Shown here: in pieces, positions 1 through 45,796 of the stretch
How positions within the stretch are numbered: position 1 is the first letter of the stretch
How the letters are laid out: every line of letters starts with the position of its first letter
Assembly: GCA_030621515.1 (NCBI GenBank)
Contig: JAUXHN010000009.1
Location: 1 to 45,796 of the forward strand
Length of the DNA: 45,796 bases
Reading direction: 5' to 3'
Origin: Deltaproteobacteria bacterium
GTDB taxonomy: Bacteria; Myxococcota_A; Polyangia; JAAYKL01
Translations under genes and position numbers: made by a program
The notes under the pieces: generated by a model
Databases searched by the model: none
Told to the model about the DNA's origin: nothing
Seen by the model: the letters and a program-made list of their open reading frames with translations, nothing else

Positions 1-665
1 GTCAGGTTCATTCCGGTAATCGGCTGGGCCTCGCGTTGGAATTGCTTTATCGATGCGAAGATATCTCTCGGAGAGATCTCGTTGCTCTTTGCAATTTCCT
101 CCAGGGTTCGGTCGGCCGACACGCCCTTATAGCCAATGCGTTTCAGCTCGGAGATGGACCGGCCCAGGTCGATATTGGTCTTCTTGCTGAAGGCCTTCAG
201 GGAAAGCAACTCGGCGTGACCGAACGGAGGCTCATCATCCTTTCCCTCGATCCAGGAGTCCTTTATCAATTCATTGAGATCGACGAGGTAGCCCAGCGGC
301 GGTATGTGCCATATGGCGCTGACAGTCACGAGAACCGCGATGGCAGACGTAATGAGCAACTCCCGACGGGCGCGGATCCCCTGTGACAACTTGCGACGAA
401 TGTGCCCGAGGAAAGCCTTCCAATTGAAATAGAGGTGCCAACCGCCCAGTGCGATGAACAGTATACTCGCCACGATGTGAATGTTTCCCCAATCGGTCTT
501 GCTCAGCCCCAAAAAACGCCAGTCGACCCAGTACGCGATGCGCCCCTGTGGGACGACATAAAGAACAAGGCCGGTGATCCCCATTATCAGGAACATCCAG
601 GATATTCCGAGGGACGCATATGTCCGCCACTTGATTTTCTTGCCGCCACGTTTTTCTTCGCTCAT
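1..665 (-). CDS. DUF4405/cytochrome b-like membrane protein (partial, runs off window start)
   Basis: Manual reverse-strand translation from ATG at 665: MSEEKRGGKKIKWRTYASLGISWMFLIMGITGLVLYVVPQGRIAYWVDWRFLGLSKTDWGNIHIVASILFIALGGWHLYFNWKAF..., open to base 1. Not in the ORF track because it has no stop inside the window. Confidence 0.8.
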   Translation of the reverse strand, partial: MSEEKRGGKKIKWRTYASLGISWMFLIMGITGLVLYVVPQGRIAYWVDWRFLGLSKTDWGNIHIVASILFIALGGWHLYFNWKAFLGHIRRKLSQGIRARRELLITSAIAVLVTVSAIWHIPPLGYLVDLNELIKDSWIEGKDDEPPFGHAELLSLKAFSKKTNIDLGRSISELKRIGYKGVSADRTLEEIAKSNEISPRDIFASIKQFQREAQPITGMNL

Positions 666-726
666 TGAATTCGCCCTCCAGTGTCGCGGGGTTGTCTGCA
701 ACAACCAACCCTTCTATACCGTAGTT

Positions 727-1731
727 GTGAAAATACTGGGCATAGAATCATCCTGTGACGATACCGCTGCCTCGGTGGTGGAGGACGGTCGCGTTCTCTC
801 GGACGTGATCGCCGGCCAGGCGAACGTGCACAGCCCCTATGGCGGTGTGGTGCCCGAACTGGCCAGCAGAAATCATCTGCTGAACATCATGCCGGTGGTC
901 GACAAGGCCCTGGAGGACGCCGGCGTCGATCTGGACGACATCCAGGGAATCGCCGTCACACGGGGTCCGGGCCTGGTGGGATCCCTGGTGGTTGGTCTTC
1001 AGTTCGCCAAGACCCTGGCCGCCGCGAGGAACCTGCCGTTCGTTGGGGTCAACCACCTGCGGGGGCACCTGCTGGCGGCGCGAATAGAAGGGGATGACTT
1101 GCCGCTCCCGAAGTTCCCCTACATGGCCCTCCTGGCGTCCGGAGGACATACGGGAATATATCTCGTTGAAAATGAAATGGAGATCACGTGCCTCGGCCAG
1201 ACCCGGGACGACGCCGCCGGCGAGGCGTTCGACAAGGTGGCCAGGCTCCTGGGCCTGGGATACCCCGGAGGACCGTTGATCGATAAGATGGCCGAGACGC
1301 AAGGATCGAAGGAACAGTTTCCGCAGTCCTTGCGGCAGCGCAAATCGTTCGAGTTCAGCTTCTCGGGGATAAAGACCTCGGTGGCACAGCGGGTGGCCCA
1401 GATTCCGGGCGGCCCCGACCCGGATCAGGTGCTGGCGATAGTCCGGGGCTTCCAGCAGGCGGTGGTGGAGATTCTGGTCAGGAAGGTCACCCTGGCGGCG
1501 CGCTCAAAGCAGATCTCCACGGTGGTGCTCTCGGGAGGGGTGGCCGCCAACAACGGTCTTCGAAAGCATGCAAGGGAGGTCTGCGATCTCAATGATCTGG
1601 AACTCTTCGCGCCGCCGCCGAAGCGATGCACCGACAACGGATCGATGATCGCGTACGCGGGCTACCTGGCCTTGCAAGCGGGGCTTAGCGACTCACTCGA
1701 TCTGTCGCCCCTGTCGGGGTGGCCCCTTTGA
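727..1731 (+). CDS. tsaD: tRNA N6-adenosine threonylcarbamoyltransferase TsaD
   Basis: KILGIESSCDDTAASVV... and NHLRGHLLAA, ASGGHTGIYLV, LSGGVAANNGLR motifs; likely GTG start at 727 inside ORF 574..1731. Confidence 0.95.
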   Translation: MKILGIESSCDDTAASVVEDGRVLSDVIAGQANVHSPYGGVVPELASRNHLLNIMPVVDKALEDAGVDLDDIQGIAVTRGPGLVGSLVVGLQFAKTLAAARNLPFVGVNHLRGHLLAARIEGDDLPLPKFPYMALLASGGHTGIYLVENEMEITCLGQTRDDAAGEAFDKVARLLGLGYPGGPLIDKMAETQGSKEQFPQSLRQRKSFEFSFSGIKTSVAQRVAQIPGGPDPDQVLAIVRGFQQAVVEILVRKVTLAARSKQISTVVLSGGVAANNGLRKHAREVCDLNDLELFAPPPKRCTDNGSMIAYAGYLALQAGLSDSLDLSPLSGWPL

Positions 1732-2141
1732 AAACGCGAACCCTGGGACTGGATGTGGGATCCAAGAGGATCGGCGTCGCCCTGGAGGACGAGCTCGGAA
1801 TAACCGCCCAGCCACTCACCGTCCTGAACGTGGATCAAGGTGATGCGGTCGGAACGATCGGAGATCTGTGCAAGAAGCACCGGGTGGGGACCGTTGTGGT
1901 GGGGCTCCCGCTCTCCATGAGCGGCCAGGACAGGGGTTCGAGCGCTCGAAGGGCGCGGGCACTGGGAGAAAAGATGGAGCAAAGCCTGAAGATCGAGGTG
2001 GTGTTCTGGGACGAGCGGTTCACCACAGTTCAGGCCGAGAAGCTGCTGAAATCCGCCAACGTGAAGAGGGAGAAGAGGAAGGCCGTGATCGACAAGATGG
2101 CTGCGACGCTTATACTGCAAGGATACTTGGATGCCCGCTGA
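1719..2141 (+). CDS. ruvX: Holliday junction resolvase-like RuvX/YqgF
   Basis: TLGLDVGSKRIGVALEDELGITAQPL, VVVGLPLSMSGQDRGSS, FWDERFTT motifs; GTG start overlapping tsaD. Confidence 0.92.
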   Translation: MAPLKTRTLGLDVGSKRIGVALEDELGITAQPLTVLNVDQGDAVGTIGDLCKKHRVGTVVVGLPLSMSGQDRGSSARRARALGEKMEQSLKIEVVFWDERFTTVQAEKLLKSANVKREKRKAVIDKMAATLILQGYLDAR

Positions 2142-3198
2142 GAGCAGACCCATCAGTCGCTGGAAGATCTGGTCTGCCGCGTGGGCTGTCATGCTCATCG
2201 TGGGCGGCCTCGGAACCGCCTACGATCTCCTCTATCGATACCCCGACGCACCCGGCCCGGGCATCGGACGAACATTGAAGGTCGAGATCCCTCCTGGCGT
2301 GGGTCCGGAAAAACTCTCCCGCATCCTGGACGAGAAGGGGATCATCTCGAGCCCCGGCAGGTTCAGACTGTGGCTACGACTTACAGATCGACTGCCGGGC
2401 GTAAAGGCCGGCCTGTTCGCTCTCGAGGACAACATGACCCCTGCGAAGATCCTCTCCGTCATCTCGGGGCGTCCGGAAAACCGAGGCGTGCGGGTGACGA
2501 TTCCCGAGGGCTTCACACTCGGTCGGATCGCGAAGGCACTCGAAGACGCCGGCATCGCAACACAGCAGAGTTTCTTCATCGCGTCGAACGAAGGAAAAAC
2601 CCTCGCCCGGCTCGGTATCCCCGGACCGTCTGCGGAAGGCTTTCTCTTTCCGGACACCTACTTCTTCGAACGAGGGACATCTGCTGAAGATATCGTCGTT
2701 ACGATGCACAAGAACTTCTCCGCGCGATTGCGATCCCTGGATCCTCCTGCCTGCACGGATCTCCTCGAGTTGGTCACCTCGGCCTCCATCGTTCAGGCGG
2801 AGTCGACGGTACTTGACGAAATGCCGATCATCGCCGGCGTGTACCACAACCGCCTGACCGACCCCTCATTCCCATCGCGCCTGCTCCAGGCGGATCCGAC
2901 GGTGGCCTACGGCTGTGAACCGTGGGTGTTGCCGCGCGCACCGTCGTGCTCAGGGTTCATCGGAAAGCTCGCAAGGAAGCACCTCGAAGATCCGGTGAAC
3001 CCGTACAACACCTACCGCCACGCCGGACTGCCCCGGGGGCCCATATGCGCTCCGGGAATCAACGCATTGAAAGCCGCCCTTCACCCGAAGGACGTTCCAT
3101 ACCTCTATTTCGTCGCCGGGAAGGACGGGCGCCACCGTTTCTCCAAAACCCTTCTGGAGCACAACGAGGCCGTCAAACTTTACAGGGAAGGTCGATAA
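2131..3198 (+). CDS. mltG: Endolytic murein transglycosylase MltG
   Basis: N-terminal TM, VEIPPGVGPEKLSRILDEKGIISS, SIVQAESTVLDEMPIIAGVYHNRL, LQADPTVAYG, PYNTYRHAGLPRGPICAPG motifs. Confidence 0.93.
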   Translation: MPAESRPISRWKIWSAAWAVMLIVGGLGTAYDLLYRYPDAPGPGIGRTLKVEIPPGVGPEKLSRILDEKGIISSPGRFRLWLRLTDRLPGVKAGLFALEDNMTPAKILSVISGRPENRGVRVTIPEGFTLGRIAKALEDAGIATQQSFFIASNEGKTLARLGIPGPSAEGFLFPDTYFFERGTSAEDIVVTMHKNFSARLRSLDPPACTDLLELVTSASIVQAESTVLDEMPIIAGVYHNRLTDPSFPSRLLQADPTVAYGCEPWVLPRAPSCSGFIGKLARKHLEDPVNPYNTYRHAGLPRGPICAPGINALKAALHPKDVPYLYFVAGKDGRHRFSKTLLEHNEAVKLYREGR

Positions 3199-3251
3199 CA
3201 AACAATTCTCATAGATGGTATGATCATCTCAACAGATGGAGGTGGGCCAAG

Positions 3252-4586
3252 ATGATCAATTCTAAATACCTTTTGCTGAGCCTGGTGCTGCTCGCGGCGG
3301 TTGCCGTTCTTGGGTGCGACGGAGATTCTCTCAATGCAAGTTTCGATGCATCCACGGACACCGATACCGACACGGACATCGACACGGATATCGACACGGA
3401 CACCGACACGGACACCGACACGGATACGGACACCGACACGGACACCGACACGGACACCGACACGGACACCGACACGGACACCGACACGGACACCGACACA
3501 GACACCGATACGGATACCGATACGGAAACAGACATTGACACCGATACTGTGTGGGCGCTGGTGGGCGACAATCCCATCGACGGATTGGGCAGCAGCGGCG
3601 TGCGGGATCACGACCTGGGAAGCGATGGCACGCAGCCTACGGTGGCCTACGTACAGGAGGCCGGGACCGGGTCGGTTCTTGTTCTGACCTACACCGGAGT
3701 TCCGGTGTGGGCCCCGCTGAACCCGGCGCCCGGCACCGGAGCGGAGACCGTGTCCCTGGCTTTCGATGGCCTCGTGCCCTATGTCCTCTACACCCAGAGC
3801 GCGTTTGCCGACAATGTGCATGTCAAATTCCGCACGGTCGGCCTCTGGCAGGAGTTGGGTCCGCCCGGGTTCAGCTTGCAGTGTATGTCTCACTGGTCCG
3901 CCGCCCTCGCCCTGGACGGCGTCAATCCTCATCTGGTCACCCATGGAGCCGGGGGCTGTGGCATCGGCGTTGAGCACACCTGGTGGAACGGAGCATCCTG
4001 GCAGCAGCATTCCCCCGGGCTGCTCACCATGATGGGTCACGGCTATCCGGACATCCTGTTCACTGACCAGGCCTACATCGCGATTAGTGATAACAGTGTT
4101 CACAGTGTCAAATATTGGGACTCCGTCGCCATCGCCTGGGCAGACCTTGGCTCGCCCCTCAGCATGAACGTCTTCAACGGATCACAAGAGGACATGTCCA
4201 TCGCCGCCGACGGTTTGGGAAACCTGTACGTGGCCTGGGCCGAGAACGATGGCACGGGGCTGTATGAGGTGTATGTCAAGACCTTCCTTGTGGACTGGAC
4301 CCTGGTTGGCGCGGGCAAGGTGAGCGGCCCCGGGAGCGCCGGGTCCCCGTCCATCTCCATCATCGGCGGCATTCCCCTGGTGGCCTATGTTGAGGAAGTG
4401 GGAGGGGTGAATCAGGTGTTCGTCCGGATGTGGAACGGAGCTACATGGCAGCAGTTAGGTCCGGCCCTCAACGAGGACCTTACGGAGTCAGCCTACAAGC
4501 CGGTGATCGTGGGCATCGGCGGCGTGCCCCATGTGGCGTTCCGAGAGGAGGTGGCCGGCGTCCAGCACCTCTACGTGAAGAACTGA
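3252..4586 (+). CDS. Lipoprotein with long (Asp-Thr)n linker and beta-propeller/sialidase-like C-terminal region
   Basis: Signal peptide and lipobox MINSKYLLLSLVLLAAVAVLGC followed by (DT)n, then repeated modules such as VYVKTFLVDWTLVGAGKVSGPG and VFVRMWNGATWQQLGPALN. Confidence 0.8.
   Translation: MINSKYLLLSLVLLAAVAVLGCDGDSLNASFDASTDTDTDTDIDTDIDTDTDTDTDTDTDTDTDTDTDTDTDTDTDTDTDTDTDTDTDTDTETDIDTDTVWALVGDNPIDGLGSSGVRDHDLGSDGTQPTVAYVQEAGTGSVLVLTYTGVPVWAPLNPAPGTGAETVSLAFDGLVPYVLYTQSAFADNVHVKFRTVGLWQELGPPGFSLQCMSHWSAALALDGVNPHLVTHGAGGCGIGVEHTWWNGASWQQHSPGLLTMMGHGYPDILFTDQAYIAISDNSVHSVKYWDSVAIAWADLGSPLSMNVFNGSQEDMSIAADGLGNLYVAWAENDGTGLYEVYVKTFLVDWTLVGAGKVSGPGSAGSPSISIIGGIPLVAYVEEVGGVNQVFVRMWNGATWQQLGPALNEDLTESAYKPVIVGIGGVPHVAFREEVAGVQHLYVKN
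3354..3548 (+). repeat. In-frame hexanucleotide GAY-ACN minisatellite encoding (Asp-Thr)n
   Basis: Continuous gacacg/gacacc/gatacc array read directly. Confidence 0.95.
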
Positions 4587-4649
4587 CTTTTCCCACGTCC
4601 TGTCGCAAGTCATGTTACAATTTCCAAATCAACTAAAAGAGGTGCGATC

Positions 4650-5852
4650 ATGAGAACCACGGGATTAGTCGTTTTTGTCATGGGCATGATGGTGGTTGCT
4701 GTTCACGGGTGCAAAGGAGATTCTATCAACGAAGGTTTCGATGCATCCACGGATACCGATACTGACACCGACACGGATACCGACACGGATACCGACACGG
4801 ATACCGACACGGATACCGACACGGATACCGACACGGATACTGACACCGACACGGATACTGACATCGACATGGATACTGACACCGATACCGATACCGATAC
4901 CGACACGGATACTGACACCGACACGGATACTGACACCGATACGGATACTGACACCGACACGGATACAGATACGGATACTGACACCGATACGGATACTGAC
5001 ACCGACACAGATACAGATACCGACACAGATACAGATCCGTTGTTGCCGGACTATATAGTCACGGGCCTCACGATCCCCACCACGGTGATGATGGGATACA
5101 CCATTGACGCCACGCCAACGGTGCAGAACATCGGCACCGCCGCCGGCACGGTCAATCCTTTGTGGTGCACGCTGATACTATCCACGGACGACAACCCCGA
5201 CACCCCAGGGGACGACTTCTTCCTGATGGGCGCGGGGATGATCATGGTTCCCGGCCCCCTGGCGATAAGCGCGAGTAGCTCCGGCACCCAGAATTTCGAT
5301 ATCTCGCCGTTCCCGGGCAACACCCCTGGAACCTACTATGTGTTTGTGGAAGTCAGCCCGTGGGCGGAACCCGAGCTGGACACGACAAACAACATCTATG
5401 CTCACACGAGCCAGCTTCAGGTAACAGCCTTCACGGGTACGGATGTGACCATCGAAACGTACCCCACCGCCAATGCAGACACCGTCAGGACGAACGTCAC
5501 CGTGTACTTCGATGACGGCATAACCATTGTACCGGGCTTCTGGGGCGCCCAGACCGCCAAGCCGGACGATTACGTCTACTGGGCCGGCCAGCTCCCGGCG
5601 GGCACCTACTTCGTGAAGGTGGGATCATACCTCACCAACGGCTACGGGCCTTATTCCATCATCTACTACACGGGAGTATCGGGGACCTACACCGCGGAGG
5701 CCCCGGGCATGGACCACGACGACGTGGACGCCTACGAGCCCGACGACGACGCGGCGAGCGCGACAACTCTCCTCGACGACGTGCAACAGAACCACACCAT
5801 CACCGATGCGCCGACCAACTACTACGACTGGTTCGAAATCACCGTTATCTGA
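4650..5852 (+). CDS. Lipoprotein with (Asp-Thr)n linker, CARDB-like and PPC-like domains
   Basis: MRTTGLVVFVMGMMVVAVHGC lipobox, long DT array, then LPDYIVTGLTIPTTVMMGYTIDATPTVQNIGTAAG (CARDB-like) and WAGQLPAGTYFVKVGSYLTNGYGPYSIIYY (pre-peptidase C-terminal-like). Confidence 0.8.
   Translation: MRTTGLVVFVMGMMVVAVHGCKGDSINEGFDASTDTDTDTDTDTDTDTDTDTDTDTDTDTDTDTDTDTDTDIDMDTDTDTDTDTDTDTDTDTDTDTDTDTDTDTDTDTDTDTDTDTDTDTDTDTDTDTDPLLPDYIVTGLTIPTTVMMGYTIDATPTVQNIGTAAGTVNPLWCTLILSTDDNPDTPGDDFFLMGAGMIMVPGPLAISASSSGTQNFDISPFPGNTPGTYYVFVEVSPWAEPELDTTNNIYAHTSQLQVTAFTGTDVTIETYPTANADTVRTNVTVYFDDGITIVPGFWGAQTAKPDDYVYWAGQLPAGTYFVKVGSYLTNGYGPYSIIYYTGVSGTYTAEAPGMDHDDVDAYEPDDDAASATTLLDDVQQNHTITDAPTNYYDWFEITVI
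4749..5037 (+). repeat. In-frame hexanucleotide array encoding (Asp-Thr)n
   Basis: gataccgacacggatactgacacc... read directly. Confidence 0.95.
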
Positions 5853-5870
5853 ACACGGAGAAAACAAGCC

Positions 5871-5925
5871 CTACAGAAGCTCGAGTTTGTGCCAGAAGGA
5901 CGGATTCGCGGCAGAGTTGCCTTAG
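5871..5925 (-). pseudogene. Remnant of a metallophosphoesterase 3' end (duplicate of the end of 6715..7518)
   Basis: Reverse strand reads GNSAANPSFWHKLELL*, matching the intact gene's C-terminus AGTAKASFWHRLELL*; DNA ctacagaagctcgagtttgtgccagaaggacg versus ttacagaagttcgagtctgtgccagaaggacg at about 6715. Confidence 0.6.
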
Positions 5926-6106
5926 CCTGCTTAATGCGCCAAATGCCGAAGTAAAATTGTGAAGACCGTGTCCGGATTTGGGCGAGCGGAGGATCGAAGG
6001 AGGCAGGCGCATCCGTCGATGCGTCGACGACTGAGAGTCGAGCACGGCCAAAGACGGCGCGGGATACGCGATTTTACCGGCAGGCTGGCGAATTATGCAG
6101 GTTAGC

Positions 6107-6565
6107 CTACGGATAATACGAAAGGTGACGAGGCCGCGCGAAAACCATCATTGTGCTGCCTATGCCCGGATCACTGTGTTGGTTCGACCGGAGATCATCT
6201 GCCAGTCGTTTGCACTCGCTGAGTTCATCCTGACAAGATGGATTGCACCAGAGTTGAACGTCTTCCAGCATTTGTTTGTACTTATTAACCTTTTTATTAC
6301 ACATGGAGTTGCAAAGAGCTGCGCTCCTCATTTTCAATAATTCCGCATGTAACGAGTGCCGCCTCTGTTTCAAGCAATCATAGGTATCCCGCTGTTGAAC
6401 AACTTTTTGTTCGGGTTCGCACAGTTGTTCAGAGTTGAGGTTGTCATCCCACAAAGGACTATCCGAAGAAACATATCCAAAGAAAAGACCCAACAAACCC
6501 AGATTTATCGCGGCAAGAGCAACTACAATTTTGGTTCCATGTGAGACCATCAAACCTCCTACCAT
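6107..6565 (-). CDS. Hypothetical membrane-anchored Cys-containing protein
   Basis: 152 aa ORF with N-terminal hydrophobic segment (IVVALAAINLGLLGLFFGYV) and several Cys; no recognised family. Confidence 0.5.
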   Translation of the reverse strand: MVGGLMVSHGTKIVVALAAINLGLLGLFFGYVSSDSPLWDDNLNSEQLCEPEQKVVQQRDTYDCLKQRRHSLHAELLKMRSAALCNSMCNKKVNKYKQMLEDVQLWCNPSCQDELSECKRLADDLRSNQHSDPGIGSTMMVFARPRHLSYYP

Positions 6566-6714
6566 AAATGTAACCTCTTTTCCCCGTTATTCAAGGTGTA
6601 CAAACGCTGTAGCCTAGTTGTCGTGCAGGTCAGAGGAAATCCCCTCACTCTTCGAGGGGCCTGCGCGACAATAAATTCGAAGTTGTTTTTAACGAGAAAA
6701 AAAGAACATGAACC

Positions 6715-7518
6715 TTACAGAAGTTCGAGTCTGTGCCAGAAGGACGCCTTCGCGGTGCCGGCGTTCTTGATCTCGATGACGGTGGTCATCAGCTGGCCGC
6801 CGAGGACCCTGTCGGTGGACTTGTGCGAGGAGACGATGAGCGGCACGCCGCCCTTGTTCCACCAGATTCCGTATTCATGTTCGTGGCCGAACAGGGTCAG
6901 CTCGCAGTTTCCCTTGAGCGCTTTCAACAATCGGCCGGAGCCGTTCAGCCTGGTGAACAAGCCATGGGTGAACGGGTGGTGATGCAGGAAAACTATTCTC
7001 GTCTTGCCCTTGTATTTCTGCAGGGATGACCGCAGGGCATCGGCCAGTTTCTTGCTGATGTATCCTCTTGCCGAGATTACCTTGTCCTCCGGATCCCCCG
7101 AGTCGATGCCGAAGTAGACGCACTTGCCGCTCTCCCATACACCGAGCCCGCCGATGCCTTTCGGCTCGCAATCGACTCCCATCCAGCCGGGTCGTTTTTT
7201 GCTCCAGCCCACCGGCTCACCGAGGATCTTGACCCAGTTCTTCCATCCGTCCACGCGCAGAACGTTGCCTTTCCAGGCGTAGTCGTGGTTGCCCGGCACG
7301 AGTAATACCGGGTTTGTCGAAGCGAGTTTGTCGATTACCGCACGCGCCTCGAGCATCTCTTTGCGCTTGGCAGAGTCGGTGATGTCACCCGTGATGATAA
7401 CGACGCTTTTCTTGTAGTGTTTTGCGATGTTCTCGACGATTCGAACGGCCCGATCGCGCTCCTTCTTGCGTCCCCGCAAATGAAGATCACTCAGATGTAT
7501 GATGCGCTGCAACGTCAT
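6715..7518 (-). CDS. Metallophosphoesterase
   Basis: IIHLSDLHLRG, VVIITGDITD, VLLVPGNHD, VFLHHHPF, LTLFGHEHE motifs of the calcineurin-like phosphoesterase fold. Confidence 0.92.
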   Translation of the reverse strand: MTLQRIIHLSDLHLRGRKKERDRAVRIVENIAKHYKKSVVIITGDITDSAKRKEMLEARAVIDKLASTNPVLLVPGNHDYAWKGNVLRVDGWKNWVKILGEPVGWSKKRPGWMGVDCEPKGIGGLGVWESGKCVYFGIDSGDPEDKVISARGYISKKLADALRSSLQKYKGKTRIVFLHHHPFTHGLFTRLNGSGRLLKALKGNCELTLFGHEHEYGIWWNKGGVPLIVSSHKSTDRVLGGQLMTTVIEIKNAGTAKASFWHRLELL

Positions 7519-7530
7519 CCTGCTCTCTTT

Positions 7531-8895
7531 CTACCCCACCAGGGCGATGAGAACTCCCGCGGCCACGGCGGAGCCGATGACCCCCGACACGTTCGGGCCC
7601 ATGGCGTGCATGAGCAGGAAGTTCTTCGGATTGGCGTCCAGACCCACCTTGTTTACTACCCGCGCTGCCATGGGAACGGCCGAAACCCCGGCGGCGCCGA
7701 TGAGCGGGTTGATGGGGTTTTTGGAGATCAGGTTCATCAGCTTGGCGAGCAGCACACCCGTGGCGGTCCCTATGGAGAACGCGACGGCGCCGAGGGCCAG
7801 GATTCCCAGGGTCTCCGCCGACAGGAACTTGTCCGCCATCAGCTTTCCCCCAACCGCCAGCCCCAGAAGGATGGTGACGATGTTGATGAGTTCGTTTTGG
7901 ATGGTCTTGCTCAGGCGCTCCACCACGCCCGACTCCTTGACCAGGTTGCCGAACATGAGACAGCCTATGAGCGGTGTCGCGTCGGGGATCAGCAATATAC
8001 ACAGGAAGAGCACAATCAGGGGGAAGAAGATCTTCTCCAGCTTGCCCACCTTCCTGAGCTGCGCCATCTTGATCCTGCGCTCCCTCTCCGTTGTCAAGAG
8101 CTTCATGATCGGCGGCTGGATGATGGGCACCAGAGCCATGTAGGAGTACGCCGCCACCGCGATGGCGCCTAGCAGGTCCGGAGCGAGCCTGCTCGCTACA
8201 AAGATCGCCGTGGGTCCGTCCGCGCCGCCGATGATCCCGATTGCCGCCGCGTCCTTGAGGCTGAAAGAGATAGCTCCCCCGGTGAGATCCGAGAGCATGA
8301 GCGCGCCGAGCAGGGTCGCAAAGATCCCGAACTGTGCGGCGGCGCCGAGCAGGGCCGTCTTGGGATTGGCCAGCAGGGGCCCGAAGTCGGTCATGGCGCC
8401 CACGCCCATGAAGATGAGCAGCGGGAACACGCCGTTGGAGATGCCCATGTTGTAGATGATACCCAGGAACCCATCCGGGTCGGCGATGCCTGCCACCGGG
8501 ATATTGGCCAATATGCCGCCGAACCCGATGGGCAGAAGGAGCAGCGGTTCGAACCCTTTTGAGATGGCCAGGTAGATGAGCAGGAGTCCGATCAGGATCA
8601 TGACGATCTGTCCCACGCCGGTCGGCAATATGGCGCCGTCCCTCTCCTCCTCCTCCATCGGAGTGGCCTCTTTGAAGAGCGCCGCGAAGCCGTCGATGAA
8701 GTTCTTGAGGCCGGTGTTCTCGCTCAGCCTGTCGAAAGTGGATTCACTGCCTTCGTCGGAATCCGCGAGGGGCCTGGGCGAGGGAGAAACGCCCATGCCC
8801 AGGGAGAAGAGCGCGGCAAGGATGATCCCGAACGTCAACCACCACATTCCATCGACCCTGCCGATCGGCCTGTATTTGATTTTTTTTTCCGCCAT
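7531..8895 (-). CDS. oadB: Sodium ion-translocating decarboxylase subunit beta (OadB family)
   Basis: [101 protein letters not shown]. Confidence 0.95.
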
Positions 8896-8903
8896 CCGTC
8901 TCT

Positions 8904-10715
8904 TCAGCCGAGAACCATAAGGAGCTGGCCCGCGCTCACCTGCTCGCCCTTACTTACTTCAACCGCCTCGACCTTTCCACCCACCAGCGCCTTGACATCC
9001 ACCTCCATCTTCATGGCCTCGAGCACCAGGAGCACATCGCCCTTGGAGATAATGTCGCCCACCTCGCAGACAATCCGAACGACCGAGCCGGGCATGGCCG
9101 CCTTCACCGACGTCTTGGCTCCGGACGATGTTACTACCGGCGCGTCACCGCCGTCCTTCGCGGTGCCCTCGGTTACCTCGATCTCGTAGGTCTTGCCGTT
9201 GACTGACGCCCTGTCTCCATCGAGTTTTACCACGTATTTCCTGCCGTTCACCGACACCGTGTAACCGCCCGCCCTTGCCGCTGATTTCTCACCGGGCGAC
9301 GCTGTGGGATCTACCTTGCGAATGCCGAGCTTGGCCTCTCCATTGAGGTAATCAATCCCCTTTTCCATGCATGTGGCGGCGATGAAGATGTTCTCGTCGG
9401 TGACCGGCAGACCCGCATCCTGAAGTCGCTTCTTGGCCGCGGGAATTCCCTTCTCTGGATTGGCGTCGTTGATCTCGATCGGTGTCTGGATCGTGGGCTC
9501 CATGCTCAGTTGCTCCTCGGCAATCTGAACGATCTCGGGATCGGGCGAGACCGGGGTCTTGCCGAAGTAGCCGAGCACCATCTTGCCGTACCCATCGGCG
9601 ATCCTTTCCCACGGCCCGAACATCACGTTGTTGAACGCCTGCTGGAAATAGAACTGGGACACCGGCGTCACCGACGTCCCGAAGCCCCCGCGTTTGACCA
9701 CATCGCTCATGGCCGCGATCATCTCCGGGTATTTGTCCATGATGCCGTTATCGCGAAGCATCTGAGTGTTGGCGGTGAGCGCTCCACCCGGCATGGGGCT
9801 CCACGGGATCATGGGCTCCACCTTCAGTGCCTCGGGGGGCATGAAATAATCTTTCATGCATTCCTTGAACACTTTCTCGGCCTCCATCACCTTGTCGATA
9901 TCGATACCAAGGTCGTACTTGCTGCCGCGGAAGGCGTGCCACATGGTAGCCACGTCGGGCTGGCACGTCCCACCAGACGCGGGGGCCAGGGAGAGATCTA
10001 TGGCGTCGGCGCCGGCGTCGAGCGCTGCCATGTATCCCTGGACGCTGATACCGGCGGTTTCGTGCGTGTGGAAGTGAATGAGCGTCCCCGCCGGCAGCAT
10101 CCTGCGAGCGCGCCTGACGGTTTCGTGCACCTTGGACGGCACCGCCGTGCCCGACGCGTCCTTGAAACAGACCGAATCAAACGGGATGCCCGCGTCGAGG
10201 ATCCGTCGTAGGGTCTTCTCGTAGAACGCCGCATCGTGGGCGCCCTCGCAGTCGGGTGGCAGCTCCATGAGAGTTACGCAGACCTGGTGCTTGAGCCCCG
10301 CGTCGACGATGCACTTGCCGCTGTGGATCAGGTTGTTGACATCGTTGAGCGCGTCGAAGTTGCGAATGGATGATATGCCGTGCTTCTTGAAGAGCTTGGC
10401 GTGAAGCTCGATGATATCACTCGACTGGGAGTCGAGCCCCACCACGTTGACACCCCTGGCCAGGGTCTGGAGATCGGCGTCGGGACCGGCGGCCTCCCTG
10501 AAGCGGTCCATCATCTCGAACGCATCCTGATTGCAGTAGAAATAGAGCGACTGGAAACGCGCGCCGCCGCCCGCCTCGTACCACGTGATCCCGGCCTCCC
10601 GTGCGGCCTCCACCGCAGGAATGAAGTCCTCGGTGAGAACACGGGCGCCATAGACGGACTGGAACCCGTCACGGAACGCGGTGCACATGAATTTTACCTG
10701 CTTCTTGCCCAACAT
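8904..10715 (-). CDS. oadA: Oxaloacetate decarboxylase alpha subunit / pyruvate carboxylase subunit B-type carboxyltransferase with C-terminal biotinyl domain
   Basis: [54 protein letters not shown]-terminal biotin site [13 protein letters not shown]. Confidence 0.92.
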
Positions 10716-10739
10716 GTATCTGCCTTTCTCGTCTGCTTC

Positions 10740-10871
10740 CTATCTTTTCGGCCCCTTGCCGAACCGCCTAAAAACAGCGGCCGAGCCGTACATGACAAAC
10801 ACCATGATCGTCAGGAACAACACCACAACCCCCATCCCGGCACCCATGAGCACCAATCCCTCTTCGATCAT
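10740..10871 (-). CDS. oadG: Small OadG-like (gamma) subunit, 43 aa
   Basis: Manual translation MIEEGLVLMGAGMGVVVLFLTIMVFVMYGSAAVFRRFGKGPKR*, directly upstream of oadA-oadB; below the ORF-track length cutoff. Confidence 0.8.
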   Translation of the reverse strand: MIEEGLVLMGAGMGVVVLFLTIMVFVMYGSAAVFRRFGKGPKR

Positions 10872-10899
10872 CGTTTCCTCACTTATTACCGGCCTTTTC

Positions 10900-10950
10900 T
10901 TGCATATGATTGATGCCAGGGTTTTGCATATGATTAATGCCAGGGTTTTT
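10900..10950. repeat. Tandem 24-bp direct repeat with internal dyad, upstream of oadG
   Basis: TTGCATATGATTGATGCCAGGGTT followed by TTGCATATGATTAATGCCAGGGTT; each copy contains GCAT-N7-ATGC. Confidence 0.85.
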
Positions 10951-11000
10951 CCAACCCACTGTTGATAAGAGCAAGGTTGAAATCAATCGGCGGCAGTATA

Positions 11001-11291
11001 ATGACGAACCAAACAACAGACAAGGTGTTTCACGCGATCGTGCACGGCAGGGTCCAGGGAGTCTCCTTTCGGTACCACACCCGGGCTGCGGCGAGCACCC
11101 TGGGATTGAATGGCTGGGTCAGGAACCTTCCCGACGGAACCGTCGAGGTCCTTGCGCAAGGCGATGACCGGGATCTTCGCGATCTCCTGCGATGGCTGAA
11201 AGACGGGCCGCCCGGCTCCCGGGTCGACAAGCTCGACGTCGACTGGCGCGACCCCTCCGGATCCCCAGAACCATTCAAGATCATTTACTGA
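11001..11291 (+). CDS. acyP: Acylphosphatase
   Basis: AIVHGRVQGVSFRYHTRAAASTLGLNGWVRNLPDGTVEVLAQG is the classic acylphosphatase signature. Confidence 0.95.
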   Translation: MTNQTTDKVFHAIVHGRVQGVSFRYHTRAAASTLGLNGWVRNLPDGTVEVLAQGDDRDLRDLLRWLKDGPPGSRVDKLDVDWRDPSGSPEPFKIIY

Positions 11292-11351
11292 TTTTGAACG
11301 GCGCTTGATCCTCCCACGACCATGTGCTACTTGGCTCTCCAAACTTTTGTC

Positions 11352-11427
11352 GGGCGATTAACTCAGTGGTCAGAGTGCCGTCTTCACACGGCGGAAGTCC
11401 CCAGTTCAAATCTGGGATCGCCCACCA
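11352..11427 (+). tRNA. tRNA-Val (CAC anticodon), CCA encoded
   Basis: GGGCGAT acceptor pairs with ATCGCCC; anticodon arm CCGTC-TTCACAC-GGCGG gives CAC; T-arm CCCAG-TTCAAAT-CTGGG; ends ACCA. Confidence 0.92.
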
Positions 11428-11437
11428 AGCTAGTGGT

Positions 11438-12382
11438 ATGGCACCTGAAAACAATCACACAAAACGAGATTTGCAGTTGCCAAAGGGCGCGTGTGAGATA
11501 TTCCTGGCCGCCATCGAGGCCGCAACGGGGGAGGAACAGCGCGCGGGCGGGGGCGACCCCATGTCCGGCGAACAGGTGATGGAGGCGATGGAAAGGCTGC
11601 TCACCGCACCCCACCCGGACCGGGGTCTTGAGGTTCTCGTGAGAGACGGGGTCATGGAGGCGCTCCTGCCGGAGGTCGTCGCCATGGTGGGGTTCGGCGA
11701 GGGTATCCGCCACAAGGACGTCTGGGCCCACACCAAGCAGGTGGTGCGGCAAGCTCCTCCACGCCTCAAGGTCCGATGGGCCGCCCTGCTCCACGATATC
11801 GGCAAGGTCCCGACGCGTCGTTTCGAGCAGGGGGGGCAGGTCACCTTCATCGGTCACCCGGAGGTGGGCGCGAGGTTGTTCGACCGGATCGCCCGCCGCC
11901 TGCCCTTCCCCGACGACATCACCGAGCACATTCGTTTTCTGATCGCCGCTCATCTGCGCGCGGCCGGATACGAGGAGAGCTGGACCGATTCAGCCGTGAG
12001 ACGATTCGCCCGCGATGGAGGCGACAACCTGGAGGATCTGCTGGATCTTGCGCGTGCGGACATCACCAGCAAGCACCCCGAAAAGGTCCGCAAGGGAATG
12101 CGACAGATCAACCTGCTGGCCAACCGAATCGCCGATCTGCGCGAACAGGACGCGAAACCCGTTCCCCTTCCGACGGGGCTGGGCACCGCCCTGATGGAGC
12201 GATTCGAAATTACTCCGGGACCCGGTCTCGGGCGGTTGATGAACGCGCTGAAAGCAGCCGTGGAGGAGGGTGACCTTCAGGCCGGAGCCCCTTTCGAACA
12301 CTACCTTGACCACGTGCAAGAACACGATGAACTGCGCGAGTTGTGCAAAGACTTCAGTTCGCAACAACGGAGATCCCCATGA
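11438..12382 (+). CDS. HD-domain protein resembling the C-terminal half of CCA tRNA nucleotidyltransferase
   Basis: KDVWAHTKQVVRQAPPRLKVRWAALLHDIGKVPTR and TALMERFEITPGPGLGRLMNALKAAVEEG; no nucleotidyltransferase domain. ATG at 11438 because the upstream ORF extension overlaps the tRNA. Confidence 0.8.
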   Translation: MAPENNHTKRDLQLPKGACEIFLAAIEAATGEEQRAGGGDPMSGEQVMEAMERLLTAPHPDRGLEVLVRDGVMEALLPEVVAMVGFGEGIRHKDVWAHTKQVVRQAPPRLKVRWAALLHDIGKVPTRRFEQGGQVTFIGHPEVGARLFDRIARRLPFPDDITEHIRFLIAAHLRAAGYEESWTDSAVRRFARDGGDNLEDLLDLARADITSKHPEKVRKGMRQINLLANRIADLREQDAKPVPLPTGLGTALMERFEITPGPGLGRLMNALKAAVEEGDLQAGAPFEHYLDHVQEHDELRELCKDFSSQQRRSP

Positions 12383-12915
12383 ACAGAGAAGAAGGCTGGA
12401 AGCTCGTCCACGACCGCCTCGGCGACAGCGCAACTACCGCTCACTGCCTGGCCTGCGAGGCCTGCATGCGCGCCCTGGCACGCCGCCTGGAACAGGACGA
12501 GGAGCTGTGGGGGCTCACGGGCCTCGTACATGATCTCGATCTGGACGAGTGCGCGAACGACATCGATCGCCACGCTCTGGTGGCTGCGGAGGTGCTGAAG
12601 GACCACGGCGCTCCGAATGAGCTGATCCAGGCGGTGCTCGGTCACAACGACAAGGCACCGCGGGAGACTCTGATGGCAAAGGCCTTGTGGGTGGTCGATC
12701 CGACCACGGGGCTTATCACCGCGGCCGCGTTGATCCGCCCGTCGCGCAGCACGAGCGACCTGAAGATCAAGAGCATCAAGAAACGCATGAAGGACAAGCG
12801 TTTCGCCGCAGCGGTCAACAGGGATCAGATCCGCGCCTGCACGGACCTGCTCGGCCTGGAACTGGATGATTTTCTCACCATATGCCTGGAAGCAATGAAC
12901 GAGGTATGGACTTAG
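12379..12915 (+). CDS. HD-domain hydrolase
   Basis: LACEACMRALARRLEQDEELWGLTGLVHDLDLDE...HALVAAEVLKDHG...AVLGHND. Confidence 0.8.
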   Translation: MNREEGWKLVHDRLGDSATTAHCLACEACMRALARRLEQDEELWGLTGLVHDLDLDECANDIDRHALVAAEVLKDHGAPNELIQAVLGHNDKAPRETLMAKALWVVDPTTGLITAAALIRPSRSTSDLKIKSIKKRMKDKRFAAAVNRDQIRACTDLLGLELDDFLTICLEAMNEVWT

Positions 12916-12919
12916 AGGA

Positions 12920-13801
12920 TCACTCCATGCCGAAGTCGTCGCACGTGGCCTGCATGACCTCCAGAGCATCCGCGAGACTCCCCGAGAGGTCGCCTTCGCA
13001 GATATCGCCGAAGAAGCCGTTGTCCTCCACCAGATCGATCAGCTCCTTGATCTTGATCGCTTCTTCCGCGTCTCCGAACGCGGAGGAGCACATCTGCGGC
13101 CCGGCTATGCCCACGACCACGTAGCGATTTTGTCCGCCGGTCAGCTCCGTCAGGAAATCCTTGACTTCGACCGCCTGAACTTCGGACCTGTCGTCCTCGT
13201 CGGTGATTATCACCACCACGAGAAGCGACGCCTGATTCTCACGATAGAACCCGTTGTTGATCTGTCCACTCTCGGCTTTGGTGCCCAGCGCCTCCTGGAC
13301 GGTCACGAACGGTTTCTCCTGGCCGGACCCGTTCGTACCCACCTCCGCCATGCAGGCGAATTTGGTCACCACATCGTCTGCGGGCCCGTCGACCCACGGG
13401 TGGGAGCCCAGGCCGCACGCCGCCTGGCCCACGAACTCCCCCGATGTCGCGATGTCGGCATCGGTGGTGGTCACCGCCACGCGATAATCCATGTGCTCCC
13501 CGGACGGATTGGTGTACTGGTCGAGCACCTCGATGAACATGGGGAAGTTGTTGGCCAGGTTGGTCTGCTCCTCGTGCATGCTTCCCGAGTTGTCTATCAC
13601 GAAGATAATGTCCATGGAGATGCAACCTTCCTCCTCCTCTTCGCCCGCATCGTAGTCTCCCGTATCGGTATCATCATCATCGTCATCGATGCCCCGCTCA
13701 TCGCGGTCGTCGCCGCACGAGAGCATCGCGATGGAGAGTATTGCGATGAGCAACGTCATCGGCATACTCGATATCGTCGGAGTGTCTGTTGAATTGATCA
13801 T
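12920..13801 (-). CDS. VWA-domain lipoprotein
   Basis: MTLLIAILSIAMLSC lipobox, acidic D/E-rich linker, MDIIFVIDNSGSMHEEQTNLANNFPMFIEVL (MIDAS DxSxS). Confidence 0.85.
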   Translation of the reverse strand: MINSTDTPTISSMPMTLLIAILSIAMLSCGDDRDERGIDDDDDDTDTGDYDAGEEEEEGCISMDIIFVIDNSGSMHEEQTNLANNFPMFIEVLDQYTNPSGEHMDYRVAVTTTDADIATSGEFVGQAACGLGSHPWVDGPADDVVTKFACMAEVGTNGSGQEKPFVTVQEALGTKAESGQINNGFYRENQASLLVVVIITDEDDRSEVQAVEVKDFLTELTGGQNRYVVVGIAGPQMCSSAFGDAEEAIKIKELIDLVEDNGFFGDICEGDLSGSLADALEVMQATCDDFGME

Positions 13802-14083
13802 GGCTTTCTTCCTTCCATCAATGGATGAAATCATATCTCGACAATATAGAGACATCCAGACGGCTCAACAGCTCGAAATAGAGCATTCCGTTCGATCTCA
13901 GGTCGGATCCCTCTCATTACCTGATTCCATTCTACTCGATAATCGTTAAAGAAATCCTGAAAGAAATCCTGAAAATCATGGAGCCGCTTATACAGGTGGT
14001 CCACGTTGCGAGGAAACGTAGCGTGCGATATGTTTATGCTCAGGAAAAAGTTGCATTGTTCATCAAAGAAGATTTCGTCCTTC

Positions 14084-15049
14084 ATGAGTAAAAAGATCAC
14101 CATCCTGATTTTTCTTGTCGCGCTGGTGCACTGTGGCAGCGCCATAGCCGGAGACAAAAAGGCCGAAGCAAAGGCCGAAGCAAAGGAGCATTTCGAGTCA
14201 GGTTTCAATTTAATGAGAACTGAGGACTTCGACTCGGCGGTCGCCGAATTCGAAATGTCTGTGGAGCAGTTTCCAACCAAGACGGCTCTGTTCAACCTGG
14301 CCAACTGCTACAAGGCTCTGCGTCGCTACGGCAAGGCACTGACCACCATTCGAACCCTGAACGAAAAATTCGGTGACGTTCTGGAAGGGGAGTTCAAACT
14401 GGAAGTCGAGGAGTTTGAGCGCGCCGTCGAGGGAATGGTGGCGAAGCTATGTGTGAAGGTAGATATGGATGGGGCAACTGTCTCGGTGGACAGTGAAATG
14501 ATTGGACTGTCTCCGCTAAACGCACCGCTACTGCTTGCGCTGGGGAAGCACGAAGTAACCGTCCAGCTGGAAGGATACACATACGATGTCCAGAAGGTGA
14601 AGTTGCTGGCCAGGGACGAGCAGAGCCTTTCGTTCATAGGAGAACCGGTCGTCACGGAGTCCGAGAAGGCTCGTGGTCGTCCTTCTGCGCTGTTCTGGAC
14701 AGGCACCGCCGGTACGGTAGTGGCCGGAGTATTGAGCGGTGTGTTCTTTGGTTTACGTGGCAACGCGGAGGACGACTTCAACAGCGCCCAAAACAAGTGG
14801 AATGATTTGAGTGAGGAAGAGCAGGCATCGTCCGCCGGGGACGGCCCGTGGAAGGATATGAAGACGTCCGGGGACGACTATGACAAGTTCAACACGGGCG
14901 CCATCATTTCGGCGGTTGCCGCCGGTGTTTTCGCTGCATCCTCTGTTGTGATTCTTGTGACTGACCTGAAAGACGTGGATGATAATGACGAGACTGCGGC
15001 CCGAGTCAGAATCCGCCCGACGCCTGGCGGACTGGGAGTAACCTTCTGA
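14084..15049 (+). CDS. TPR plus PEGA-domain secreted/membrane protein
   Basis: Signal peptide MSKKITILIFLVALVHCGSAIAG, TPR-like DFDSAVAEFEMSVEQFPTKTALFNLANCYKALRRYGKAL, PEGA-like VKVDMDGATVSVDSEMIGLSPLNAPLLLALGKHEVTVQLEGY, two TM segments. Confidence 0.75.
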   Translation: MSKKITILIFLVALVHCGSAIAGDKKAEAKAEAKEHFESGFNLMRTEDFDSAVAEFEMSVEQFPTKTALFNLANCYKALRRYGKALTTIRTLNEKFGDVLEGEFKLEVEEFERAVEGMVAKLCVKVDMDGATVSVDSEMIGLSPLNAPLLLALGKHEVTVQLEGYTYDVQKVKLLARDEQSLSFIGEPVVTESEKARGRPSALFWTGTAGTVVAGVLSGVFFGLRGNAEDDFNSAQNKWNDLSEEEQASSAGDGPWKDMKTSGDDYDKFNTGAIISAVAAGVFAASSVVILVTDLKDVDDNDETAARVRIRPTPGGLGVTF

Positions 15050-15060
15050 AGAGGGGAAAG

Positions 15061-15762
15061 ATGACAAAAAGAACGTTGACGAATGGGTTATTGACGACTG
15101 CTGTTGCGGCACTGCTGCTTGTATCTTGCGGTGGTCTAAAAATGCCCGACCGCCCGGATGGAAGCGCGGCCGACACGGATACTGACACCGATACCGACAC
15201 GGATACTGACACCGATACCGACACGGATACTGACATCGATACGGATACCGACACGGATACTGACACCGATACCGACACGGATACTGACACCGACACCGAC
15301 ACGAATACCGGTTCAATTGTGTGCAATCTGGGGACGTACACCGGCAATTTCGGGATCACAACACAATCGGATGTTGCAACTCTCGCAGGGTACATTTCGA
15401 TCTCTGGATACCTTTCAATCGACTGCCCATTGTGCACTGACTTGAGCGAGTTGTTTTGCCTCACCTCGGTGGGCACGTACTTATACATCGACAACAACGC
15501 CGCCCTCACGAGCGTGGACGGACTGAATAACATCACCTCGGTGGGCCACTTACGCATCCGCTACAACGACGTCCTCCCCAACCTGGACGGCCTGAGTAGC
15601 ATCACCTCGGTGAATGATAACTTTTTGATCGATAACAACCCCGCTCTTCCCGATTGCGAGGTGTGCGAGCTTTTGGACCAACTCACCAGCATACCAGGCT
15701 TCACAAGTGTCCAGGACAACCTCTCCGATTCCTGCACGTCGGTTCCGGGTAACTGTCCGTAG
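15061..15762 (+). CDS. Lipoprotein with (Asp-Thr)n linker and receptor-L/LRR-like domain
   Basis: LLLVSCGG lipobox, DT array, then YISISGYLSID...LTSVGTYLYIDNNAALTSVDGLNNITSVGHLRI repeats. Confidence 0.8.
   Translation: MTKRTLTNGLLTTAVAALLLVSCGGLKMPDRPDGSAADTDTDTDTDTDTDTDTDTDTDIDTDTDTDTDTDTDTDTDTDTDTNTGSIVCNLGTYTGNFGITTQSDVATLAGYISISGYLSIDCPLCTDLSELFCLTSVGTYLYIDNNAALTSVDGLNNITSVGHLRIRYNDVLPNLDGLSSITSVNDNFLIDNNPALPDCEVCELLDQLTSIPGFTSVQDNLSDSCTSVPGNCP
15172..15309 (+). repeat. In-frame hexanucleotide array encoding (Asp-Thr)n
   Basis: gacacggatactgacaccgatacc higher-order repeats read directly. Confidence 0.95.
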
Positions 15763-15808
15763 GTAGATCCATCTTCGGAGACGGATTGATCGGTTTCTCT
15801 GTTGTTTC

Positions 15809-18064
15809 CTACAGCATGGAGACCGGATCTATATCCAGGCGTATTCGGACCCCGGTCGGTGGTGACTCGATCTGCGAGACGACCTCGCTCAACAGTTTCC
15901 TGATCTGTATCTGACGCTTCGCACGGAGCATTATCCTCCAGCGATATCGATTCTGAAGATACGGAATCGGCGCGGGCACCGGCCCCAGCATGGATATCGG
16001 CGGGCGATCGATCTTCCTCCAGGCATCCCTCAAGTTGGAAAAGATATCCCGTGCGGCCATCTCCACCTTTGGCCCGTCGTGACCGCTTAACCGAAGCGCC
16101 GCGAGCCTCCCGAAGGGCGGATATCCCAGCTCTTTTCTGTTCTCTGATTCATATGCGGCGAAAGAGCCATAGTCATGGGTGCGGGCAAAAGCGACGGCCG
16201 GGTGCCCGGGGCTGTACGTCTGGATCAGGGCCCTTCCACCGAGGGAGGAGCGACCCGCCCGTCCGGCGACCTGGGTAAGGAGCGCGAAGGTGCGCTCGGC
16301 GGCGCGGAAGTCGGGCATGTGCAATCCGACGTCGCCGAGGAGAACCCCCACGAGTGTGACCCTCGGAAAATCGTGCCCCTTGGTCACCATCTGTGTGCCC
16401 ACCAGGATATCGATCTCCCCTTGTCGAAGCAGCTCGAGCACCGGCTGCGCTCCACGACCCATCGCCGAATCACGGTCGAGACGAGCCACGCGGGCGCTCG
16501 GGTAGAGCTTCGCGAGCAACTCCTCCACCTTCTGGGTGCCCATACCCAGGGGTTCGAGATCCGGCGCGCCGCAGGACGGGCACGCCTCGGGCACCGGTCG
16601 GCGTGCGCCACAGTAATGACACATCACCCCCGGGGGCCGGCTGTGAAAAGTGAGAGAGACCGCGCAATCGTCGCAGCGAAGGGCATTTCCGCAGCTCGAA
16701 CAGATCAAGCTGGGCGCGAAACCGCGCCTGTTCAAGAAGAGTATCGCCTGCTCCTTTTGCTCGAGAACCCGAGTGAGTTCCTCGTGGAGCGGGTCCGAGA
16801 TCACCTTCTGCCCACCGGGCCCAAACCCATGAGTGGTCAGATCGACGATCTCTATCTCGGGCAGGGGCTGCCTGGTGGGTCGCTCGGTGAGCTCGAGCCG
16901 GGTCAGCTTTCCGATATCGGCGTTGTGAAACGTCTCCATGGAAGGAGTCGCGGATCCCAGAACGGCCACGGCGCCGGCCCGAGCGGCCCGGAGCAGCGCG
17001 AGATCGCGAGCGTTGTAAGGAAAACCCCGCTCCTGCTTGAACGATCCGTCGTGCTCCTCGTCCACAACCACTATCCCCAGATCCTCCACCGGAGCGAATA
17101 CGGCGGACCTAACGCCCACAGCGACTTTCACCGCACCAGTGCGAAGGAGCTTCCACTGATCGAAACGCTCACGGTCGGTCAACCCCGAATGCCACACCGC
17201 GAGAGACTCGCCGAACCGCGCCCGATAACGGTTCACGAGCTGTGGCGTCAACGTGATCTCGGGCACCAGGACAAGAGCGCCGCGCCCGTGACTTGTCGTC
17301 TCCTCGATGGCCCGCAGGTACACCTCGGTTTTTCCCGAACCTGTGATCCCCTGAAGTAAAAACCCACGGTATTCGCCGGAATCTATGGCTGTGACAATGG
17401 ACGCAACCGCCCTGTCCTGTTGAGCCGTCAGGGTCGGCGGGGTATCGCGATCCACCGAAGTCAACCAGAAGGGATCCGGCGGCCGCTCGCGCTCCTCCAC
17501 CTCAACCATCTCATCCTGAACGAGCCTTCGAACGTGCTTCGAGGCATCCGAATACACAGAGCGCAACCGGGGCAACGCCATCGGGCCGGACTCGACGATC
17601 ATGGCCAGAACCGCAGCCCGCTTCGGCGCGCGCCGGGTCATCCCGTCCAGCGCATCGGGCGCCCGCATCAAGGCCGTCACAACCTTGTGAACCCGATCCT
17701 TCACCCTCGGAGATCGCACCGAACCCCCGCTCGTGAGGGGATCGATCCCGGGTGGGAGCGCCGACCGCAGCACTTCTCCTATGGGATGCATGTAATAATC
17801 CGCGGCCTCGACCAGGAAGGCCAACAGCTCTCGCGGCAAGGCCGGTTCGTCATCCAGAAGTGACTCCACCTTCTTTATCTTGAAACCGGGATCCTGCGTG
17901 CTGTGCGATTCGGACAGGAGGTATCCCGCCAGCTTCCTTCGTCCGAACGAAACCAGAACCCTCGCGCCCGCAACGGGATCTCCTATCTCCTGCGGAACCT
18001 CGTACAGGAAGGTACGACGCAATGGAGCAGGAACGGCCACATTCCATATCCGCGAAGCGCTCAT
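15809..18064 (-). CDS. priA: Primosomal protein N' (replication restart helicase PriA)
   Basis: LLQGITGSGKTEVYLRAIEE, LVPEITLTPQL, VVDEEHDGSFKQE, zinc-binding cysteines CSSCGNALRCDDC...CHYCGARRPVPEACPSCG, ILVGTQMVTKGHDFPRVTLVGVL. ATG at 18064. Confidence 0.95.
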   Translation of the reverse strand: MSASRIWNVAVPAPLRRTFLYEVPQEIGDPVAGARVLVSFGRRKLAGYLLSESHSTQDPGFKIKKVESLLDDEPALPRELLAFLVEAADYYMHPIGEVLRSALPPGIDPLTSGGSVRSPRVKDRVHKVVTALMRAPDALDGMTRRAPKRAAVLAMIVESGPMALPRLRSVYSDASKHVRRLVQDEMVEVEERERPPDPFWLTSVDRDTPPTLTAQQDRAVASIVTAIDSGEYRGFLLQGITGSGKTEVYLRAIEETTSHGRGALVLVPEITLTPQLVNRYRARFGESLAVWHSGLTDRERFDQWKLLRTGAVKVAVGVRSAVFAPVEDLGIVVVDEEHDGSFKQERGFPYNARDLALLRAARAGAVAVLGSATPSMETFHNADIGKLTRLELTERPTRQPLPEIEIVDLTTHGFGPGGQKVISDPLHEELTRVLEQKEQAILFLNRRGFAPSLICSSCGNALRCDDCAVSLTFHSRPPGVMCHYCGARRPVPEACPSCGAPDLEPLGMGTQKVEELLAKLYPSARVARLDRDSAMGRGAQPVLELLRQGEIDILVGTQMVTKGHDFPRVTLVGVLLGDVGLHMPDFRAAERTFALLTQVAGRAGRSSLGGRALIQTYSPGHPAVAFARTHDYGSFAAYESENRKELGYPPFGRLAALRLSGHDGPKVEMAARDIFSNLRDAWRKIDRPPISMLGPVPAPIPYLQNRYRWRIMLRAKRQIQIRKLLSEVVSQIESPPTGVRIRLDIDPVSML

Positions 18065-18756
18065 CTGGGCCACCCCTCGCCCATCTTCGCGCGGACACGA
18101 GATCGCGCCGCCCGGTCGCCCGAGGCCGCTCGCTCCTCCCTCACAGCCTCGCTCCTGGTCAGATGCAGGCGCCTCCAGATCCGCGCGCGTCGAAGCGCAA
18201 GATCGATCATGCCCACCAGGCACATCACCACCCCCGCCGCCGCGATCAGGGAAAACAGGAGATCCGCCGGGGCCGAGCCCGCACCCGTGGACGAAAATCC
18301 ATGGCCGCCGATTATCTTTATGGATAGCAACGTGAACGCCGCGACTCCCGCAGCGTTCAGAACAAACGAGGAGACCCTTGCGGGTTTTTCTTGGGGGATG
18401 GAAACTGCGGTTTGCCCCACGCCGCGCCGGGCCATGAGAGCCGGAATTACTGCGCCTGCCAGAGCGACAGCGAACAGGGCTCCGAGAAAGGGCAGCAAAA
18501 AGACGATACCTCTGCCGAGGCAACCGTAAAGAGCCGTCGTCGGATCTGGGCGCAGTGTCACCGCATCGAACAGGCCGTGGCGCACCAATTCCACGGTGGT
18601 CCCCGCCAGCCACTCCTTCATCGACACGAACATCGCGGCGCTGACGATCAACACCAGGCCGCCGGTCAGGACCCGCGATCCGGCAAACAGGCCCTCGCGC
18701 GCCGCAGCGGCGATCCTCTCATGAGATGGGGGTACTACACGGCCACCGGTTTCCAT
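18061..18756 (-). CDS. FlhB/YscU-like type III export-gate membrane domain without the C-terminal autocleavage domain
   Basis: PPSHERIAAAAREGLFAGSRVLT (cf. FlhB TxxRxxxARxxGQVxxSxEL), hydrophobic segments, then VGMIDLALRRARIWRRLHLTRSEAVREERAASGDRAARSRVRAKM (cf. LDYxYQRxxxxxxLxMxKxExKxExKxxEGDPxxKxxxR); ends before any NPTH. Confidence 0.6.
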   Translation of the reverse strand: METGGRVVPPSHERIAAAAREGLFAGSRVLTGGLVLIVSAAMFVSMKEWLAGTTVELVRHGLFDAVTLRPDPTTALYGCLGRGIVFLLPFLGALFAVALAGAVIPALMARRGVGQTAVSIPQEKPARVSSFVLNAAGVAAFTLLSIKIIGGHGFSSTGAGSAPADLLFSLIAAAGVVMCLVGMIDLALRRARIWRRLHLTRSEAVREERAASGDRAARSRVRAKMGEGWPR

Positions 18757-18828
18757 GGGTAGAGTCTAGAACGACGGCATCAGACTTGGAAGTAGGGCAA
18801 TGTAGAAAAAGGGCTTATTGGAGGCGCT

Positions 18829-19407
18829 TCAGTGTTTTCCACTCTTCCGATTCTCCAGGTCCTTGGCCGCAGCCAGAGCGACAGCAACCATCTCCTGCTC
18901 GTGAGTCCCGGTGCCGTCGGCGGCCTTTTTCGCTTCGATTCTTTTAACCGATCTGGATATAACGGCTCCTGTAATGGACATGCAGATAAATAGCATAATG
19001 ATAACTGCAAAAACACCTATATATCGCAAGACCAGGGTCCCGAAAATCCAACTCCAGCTGTCTTTCTTGATGACAACAACGGTTTTTCCTTCGAGTTTCT
19101 TTTTGGAAACCGCAATGGAATGCCATTTCAGATTGCCGTAGTCTGTAATCTGTGTAGTTTCCTCTCGCTCAATTGTTTTTATGTCTTTGTGATCCTTCAG
19201 GAGACCTTCATAGAAGTCCACAATTTCGTCGCGAGACATTGCTGTTTTCATCTCTACACGATCTTCTGTCCTGTCGACGACCTCACTTCCGGGAACAACG
19301 GGAACTCCAAGAAAATCCTCTGCCAGGAGAGGCGTTGTAAAGATTGTCAGAAGAGCGACTACGGCAAACATCGTTTTCTTTGTTTTTGCTAACTTCATAA
19401 TGGCCAT
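18829..19407 (-). CDS. OadG-like subunit fused to an N-terminal periplasmic domain
   Basis: Signal peptide, VPVVPGSEVVDRTEDRVEMKTAMSRDEIVDFYEGLLKDHKDI domain, then TM IGVFAVIIMLFICMSITGAVISRSVKRIEAKKA and EQEMVAVALAAAKDL typical of OadG tails; follows oadB2. Confidence 0.6.
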   Translation of the reverse strand: MAIMKLAKTKKTMFAVVALLTIFTTPLLAEDFLGVPVVPGSEVVDRTEDRVEMKTAMSRDEIVDFYEGLLKDHKDIKTIEREETTQITDYGNLKWHSIAVSKKKLEGKTVVVIKKDSWSWIFGTLVLRYIGVFAVIIMLFICMSITGAVISRSVKRIEAKKAADGTGTHEQEMVAVALAAAKDLENRKSGKH

Positions 19408-19408
19408 C

Positions 19409-20551
19409 TCAATCAAACATGCTGATAAACATCCCGGCTGCGGCAGCCGAGCCGATAACTCCAGCCAGATTTGGTCCCAACGCGTGCATTAGCAGATTAT
19501 TGGATTCGTCATATTTTTGACCCTCGGTCTGACAGACTCGTGCTGCCATTGGAACAGCCGAAACCCCCGCCGCGCCGATTATGGGATTGATCTTGGTCTT
19601 GACAAAAAAGTTCATAATCTTGGCGGTCAATATGCCGCCGACTGTACATACCGCGAAGTCGACAAGGCCCAATCCGAAGATCAATAGCGGTTTCCAGGTG
19701 AGAAACTTTTCGGCATGCATTGTGGCGCCCACGGAGAGTCCCAGGAAGATCGTTACGATGTTCATCAAGGCACCCTGCGATGTCCCGGTCAGGCGCTCTA
19801 CAACACCACTTTCCTTCATCAGGTTGCCGAACATGAACATTCCCAGAAGCGGTATGACCGAAGGCACGAGCAACGCGATGATGGTCACAGCTACAATTGG
19901 GAAAAAGATTTTTTCTGTCTGGGAGACCGGTCTGAGCTGACTCATCCTTATCATTCGTTCTTTCTTTGTAGTCAGTAATCGAATGATGGGAGGTTGCAAA
20001 AGCGGGACCATGGCCATGTACGAATATGCCGCCAGCGCATTGGGCCCCAGTAACTGCGGAGCCAGGTGCTGCGTCAAATAGACTGTCGTCGGCCCGTCAG
20101 CGCCGCCGATAATACTGACCGAGGCCGCCTCCTTGAGAGTGAAACCGGCGATCACCGTGCCGGTGAAGGTGATGAACACACCAAGCTGTGCGCCGGCTCC
20201 AATGAGCAGCGACTTGGGATTGGCTATGAGCGGCCCAAAATCGGTCATGGCCCCGAGACCCAGGAAGATGACACAAGGAATCACCTCCCACTCCAATCCA
20301 TAATGGTAGAATATTTGCAGGAGTTGGTCGTGGCCATGGGAATGGCCCATCAGTGGAACCAGCGGGAAATTGACGATGAATATTCCGAAACCGATGGGAA
20401 GAAGCAGCAAAGGTTCAAACTTCTTTGCAATCGCCAGGTATATGAACCCCCCACCAACAACCCACATGATGAGGTATTTCCAACTAAACGTCGGTATTCC
20501 CGTCGTGTAGATTATGCCCCACAACGTATCTAATGCGTCGTATATGCTCAT
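19409..20551 (-). CDS. oadB: Sodium ion-translocating decarboxylase subunit beta, second copy
   Basis: [79 protein letters not shown]. Confidence 0.93.
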   Translation of the reverse strand: MSIYDALDTLWGIIYTTGIPTFSWKYLIMWVVGGGFIYLAIAKKFEPLLLLPIGFGIFIVNFPLVPLMGHSHGHDQLLQIFYHYGLEWEVIPCVIFLGLGAMTDFGPLIANPKSLLIGAGAQLGVFITFTGTVIAGFTLKEAASVSIIGGADGPTTVYLTQHLAPQLLGPNALAAYSYMAMVPLLQPPIIRLLTTKKERMIRMSQLRPVSQTEKIFFPIVAVTIIALLVPSVIPLLGMFMFGNLMKESGVVERLTGTSQGALMNIVTIFLGLSVGATMHAEKFLTWKPLLIFGLGLVDFAVCTVGGILTAKIMNFFVKTKINPIIGAAGVSAVPMAARVCQTEGQKYDESNNLLMHALGPNLAGVIGSAAAAGMFISMFD

Positions 20552-20809
20552 GAACCCTCGAAATCCCTATTTTTTACAATGAGTTGAACTGAATGATGCA
20601 CGAAGACACCTGCTGCTGCTACGCTGGTTGTAATGAAACAATATCTGGATACAAAACAACAAAAATCGCTGTTCATGGCCGTTACAAAACCACCTTTTTC
20701 GCCCAAGGTCAAGCCCCAGACCCGGAAATTCGGCGTGACCGGCGGGTGCTCGCCGGATTCGGCGGGAACAACAGAATTCACACCGAACTTTACGCGACCG
20801 TGGCAAGGG

Positions 20810-21676
20810 TTATTCCAGTAATCGAACGATATCTCTCCACGTCTTTTCGAGGGCAGTCTTTACCTCGGGGATCACCAGGGGAGTCTCCCTCCGGGCGAGG
20901 GCCCTGGGAACTCCTTCGTCGAATGGGACCCTTCCCACCGTATGCGCCCCGCGATTTTTCACCATCTCCTCGATCTCCTCGGTGACCGCCACGCTCAGGT
21001 CGTACTTGTTGACCACCACTGCCGATTCGAGCTTGAAGTGATCGCACAGGTCGAGCATTCGTTTCAGATCGTGCGCCCCGGACGACGACGGCTCCGTGAC
21101 CGCCACCACCAGATCGACTCCACCGACGGCTGGATGGACCGGGCATCCAATGCCGGGCGGCCCGTCGAAGATCGCCAGATCGATGTTGCGCTCCATCGCG
21201 ATGAGTTTTGTATCGGCGCGCACCTTTGCCACCAGTTTTCCCGAGTTGTCCTGCGCAATGCCCAGAGCGCCGTGAACCATGGGCCCCGTCGATGTCTCCC
21301 GGTGGAACAGGGTACCGGCCCTGTTGTTCATAAAAGTGATGCAGTCCTCGGGGCAGACAACACTGCACGCACGACAACCCTCGCAGAGAAGATCGTTCAC
21401 CCTTGCAAGATTATCGATCACCGGAATCGCCTCGTAGCGGCACGCGTTCTCGCATTCGCCGCAACCGGTGCACTTGTTCTCATCGACACGCGCTCTTTTG
21501 CCCGCGAGGAACGGTTCTTCCACGAAATCCTCTCCGTGCATCAGCAACGCAAGGTTTGCCGCGTCCACGTCGCAATCGCCCAGGGCGACAGGCCCCTTCG
21601 CCAGGTGCGCAAAGGCGGCGGTGAAGGAGGTCTTGCCGGTGCCGCCCTTGCCGCTCACCACTACTATCTCCTTCAT
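20810..21676 (-). CDS. MinD-superfamily P-loop ATPase with inserted 2x[4Fe-4S] ferredoxin domain
   Basis: VVSGKGGTGKTSFTAAFAHLA, CTGCGECENACRYEAIPV, CEGCRACSVVCPEDCITF, IFDGPPGIGCPV. Confidence 0.92.
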   Translation of the reverse strand: MKEIVVVSGKGGTGKTSFTAAFAHLAKGPVALGDCDVDAANLALLMHGEDFVEEPFLAGKRARVDENKCTGCGECENACRYEAIPVIDNLARVNDLLCEGCRACSVVCPEDCITFMNNRAGTLFHRETSTGPMVHGALGIAQDNSGKLVAKVRADTKLIAMERNIDLAIFDGPPGIGCPVHPAVGGVDLVVAVTEPSSSGAHDLKRMLDLCDHFKLESAVVVNKYDLSVAVTEEIEEMVKNRGAHTVGRVPFDEGVPRALARRETPLVIPEVKTALEKTWRDIVRLLE

Positions 21677-22542
21677 GGGGATACTCCTTGCGCCAGGGAG
21701 AGCAGGCCCTGAGCCAGCTTCACGATAGAGCTCGCAAACTCGGAACTGTCCTCCATGGGCATTCGCGAGGCGGCGTATGATTCGGCGACCGCGCGATCGA
21801 ACGGGATCTCGGCGAGCACCGGGATCGATCTGGCCTCCAGCAGGGCGCGGGTCCCGTCACCACCAATATCCGACCTGTTGATCACCGCAGCCATTTTCCT
21901 TCCCAGGGCTTTTCCCATCTCCAGCGCGAGGATGAGATCGTGCTCGCCGAAGGGTGTCGGTTCCGTTACCAGCAACACCAGGTCGGCGATCTCCACTGCG
22001 GCCATCGCCGAACAGGAGGTTCCCGGCGGGGCGTCGATTACCACCAGGCGATCGCCATCCGCATTTTCGGTTGACGCTTCCACGACGCCGGAGATCAACG
22101 GAGTGACCCGCGCCTCTCCCACGTCCAGGGTCGCCGAATAGAACTCGAGACCATTCGAGTCGCCGTGCGTGATGGTCCCGATCTCCCGCCCGGTCTCCTG
22201 CAGAAAACCCTCGGGGCAGGCGAGCACGCAGGCGCCGCACCCGTGGCACAGCTCGTCGAAGACGATCACGCTTCCCTTTGCGGAAAGAATCGCGTTGAAC
22301 GCGCAAATCTCCTGGCACTTTCCGTGGGCAGCGCAGGTCCGTCCTTCAAGGGTGGGTATTTTCACGGTGAAACGTTTCTCTTCGATCACATCGGGCTTGA
22401 GGAAGAGGTGTCCGTTCGGTTCCTCCGCGTCCGCGTCCACATATGTGACCGCTTTATTCCCGTCAGCCCACAGCCTCGCGAGACTCGTGGAGATCAGGGT
22501 CTTGCCGGTGCCGCCCTTGCCGCTGGCCACGGAGATGATCAT
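21673..22542 (-). CDS. MinD-superfamily P-loop ATPase with inserted ferredoxin domain (paralogue)
   Basis: MIISVASGKGGTGKTLISTSLARLW, CHGCGACVLACPEGFL, VVIDAPPGTSCSAM. Confidence 0.9.
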   Translation of the reverse strand: MIISVASGKGGTGKTLISTSLARLWADGNKAVTYVDADAEEPNGHLFLKPDVIEEKRFTVKIPTLEGRTCAAHGKCQEICAFNAILSAKGSVIVFDELCHGCGACVLACPEGFLQETGREIGTITHGDSNGLEFYSATLDVGEARVTPLISGVVEASTENADGDRLVVIDAPPGTSCSAMAAVEIADLVLLVTEPTPFGEHDLILALEMGKALGRKMAAVINRSDIGGDGTRALLEARSIPVLAEIPFDRAVAESYAASRMPMEDSSEFASSIVKLAQGLLSLAQGVSP

Positions 22543-22901
22543 CAGTATTTCACGATCTGCATTTGCGTGAGCTGCCCGGCTACCATCTTGTCGAGGGCCT
22601 GCCCCGCGGTGAGACCCTGCGGGGCGTTCCACATCTGAATTCCGAGTCTGCTCAGGGCTTCGTATGCCTTTGGACCGAATCGACCGGCGATAACCGCGTC
22701 CACATTGGCGCCGGACATCGTGGCGGCAGCTCCGGTTCCCGCGCCGTGGGCTGCCTCGACCGATTCATTGTCGATAGTCGAAATGATTTCCCTTGTTTCG
22801 GCATCCACAATGAGGAACACCCCCGCCCGACCGAAGCGGGGATCGATCAGCGTGTCGAGATCCCCGGCGTGTTCCAGTGTGATTGCTACCAGCTTGCCCA
22901 T
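22542..22901 (-). CDS. NifB/NifX-family (dinitrogenase Fe-Mo cofactor biosynthesis-like) protein
   Basis: VAITLEHAGDLDTLIDPRFGRAGVFLIVDAETRE...AAHGAGTGAAATMSGANVDAVIAGRFGPKAYEAL. Confidence 0.88.
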   Translation of the reverse strand: MGKLVAITLEHAGDLDTLIDPRFGRAGVFLIVDAETREIISTIDNESVEAAHGAGTGAAATMSGANVDAVIAGRFGPKAYEALSRLGIQMWNAPQGLTAGQALDKMVAGQLTQMQIVKY

Positions 22902-23300
22902 TCAGTGACCCCCGCAACTATCAGCGTGATCGTGAGCGCACGGCACGATTCCCTTGATGTCACCCCGCAAGTAGGCGTCCAGGACATTCTTGACATTTCC
23001 GATGGCCCCGGTGGCGACCTCTATTCCCATGTTGATGAAAAGGTCGATCGCTCTGGGTCCCATACCTCCCGCCAGGATCACGTTTGCACCCAGATCCCTG
23101 ATGAAGGCCGGCATAACACCTGGCTGGTGGCTGCCGTAGAACGAGTTGCGCTCCACCTTGGACTCCATAACCGTATCCCCTTCTATGCTCACCATGAAAT
23201 AGTATGGACACCTGCCGAAGTGTTGGCTCACCTGCCCGTCGAAACCCTTGTCATCCTCGACGGCGATGGCGATGTACTTTTTGGTTTTCTGTTCGTTCAC
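22902..23300 (-). CDS. NifB/NifX-family protein
   Basis: YIAIAVEDDKGFDGQVSQHFGRCPYYFMV...GVMPAFIRDLGANVILAGGMGPRAIDLFINMGIEVATG. Confidence 0.88.
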   Translation of the reverse strand: MNEQKTKKYIAIAVEDDKGFDGQVSQHFGRCPYYFMVSIEGDTVMESKVERNSFYGSHQPGVMPAFIRDLGANVILAGGMGPRAIDLFINMGIEVATGAIGNVKNVLDAYLRGDIKGIVPCAHDHADSCGGH

Positions 23301-23332
23301 TCTTGTTGCCTCCTTTCAGAAAAAATCGGGAT

Positions 23333-24178
23333 TTACCGATTCGTTTTTTCGTTCCATCCGCGTTCAAGGTTCGCAGCGATCTCCGTGAGCATCAGGGACG
23401 CGGGATTATCCGGCAGATCGACCACCAGCGGCTTGCCCGAGTCTCCCGCCGACACCATGGCGGGGGCGATCAGGATCCTTCCCAGAAACGGAACATCCAT
23501 CTCTTTTGCGGCCCGCTCCCCGCCCCCGGTCTTGAAGAGATCCACCCTGTGACCGCACTCGGGGCAGACAAACCCTGACAGGTTTTCCACGATGCCCAGC
23601 ACCCGCTGGTCCATGTCCCTCACAAAATTGACACACTTGCGCGAGTCCAGCAATGCCACATCCTGCGGAGAAGTGACTATCACCACGCCGTCGGAATCGG
23701 GGATCAGCTGGGCCACGGTCATGGGTTCGTCCCCTGTTCCGGGCGGGCAATCGACTATCAGGACATCGACGCCCTTCCAGTTGCCCTGGCCCAGGAATTG
23801 CCGGATGAGCGAGGACTTTCTGGGACCCCTCCAGGCCACGGGCACCGTGGTGTCCGGAAGAAAAGAGGCGATGGAGAGCACTCGCACTCCGTCTCGAGCC
23901 CTTGCCGGCGCGAGTGTGCCGTCATCGGAGCCGTAGACCCGATAGCCCTCCGTGCCTGTCATCAGGGCCACGTTGGGGCCGTGCAGATCCGCGTCCACTA
24001 TCCCCACTGATTTGCCCATGGCCGCAAATGCGTAGGCAATGTTCACCGAGATGGTGGTCTTGCCCACGCCTCCCTTCCCGCTCATGACCAGGATCTTGTG
24101 GGGCACTTCCGCCATGGCCGTCCGCGCGGCGCTCTCCTCTTGCTCCAGCTTGTGCGACATATTTACATTGCAAGACAT
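23333..24178 (-). CDS. Mrp/NBP35-family P-loop ATPase
   Basis: HKILVMSGKGGVGKTTISVNIAYAFAAMGKSVGIVDADLHGPNVALMTG, LIVDCPPGTGDEPMTVAQLI, ENLSGFVCPECGHRVDLFKTGGGERAAKEMDVPFLGRI. Confidence 0.94.
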   Translation of the reverse strand: MSCNVNMSHKLEQEESAARTAMAEVPHKILVMSGKGGVGKTTISVNIAYAFAAMGKSVGIVDADLHGPNVALMTGTEGYRVYGSDDGTLAPARARDGVRVLSIASFLPDTTVPVAWRGPRKSSLIRQFLGQGNWKGVDVLIVDCPPGTGDEPMTVAQLIPDSDGVVIVTSPQDVALLDSRKCVNFVRDMDQRVLGIVENLSGFVCPECGHRVDLFKTGGGERAAKEMDVPFLGRILIAPAMVSAGDSGKPLVVDLPDNPASLMLTEIAANLERGWNEKTNR

Positions 24179-24180
24179 GG

Positions 24181-24399
24181 CTAACGATTACCCCGGCCGC
24201 GTCCACCCCGGCCCTGGCCCTGTCCGCCGCCACCACCCTGTCCGCGTCCCCGTCCACCACCCCGGGGTTCTCCTCCGCGTCCGATCCCGCGCAGAGGTTT
24301 TTCATTCTGCGCCGTGTCCTTGTCGTCGTTACATTTTCCAAGACCCCTTCCCGTTCTGGGGCCGTCTCCTTGTGGTCCTTTTCCATCAAATCCTGACAT
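24181..24399 (-). CDS. DUF5320-like Gly/Arg-rich small protein
   Basis: MSGFDGKGPQGDGPRTGRGLGKC N-terminus followed by a GRGRGQGGGGGQGQGRGG low-complexity tail. Confidence 0.75.
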   Translation of the reverse strand: MSGFDGKGPQGDGPRTGRGLGKCNDDKDTAQNEKPLRGIGRGGEPRGGGRGRGQGGGGGQGQGRGGRGRGNR

Positions 24400-24446
24400 C
24401 TCATCCTCCTTGAAGCCTATCTCAGTAGGCTCTTGGCCATGTGGCT

Positions 24447-24860
24447 CTAGTTGTTTTCTCTTCGGCCTTTTGGGCCACCCTTGCCTCGACCTCGTCCACC
24501 GCGCCTCGGCCCGAACCATCCGGGGGCGCCCTGCCTGCAACAGCGGGCGACGGGAAGCTCCTCTCCCCGTGCGTATGTCTCCACCAGATCCGATGCGTCT
24601 CCCGCGAGCCCGGCGATAATGCTTATCCCCAGGTTCTGTGCGAGGGGCTCGAATCGACGATTGAAGCCTCCGCACAGGATCAACTCCACGCCGAGATCTC
24701 TCAGCCCGGTCAGGCGGTCGTGCCAGCCGGCGGCGACCAGGGCGATAACGGTTGTTCGATCCACGCGGCCATTCGATATCTCCGCGAGCAGCAACTGGTC
24801 GGCAAAGCCGAATCTGGGCGCCACCCGGGTGCCAAAAAGTGGAACAGCAACCTTCATCAA
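24447..24860 (-). CDS. NifB/NifX-family protein with Gly/Arg-rich tail
   Basis: MKVAVPLFGTRVAPRFGFADQLLLAEISNGRVDRTTVIAL...LGVELILCGGFNRRFEPLAQNLGISIIAGLAGD. Confidence 0.8.
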   Translation of the reverse strand: MMKVAVPLFGTRVAPRFGFADQLLLAEISNGRVDRTTVIALVAAGWHDRLTGLRDLGVELILCGGFNRRFEPLAQNLGISIIAGLAGDASDLVETYARGEELPVARCCRQGAPGWFGPRRGGRGRGKGGPKGRRENN

Positions 24861-24880
24861 ACCTCCTGCCTGGAGTGCAA

Positions 24881-24896
24881 AGCAATGTTGATGCCA
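24881..24896 (-). promoter_or_regulatory. Sigma54 (-24/-12) promoter for the NifX/Mrp/MinD cluster
   Basis: Reverse strand TGGCATCAACATTGCT matches TGGCAC-N5-TTGC[AT] with correct GG-to-GC spacing, about 20 bp upstream of the 24860 ATG. Confidence 0.75.
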
Positions 24897-24972
24897 AAAT
24901 CGCTAACTTATGAATATTTCTGGCCAAACCTCAAAACACGACAATGAATGTTCCAAAACGGGCGGGATAAAT

Positions 24973-25006
24973 GAAACGATAAGTTTCTCCGCTGAAACAT
25001 TGTTCC
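24973..25006. promoter_or_regulatory. Two dyads, candidate enhancer-binding sites
   Basis: GAAAC-GATAA-GTTTC (24973-24987) and GAAAC-ATT-GTTCC (24994-25006), centres about 20 bp apart, roughly 80-125 bp upstream of the sigma54 promoter. Confidence 0.5.
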
Positions 25007-25027
25007 TTTAAATTGAAACACCAGAAG

Positions 25028-25843
25028 CTATTCGCAGTGACCCTCGCCGTCGATATGACCGAGGGTGGAGGTCATGTGGGAGATGAAATCCCACATGTTG
25101 AAGATGTCGAGGCTTCCAACTCCGTAGTTGGAGAGGGTCGTGATGTCGTGATCGGCCAGCTCCGATGCGGTCACTTCGCTGTCGTCGTTCGCGTCCGCGA
25201 GCGCTATTTCGCCGAAGAGCAGGCCCGGCGAGGCGCTCACCGCGTCGTCGTAGAACAGATGATCCCCGTGGATGGTGAGCTGGACTGTTGCCTCGCTCCC
25301 GTCAGCAAGGACAGCCTCCGAGTGACACGGATCGTAGACAGTCTCGGTGTCGAAGCCCCATGCGAAGGTTTTTGTAGAGGCGCCATCGGTGGCCGATCCG
25401 GCCACGTAGACCGAGTAGCCTTCATCGATCATCAGCTGCAAGTCGTCGTCTGTCGCATTTCCCGATACGCTCGAAACGGTGGCCCTTGTGATGCTGTACG
25501 CGGTGCGATCGTAGTGCCCGGTGGAGGCAACGGCCGAGACGATATCGAACGGGCCCTGCATCGTGAGATCCCAGACTCTCATTTCCTGCTCGTCGATGAT
25601 CGGCGACGATCCCTCCTTCGCGACGGTGATCCCACCGAGATTGATCAGGAACCTGTCAAAGGTGACGGCGTACCCGTCCGCGAACTCGGTCGCCGGGATG
25701 CCGTCCTCGATGTACTCTTCCCCCCACAGTTCCAGGCCGAGGGTTCCCGTTGCGCTCTCGTCATCCGAACAGCCGATTCCAATCGACGCCGGCGCGGCAA
25801 GCCCCGCGAGTAAAATGGTCGTTACCGTTTTTGAAAAGTTCAT
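25028..25843 (-). CDS. Lipoprotein of the TonB receptor locus, unknown function
   Basis: MNFSKTVTTILLAGLAAPASIGIGCSDDES lipobox; Asp/His-rich C-terminus. Confidence 0.75.
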   Translation of the reverse strand: MNFSKTVTTILLAGLAAPASIGIGCSDDESATGTLGLELWGEEYIEDGIPATEFADGYAVTFDRFLINLGGITVAKEGSSPIIDEQEMRVWDLTMQGPFDIVSAVASTGHYDRTAYSITRATVSSVSGNATDDDLQLMIDEGYSVYVAGSATDGASTKTFAWGFDTETVYDPCHSEAVLADGSEATVQLTIHGDHLFYDDAVSASPGLLFGEIALADANDDSEVTASELADHDITTLSNYGVGSLDIFNMWDFISHMTSTLGHIDGEGHCE

Positions 25844-25862
25844 TTCTTCTCCTTGCATTGTT

Positions 25863-26654
25863 TCATGGTTGTGGGATCACGCTGTAGTGATCATGTCGTA
25901 CAATGGTCTTTGCCAGCACGTTGTGGGCTTCGTCACCGGGCTCTATGAGGGCGATACCGTCATGGTCGTCATCGATTTCAAGGAAGTCGAGGCCGTCGAA
26001 CAGGGTGTCGTTCTCGTAAGGATCTATGGTGTGGATCCGCAAGGCGAGAGTGGACGAGGTGTTCTCGGTCACATCGAGGGTGAACGGACCTCCCACCATC
26101 CCGGTTCCGTCTTCCACGTCCAGGACAGCTGTGAAATCAACGATGTCGGAGCCTCGCGTGGCCTTGCCCTCTATCACGGCCGTGTGGCCGAGCAACGGAT
26201 CGTTCACGTCGAGGCCGTCCGATTCCAGCGCGGCGCGGAAATACAAGTTGAAACCGTGGTACTCGCCGACCAGGAGATCCGCACGGCCCAGGCTCTGTTC
26301 GACGCCTGCATGTAGATCGAGCACGAAGTCGCCGGTCAGCTCGCCGGTCACCTCCCCTCCCGCAAGGTGGCCGGGGTGTGCCAGGGCCGTCGGGATCAGT
26401 AGTTCCGAGATCCTGCCGGACAGGCCGGCGTGGATCTCCCCCTCGACGGTGAACTCCAGATCCCGGACGGCCAGACGGAAAGTGGAAACCTCAACGGTCC
26501 ACCCCTCATCGTTGACACACGCCACTATTTCATCACCATCGACAACCACCGGCAGGGAGATCAAGGCCGGTTCATCTCCGCCAGGATCGCACACCCCGAC
26601 GATCAGCGCGGCGGCGAGCAGCGCGATGGTGATGATGATTGTTCGTTTCCACAT
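25863..26654 (-). CDS. Lipoprotein of the TonB receptor locus, unknown function
   Basis: MWKRTIIITIALLAAALIVGVCDPGGDEP lipobox; ATG at 26654, in frame within the longer ORF. Confidence 0.75.
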   Translation of the reverse strand: MWKRTIIITIALLAAALIVGVCDPGGDEPALISLPVVVDGDEIVACVNDEGWTVEVSTFRLAVRDLEFTVEGEIHAGLSGRISELLIPTALAHPGHLAGGEVTGELTGDFVLDLHAGVEQSLGRADLLVGEYHGFNLYFRAALESDGLDVNDPLLGHTAVIEGKATRGSDIVDFTAVLDVEDGTGMVGGPFTLDVTENTSSTLALRIHTIDPYENDTLFDGLDFLEIDDDHDGIALIEPGDEAHNVLAKTIVRHDHYSVIPQP

Positions 26655-26671
26655 GGTTCTATTGTCCAATC

Positions 26672-28741
26672 TCAAAGATGTGCGGTGAGCACGATCCGCG
26701 CAGTCAGCGGCTCCCCCGCCACATAGTGAATTTTCGGGATGACGCTGCGCTCCTCGGTGGGGTCGAAGCGAGACGCGTAGTGGTAGGCGCCCTCCATGAT
26801 CTTCCACCCCAGGGCGTTGTCCACGATGATGCTCACGTCGAAGCGCGTAAAGCGCCAACCCGCGTTCAGATCCAGTCTTGCGTAGCCGTCGACGCCGGCT
26901 CCATGAGCAAGCGGGCGCGCGCCGATCCACAGGACACTCGACCCGCCGTACGGGCCCCGATCCTCGCCGATGAAGAGCCGCAAGGCGCCAAGCCAGACGG
27001 GGGCGCCGGGCACGGGGTTTCCGGATTCGTTGAACCGTGCGTCGGTCCAGGTGACCTCCGCGAGGGTCGACAGCCACGAGGCCGGCCTCAACGCAGTCGA
27101 TGCTTCCAGGCCCAGACGCCTCGTTCCATCCATCTCCAGGTTCGTGTTGCTCACGTGATCGAACAGCATCTCGCGCTCCATCCAGGTGGCGAAACCGGCG
27201 ATGCGAAAGACAGCGACCTCGTGTGGAGAGATCTCGGCGCCCATCTCTGCGGAATCGCAGGTAGCGGTCTTGCGCGATCCCCCGAAGTACGGAGCGACCG
27301 TTTCGTCTTCCGGTGTGCCAGCAGGAGCGACGATGGCCCTTGACTCGGGCGCCCTGAAACCCCGACCGTAGTCGGCATAAAGTGTGACCTTGCGATGGAC
27401 GGGAAAGGAAATAGCCATCCTCGGTGAGATCGCCACCTCGGTATCGTCGGCTGTCCGCTCCTCGAGTTGATCGCGCGCGTCGAAAAAAAACAGATCGAGT
27501 CTGATGGAGGGATAGATCTCCAGCCAGGACCAGGGCGAGAGCCGGTATCCCGTGAACAGGTGGACGTGCTGTATCCCGGCGTCCAGGTGGCGGTTCGTCT
27601 GCCATGCGGCACCGGCATCGTCGACCTGCGCCTCCCGCTGGCGTAACACGTCCAGCCTCCACCCTGCCCCGGCGAGCAAGGCGGACGCATATCCGGTGGA
27701 GAGCCTGTGCTCCAATTCGATGTCCGCCCCGACCGAGCCGCCGGACTGCTGTTGCCGCTTGCGGTCACCGCGAACCTCGTGGACCAGCCTGCCCGTGAAG
27801 TTCTCCTCCAGAGAAAACTGCCGGAGCATGCCGTACACAAAGATGCCCAGATCCGTATCGCCGGTATCTCGATTCATACCGAGCCGCGCGAGCACCCGAT
27901 CGGAAAGACCCTCTCCCGCCGGACCGTAAGCGCCGTGAAAATCGATCTTCCCGTCCTCCACGTCTGCGAGCCGCAAGGCGCCAGGGGATTCGAAGCGGGC
28001 TGCCTGGGCCATGAGGAGCGCGTTCAACTCGGTTCCGTCGCTCGTGCCCCGGCTGCGACTGCTCAGGAAGGCTGCGCGCATGGCCTCCCGGTCCGGTCCG
28101 AAACCGCGATCGTAGACGGCCTCCGCAGCGACGAACGTCTCCTCGGGTTGGCCTTCCGGAGCGACGACCACCACCGAACGCAACCGCCCCCGATGGCTGA
28201 CCTCGGTTCGAACCAGCCCGGGCCGGAGATCGTCCGGAACCCCCAGGCGAAAGCCGATGGATCCAGCGGTGGCGAAGTTACCCTGCCATGGAAGGAACGG
28301 GCCCTTGACGGCGGTGATCTCCATGATGACCTCGGGGATGATGCCGTACAGATCCAGATATCCCTGCCCGTGAACATGGGACGGCTCGTTAAGAGAGATG
28401 CCTTCTAGCAGCACCTCCACGTCGCTTCCGTGAACCGCGTCGAAACCTCGAAGGAAGAGCTGGTGTCCCTTTCCCTGCGCCCCGTGTTGAACGACGGTGA
28501 CTCCCTGTACGAGCTCGAGGATCTCGTCGGTCGACGAGGGGTGGGCTTTTTCGATCTCCTCGGCGGTGACGGAAACAGTTCCTGCGGACATGGGCGGACG
28601 ATGGGAACGCACAACGGTTTCGTAGGTTTCAATGAGGTCGTGACTCGCGGGATCCTCCTCACCCGGCTCGCCCGCTGCGGAAGAAAGGCAGACCAGTGTT
28701 GCGCAAAGAGGCAACATCCGGGATAGAATACGAGAGAGCAT
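26672..28741 (-). CDS. TonB-dependent outer-membrane receptor
   Basis: Signal peptide, plug-like AGTVSVTAEEIEKAHPSSTDEILELVQGVTVVQHGAQGKGHQLFLRGFDAVHGSDVEVLLEGISLNEPSHVHGQGYLDLYGIIPEVIMEITAVKGPF, beta-barrel repeats. Confidence 0.9.
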   Translation of the reverse strand: MLSRILSRMLPLCATLVCLSSAAGEPGEEDPASHDLIETYETVVRSHRPPMSAGTVSVTAEEIEKAHPSSTDEILELVQGVTVVQHGAQGKGHQLFLRGFDAVHGSDVEVLLEGISLNEPSHVHGQGYLDLYGIIPEVIMEITAVKGPFLPWQGNFATAGSIGFRLGVPDDLRPGLVRTEVSHRGRLRSVVVVAPEGQPEETFVAAEAVYDRGFGPDREAMRAAFLSSRSRGTSDGTELNALLMAQAARFESPGALRLADVEDGKIDFHGAYGPAGEGLSDRVLARLGMNRDTGDTDLGIFVYGMLRQFSLEENFTGRLVHEVRGDRKRQQQSGGSVGADIELEHRLSTGYASALLAGAGWRLDVLRQREAQVDDAGAAWQTNRHLDAGIQHVHLFTGYRLSPWSWLEIYPSIRLDLFFFDARDQLEERTADDTEVAISPRMAISFPVHRKVTLYADYGRGFRAPESRAIVAPAGTPEDETVAPYFGGSRKTATCDSAEMGAEISPHEVAVFRIAGFATWMEREMLFDHVSNTNLEMDGTRRLGLEASTALRPASWLSTLAEVTWTDARFNESGNPVPGAPVWLGALRLFIGEDRGPYGGSSVLWIGARPLAHGAGVDGYARLDLNAGWRFTRFDVSIIVDNALGWKIMEGAYHYASRFDPTEERSVIPKIHYVAGEPLTARIVLTAHL

Positions 28742-28757
28742 GGATGTTTAGTATATG

Positions 28758-28770
28758 TATGCTACGCATA
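28758..28770. promoter_or_regulatory. Palindrome TATGC-TAC-GCATA upstream of the TonB receptor gene
   Basis: Perfect 5-bp arms, within the gtatatgtatgctacgcatatgta region between divergent genes. Confidence 0.4.
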
Positions 28771-28802
28771 TGTAAACCCTTGCTACTATCGCGAGGCGAA
28801 GC

Positions 28803-29075
28803 ATGAAGCTCCTGCTGGACGGTCATTGCATAGAAACCGAGGCGCGCAGGCAACGTGACAGGCTGGTGAAGGAGGTTCTGTCGTCAGCTGACGAGCACAG
28901 CCACGGACCGGGAGTTCAACGGGATCTGGAGCTGCTGACCGATTTCCTCACGAGTACTGACTTTCGCGCGTTGAGGGCGCGGCGCACGGAACTGGAAGGT
29001 TCCGGGCTGATAACGGTCGAGATCATGCGCACCGGAGATGGTAAGGTGGTGGTCATCGAGGAGCAAACACCATGA
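28803..29075 (+). CDS. Hypothetical protein (90 aa), translationally coupled to the CGGC protein
   Basis: Stop overlaps the ATG of 29072..29518; Shine-Dalgarno-like gcgaggcg upstream. Confidence 0.6.
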   Translation: MKLLLDGHCIETEARRQRDRLVKEVLSSADEHSHGPGVQRDLELLTDFLTSTDFRALRARRTELEGSGLITVEIMRTGDGKVVVIEEQTP

Positions 29076-29518
29076 ATGAAAAAGTTAAAATCGGGATTAT
29101 CATTTGCGACCGCTACCGCACTTGTGCCGGGGGCAAGTGCCTGAGATCTCTTCGCAACAGAGAAGGCGCCTTCAGTATCTACGAGAACCAGGAGGTTGAG
29201 CTGGTCGGGTATGCAACCTGTGCCGGCTGCCCGGGAGGCAACGTCGAATACGCCCCTCAAGAGATGAAGAACAACGGAGCCCAGGTCGTTCACTTCGCAA
29301 CGGGGTTGATCGTCGGATATCCACCCTGTCACCGAATCGCCTTTTTTCGAGATTTCGTCGAGACGAAATTCGGGATGAAGGTTGTTATCGGGACGCATCC
29401 CATTCCCCAGAAATATCATAGTACGCACACCGCGTTGAAAACCTGGGAATCCGTACAATGGCAGGAAATGATTCAACCGACGTTGGTGGATAAGAAAATG
29501 CGCCTGGCTTATGATTGA
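29072..29518 (+). CDS. CGGC domain-containing putative metal-binding protein
   Basis: IGIIICDRYRTCAGGKCLRSLRNREGAFSIY...ELVGYATCAGCPGGNVEYAPQEMKNNGAQVVHFATGLIVGYPPCHRI. Confidence 0.9.
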   Translation: MNEKVKIGIIICDRYRTCAGGKCLRSLRNREGAFSIYENQEVELVGYATCAGCPGGNVEYAPQEMKNNGAQVVHFATGLIVGYPPCHRIAFFRDFVETKFGMKVVIGTHPIPQKYHSTHTALKTWESVQWQEMIQPTLVDKKMRLAYD

Positions 29519-29611
29519 GGTCTGGAAATCGACAAGACGTTTGACAGATGTGGATGCCTGTTGGGATAATGTCGCTATTATCGTTATTCAACTACATGAA
29601 GGGAGAATACC

Positions 29612-30172
29612 ATGAGAGTTCTGTCTTTGATGTCGGTCTTGCTTGCGACCTGCCTGGCGCCGGGCTGCGACACCGATCCCGTGCTCAGTGAGGCCATCGA
29701 CGACGTGAATACCGCCGCGCCCAAGGTCTGCAAGGACTGGTGCGAGGAGGTGACCCTTTGTTACTGGAGCATGTTGCTCGAGAATAATGAAGGTCTGGCC
29801 ATCGACGGCGAGGAGCTCGAGAATGCGAAGGTGAGTCACAAGGAGGCCTGTATCGCCAACTGTGCGTTTCGTGCCGACAACGGGGTATACGTTTACGGGT
29901 ACGATCACGATGGCGATACCACTACCTACACTTTCGTGGAACAACTCGTCGGCAGCCTGTGGACGGACTATTTCCGGTGCATCTGGGACGCCGATCTCTG
30001 GGAGTGTTCCGAGAACGGGCTGACCATCGACGACAGCACCGAAGCCAATTGCGAGGCCCGGGACGTGTGTCATCTGATCCTGGATATCGCCGACCAGCTC
30101 GAATGGCACGGTGAAAACGAGGCCTGTTACCACGACGGCTACCAACACGTCTGGGACCTCTGGGGCGACTAA
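29612..30172 (+). CDS. Cys-rich lipoprotein, hypothetical
   Basis: MRVLSLMSVLLATCLAPGC lipobox and multiple Cys; good RBS (gaagggag). Confidence 0.7.
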   Translation: MRVLSLMSVLLATCLAPGCDTDPVLSEAIDDVNTAAPKVCKDWCEEVTLCYWSMLLENNEGLAIDGEELENAKVSHKEACIANCAFRADNGVYVYGYDHDGDTTTYTFVEQLVGSLWTDYFRCIWDADLWECSENGLTIDDSTEANCEARDVCHLILDIADQLEWHGENEACYHDGYQHVWDLWGD

Positions 30173-30179
30173 CCAAAAT

Positions 30180-31562
30180 CTAGATCAGTCCGTAACCCTT
30201 CATCCTTCGCCACAATGTTGTACGGCCGATACCCAGCTCCCTGGCGGTGGCGGTGCGGTTCCAGCCGTGGGCCTCCAGAACAGAGAGCAGCTTGCGGACC
30301 TCCGGGGTGTCCGGGCGGTTCGCGGGTTTGATTGTATCGGTCATGGCGATCTTCTTCTCGGAGGGAAGGGGACCGGTGACCGACGCGCGAGGGACGCGCG
30401 AGTCCGACGGGTAAACGACCTCCGGGGGAAGGCAGTGGGGCTCGATTGTGCTTCGCGAACAAAGGACGAACGCGCGCTCGATGATGTTCCTCAGTTCCCG
30501 CACGTTGCCCGGGTACTTGTAGTCGTAGAGCAGCCTCATGGCCTTGCGGCTGATGCCGGGCGCCGGGCGTCCCGTGCGAGCCGAATGCAATTTGACAAAG
30601 TGCTCGATGAGCAGGGGGATGTCCTCCCGTCGTTGGCTCAGCGGCGGCAGATCGATCGGGATGACCCGTATTCGATAATAGAGATCCTCGCGGAACCGGC
30701 CGTCGGCCACCATGCTCTCCAGGTCCTGGTTGGTCGCGCAGATCAGCCGCACGTCGACCTTGATCGTTTTTGTGGCTCCCAGGGGTTGAATCTCACCTTC
30801 CTCGAGAGCCCGGAGCAGCTTGACCTGGGACGCCGGTGAGATGTCGCCGATCTCGTCGAGGAAGAGGGTGCCTCCGTGGGCCAGCTGGAACCGGCCGGGC
30901 TTGTCGCGGTTGGCCCCCGTGAAGGCGCCCCTCACGTATCCGAAGAGCTCCGACTCGAGAAGTGTGTCCGGCAGGGCCCCGCTGTTCACGCGGATAAATG
31001 CGCTGTCCTTTCGCGGTGACAGGTCGTGAACCGCCTGCGCAACGAGCTCCTTTCCCGTGCCGCTCGGCCCCCTCACGAGAACCGGCGCCTCGGACTCGGC
31101 CACCTGTGGGATCAGCGCAAAGATCTCCCTCATTGGGGCGCTCTGTCCGATGATATCCCGAAAGCTTCGACGTCCGTCCAGCTCGCTGCGCAGGGTTTCC
31201 ATCTCGGAAACGTCCTTGAAAATCTCGACCCCTCCGATCAGGCGGCCGTCACTGTCCCTCAACACCGCAGTCGATATCGTGATGGGCACCGACTCCATAT
31301 GAGCGTTCAACACGTCAACGCGAACATCGCGCTTCGGCTCGCCTGTCCGGAGCGTGGATCTCAGGGCGCACCCTTTTTGACAGATGCTCGCCCGCAGCAC
31401 CTCGTGGCACGGTTTTCCGACGGCATCGCTCTTGGAGATACCGATGATGCGCTCGGCGGCGGCGTTGAACGACGTGATCCGGAAGTCCTCGTCAACCGTG
31501 AAGACACCTTCATTGATGCTGTCGAAAATCAGCGGGAAAAGCTCGTCGGGGCATTCATTCAT
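30180..31562 (-). CDS. Sigma54-dependent Fis-family transcriptional regulator with N-terminal PAS domain
   Basis: PAS DEDFRITSFNAAAERIIGISKSDAVG, Walker A-type GPSGTGKELVAQAVHDLS, GAFTGA motif, GTLFLDEIGDIS, C-terminal Fis HTH NRTATARELGIGRTTLWRRM. Confidence 0.95.
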   Translation of the reverse strand: MNECPDELFPLIFDSINEGVFTVDEDFRITSFNAAAERIIGISKSDAVGKPCHEVLRASICQKGCALRSTLRTGEPKRDVRVDVLNAHMESVPITISTAVLRDSDGRLIGGVEIFKDVSEMETLRSELDGRRSFRDIIGQSAPMREIFALIPQVAESEAPVLVRGPSGTGKELVAQAVHDLSPRKDSAFIRVNSGALPDTLLESELFGYVRGAFTGANRDKPGRFQLAHGGTLFLDEIGDISPASQVKLLRALEEGEIQPLGATKTIKVDVRLICATNQDLESMVADGRFREDLYYRIRVIPIDLPPLSQRREDIPLLIEHFVKLHSARTGRPAPGISRKAMRLLYDYKYPGNVRELRNIIERAFVLCSRSTIEPHCLPPEVVYPSDSRVPRASVTGPLPSEKKIAMTDTIKPANRPDTPEVRKLLSVLEAHGWNRTATARELGIGRTTLWRRMKGYGLI

Positions 31563-31683
31563 TGACGAAATATACGACCCAAACCGGAGACTTCCACGAA
31601 AAATCGAAATAAAAAGAAGGCGCACCCTCAAACAGGTTGTTTCGACTGGAGCATGATATATTGTTCAGCCAAGGCGACACCGG

Positions 31684-31947
31684 ATGAACGAATACGAATC
31701 GAAACTAATGGGCAAACTGATCGAGCACCTTCAACTGGAGGATGTCGATCTGAGCGAGATCACCGGCAAGACGCAGCTCTTCGGTGATGACGGCCTGGAA
31801 TTCGACTCGATTGACGCCATCGAAATAGAGATCATGATCCAGAAGGAATACGGCGTGGACATTCTTCCGTCCGAGAGATCGAAGTCGTCATACAGCGACC
31901 TGGGCACCCTCTCCGGCTTCATCCAGGGCAAGCTCGTATCAAAATAG
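31684..31947 (+). CDS. Acyl carrier protein
   Basis: LQLEDVDLSEITGKTQLFGDDGLEFDSIDAIEIEIMIQKEYGVDI with phosphopantetheine Ser in the DSI motif. Confidence 0.9.
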   Translation: MNEYESKLMGKLIEHLQLEDVDLSEITGKTQLFGDDGLEFDSIDAIEIEIMIQKEYGVDILPSERSKSSYSDLGTLSGFIQGKLVSK

Positions 31948-31990
31948 CCCGGCGCGTTCCGCCGCGCTGCAAGGACACACAGAGGGATCA

Positions 31991-32461
31991 ATGATAATCA
32001 CCGAGACGCCAGAACAACAAAAACACCCGCACAGGTTCCTCATGTGGGACGCAGACAAGGATGGGAAGTGCGTCTCGTCGTTGACAGAGTCGGAGTTCGC
32101 ATCTGACATCCATCTATACTACGAACAACGTGCCATGGAGGTGAGGTGTCTCCTCGCCAGGCTGACGGACAATGAGATCAGCCCTGTCTACTTCTTCATG
32201 GATTACCAGCAAATCGCCGTGAAGGATCTGGCCTCGCGCGTGCGTGTGAGCGCCTCGACAGTCAAGAAGCACCTGACACCGGATGGGTTCAAGAAAGTGA
32301 GCATCGAAATACTCCAGCGATATGCCCGAGTGTTCGACATTGTGCTCGCGGACTTTTTCAACTTTACGTTCGTTCCCGACGATATTCACGTCAGGAATAC
32401 GAGACACAACAACCGTCTGCTGCAAAAAACGACGATCACGGCAAATGAAAACAATACATAA
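31991..32461 (+). CDS. HTH (XRE-like) domain protein
   Basis: QIAVKDLASRVRVSASTVKKHLTPDGFKKVSIEILQRYARVFDIVLADFFNF resembles a XRE/Cro HTH. Confidence 0.65.
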   Translation: MIITETPEQQKHPHRFLMWDADKDGKCVSSLTESEFASDIHLYYEQRAMEVRCLLARLTDNEISPVYFFMDYQQIAVKDLASRVRVSASTVKKHLTPDGFKKVSIEILQRYARVFDIVLADFFNFTFVPDDIHVRNTRHNNRLLQKTTITANENNT

Positions 32462-33524
32462 CTACACTCACGAGGTTGCCGCCCACTGCGAAACGGGCAG
32501 CGTGCGAAACCTCATCAAGCACGCCGGACTGGAAGTGACGGAACCGATGATCTTCGGAATCGGCTCCGGACCTGCCTTTTACTACCTGTTTTTCGTCAAG
32601 GGGCCCTGTAAATTTCCGCTCATCGGCATCCGCACGCCGCCCGGCACAATTCTGAAGAACGTCTCAAAACTCAGCGGTATCGACTTCTTCTCCAGGCAGT
32701 ACTCGAACACCGACAAGGCATTGGCCAAAGCTCACGAATTGCTCGAAGCCAATGTGCCGGTGGCCCTGAGCGTCGACATGTTTTACATGAAGTACCTGCC
32801 CTCCTTCCTCCACGTCCATGCGCCGTTTCACTTCATCATCCTCGTGGGCGTGGAAGGCGATCGCTATACGATCTCGGATCCCTACTTCGAAGAGATCGGC
32901 TACCTTCATATAGACGACCTGAGAGCCGCCTGGGAGACCCATGCACCCCTCGCAAAGGACAACTCTCTCTTCCACGTGAAGAATATCCCTGGCGAGATAG
33001 ACTGGAAGACCGCCGTCATCAGGGGAATGAAGCGCACCTGCAAAAACATGATCCTCCCGCCGGTCATCAAGAACCTTATGTTCTTCGTGGGAATCCAGGG
33101 GATACGGACCTACGCAAAAAAGATCCGCCAATGGCCGAAGGACTACTCCGGCGTGATACTTCGCGAGGGTATACTCTTCAACGCCGTGGGTTTCGAAGAC
33201 CAGGGGACCGGCGGCGGCGCGTTCCGCCTGATGTACGGCGCCTTTCTCCAGGAGGCCGCCGAACTGCTGGGGTCCGCCGCCCTCGTGGAAATGGCCGACC
33301 GGATAATCGAGCACGGACGAAACTGGCGGGATATCTCCAGGATGCTGATTCGCCTGGGCAAAAAGCTGCCCACAAGCGATGAAGAATACAACGATTGGAT
33401 CCAGCAGAACGCCGGGATGCTCGATGACGGTCTCGGTGAGATCGCCGGTCTGTTTGAAAAGGCGGCAGACGTGGAAGACAGGTTCTTCAGGGATCTCGGC
33501 AGAATCGCCGCTGATCTGGACTGA
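32445..33524 (+). CDS. BtrH N-terminal / DUF4872-like acyltransferase
   Basis: HCETGSVRNLIKHAGLEVTEPMIFGIGSGPAFYYLFF, ANVPVALSVDMFYMKYLP, HFIILVGVEGDRYTISDPYFEEIGYLHIDDLRAAW; layout typical of BtrH_N plus DUF4872. Confidence 0.8.
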   Translation: MKTIHNYTHEVAAHCETGSVRNLIKHAGLEVTEPMIFGIGSGPAFYYLFFVKGPCKFPLIGIRTPPGTILKNVSKLSGIDFFSRQYSNTDKALAKAHELLEANVPVALSVDMFYMKYLPSFLHVHAPFHFIILVGVEGDRYTISDPYFEEIGYLHIDDLRAAWETHAPLAKDNSLFHVKNIPGEIDWKTAVIRGMKRTCKNMILPPVIKNLMFFVGIQGIRTYAKKIRQWPKDYSGVILREGILFNAVGFEDQGTGGGAFRLMYGAFLQEAAELLGSAALVEMADRIIEHGRNWRDISRMLIRLGKKLPTSDEEYNDWIQQNAGMLDDGLGEIAGLFEKAADVEDRFFRDLGRIAADLD

Positions 33525-33546
33525 CAACCAGAGGGGGAAAAGCCCC

Positions 33547-35373
33547 ATGGACGGAAATCATAAATGGTGGAACGCCTGGGCGCCCTACTGGGAGTACCTC
33601 GAAGACCGCCATATGAGCACGCGGATCGCAGACAAGCTCGCCGAGGGCATACGCGGCCCGGTCCTCGTTCTGGGCGCCGGACAGGGCTTGATCGTCGAGC
33701 GCCTCAGGGAAAAGGGGCTCAGTGTCGACGGTGTCGATCTCGATGACCGAATGATCGCGCTGGCGAAGACCCGTCGTTCCCTGGAGATCCAGCGCTGTGA
33801 CGCGGCCGCCCTTCCCTTTGAAAACGAGAGTTACAGAACCGTCATCGTCTCGACCGGCGTGATCGACTACCTGACCGATAATGAAAAGATCGCGAGAATA
33901 ATCGCGCAAGCCCGACGCGTAACGCGCTCGCGTGGAGACGTGATCTTCGCATTCTACCAGGCCGACCCCGCCCTGAAGGAAATCTACCGGCGAATAGGCA
34001 TCCTCTCTTGCGACGGACGCTGGTATCACATGAGCCGCATGTTCGAGATCTTCAGGACGCTCAAGATTCATCCGCTGCGCTGCGTCCCTCTGGTAGCTCG
34101 ATGGACGGGAAGTTCGATCTTCTCCGCGTTCTTCTACTGGTCGTGGCTGGGTCTGACTCTGCCCGCAAAGATGAAGGAAGAGCAACAAACCATAGAGCGT
34201 ATCTTCGAGCTCGCAGAAAAAGACGGGGTGGAGGCCGATGTACTCTACGACAGTGTCCCCGAACGCCTGCCGTATCGAGATCAAGCCGCCGTCCGCGATC
34301 TGCTGAAGGAAAACGGTATCGCCAATCCGCAAATCGATGAGGTCGACGACTGTATCATCGCAAGACACCGAGTCTTTGAACTGAACCGGGAGCCTCCACA
34401 TGAACACACGAGGCCCCCCGCCATCTTGACCACCGGCCTTTGCAAACGATACGGCAATACCGTCGCGGTGGATGCCGTGGATCTGGTGGTCGAACAGCGG
34501 ACTATACACGGAATACTCGGACCAAACGGAGCAGGAAAAACAACGATCATATCCATGCTCGTCGGGCTGGTTCAACCCGACGCAGGCTCCCTTACATTCC
34601 CGGGCCTGAGCAGCAACGAAGATCCCGCACACGCCATCGGCTACGTTCCCCAGGAGTTGGCGCTATACACCCGGCTTTCAGCGCGCCGCAACCTCGCTTT
34701 CTTCGGAAAACTATACGGGATCCGGAAGCCGGAACTGGACGAACGCATCGAACACCTCCTGCAGGTGGTCGGCCTGGGAGAACGCGGCAACGAACCCGTC
34801 TCGAACTTCTCCACCGGGATGATGCGGCGCCTGAACCTGGCGGCCGGTCTGCTCCACAAGCCGACAATCATCTTCCTGGACGAGCCCACGGTCGGCATAG
34901 ATCCGCAATCACGTAACTGCATCTTCGAGGCCATCTCGGAAATAAGGGACACGGGCGCCACCGTCATCTACACGACCCACTACATGGAAGAAGCCATGCT
35001 GCTGTGCGATCGGATCTCCATCATGGATCACGGTCGGATCGTGCTGGAGGACACTCCGGCGCGCGCAGTTGCAAGCTACGGTTTGACCCGAATGGATTTC
35101 GTAACGGACGGCACCACAGGCCTGGAACTTGAAAAGGAGATGATGGCAATTGGACCGGTGAAGGACGTTGTCGCGAATGACGGCACTATTTCCGTGTTCG
35201 GGAGCCGGATCGAGAACACCGTCGAACTCCTGAACGCGATCAAGACAACCGCCATGCGGCGGGGGGTGAAAATCTCCCTGCAAAGCGTCCGCGAACCTTC
35301 CCTGGAGAGCGTCTTCCTCGACATCACCGGCAAGAACCTGAGGGACGCTCTTTTGAAAGAGCGAACTCGATGA
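33547..35373 (+). CDS. Fusion of class I SAM methyltransferase (N) and ABC transporter ATPase (C)
   Basis: Methyltransferase VLVLGAGQGLIVERLREKGLSVDGVDLDDRMIALAK; ABC GLCKRYGNTVAVDAV, GPNGAGKTTIISMLVGL, NFSTGMMRRLNLAAGLLHKPTIIFLDEPTVGIDPQSR, TTHYMEEAM. ATG at 33547, no intervening stop. Confidence 0.88.
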   Translation: MDGNHKWWNAWAPYWEYLEDRHMSTRIADKLAEGIRGPVLVLGAGQGLIVERLREKGLSVDGVDLDDRMIALAKTRRSLEIQRCDAAALPFENESYRTVIVSTGVIDYLTDNEKIARIIAQARRVTRSRGDVIFAFYQADPALKEIYRRIGILSCDGRWYHMSRMFEIFRTLKIHPLRCVPLVARWTGSSIFSAFFYWSWLGLTLPAKMKEEQQTIERIFELAEKDGVEADVLYDSVPERLPYRDQAAVRDLLKENGIANPQIDEVDDCIIARHRVFELNREPPHEHTRPPAILTTGLCKRYGNTVAVDAVDLVVEQRTIHGILGPNGAGKTTIISMLVGLVQPDAGSLTFPGLSSNEDPAHAIGYVPQELALYTRLSARRNLAFFGKLYGIRKPELDERIEHLLQVVGLGERGNEPVSNFSTGMMRRLNLAAGLLHKPTIIFLDEPTVGIDPQSRNCIFEAISEIRDTGATVIYTTHYMEEAMLLCDRISIMDHGRIVLEDTPARAVASYGLTRMDFVTDGTTGLELEKEMMAIGPVKDVVANDGTISVFGSRIENTVELLNAIKTTAMRRGVKISLQSVREPSLESVFLDITGKNLRDALLKERTR

Positions 35374-36698
35374 TCAGGCTGTTCGCCATCGTCTTCAAGG
35401 AACTCCACCTTCTCCTCCGGGATCCCGGCGGCCTCCTCCTGCTCTTCGTGCTTCCGAGCATTTTCATCCTGGTGCTGTCGGTCGCGCTCCAGGGAGCTTT
35501 TTCGTCCATGGAAAACGACGAAAAACTCGACATCCTCATCGTCAATCTGGATCCCGGCGACTTCGGAGCCGGGCTCGTGGAGTCCGTCGATACGAACGGC
35601 CACTTTCGAACCGTGACCTCGTTGGACGGAAACCCACTTACTCGAGAACGGGCCATCGAGGAGGTTACCGCCGGCTCCTTCCAGCTTGCGATGATCATCC
35701 CCGCAAAAAGCGAGGAGGCGTTGCTGTACGAGGAGGACGCGGTCGTCGAGCTGATCATCGATCCAATCCTCTCCAGGCAATTCACGAACGCCCTTACCGG
35801 GGCCGTCAGGAGCTTCATTCACTACTCGTTACTTGCGCGCTATATGGCGGAATCGAACGCCAAGTCAGAAGTGATCGATGAACTCGCCGGTTCTCTGGAA
35901 CAACTTGGCCATATGTTCAAGGCGCCGCGCAGCGAACCTGACTCGGGGGTCGATGGCCCCGACTTCTGGCCCGCATTCGAAACAGACTTCCCCCTGGAGT
36001 TGCAGCCGAAATACGCCATCCAGAAGCGCGGTCTACAGGTCGAAAGCAACCGAGTAACGGAGATCGCGGACGATCCCTCACCGAACACGGTTCAGCAAAA
36101 CGTTCCGGGCTGGACGATCTTCGCGCTGTTCTGGATCGCGCAGATCCTGGCTCTGAACATCCTGCAAGAACGGTTGAGCGGCGCTTACACAAGGATAATG
36201 GTATCCCCGACGGGGCTCCTGACTTTTGTTCTTGGAAAAACAATTCCGTTCATGCTCATCAACCTCGTGCAGGCGGTGTTCATGTTTGCGCTGGGCGTAT
36301 TCGTGCTCCCCCGACTCGGTTGCCCCGATCTGATAATCTCAAACATTCCCGGGCTCGCCCTGGTCACCATCGCCATCTCGCTGGTGGCCGTTGGTTTCGG
36401 CCTGTTCATGGCTTCCTTCTCCGAAACGGAGTTCCTCGCGGCGTCCATCTCGGCTTCAGTCCTCATCATTATGAGCGCCGTTGGCGGGATCATGGTTCCC
36501 AAGTTCGTGATGCCCGAATTCATGCGCGATATGAGTCTCTTTGTCCCCCATGGCTGGGCGCTGGACGCCTATCTGGACATCCTGGTCAGAAACAAGGGCA
36601 CGGCGGAGGTTCTGCCGGAGATCGGAATCCTCCTCCTCTTCGCAGCGCTCTTCTTCGGAGTGGCGATAGTCAGAATGGCAAGGCAGGATCGGAGTTAA
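35370..36698 (+). CDS. ABC-2 type permease
   Basis: IVFKELHLLLRDPGGLLLLFVLPSIFILVLSVALQ, C-terminal membrane block and MVPKFVMPEFMRDMSLFVPHGWALDAYLDI. Confidence 0.9.
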   Translation: MIRLFAIVFKELHLLLRDPGGLLLLFVLPSIFILVLSVALQGAFSSMENDEKLDILIVNLDPGDFGAGLVESVDTNGHFRTVTSLDGNPLTRERAIEEVTAGSFQLAMIIPAKSEEALLYEEDAVVELIIDPILSRQFTNALTGAVRSFIHYSLLARYMAESNAKSEVIDELAGSLEQLGHMFKAPRSEPDSGVDGPDFWPAFETDFPLELQPKYAIQKRGLQVESNRVTEIADDPSPNTVQQNVPGWTIFALFWIAQILALNILQERLSGAYTRIMVSPTGLLTFVLGKTIPFMLINLVQAVFMFALGVFVLPRLGCPDLIISNIPGLALVTIAISLVAVGFGLFMASFSETEFLAASISASVLIIMSAVGGIMVPKFVMPEFMRDMSLFVPHGWALDAYLDILVRNKGTAEVLPEIGILLLFAALFFGVAIVRMARQDRS

Positions 36699-37103
36699 AT
36701 GCGTATTCAAATAATCAACGGCTATCTGTCGATCGCGGTTTTTCTCACGGTTCTGGGATGCGGGTACAGCGGGCCCAGGTTCTCGGTGCAGGAGCTCAAG
36801 GCCGCCATGGACGATCCCTCCCGTGAGGTGACGGTCATCGATGTTCGCCCGGCGGTACTTTACCGCAAGGGTCACGTGCCGGGATCGAGGAATTGCCCCC
36901 TTGAAAAGCTCGATGAGAAGGCGACGGACATTGCAGCCCTCGGCGGAGAAGTTGCTCTCATCTGCACCTGCGGCAAAAAAGCGCTCAACGGCGTGAAGCG
37001 GCTAAACGAGCGCGGCATCAAAACCATCTTCGTGGTGGGAGGCTGCAAGGAGTGGAAGAAAGCGGGGTTTCCCGTGGAAGTCGGAGCCGGTATCTCACCC
37101 TGA
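36699..37103 (+). CDS. Rhodanese-like domain lipoprotein
   Basis: LTVLGCGYSG lipobox, VTVIDVRPAVLYRKGHVPGSRNCPLEKL, ALICTCGKKALNGVKRLNERGIKTIFVVGGCKEWKKAGFPVE. Confidence 0.88.
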   Translation: MRIQIINGYLSIAVFLTVLGCGYSGPRFSVQELKAAMDDPSREVTVIDVRPAVLYRKGHVPGSRNCPLEKLDEKATDIAALGGEVALICTCGKKALNGVKRLNERGIKTIFVVGGCKEWKKAGFPVEVGAGISP

Positions 37104-37820
37104 TCGCCGATCGAAATCCGCTCCAAGGTAGAGGCGTCGAGCGATGTCGCTGCGTCGGATATCATCAGGCGATCCGCTCTCCACGATCTTTCCGTCAACG
37201 ATCAGGTAGATGCGATCGCAGACGGCCAGGGCCTCGCGCACGGTGTGATCCGTGAGCAAGACCCCGACTCCTCCGTGCGCCAGATCCTCGATGGCCGCCG
37301 AAATCCCTGCCAGGGCGATGGGGTCGACCCCCGCGAAGGGCTCGTCCACGCAGAGGATCTCCGGATCCGAGCACAGGGCCCTCGCGAACTCCAGCCTGCG
37401 GCGCTCCCCGCCGGAGAGGGTGCCCGCCCTCTGACCCGCCAGCCGATCCAGCCCGAACCGTTCGAGGATCTCGTCCGACCGTTTACCGGGGTCCGGTTTC
37501 TTGAGCGTCTGCAGGAGCACGAGCAGGTTGTCGCGCACGCTCAATCCCCTGAAAACCGACGGACCCTGGGGCAGATACCCGAGCCCTCTTCTCGCCCTCA
37601 GGTGGAGAGGGAACCCGTCCAGCGGTTCGCCAAAAGAGACGGTTCCTCGATCCTGTCGAATAAGGCCCAGGATCATCCTGAACGTGGTGGTCTTGCCGGC
37701 GCCGTTCGGTCCCAGGAGGCCGACGATCTCGCCCGTCCCGATCTCCAAGTTCAGATCGTCGACGACTGTGCGGCCCCCGAAGGATTTCGTGAGCCCGCGA
37801 ACTTCCAGGATCCGACTCAC
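37095..37820 (-). CDS. lptB: LPS export ABC transporter ATPase LptB
   Basis: LEVRGLTKSFGGRTVVDDLNLEIGTGEIVGLLGPNGAGKTTTFRMILGLIRQDRG, GIGYLPQ-like GLGYLPQGPSVFRGLSVRDNL, TLSGGERRRLEFARAL; GTG start at 37820 overlapping lptA. Confidence 0.92.
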   Translation of the reverse strand: MSRILEVRGLTKSFGGRTVVDDLNLEIGTGEIVGLLGPNGAGKTTTFRMILGLIRQDRGTVSFGEPLDGFPLHLRARRGLGYLPQGPSVFRGLSVRDNLLVLLQTLKKPDPGKRSDEILERFGLDRLAGQRAGTLSGGERRRLEFARALCSDPEILCVDEPFAGVDPIALAGISAAIEDLAHGGVGVLLTDHTVREALAVCDRIYLIVDGKIVESGSPDDIRRSDIARRLYLGADFDRRSG

Positions 37821-38284
37821 CTGGGGTTTCCCACCCCGAGCTTGAACACGCCCTTCGCCCGGGTCACCTCCAGTCGACCCGACTGTATATGAATGGAGAT
37901 ACGTTTCCCCTCGAGTCTGTTGGAACCTCTGATCACCACGGGCTTGCCCTCGAGTACCAGTAGCCCCAGGCGGGCGTCGAGCCTGGCCTTGCCTGCGGTC
38001 GCGCTGGTATCCCCCCGCGACACGCTCACGTGTCCGCTGGCCAGAAGGGAGGTCACGGCGCCGCCGTCGCTGTACGTCACGGTCATCCGGTCGCACCGAA
38101 GCGTGATATCCCCGTATTTTGCGAGGACGTTTCCCTCGAACCGGGCGCTCCTGGCCTTGTGATCGATTTCGAGGCGATCGGACTCGATTTCCACCGAGTC
38201 TTCCGCCCACGCGTCGATACCCACGGCCATGACCATTGCCAGGGTCAGAAGCGCGCCCATCCGAAATGATCGATCAGTTTCCAT
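37817..38284 (-). CDS. lptA: LptA/OstA-like periplasmic LPS transport protein
   Basis: VEIESDRLEIDHKARSARFEGNVLAKYGDITLRCDRMTVTYSD; signal peptide; position between lptC and lptB. Confidence 0.85.
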   Translation of the reverse strand: METDRSFRMGALLTLAMVMAVGIDAWAEDSVEIESDRLEIDHKARSARFEGNVLAKYGDITLRCDRMTVTYSDGGAVTSLLASGHVSVSRGDTSATAGKARLDARLGLLVLEGKPVVIRGSNRLEGKRISIHIQSGRLEVTRAKGVFKLGVGNPR

Positions 38285-38666
38285 CCGCCTCTGTCTCATT
38301 CCACCCCAATGCCATCGGAGGTATTTCGAACCGGGCCTTGACGTTACCATTCATCCGGATGATCGGGCCGTTACCCTCCACCCTCAGTTGTCGTGCCGTC
38401 GCCTCGAAGATCGCCTCGCCATCGAACTCGACACGGGCGTTACCCGTGAATACGATTTCCGTCCCGTCCTTATCAAGGATCATCCGGTCGCCGCGCGCGA
38501 CTATCTGTCCCGTGGGAACCCGGATCTCCATCGTGGCACCTGTGGCCTCGAAACCGGGACCGGGGGGGTCACTATTCGTGATTTTCCGCGAGCAAGAGGC
38601 CGCGAGAATCGATACGGCGACGGTTGCCGCCACGATGCCGTTCCTCATCTGTAGTTTTGTCAGCAT
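38274..38666 (-). CDS. lptC: LptC-like lipoprotein
   Basis: AVSILAASCSRK lipobox; ATMEIRVPTGQIVARGDRMILDKDGTEIVFTGNARVEFDGEAIFEATARQLRVEG; syntenic with lptAB. Confidence 0.65.
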   Translation of the reverse strand: MLTKLQMRNGIVAATVAVSILAASCSRKITNSDPPGPGFEATGATMEIRVPTGQIVARGDRMILDKDGTEIVFTGNARVEFDGEAIFEATARQLRVEGNGPIIRMNGNVKARFEIPPMALGWNETEADGN

Positions 38667-38685
38667 GTATCCCGATCGCGAATGG

Positions 38686-39171
38686 TTACTCGCCGAGTTT
38701 GAACGGATACTTCTCGATCACCTGCTGGCTGGATCCCTTGAACATGGGGAACTTCACTTCCTTGACGATATCCGCCACGCAGGCCGCCTGGGGCGAGTCC
38801 GCCGCGTCGCCTACCGGGAAGGCGCCGATGACGTCGCCGGACTTGTCGATGACCAGCTTGAGCACAACCTCACGCCCGATACCCCTGGAGCAGTCCTTGT
38901 TGAGCGCGGGTCGGACGGCGGTGAGGCAAGCCATGATCTGCTTGCGGGACAGGGCGTCCGGAGGTTGATTGATCGACTTGTCGACCGCGTGTTCGCAGAA
39001 CGCCTGCGCCTGTTCCGCCTCCTTGTCCGCCGGGGCCGAGCTCCCGCCGGGTCCGTCACCATCCGACGAAACCCCGCCCGATCCCGACGCGGCGGCGCCG
39101 CCGCAACCGAATAACAGCAAGGCAGTCAACCCCGGGATCACAAACGTCGCGATGAGCCTTCTTCTTGTCAT
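38686..39171 (-). CDS. Lipoprotein with AgmX/TonB C-terminal-like domain
   Basis: TALLLFGCGGAAAS lipobox; VVLKLVIDKSGDVIGAFPVGDAADSPQAACVADIVKEVKFP. Confidence 0.7.
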   Translation of the reverse strand: MTRRRLIATFVIPGLTALLLFGCGGAAASGSGGVSSDGDGPGGSSAPADKEAEQAQAFCEHAVDKSINQPPDALSRKQIMACLTAVRPALNKDCSRGIGREVVLKLVIDKSGDVIGAFPVGDAADSPQAACVADIVKEVKFPMFKGSSQQVIEKYPFKLGE

Positions 39172-39348
39172 TTCAACCTCCTCCAAAAGGGAGCCGACTC
39201 CCCGGGAAACCGCCCATTTCCTCCGAGCGTTCAGGTTAACTTGGAGTGTAAAATATGTCCAGTGAGGGCGGAAGGTGTTCGGTTGACTTTGGTCCGGGCT
39301 GATGTTCATTGTTTACGTATTCACAAGTAGATGGGTAATATCTCCGCG

Positions 39349-40413
39349 ATGACCAAGAAGGAAGAAATACACCTGACGAGAAACGTGGTCGGCTCCGGGT
39401 GAGCGTCCAAGCTCGGGCCGGGGGACCTGGCCGCGGCGCTCTGTGGGTTGACCTTCGACCGCGATCCCAATCTGATCGTCGGGCTGGACAGATCCGACGA
39501 CGCGGGGGTGTACCGGTTGACGGACGAAATCGCCATCGTTCAGACGGTCGATTTCTTCACGCCCATCGTCGACGATCCCTTCACCTTCGGGCAAATTGCG
39601 GCCGTCAATTCCCTGTCCGACGTATACGCCATGGGCGGCACTCCCATCTGCGCCATGAACATCGTGGGCTTTCCCATCGACACGATGGACATCTCGGTGC
39701 TCCAGGAGATCCTCGCGGGCGGGCTGGACAAGCTGAAGGAGGCCGGGGTTACCCTCGTCGGGGGCCACAGCGTCACCGATCCTGAGCTCAAGTACGGACT
39801 CTCTGTCACCGGTACAGTGCATCCGGATCGGGTGTTGACCAACCGGGGAATCCGGGACCGGGATCGCCTGGTGCTCACAAAACCACTGGGCACGGGCATC
39901 GTGAACACCGCCGTGAAAGCCGAGCTGGCGGAGCAAACGGCCATTGAGGCCGTCATCGAGTCAATGTCCACTCTCAACCGAAATGCGGCTGAAATCATGC
40001 GCGATTTTCCGGTCAGCGCCTGCACCGACGTGACGGGTTTCGGTCTCCTGGGTCATATCCGCGAGATGATCGAGGGAGGCGGAATGTCCGCGCGCATAGA
40101 CGTCGGCAAGCTGCCCTATTTTCCAGCGGCGGTTACATACGCCGACATGGGTCTCTTGCCCGAGGGGTTGCACCGCAACGAGAAGCACTGGAAAGAATCC
40201 CTCGTGGTGGAGCCGGGTGTGGAGCGGCACATGGTGGACATCGTGTGCGATCCGCAGACCTCCGGCGGCCTGCTCATCGCCCTCGACGAGAGCTCGTCGG
40301 CCCAGATGGTTTCACGTCTGCGCGCGCAGGGAATCCCCGCTGTGGATGTCGGCTTCGCAGTATCCGATGACGGCGAGAAGGTGATCCTCGACGCTCGCGG
40401 AGCCCACGGGTGA
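39349..40413 (+). CDS. selD: Selenide, water dikinase SelD, selenoprotein form with in-frame UGA (Sec18)
   Basis: ATG at 39349: MTKKEEIHLTRNVVGSG-[TGA 39400-39402]-ASKLGPGDLAAALCGLTFDRDPNLIVGLDRSDDAGVY...; same frame as ORF 39448..40413; SelD motifs VDFFTPIVDDPFTFGQIAAVNSLSDVYAMGG. Confidence 0.9.
39410..39440 (+). promoter_or_regulatory. Candidate bacterial SECIS hairpin downstream of the SelD UGA
   Basis: AGC...GGCC-GGGGGACCT-GGCC...GCT; inner stem GGCC/GGCC with G-rich apical loop 17-28 nt after the UGA. Confidence 0.45.
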
Positions 40414-41840
40414 GATCGCAAAGTAGGCGATTCGTCGCGGCGGCGTTCATCCTTGCCCTGACGCTGACTTCCGGCACGGTGTACGCGGATCTACCGTCCC
40501 TCGTCGGTGAGGATGGAACCGTGACGGAGGAGGCCCTCGAAACCCTGCTCGCCCCCGGGGAGTTTCCCGGCAGGCGTTTTTCGTACGAGAGCGCCGGCCA
40601 GGAGGCCCAGTTCTGTCTCGACTCCAGCTTGGGGTCGCAAAAACCATCGGTTCAGGTGAATCCACGGCGCGTTCGGTGGCCGAAAGTGGCCGGGCTCGCG
40701 CTCGTCGTCAAGGGCGACGCTCTCACGCTGCGCCCGTTGAAGGAAAAGGTGACAGACGAGGATCTCGACAGGGGGTTTGCGATTCGCTGGATCCTCGAGC
40801 CCATCGGCCAGCGTTTCGATCCCTCGCCCAGGTTCGAGATGAGGATAGTGGGCGCCCGTGTCTCCTCCACCGTGGATGCCCGGGAGTTGATGGAGTGGGT
40901 GGAGCCGCCGCCGCCGTCGGTCTGCGTGAAGAACGCGAAACCCGGTCGGCCCGTGTGCGATCTCCCCGGAGTTAGCAAGGAGGCGCGTGCGCTGGCCCTC
41001 AGTCCGAACGGAAAAATGTTGGCGATGGCCATCGGGGGGTTGCGGCCCCGCATGGAAATGTACGACATATCACTCGAGCCGCGAGTAATCTGGCAATCCC
41101 TGTTCCCGTCCGATTCGGGAGGCGTGGCCAATATCGCTTTTTCGTCGGACGGGCGTTGGGTGGTGGCCCTCGCGGCCAACGGCGAGATGCACAGGTTCGA
41201 CGCGCCTGGTGGCGGGCAGCACATGACGATACCGTCGAAGGGAAGAACCGCGCGGAGCATTCCGCCCGGACACATCATGGCCGTCGCCGGAGAATCGGGA
41301 GAAGTCACCCTGTGGTATCTTTCGGACGGAACCATCGCCTGGAGACTTCCACCGAGGAAAGTGCGCGGCCCCATCGATCACCTGGCGGTGAGCGGAGACG
41401 GGGGTCGTTTTGCGACGCTGGAGTACAACGCCACGAGCACCGTGGTGCGTGTCTGGGAGATCAACCGGCGCGCAATGTTGACCCAGATCGATTTCGATCC
41501 GTACGCCGTCGAGGATATCGCCCTCGATGAAAAGGGACGACGTCTTTTCATCTCCCACGAGAAAAAGGGTTTGATGACGGTCGAGGTGAAACGCTCGGCG
41601 GATGATCCAAAACCTCACGGCGGCAGATTGGGTGCCCGCTGTAAGGGAATGCTGGAGTGGTTGAGCGACAGCGGTGTGTTGAGCTGTGCGATGAAGAGCG
41701 GATTGATTCAGATCGACGCCGACGGCAAGGCCGGACGGGTGCTCGTAACCGAGGTCCTGTCGGCCGACTGGATCGTGGCCGCAGCGTCCAGGGGAAACAG
41801 GATCGCGGCGGTGGGAGAGGGACACTTGCTGATCTGGTGA
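40410..41840 (+). CDS. WD40/beta-propeller-like exported protein
   Basis: Signal peptide RRFVAAAFILALTLTSGTVYAD; ALALSPNGKMLAMAIGG, IAFSSDGRWVVALAANGEMHRFDAP, LAVSGDGGRFATLEYNATSTVVRVWEI repeats; GTG start overlapping selD stop. Confidence 0.8.
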   Translation: MRSQSRRFVAAAFILALTLTSGTVYADLPSLVGEDGTVTEEALETLLAPGEFPGRRFSYESAGQEAQFCLDSSLGSQKPSVQVNPRRVRWPKVAGLALVVKGDALTLRPLKEKVTDEDLDRGFAIRWILEPIGQRFDPSPRFEMRIVGARVSSTVDARELMEWVEPPPPSVCVKNAKPGRPVCDLPGVSKEARALALSPNGKMLAMAIGGLRPRMEMYDISLEPRVIWQSLFPSDSGGVANIAFSSDGRWVVALAANGEMHRFDAPGGGQHMTIPSKGRTARSIPPGHIMAVAGESGEVTLWYLSDGTIAWRLPPRKVRGPIDHLAVSGDGGRFATLEYNATSTVVRVWEINRRAMLTQIDFDPYAVEDIALDEKGRRLFISHEKKGLMTVEVKRSADDPKPHGGRLGARCKGMLEWLSDSGVLSCAMKSGLIQIDADGKAGRVLVTEVLSADWIVAAASRGNRIAAVGEGHLLIW

Positions 41841-41859
41841 GCGGTGAGAAAGGCGTGAG

Positions 41860-42618
41860 ATGTCGAGAAATCTGGATGGAAAAACGGCGCTCGTGACGGG
41901 CGGATCCCGTGGGATCGGGCGCGCCGTGGTGGAAGATCTTTGTGCCTGCGGGGCCAACGTCACGTTCACCTTCGTCAAGGGGGAGAGCGCGGCAAGGGAA
42001 CTGGAGGAGAGCTGCGCTGCCGCCGGATGGAGCGCCACGCCGGTCCTCTGCGATTCGAGGGACTCGCAGGCCGTTACCTCCACTGTGGAGGAAGTCGTGT
42101 CCGGCCATGGGAAGCTGGACATCCTAGTGTGCAACGCCGGAATAACACGCGATCAATACCTCATGATGATGAAGGAGGAGGATTTCGTCGACGTGATCCA
42201 GACCAACCTGGTCGGAGCGTTTCGCTTTGCAAAGGCCGCGTGCCGCCCCATGTTGACCGCAAAGAGCGGCGCCATCGTCACCGTGTCTTCCATCGCGGCG
42301 ATCTTCGGAATAGCCGGCCAGACGAACTACTGCGCGTCCAAGGGCGGGCTGGTGGCCTTTACCAGGTCCATGGCGGCGGAACTTGCGCCCAAAGGTGTTC
42401 GCGTTAACGCGGTGCTTCCCGGGTTCATAGAGACCGAGATGACCGCGAAGATGCCCAGGCAAGTCAAGCGGTCCGCAATGGACCGGATCCTCCTTCGGCG
42501 GTTCGGCGATCCTGCGGAGGTTGCAAAGGTCATCTCCTTCCTGGTGTCCCCGGATGCCGGCTACATCGTGGGTCAGGAGATCGTCGTGGACGGCGGGCTC
42601 ACTTCGGCGGTGAGCTGA
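41860..42618 (+). CDS. fabG: 3-oxoacyl-ACP reductase FabG
   Basis: KTALVTGGSRGIGRAVVEDL, LVCNAGITRD, YCASKGGLVAFTRSMAAELAPKGVRVNAVLPGFIETEMT, GQEIVVDGG. Confidence 0.93.
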   Translation: MSRNLDGKTALVTGGSRGIGRAVVEDLCACGANVTFTFVKGESAARELEESCAAAGWSATPVLCDSRDSQAVTSTVEEVVSGHGKLDILVCNAGITRDQYLMMMKEEDFVDVIQTNLVGAFRFAKAACRPMLTAKSGAIVTVSSIAAIFGIAGQTNYCASKGGLVAFTRSMAAELAPKGVRVNAVLPGFIETEMTAKMPRQVKRSAMDRILLRRFGDPAEVAKVISFLVSPDAGYIVGQEIVVDGGLTSAVS

Positions 42619-43563
42619 ATGTCACGCATAGCTTTCCTTTTCCCCGGACAGGGAGCCCAGGATGTGGGCATGGGCCGCGACATGTTCGGACGCGATCCAT
42701 TTCTGGACGAGCTGGTGGACCGAGCATCTTGCGCGGTCGGTGAAGATGTCGCGCGCACGTGCGCCCGGGGACCGTCGAGGAAGCTCGCACGAACCGGGTT
42801 CCTGCAGCCGGCCATGACTGCTGTTTGCCTGGGCCTGTGGAAGAGGATCGTCGACGCCGGAGTGAAACCGTGGGTCACCGCCGGGCATTCAGTGGGAGAG
42901 ATTCCCGCGCTGGCGGCGTGCGGGGCGGTCGATCCACACGACGCGGTATCCCTCGCGGCGGTGAGGGGCGAGGCCATGGACGAAGCGGCGAAGCTCCAGG
43001 AGGGCGCGATGATCGCGGTGACCGGTCTCGACGTGGAGGAGGTCTTCAAAACGGTGGAGACCTTTGTCGAAAAAGGCGTTGTCGCGGCTGCGGCCGTCAA
43101 CGCTCCAGGCCAGGTGGCGATTTCCGGAGATCCCGCAGTCCTCGAAGGGGTCGCTCAAGCATTGCGGCGAGAGCAGGATGTCAGGATCACCCCCCTTCGT
43201 GTCTCCGGAGCCTGGCACTGCGAGCACATGCGTCCGGCGGTCGCGCGGTTCAGGGAGGCGCTGAGCGATCTCGAGCTTTCCGTGCCGTCCGTAAAGATGG
43301 TGTTCAACCGACACGGCCGCGAATCGAGCGATCCGGACGAGATAAGAGACCTGATCGCGGGCCAGCTGGTCACCCCGGTGAGATGGGATCTCGTCATGGC
43401 GCACCTGGCTCAAGAAGAGATAACGGATTTTGTGGAGATCGGTCCGGGGAAGGTGCTGCGCGGCCTTGTTCGCCTCAACCTACCCGACCCGGATATTATT
43501 GTTCACAACGTCTCCGACCTGAGATCCCTCGACAGGGTGGTAACGACTCTCGACGGGAACTAA
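42619..43563 (+). CDS. fabD: ACP S-malonyltransferase FabD
   Basis: IAFLFPGQGAQDVGMGRDMF, VTAGHSVGEIPALAACGAV, GAWHCEHMRPAV, FVEIGPGKVLRGLVR. Confidence 0.94.
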   Translation: MSRIAFLFPGQGAQDVGMGRDMFGRDPFLDELVDRASCAVGEDVARTCARGPSRKLARTGFLQPAMTAVCLGLWKRIVDAGVKPWVTAGHSVGEIPALAACGAVDPHDAVSLAAVRGEAMDEAAKLQEGAMIAVTGLDVEEVFKTVETFVEKGVVAAAAVNAPGQVAISGDPAVLEGVAQALRREQDVRITPLRVSGAWHCEHMRPAVARFREALSDLELSVPSVKMVFNRHGRESSDPDEIRDLIAGQLVTPVRWDLVMAHLAQEEITDFVEIGPGKVLRGLVRLNLPDPDIIVHNVSDLRSLDRVVTTLDGN

Positions 43564-44516
43564 AACCGTCCGACCACGGCAAGCCCGAGACCAGGCCCGG
43601 GGACCACGGCCACCGGCTCCTCCTTCTTGCTGTCGCCGGATTTGAGGTCATATATCAGGAAGCCGATAGCGCAGGCAGCGGCGGCCGATGTCACGCCGAT
43701 CATTACGTTGGTAATCAGCTGATCCCGCTCACCCTGATCTCTGAGATCCTCGTCGGTGCCGCCGGTTGCGTCGAAATCCTCCTTGGCCTTCATCGCCCTG
43801 ACGCCGAACACAACTGTGACAGCCCCCGCCGCGACCGTCGCTCCGGCCGATATCCAGAATCCGGCCCCGAGCGTCACCCCTTCTTCTTCCGGTACCGGTT
43901 CTGCGGGAACCTCCTCCATGGGTCCCTCGACGGGCTCTTCTTCCTTTTCTTCGGGAATTACCTCCCGCTGGAACAACTCGACCCTGGAGACCTCACCCGC
44001 CACAACCCTGGCATCGACTGCAGCAATCTTGTTTTTGCCGTCAAACGCCTCCACGCGGTGCAACCCGATCTCCACGACAATGAGCACCGGCGCTTCGCCG
44101 CGATCTACCTTGTCGACCTCGATGCGACAGCTCGCCGACGGGCACTCAACCGACAGCTCGCCGACCATTGAAGACATCTCCCTGAGCCGTTTCTTGATCT
44201 TCCTCCGCTCCTTCTTTTTTTTAATCTTGACGACGTATTTCTCGTAAAACTCGATGGCCTTCACGATGTTACCCGCCTTGTCGTAAGACATGGCGATGTT
44301 TGCAAGGACCATTGGATGGGGCGCGAGATCGTAAGCGAGGAGGAAAGATCCTGCTGCTCTGGCGTAATCTCCAGAATCGAACAGTCGCTCACCCCTGGCG
44401 AAATACTCGCCCGCCTTCGCCTTGCTCTCGTCCTGTTTGTCATCGTCGGCTCTCGCGCTACCCATGCAGACCGCGAAAAGGCAGGCGATCACCAATAGTG
44501 AAAATATCGATCTCAC
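43560..44516 (-). CDS. TPR plus PEGA-like domain membrane protein
   Basis: GTG start at 44516 overlapping the kinase stop; signal peptide RSIFSLLVIACLFAVCMGSARAD; GEYFARGERLFDSGDYARAAGSFLLAYDLAPHPMVLANIAMSYDKAGN; LSVECPSASCRIEVDKVDRGEAPVLIVVEIGLHRVEAF. Confidence 0.78.
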   Translation of the reverse strand: MRSIFSLLVIACLFAVCMGSARADDDKQDESKAKAGEYFARGERLFDSGDYARAAGSFLLAYDLAPHPMVLANIAMSYDKAGNIVKAIEFYEKYVVKIKKKKERRKIKKRLREMSSMVGELSVECPSASCRIEVDKVDRGEAPVLIVVEIGLHRVEAFDGKNKIAAVDARVVAGEVSRVELFQREVIPEEKEEEPVEGPMEEVPAEPVPEEEGVTLGAGFWISAGATVAAGAVTVVFGVRAMKAKEDFDATGGTDEDLRDQGERDQLITNVMIGVTSAAAACAIGFLIYDLKSGDSKKEEPVAVVPGPGLGLAVVGRF

Positions 44517-45796
44517 CCGTACGGACTCCCCTTCAGCTTCAATTTCTTCTTCTTCCATACCCGCTTGAGATGAACCTTCACGGTCTGATCTTTGTCGGAA
44601 ACAAAGGTTACGACCTCTTCTGTGTATCCCACTGCAGACACCTTTAGCTCGTACCTCTGGCCGTCTACCGGAAAACTCAGTTCGGTCGTGCCCTTTTTCA
44701 CGATCTTTCCGTCCACGCTGATTACAGCATTCTTCGGCACTATGTCCAGGGTGATCTTCAAGGGCGGCTTCTCTTCCTCGACCACTGGTATTTTCTCTTC
44801 GACCTTCGGAGCCGGTTCCGTGACCGGGGGCGCGATCGCCGGCACTACTTCGTCCTGATCCGAACCCTTCGGCATCACAACCCATGCGATCGCAGCGACC
44901 GCCAGAAGCGCCCCGGCTATTCCAATGCCCAACCCCAGCTTGCTCGAACGCTTCATCCGGAGCGTTCCGTGCTCGATTACCGCGGGCGTCCCCGCAGCCG
45001 TCGGCGGCTCCGATTTAATAGATCCGGCCATCGCACCGCGCCCCGCCATCAGGAGATCTTTTTGATCACCGTCCGCCGATTCCGTCGGGGCGGTCTGCAA
45101 TCGATACTGAAACTCGAAGATATCCTCTTCGAACATTTCCTTCATCAACTCGGCCATCTGCAACGAGCCGACACTCGCCGTCCTGGTGCGCAGGTAGCTT
45201 TCGAGATCGGCATTCATATGAGCCGCCGTGTCAAATCTCTCGTCGGGTTTTGTTGCCATGGCTCGAAGAATGATATCCTCGAGAACACCGTCCAGCTCCG
45301 GGGCAATTTTTCTGGGCGGCATGAAATTGCCCTGGAGGATCTTGTGAATCCTCTCGCCGTCGCTTCCTCCCTGAAATGGCGCACGCCCTGTCACCATCTT
45401 GTAGAGCACTACCCCCAGTGAAAAAAGATCGCCCCGCCGGTCGACCTTCTCCCCCATTATCTGCTCCGGCGGCATGTACCCGATCTTCCCCTTCAGGGTT
45501 CCCGCGTCGGTATGAGACAGTCGCCCCTGGGCATGGGCCACCCCGAAATCAATCAGCTTGACGGACCCGTTGTACGAAATGAGGATGTTCTTCGGCGAGA
45601 CATCACGGTGCACCAGCTTGAGCGATTTGCCGGTGGGGTCCTGGAGATCGTGTGCGGCGTGAAGCCCGAGGCATACCATCGAAACTATCCATGCAGAGAC
45701 ATCGTCCGAAATCTTGGTACCCAGGTGGCTCGCCCGCCGGAACATCTCGGCCAGGCTTTGACCCATCACCAGTTCCCCCACCATGAACAGGAGACC
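44513..45796 (-). CDS. Ser/Thr protein kinase with C-terminal TM and PEGA domain (partial, runs off window end)
   Basis: LVHRDVSPKNILISYNGSVKLIDFGVAHAQG, GKIGYMPPEQIMGEKVDRRGDLFSLGVVLYKMVTGRAPF; TM LGLGIGIAGALLAVAAIAWVV; PEGA ITLDIVPKNAVISVDGKIVKKGTTELSFPVDGQRYELKVSAVGY. Reading frame open to 45796. Confidence 0.92.
   Translation of the reverse strand, partial: GLLFMVGELVMGQSLAEMFRRASHLGTKISDDVSAWIVSMVCLGLHAAHDLQDPTGKSLKLVHRDVSPKNILISYNGSVKLIDFGVAHAQGRLSHTDAGTLKGKIGYMPPEQIMGEKVDRRGDLFSLGVVLYKMVTGRAPFQGGSDGERIHKILQGNFMPPRKIAPELDGVLEDIILRAMATKPDERFDTAAHMNADLESYLRTRTASVGSLQMAELMKEMFEEDIFEFQYRLQTAPTESADGDQKDLLMAGRGAMAGSIKSEPPTAAGTPAVIEHGTLRMKRSSKLGLGIGIAGALLAVAAIAWVVMPKGSDQDEVVPAIAPPVTEPAPKVEEKIPVVEEEKPPLKITLDIVPKNAVISVDGKIVKKGTTELSFPVDGQRYELKVSAVGYTEEVVTFVSDKDQTVKVHLKRVWKKKKLKLKGSPYG

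Follow-up and report, generated by a model that had tools for sequence, protein, structure and literature searches.

Our results show that a gene of the FlhB/SctU family has been kept without its cytoplasmic switch domain throughout most of a Myxococcota family. FlhB/SctU is known as a self-cleaving switch that orders type III secretion. The gene, here called short sctU' (sctU'/flhB-short), lies on the minus strand at 18061..18756 of the window, by which we mean the whole stretch of 45,796 nucleotides that was analysed. It encodes a homologue of 231 aa. This protein is probably the SctU/FlhB component of a reduced non-flagellar type III secretion system whose genes are dispersed and which has lost substrate switching.

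The reading frame runs from an ATG at 18756-18754 through 231 codons to a TGA at 18063-18061. This stop overlaps the start codon of the next gene (ATG, 18064-18062) as ATGA (18061..18064, minus strand); in a sister species (G001) the same junction reads GTGA. The downstream gene (15809..18064, minus strand) is priA, which codes for the primosomal helicase and is a conserved neighbour. Its product carries the Pfam domains PriA_3primeBD, Zn_ribbon_PriA and PriA_C, which bears out the coupling to priA proposed in an earlier note on this DNA.

The sole Pfam match of the short protein is to PF01312 (FlhB/HrpN/YscU/SpaS; 54.6 bits, E 1.4e-14, cut-off 24.4). With this score the membership in the FlhB/YscU family (Bac_export_2), as claimed in the earlier note, stands, and the similarity to FlhB, as judged from the sequence, is far above chance. 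The match falls into two stretches, at about positions 5-98 and 170-238 of the 335 of the profile, and is best over aa 159-226 of the protein. The C-domain (about 240-335 of the profile) and NPTH are absent from the reading frame, just as the earlier note had it, and they are absent from the genome as well: a profile search of the window's genome (G000) found neither a full-length FlhB nor a stand-alone C-domain. Scores against the NCBIfam equivalog models are far under their cut-offs (TIGR00328, 35.3 vs 349.25 bits; TIGR01404, 32.8 vs 358 bits). By its profile matches, the protein is a homologue of FlhB/SctU but not a canonical member with switch function.

An AlphaFold2 model of the short protein, built from 12 homologues (pLDDT 75), consists of four long helices followed by a tail that is also helical. 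Among PDB structures, this model has one meaningful match, to the FlhB chain of the FliPQR-FlhB complex (6s3l_K; prob 0.93, TM 0.39/0.45, E 0.21). With moderate confidence, the model suggests an FlhB-type four-helix transmembrane topology. The protein begins with a putative cytoplasmic segment that is FlhB-like (PPSxxRxAAAAREGLFAGSRVL; aa 1-27, 18676..18756, on the minus strand like all features that follow). The segment aligns to the start of PF01312 (from about profile position 5), and its residues P10, R14, A18 and G22 are invariant in the 12 homologues. Predicted membrane helices 1 (aa 28-68, 18553..18675) and 2 (aa 72-110, 18427..18543) are separated by a loop (aa 111-126, 18379..18426) from helices 3 (aa 127-151, 18304..18378) and 4 (aa 161-197, 18166..18276), all placed by AlphaFold2/DSSP; helix 4 overlaps the best PF01312 stretch. 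The loop, delimited in the AlphaFold2 model, resembles a shortened FlhB_L. It has 16 aa, about 14 fewer than the 30 residues of FlhB_L in V. mimicus FlhB (PMC7064499), and it carries its own GRTAVPLP-like motif (G-R/Q-T-A-V-x-L/I-P), different from FlhB_L, in which G114, V118 and P121 are invariant or nearly so in the 12 homologues.

The linker RRARIWRRLHLTRSEAVREERAASGDRAARSRVRAKM is present in the reading frame. Alignment with full-length FlhBs points to a retained FlhB_CN-like helix, LHLTRSEAVREERAASGDRAARSRVRAKM (18064..18165), and in this alignment the C-terminus precedes the equivalent of NPTH. Of the three regions compared, the CN-like helix shows the lowest dN, and it does so in each of the three species pairs. 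The short protein retains the four-helix FlhB_TM part together with the first cytoplasmic helix (FlhB_CN) and has lost the globular autocleaving domain.

One could argue that the short form is nothing but a sequencing frameshift or an assembly truncation of a full FlhB. The genome is a draft assembly of 346 contigs, and the earlier note had raised a frameshift near 18061. However, the stop has the same position beside priA in two other species of the window's genus (91% and 82% identity), and an equivalent C-terminus is found in nine further genomes of the family, so the short gene cannot be put down to an artefact. In independent species and genera, the start of priA marks the end of the gene, and between the two no frame has room for a C-domain. 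We give an error of this kind practically no chance.

The short gene is present in 12 of the 14 genomes of the family, across eight genera, with intact frames. In 10 of these 12 genomes, namely the window's own and those of nine among its 11 relatives, priA is the next gene. In the remaining two, which are two of the three genomes of genus g4 (G005 and G013), there is no priA in the stretch examined, and in G013 the gene is near a contig end. A contig scan with an alignment of six short proteins matched only family members, and the named near relatives are Myxococcota or 'Deltaproteobacteria' MAGs. We found no description of an FlhB without its C-domain in the open-licence PMC papers, of which our coverage is incomplete.

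The gene is under purifying selection. Its dN/dS in the window's genus is 0.25-0.29 (about 0.28, bootstrap limits 0.16-0.49), and the PriA control yields 0.12-0.14. A full-length FlhB also occurs in eight of the 12 genomes with the short form, while G000, G001, G002 and G004 have only the short form. We considered that the gene could be a truncated copy of the family's flagellar FlhB and rejected this origin: in the tree, all 12 short proteins group in a single clade (100/99) that is separate from the flagellar one (98/99).

The linkage of sctU to priA is old and class-wide, because full-length SctU genes are also found upstream of priA in other families of the class. These proteins carry NPTH in families f5 and f6, NPTQ in f10 and NPVR in f13; in f57 and f12 there is no motif, and the C-domain is still recognisable or eroded. 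Forms without the C-domain occur near priA in f4 (G032, with the order sctR-S-T, three other genes, short sctU, galU, priA) and in f17 (G102). In f17 (G170), and in f33 of another class (G304, as sctR-S-T-U), such a form stands apart from priA. With the long branches in the tree, the family's clade may take more than one deep position, and a single domain loss and multiple losses both fit. The nearest SctR proteins outside the family are mostly encoded in sctR-S-T-U clusters of another Myxococcota family. A functional link with PriA was considered and rejected, as its one point of support is the linkage, which the full-length SctU of other families shares; proximity to priA is not evidence for a role in replication restart. 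A lone FlhB homologue in yet another family (L158:1150-2106; G143, f11) keeps its C-domain, has ISDDDEF in place of NPTH and adjoins a CaCA-type antiporter gene.

The earlier note had reported no other type III secretion gene in the window and had proposed a search of the genome. The first statement holds within the part looked at. Our profile searches of G000 covered FlhB/SctU, SctV, SctR, SctS, SctT, SctN, SctQ and SctJ, and they found homologues of SctR, S, T, V, N, Q and J on six further contigs, which together with the window (C127) makes seven loci. The homologues comprise one FlhA/SctV-like gene (C64), one FliP/SctR gene (C275, beside lon), one SctS-SctT pair (C3, before bamA) and one FliI/SctN ATPase over its cut-off (C95). 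There is also one FliN/SctQ-like gene (C276) and one SctJ-like gene of half length (C222), whose product covers only positions 88-170 of PF01514, the second half; a full-length FliF had no match in G000. By homology, these members of the Sct core are present, with J at half length and V without SD1/SD2. The dispersion is read from the 346 contigs of the draft, and the same neighbours recur in other genomes: the sctR-lon neighbourhood is constant between genera, and so is the flanking of sctS-sctT by a GltJ-like zinc-ribbon gene and bamA-skp. Injectisome profiles score higher than flagellar ones for SctV (496 vs 473), SctJ (37 vs 29), SctQ (83 vs 58) and also SctR. SctN scores about equally on both (479 vs 477), and FliQ' and FliR' are slightly nearer the flagellar models.

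Around sctS-sctT (L056:6168-12878; L059, L062, L065, L068, L071, L072), a receiver/TPR gene and the GltJ-like MJ0042 zinc-ribbon/AgmX gene lie on one side and bamA-skp on the other in all genera examined. A similar zinc-ribbon gene precedes short flhB in G009 (L050). A functional link of the zinc-ribbon gene with the type III genes is conceivable. Genes for Ser/Thr protein kinases (L079:93-2255, L125:6222-8534) directly adjoin both the half-length sctJ' and the sctQ' gene.

Could this set be a decaying relic, that is, injectisome or flagellar genes left behind after the loss of the machine and heading for deletion? The C-domain, NPTH, half of SctJ and SD1/SD2 of SctV have been lost piecemeal, and in one genome (G008) none of the searched type III membrane genes was found. 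However, dN/dS is well under 1 for every type III component tested (0.04-0.34), the frames are intact in the 12 genomes and their neighbourhoods mostly fixed, and the dispersed set is retained even in genomes with a full flagellar set. Decay therefore seems quite improbable to us. The earlier note had called the gene a "repurposed or degenerate FlhB". Given purifying selection, family-wide conservation and the dispersed Sct homologues, the idea of a degenerate or isolated gene finds no support, and repurposing stays a candidate.

SctV is without SD1/SD2 in G000, G002, G005, G012 and G013 and in the window's genus. In G004 the copy shows this deletion as well, up to the contig end that truncates it, in G007 part of the SD1/SD2 region is lost, and in four family members (G003, G006, G009 and G011) SctV is complete. 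The internal loss is clean, with the transmembrane domain and SD3-SD4 kept (L054:3814-5439 on C64 of G000; L057, L069, L148, L149).

Since SD1/SD2 are gone in the window's genus, a non-secretory role has to be weighed. The gate proteins could serve another envelope process, for example by assisting pili or in the nanotube role that has been proposed for the export core. Besides SD1/SD2, the FlhB_C dock is gone in this genus, sctS-sctT sit with the GltJ-like gene and bamA, and there is a precedent in non-flagellated Lysobacter enzymogenes, where FlhA, FlhB, FliR and FliI aid twitching (PMC7277350). Against this stand the retained homologues of SctQ, SctJ and the ATPase SctN, which serve export, and the complete SctV of four family members. 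We consider a role without protein export unlikely, if less so than decay. The nanotube CORE in particular is recognised by five gate genes without the rest of the type III system; we rejected this assignment, since homologues of the ATPase, SctQ and SctJ are also present.

We favour a switch-less gate in a reduced secretion system. In known systems FlhB_TM wraps the FliPQR gate, and the N-terminus, loop and CN helix of FlhB lie below the aperture (PMC7064499). We infer that short SctU' would clamp onto SctRST as FlhB does and extend the helical gate, and that its N-terminus, short loop and CN helix may couple movement driven by SctV and the PMF to this gate. Without the switch domain there would be neither a dock for early substrates nor a ruler-driven switch; therefore the gate would take one substrate class constitutively. 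In Salmonella, loss of FlhB_CCD abolishes early secretion, loss of FlhB_CCD and Fluke leads to constitutive, ruler-independent late secretion, and the 2026 proposal is that the switch is flipped when the FlhB C-domain is physically removed (PMC13344023). Because FlhB_CCD is needed for early secretion in Salmonella, the natural short protein should give a gate without switching. The analogy with late substrates is incomplete, as SD1/SD2 of SctV are also lost in the window's genus. The shortened loop, the moderate fold match and the flagellar lean of FliQ' and FliR' likewise count against our reading.

A switch-less gate would fit a machine that has no needle or hook to measure. It would also be in keeping with the Myxo non-flagellar systems, for which needle and secretin are reported absent (PMC3459982), and with the needleless T3SS* of M. 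xanthus (PMC12075869). A bolder reading is that the type III apparatus of this Myxococcota lineage is minimal and encoded by fully scattered genes, its SctU permanently switch-less and its SctV, in several genera, without SD1/SD2, and that selection maintains it even where a complete flagellum is present. We see slightly less than an even chance for it.

Another candidate is the hat-like inner-membrane complex related to the fT3SS, which is affected by core export proteins and still assembles in C. jejuni when FlhB has no C-domain (PMC9380563). However, this complex is reported only with flagellar type III systems, it was not observed in Myxococcus xanthus, where the genes are all of the non-flagellar kind, and G000 has neither a full-length FlhB nor a match to full-length FliF. 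That short SctU' belongs to such a complex is very improbable.

A selected, vertically inherited form that consists of the gate half only would mean that the gate and switch roles are separable in nature. If the bolder reading is correct, the export gate of these species lacks a switch by nature and has taken on a new task, and the SctU proteins linked to priA document, in living species, how the switch was lost step by step. These proteins grade from NPTH through NPTQ/NPVR to no motif and finally no domain, and the series is test material for the purpose of the switch. A type III set can be fully scattered, and may then be overlooked by cluster-based searches.

A few further observations concern the window. 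Directly upstream of short flhB (18829-20551) are an oxaloacetate decarboxylase beta subunit gene (PF03977) and a weak OadG-like gene; in other genera their place is often taken by a small ferredoxin gene, which lies ahead of short sctU' in most of them. At 20810-24857, MinD/ParA-type ATPases with inserted ferredoxin domains are clustered with NifX-like Nitro_FeMo-Co proteins (Pfam). Close to their signal peptide, many predicted lipoproteins (window 3252-5852 and 15061-15762; L054, L056, L079-L081) have long linkers of the type (Thr-Asp)n or (Ser-Asp)n, and such linkers occur on each contig read from the window's genus.

How does short SctU' compare with known systems? It shares with FlhB/SctU (PF01312, TIGR00328, TIGR01404) the N-terminal segment, the four-helix transmembrane domain and the CN helix, at a score above the Pfam cut-off, as well as the co-occurrence with SctR, S, T and V; it differs in having no autocleaving C-domain and no NPTH, and in its loop (16 vs about 30 residues). 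Non-flagellated Lysobacter enzymogenes OH11 likewise retains export genes without flagella (PMC7277350), but it still exports flagellin, whereas the set of G000 is mostly of non-flagellar type, dispersed and domain-reduced. The Myxococcales non-flagellar 'Myxo' group and T3SS* (PMC3459982, PMC12075869) are similar in that they belong to Myxococcota and keep the export apparatus, the ATPase and a small ring protein. Their genes, however, form a clustered locus of conserved order, whereas in G000 they are found at seven loci among other genes, SctU is without its C-domain, SctJ has half its length and, in several genera, SctV is without SD1/SD2. The Salmonella FlhB without FlhB_CCD (PMC13344023) is truncated before or at the cleavage site, and in both cases the early dock and switching are predicted to be lost. 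It is a laboratory mutant of an intact flagellar system, whereas the natural protein ends earlier and has a shorter loop. These genomes look like the evolutionary counterpart of that C-domain removal model.
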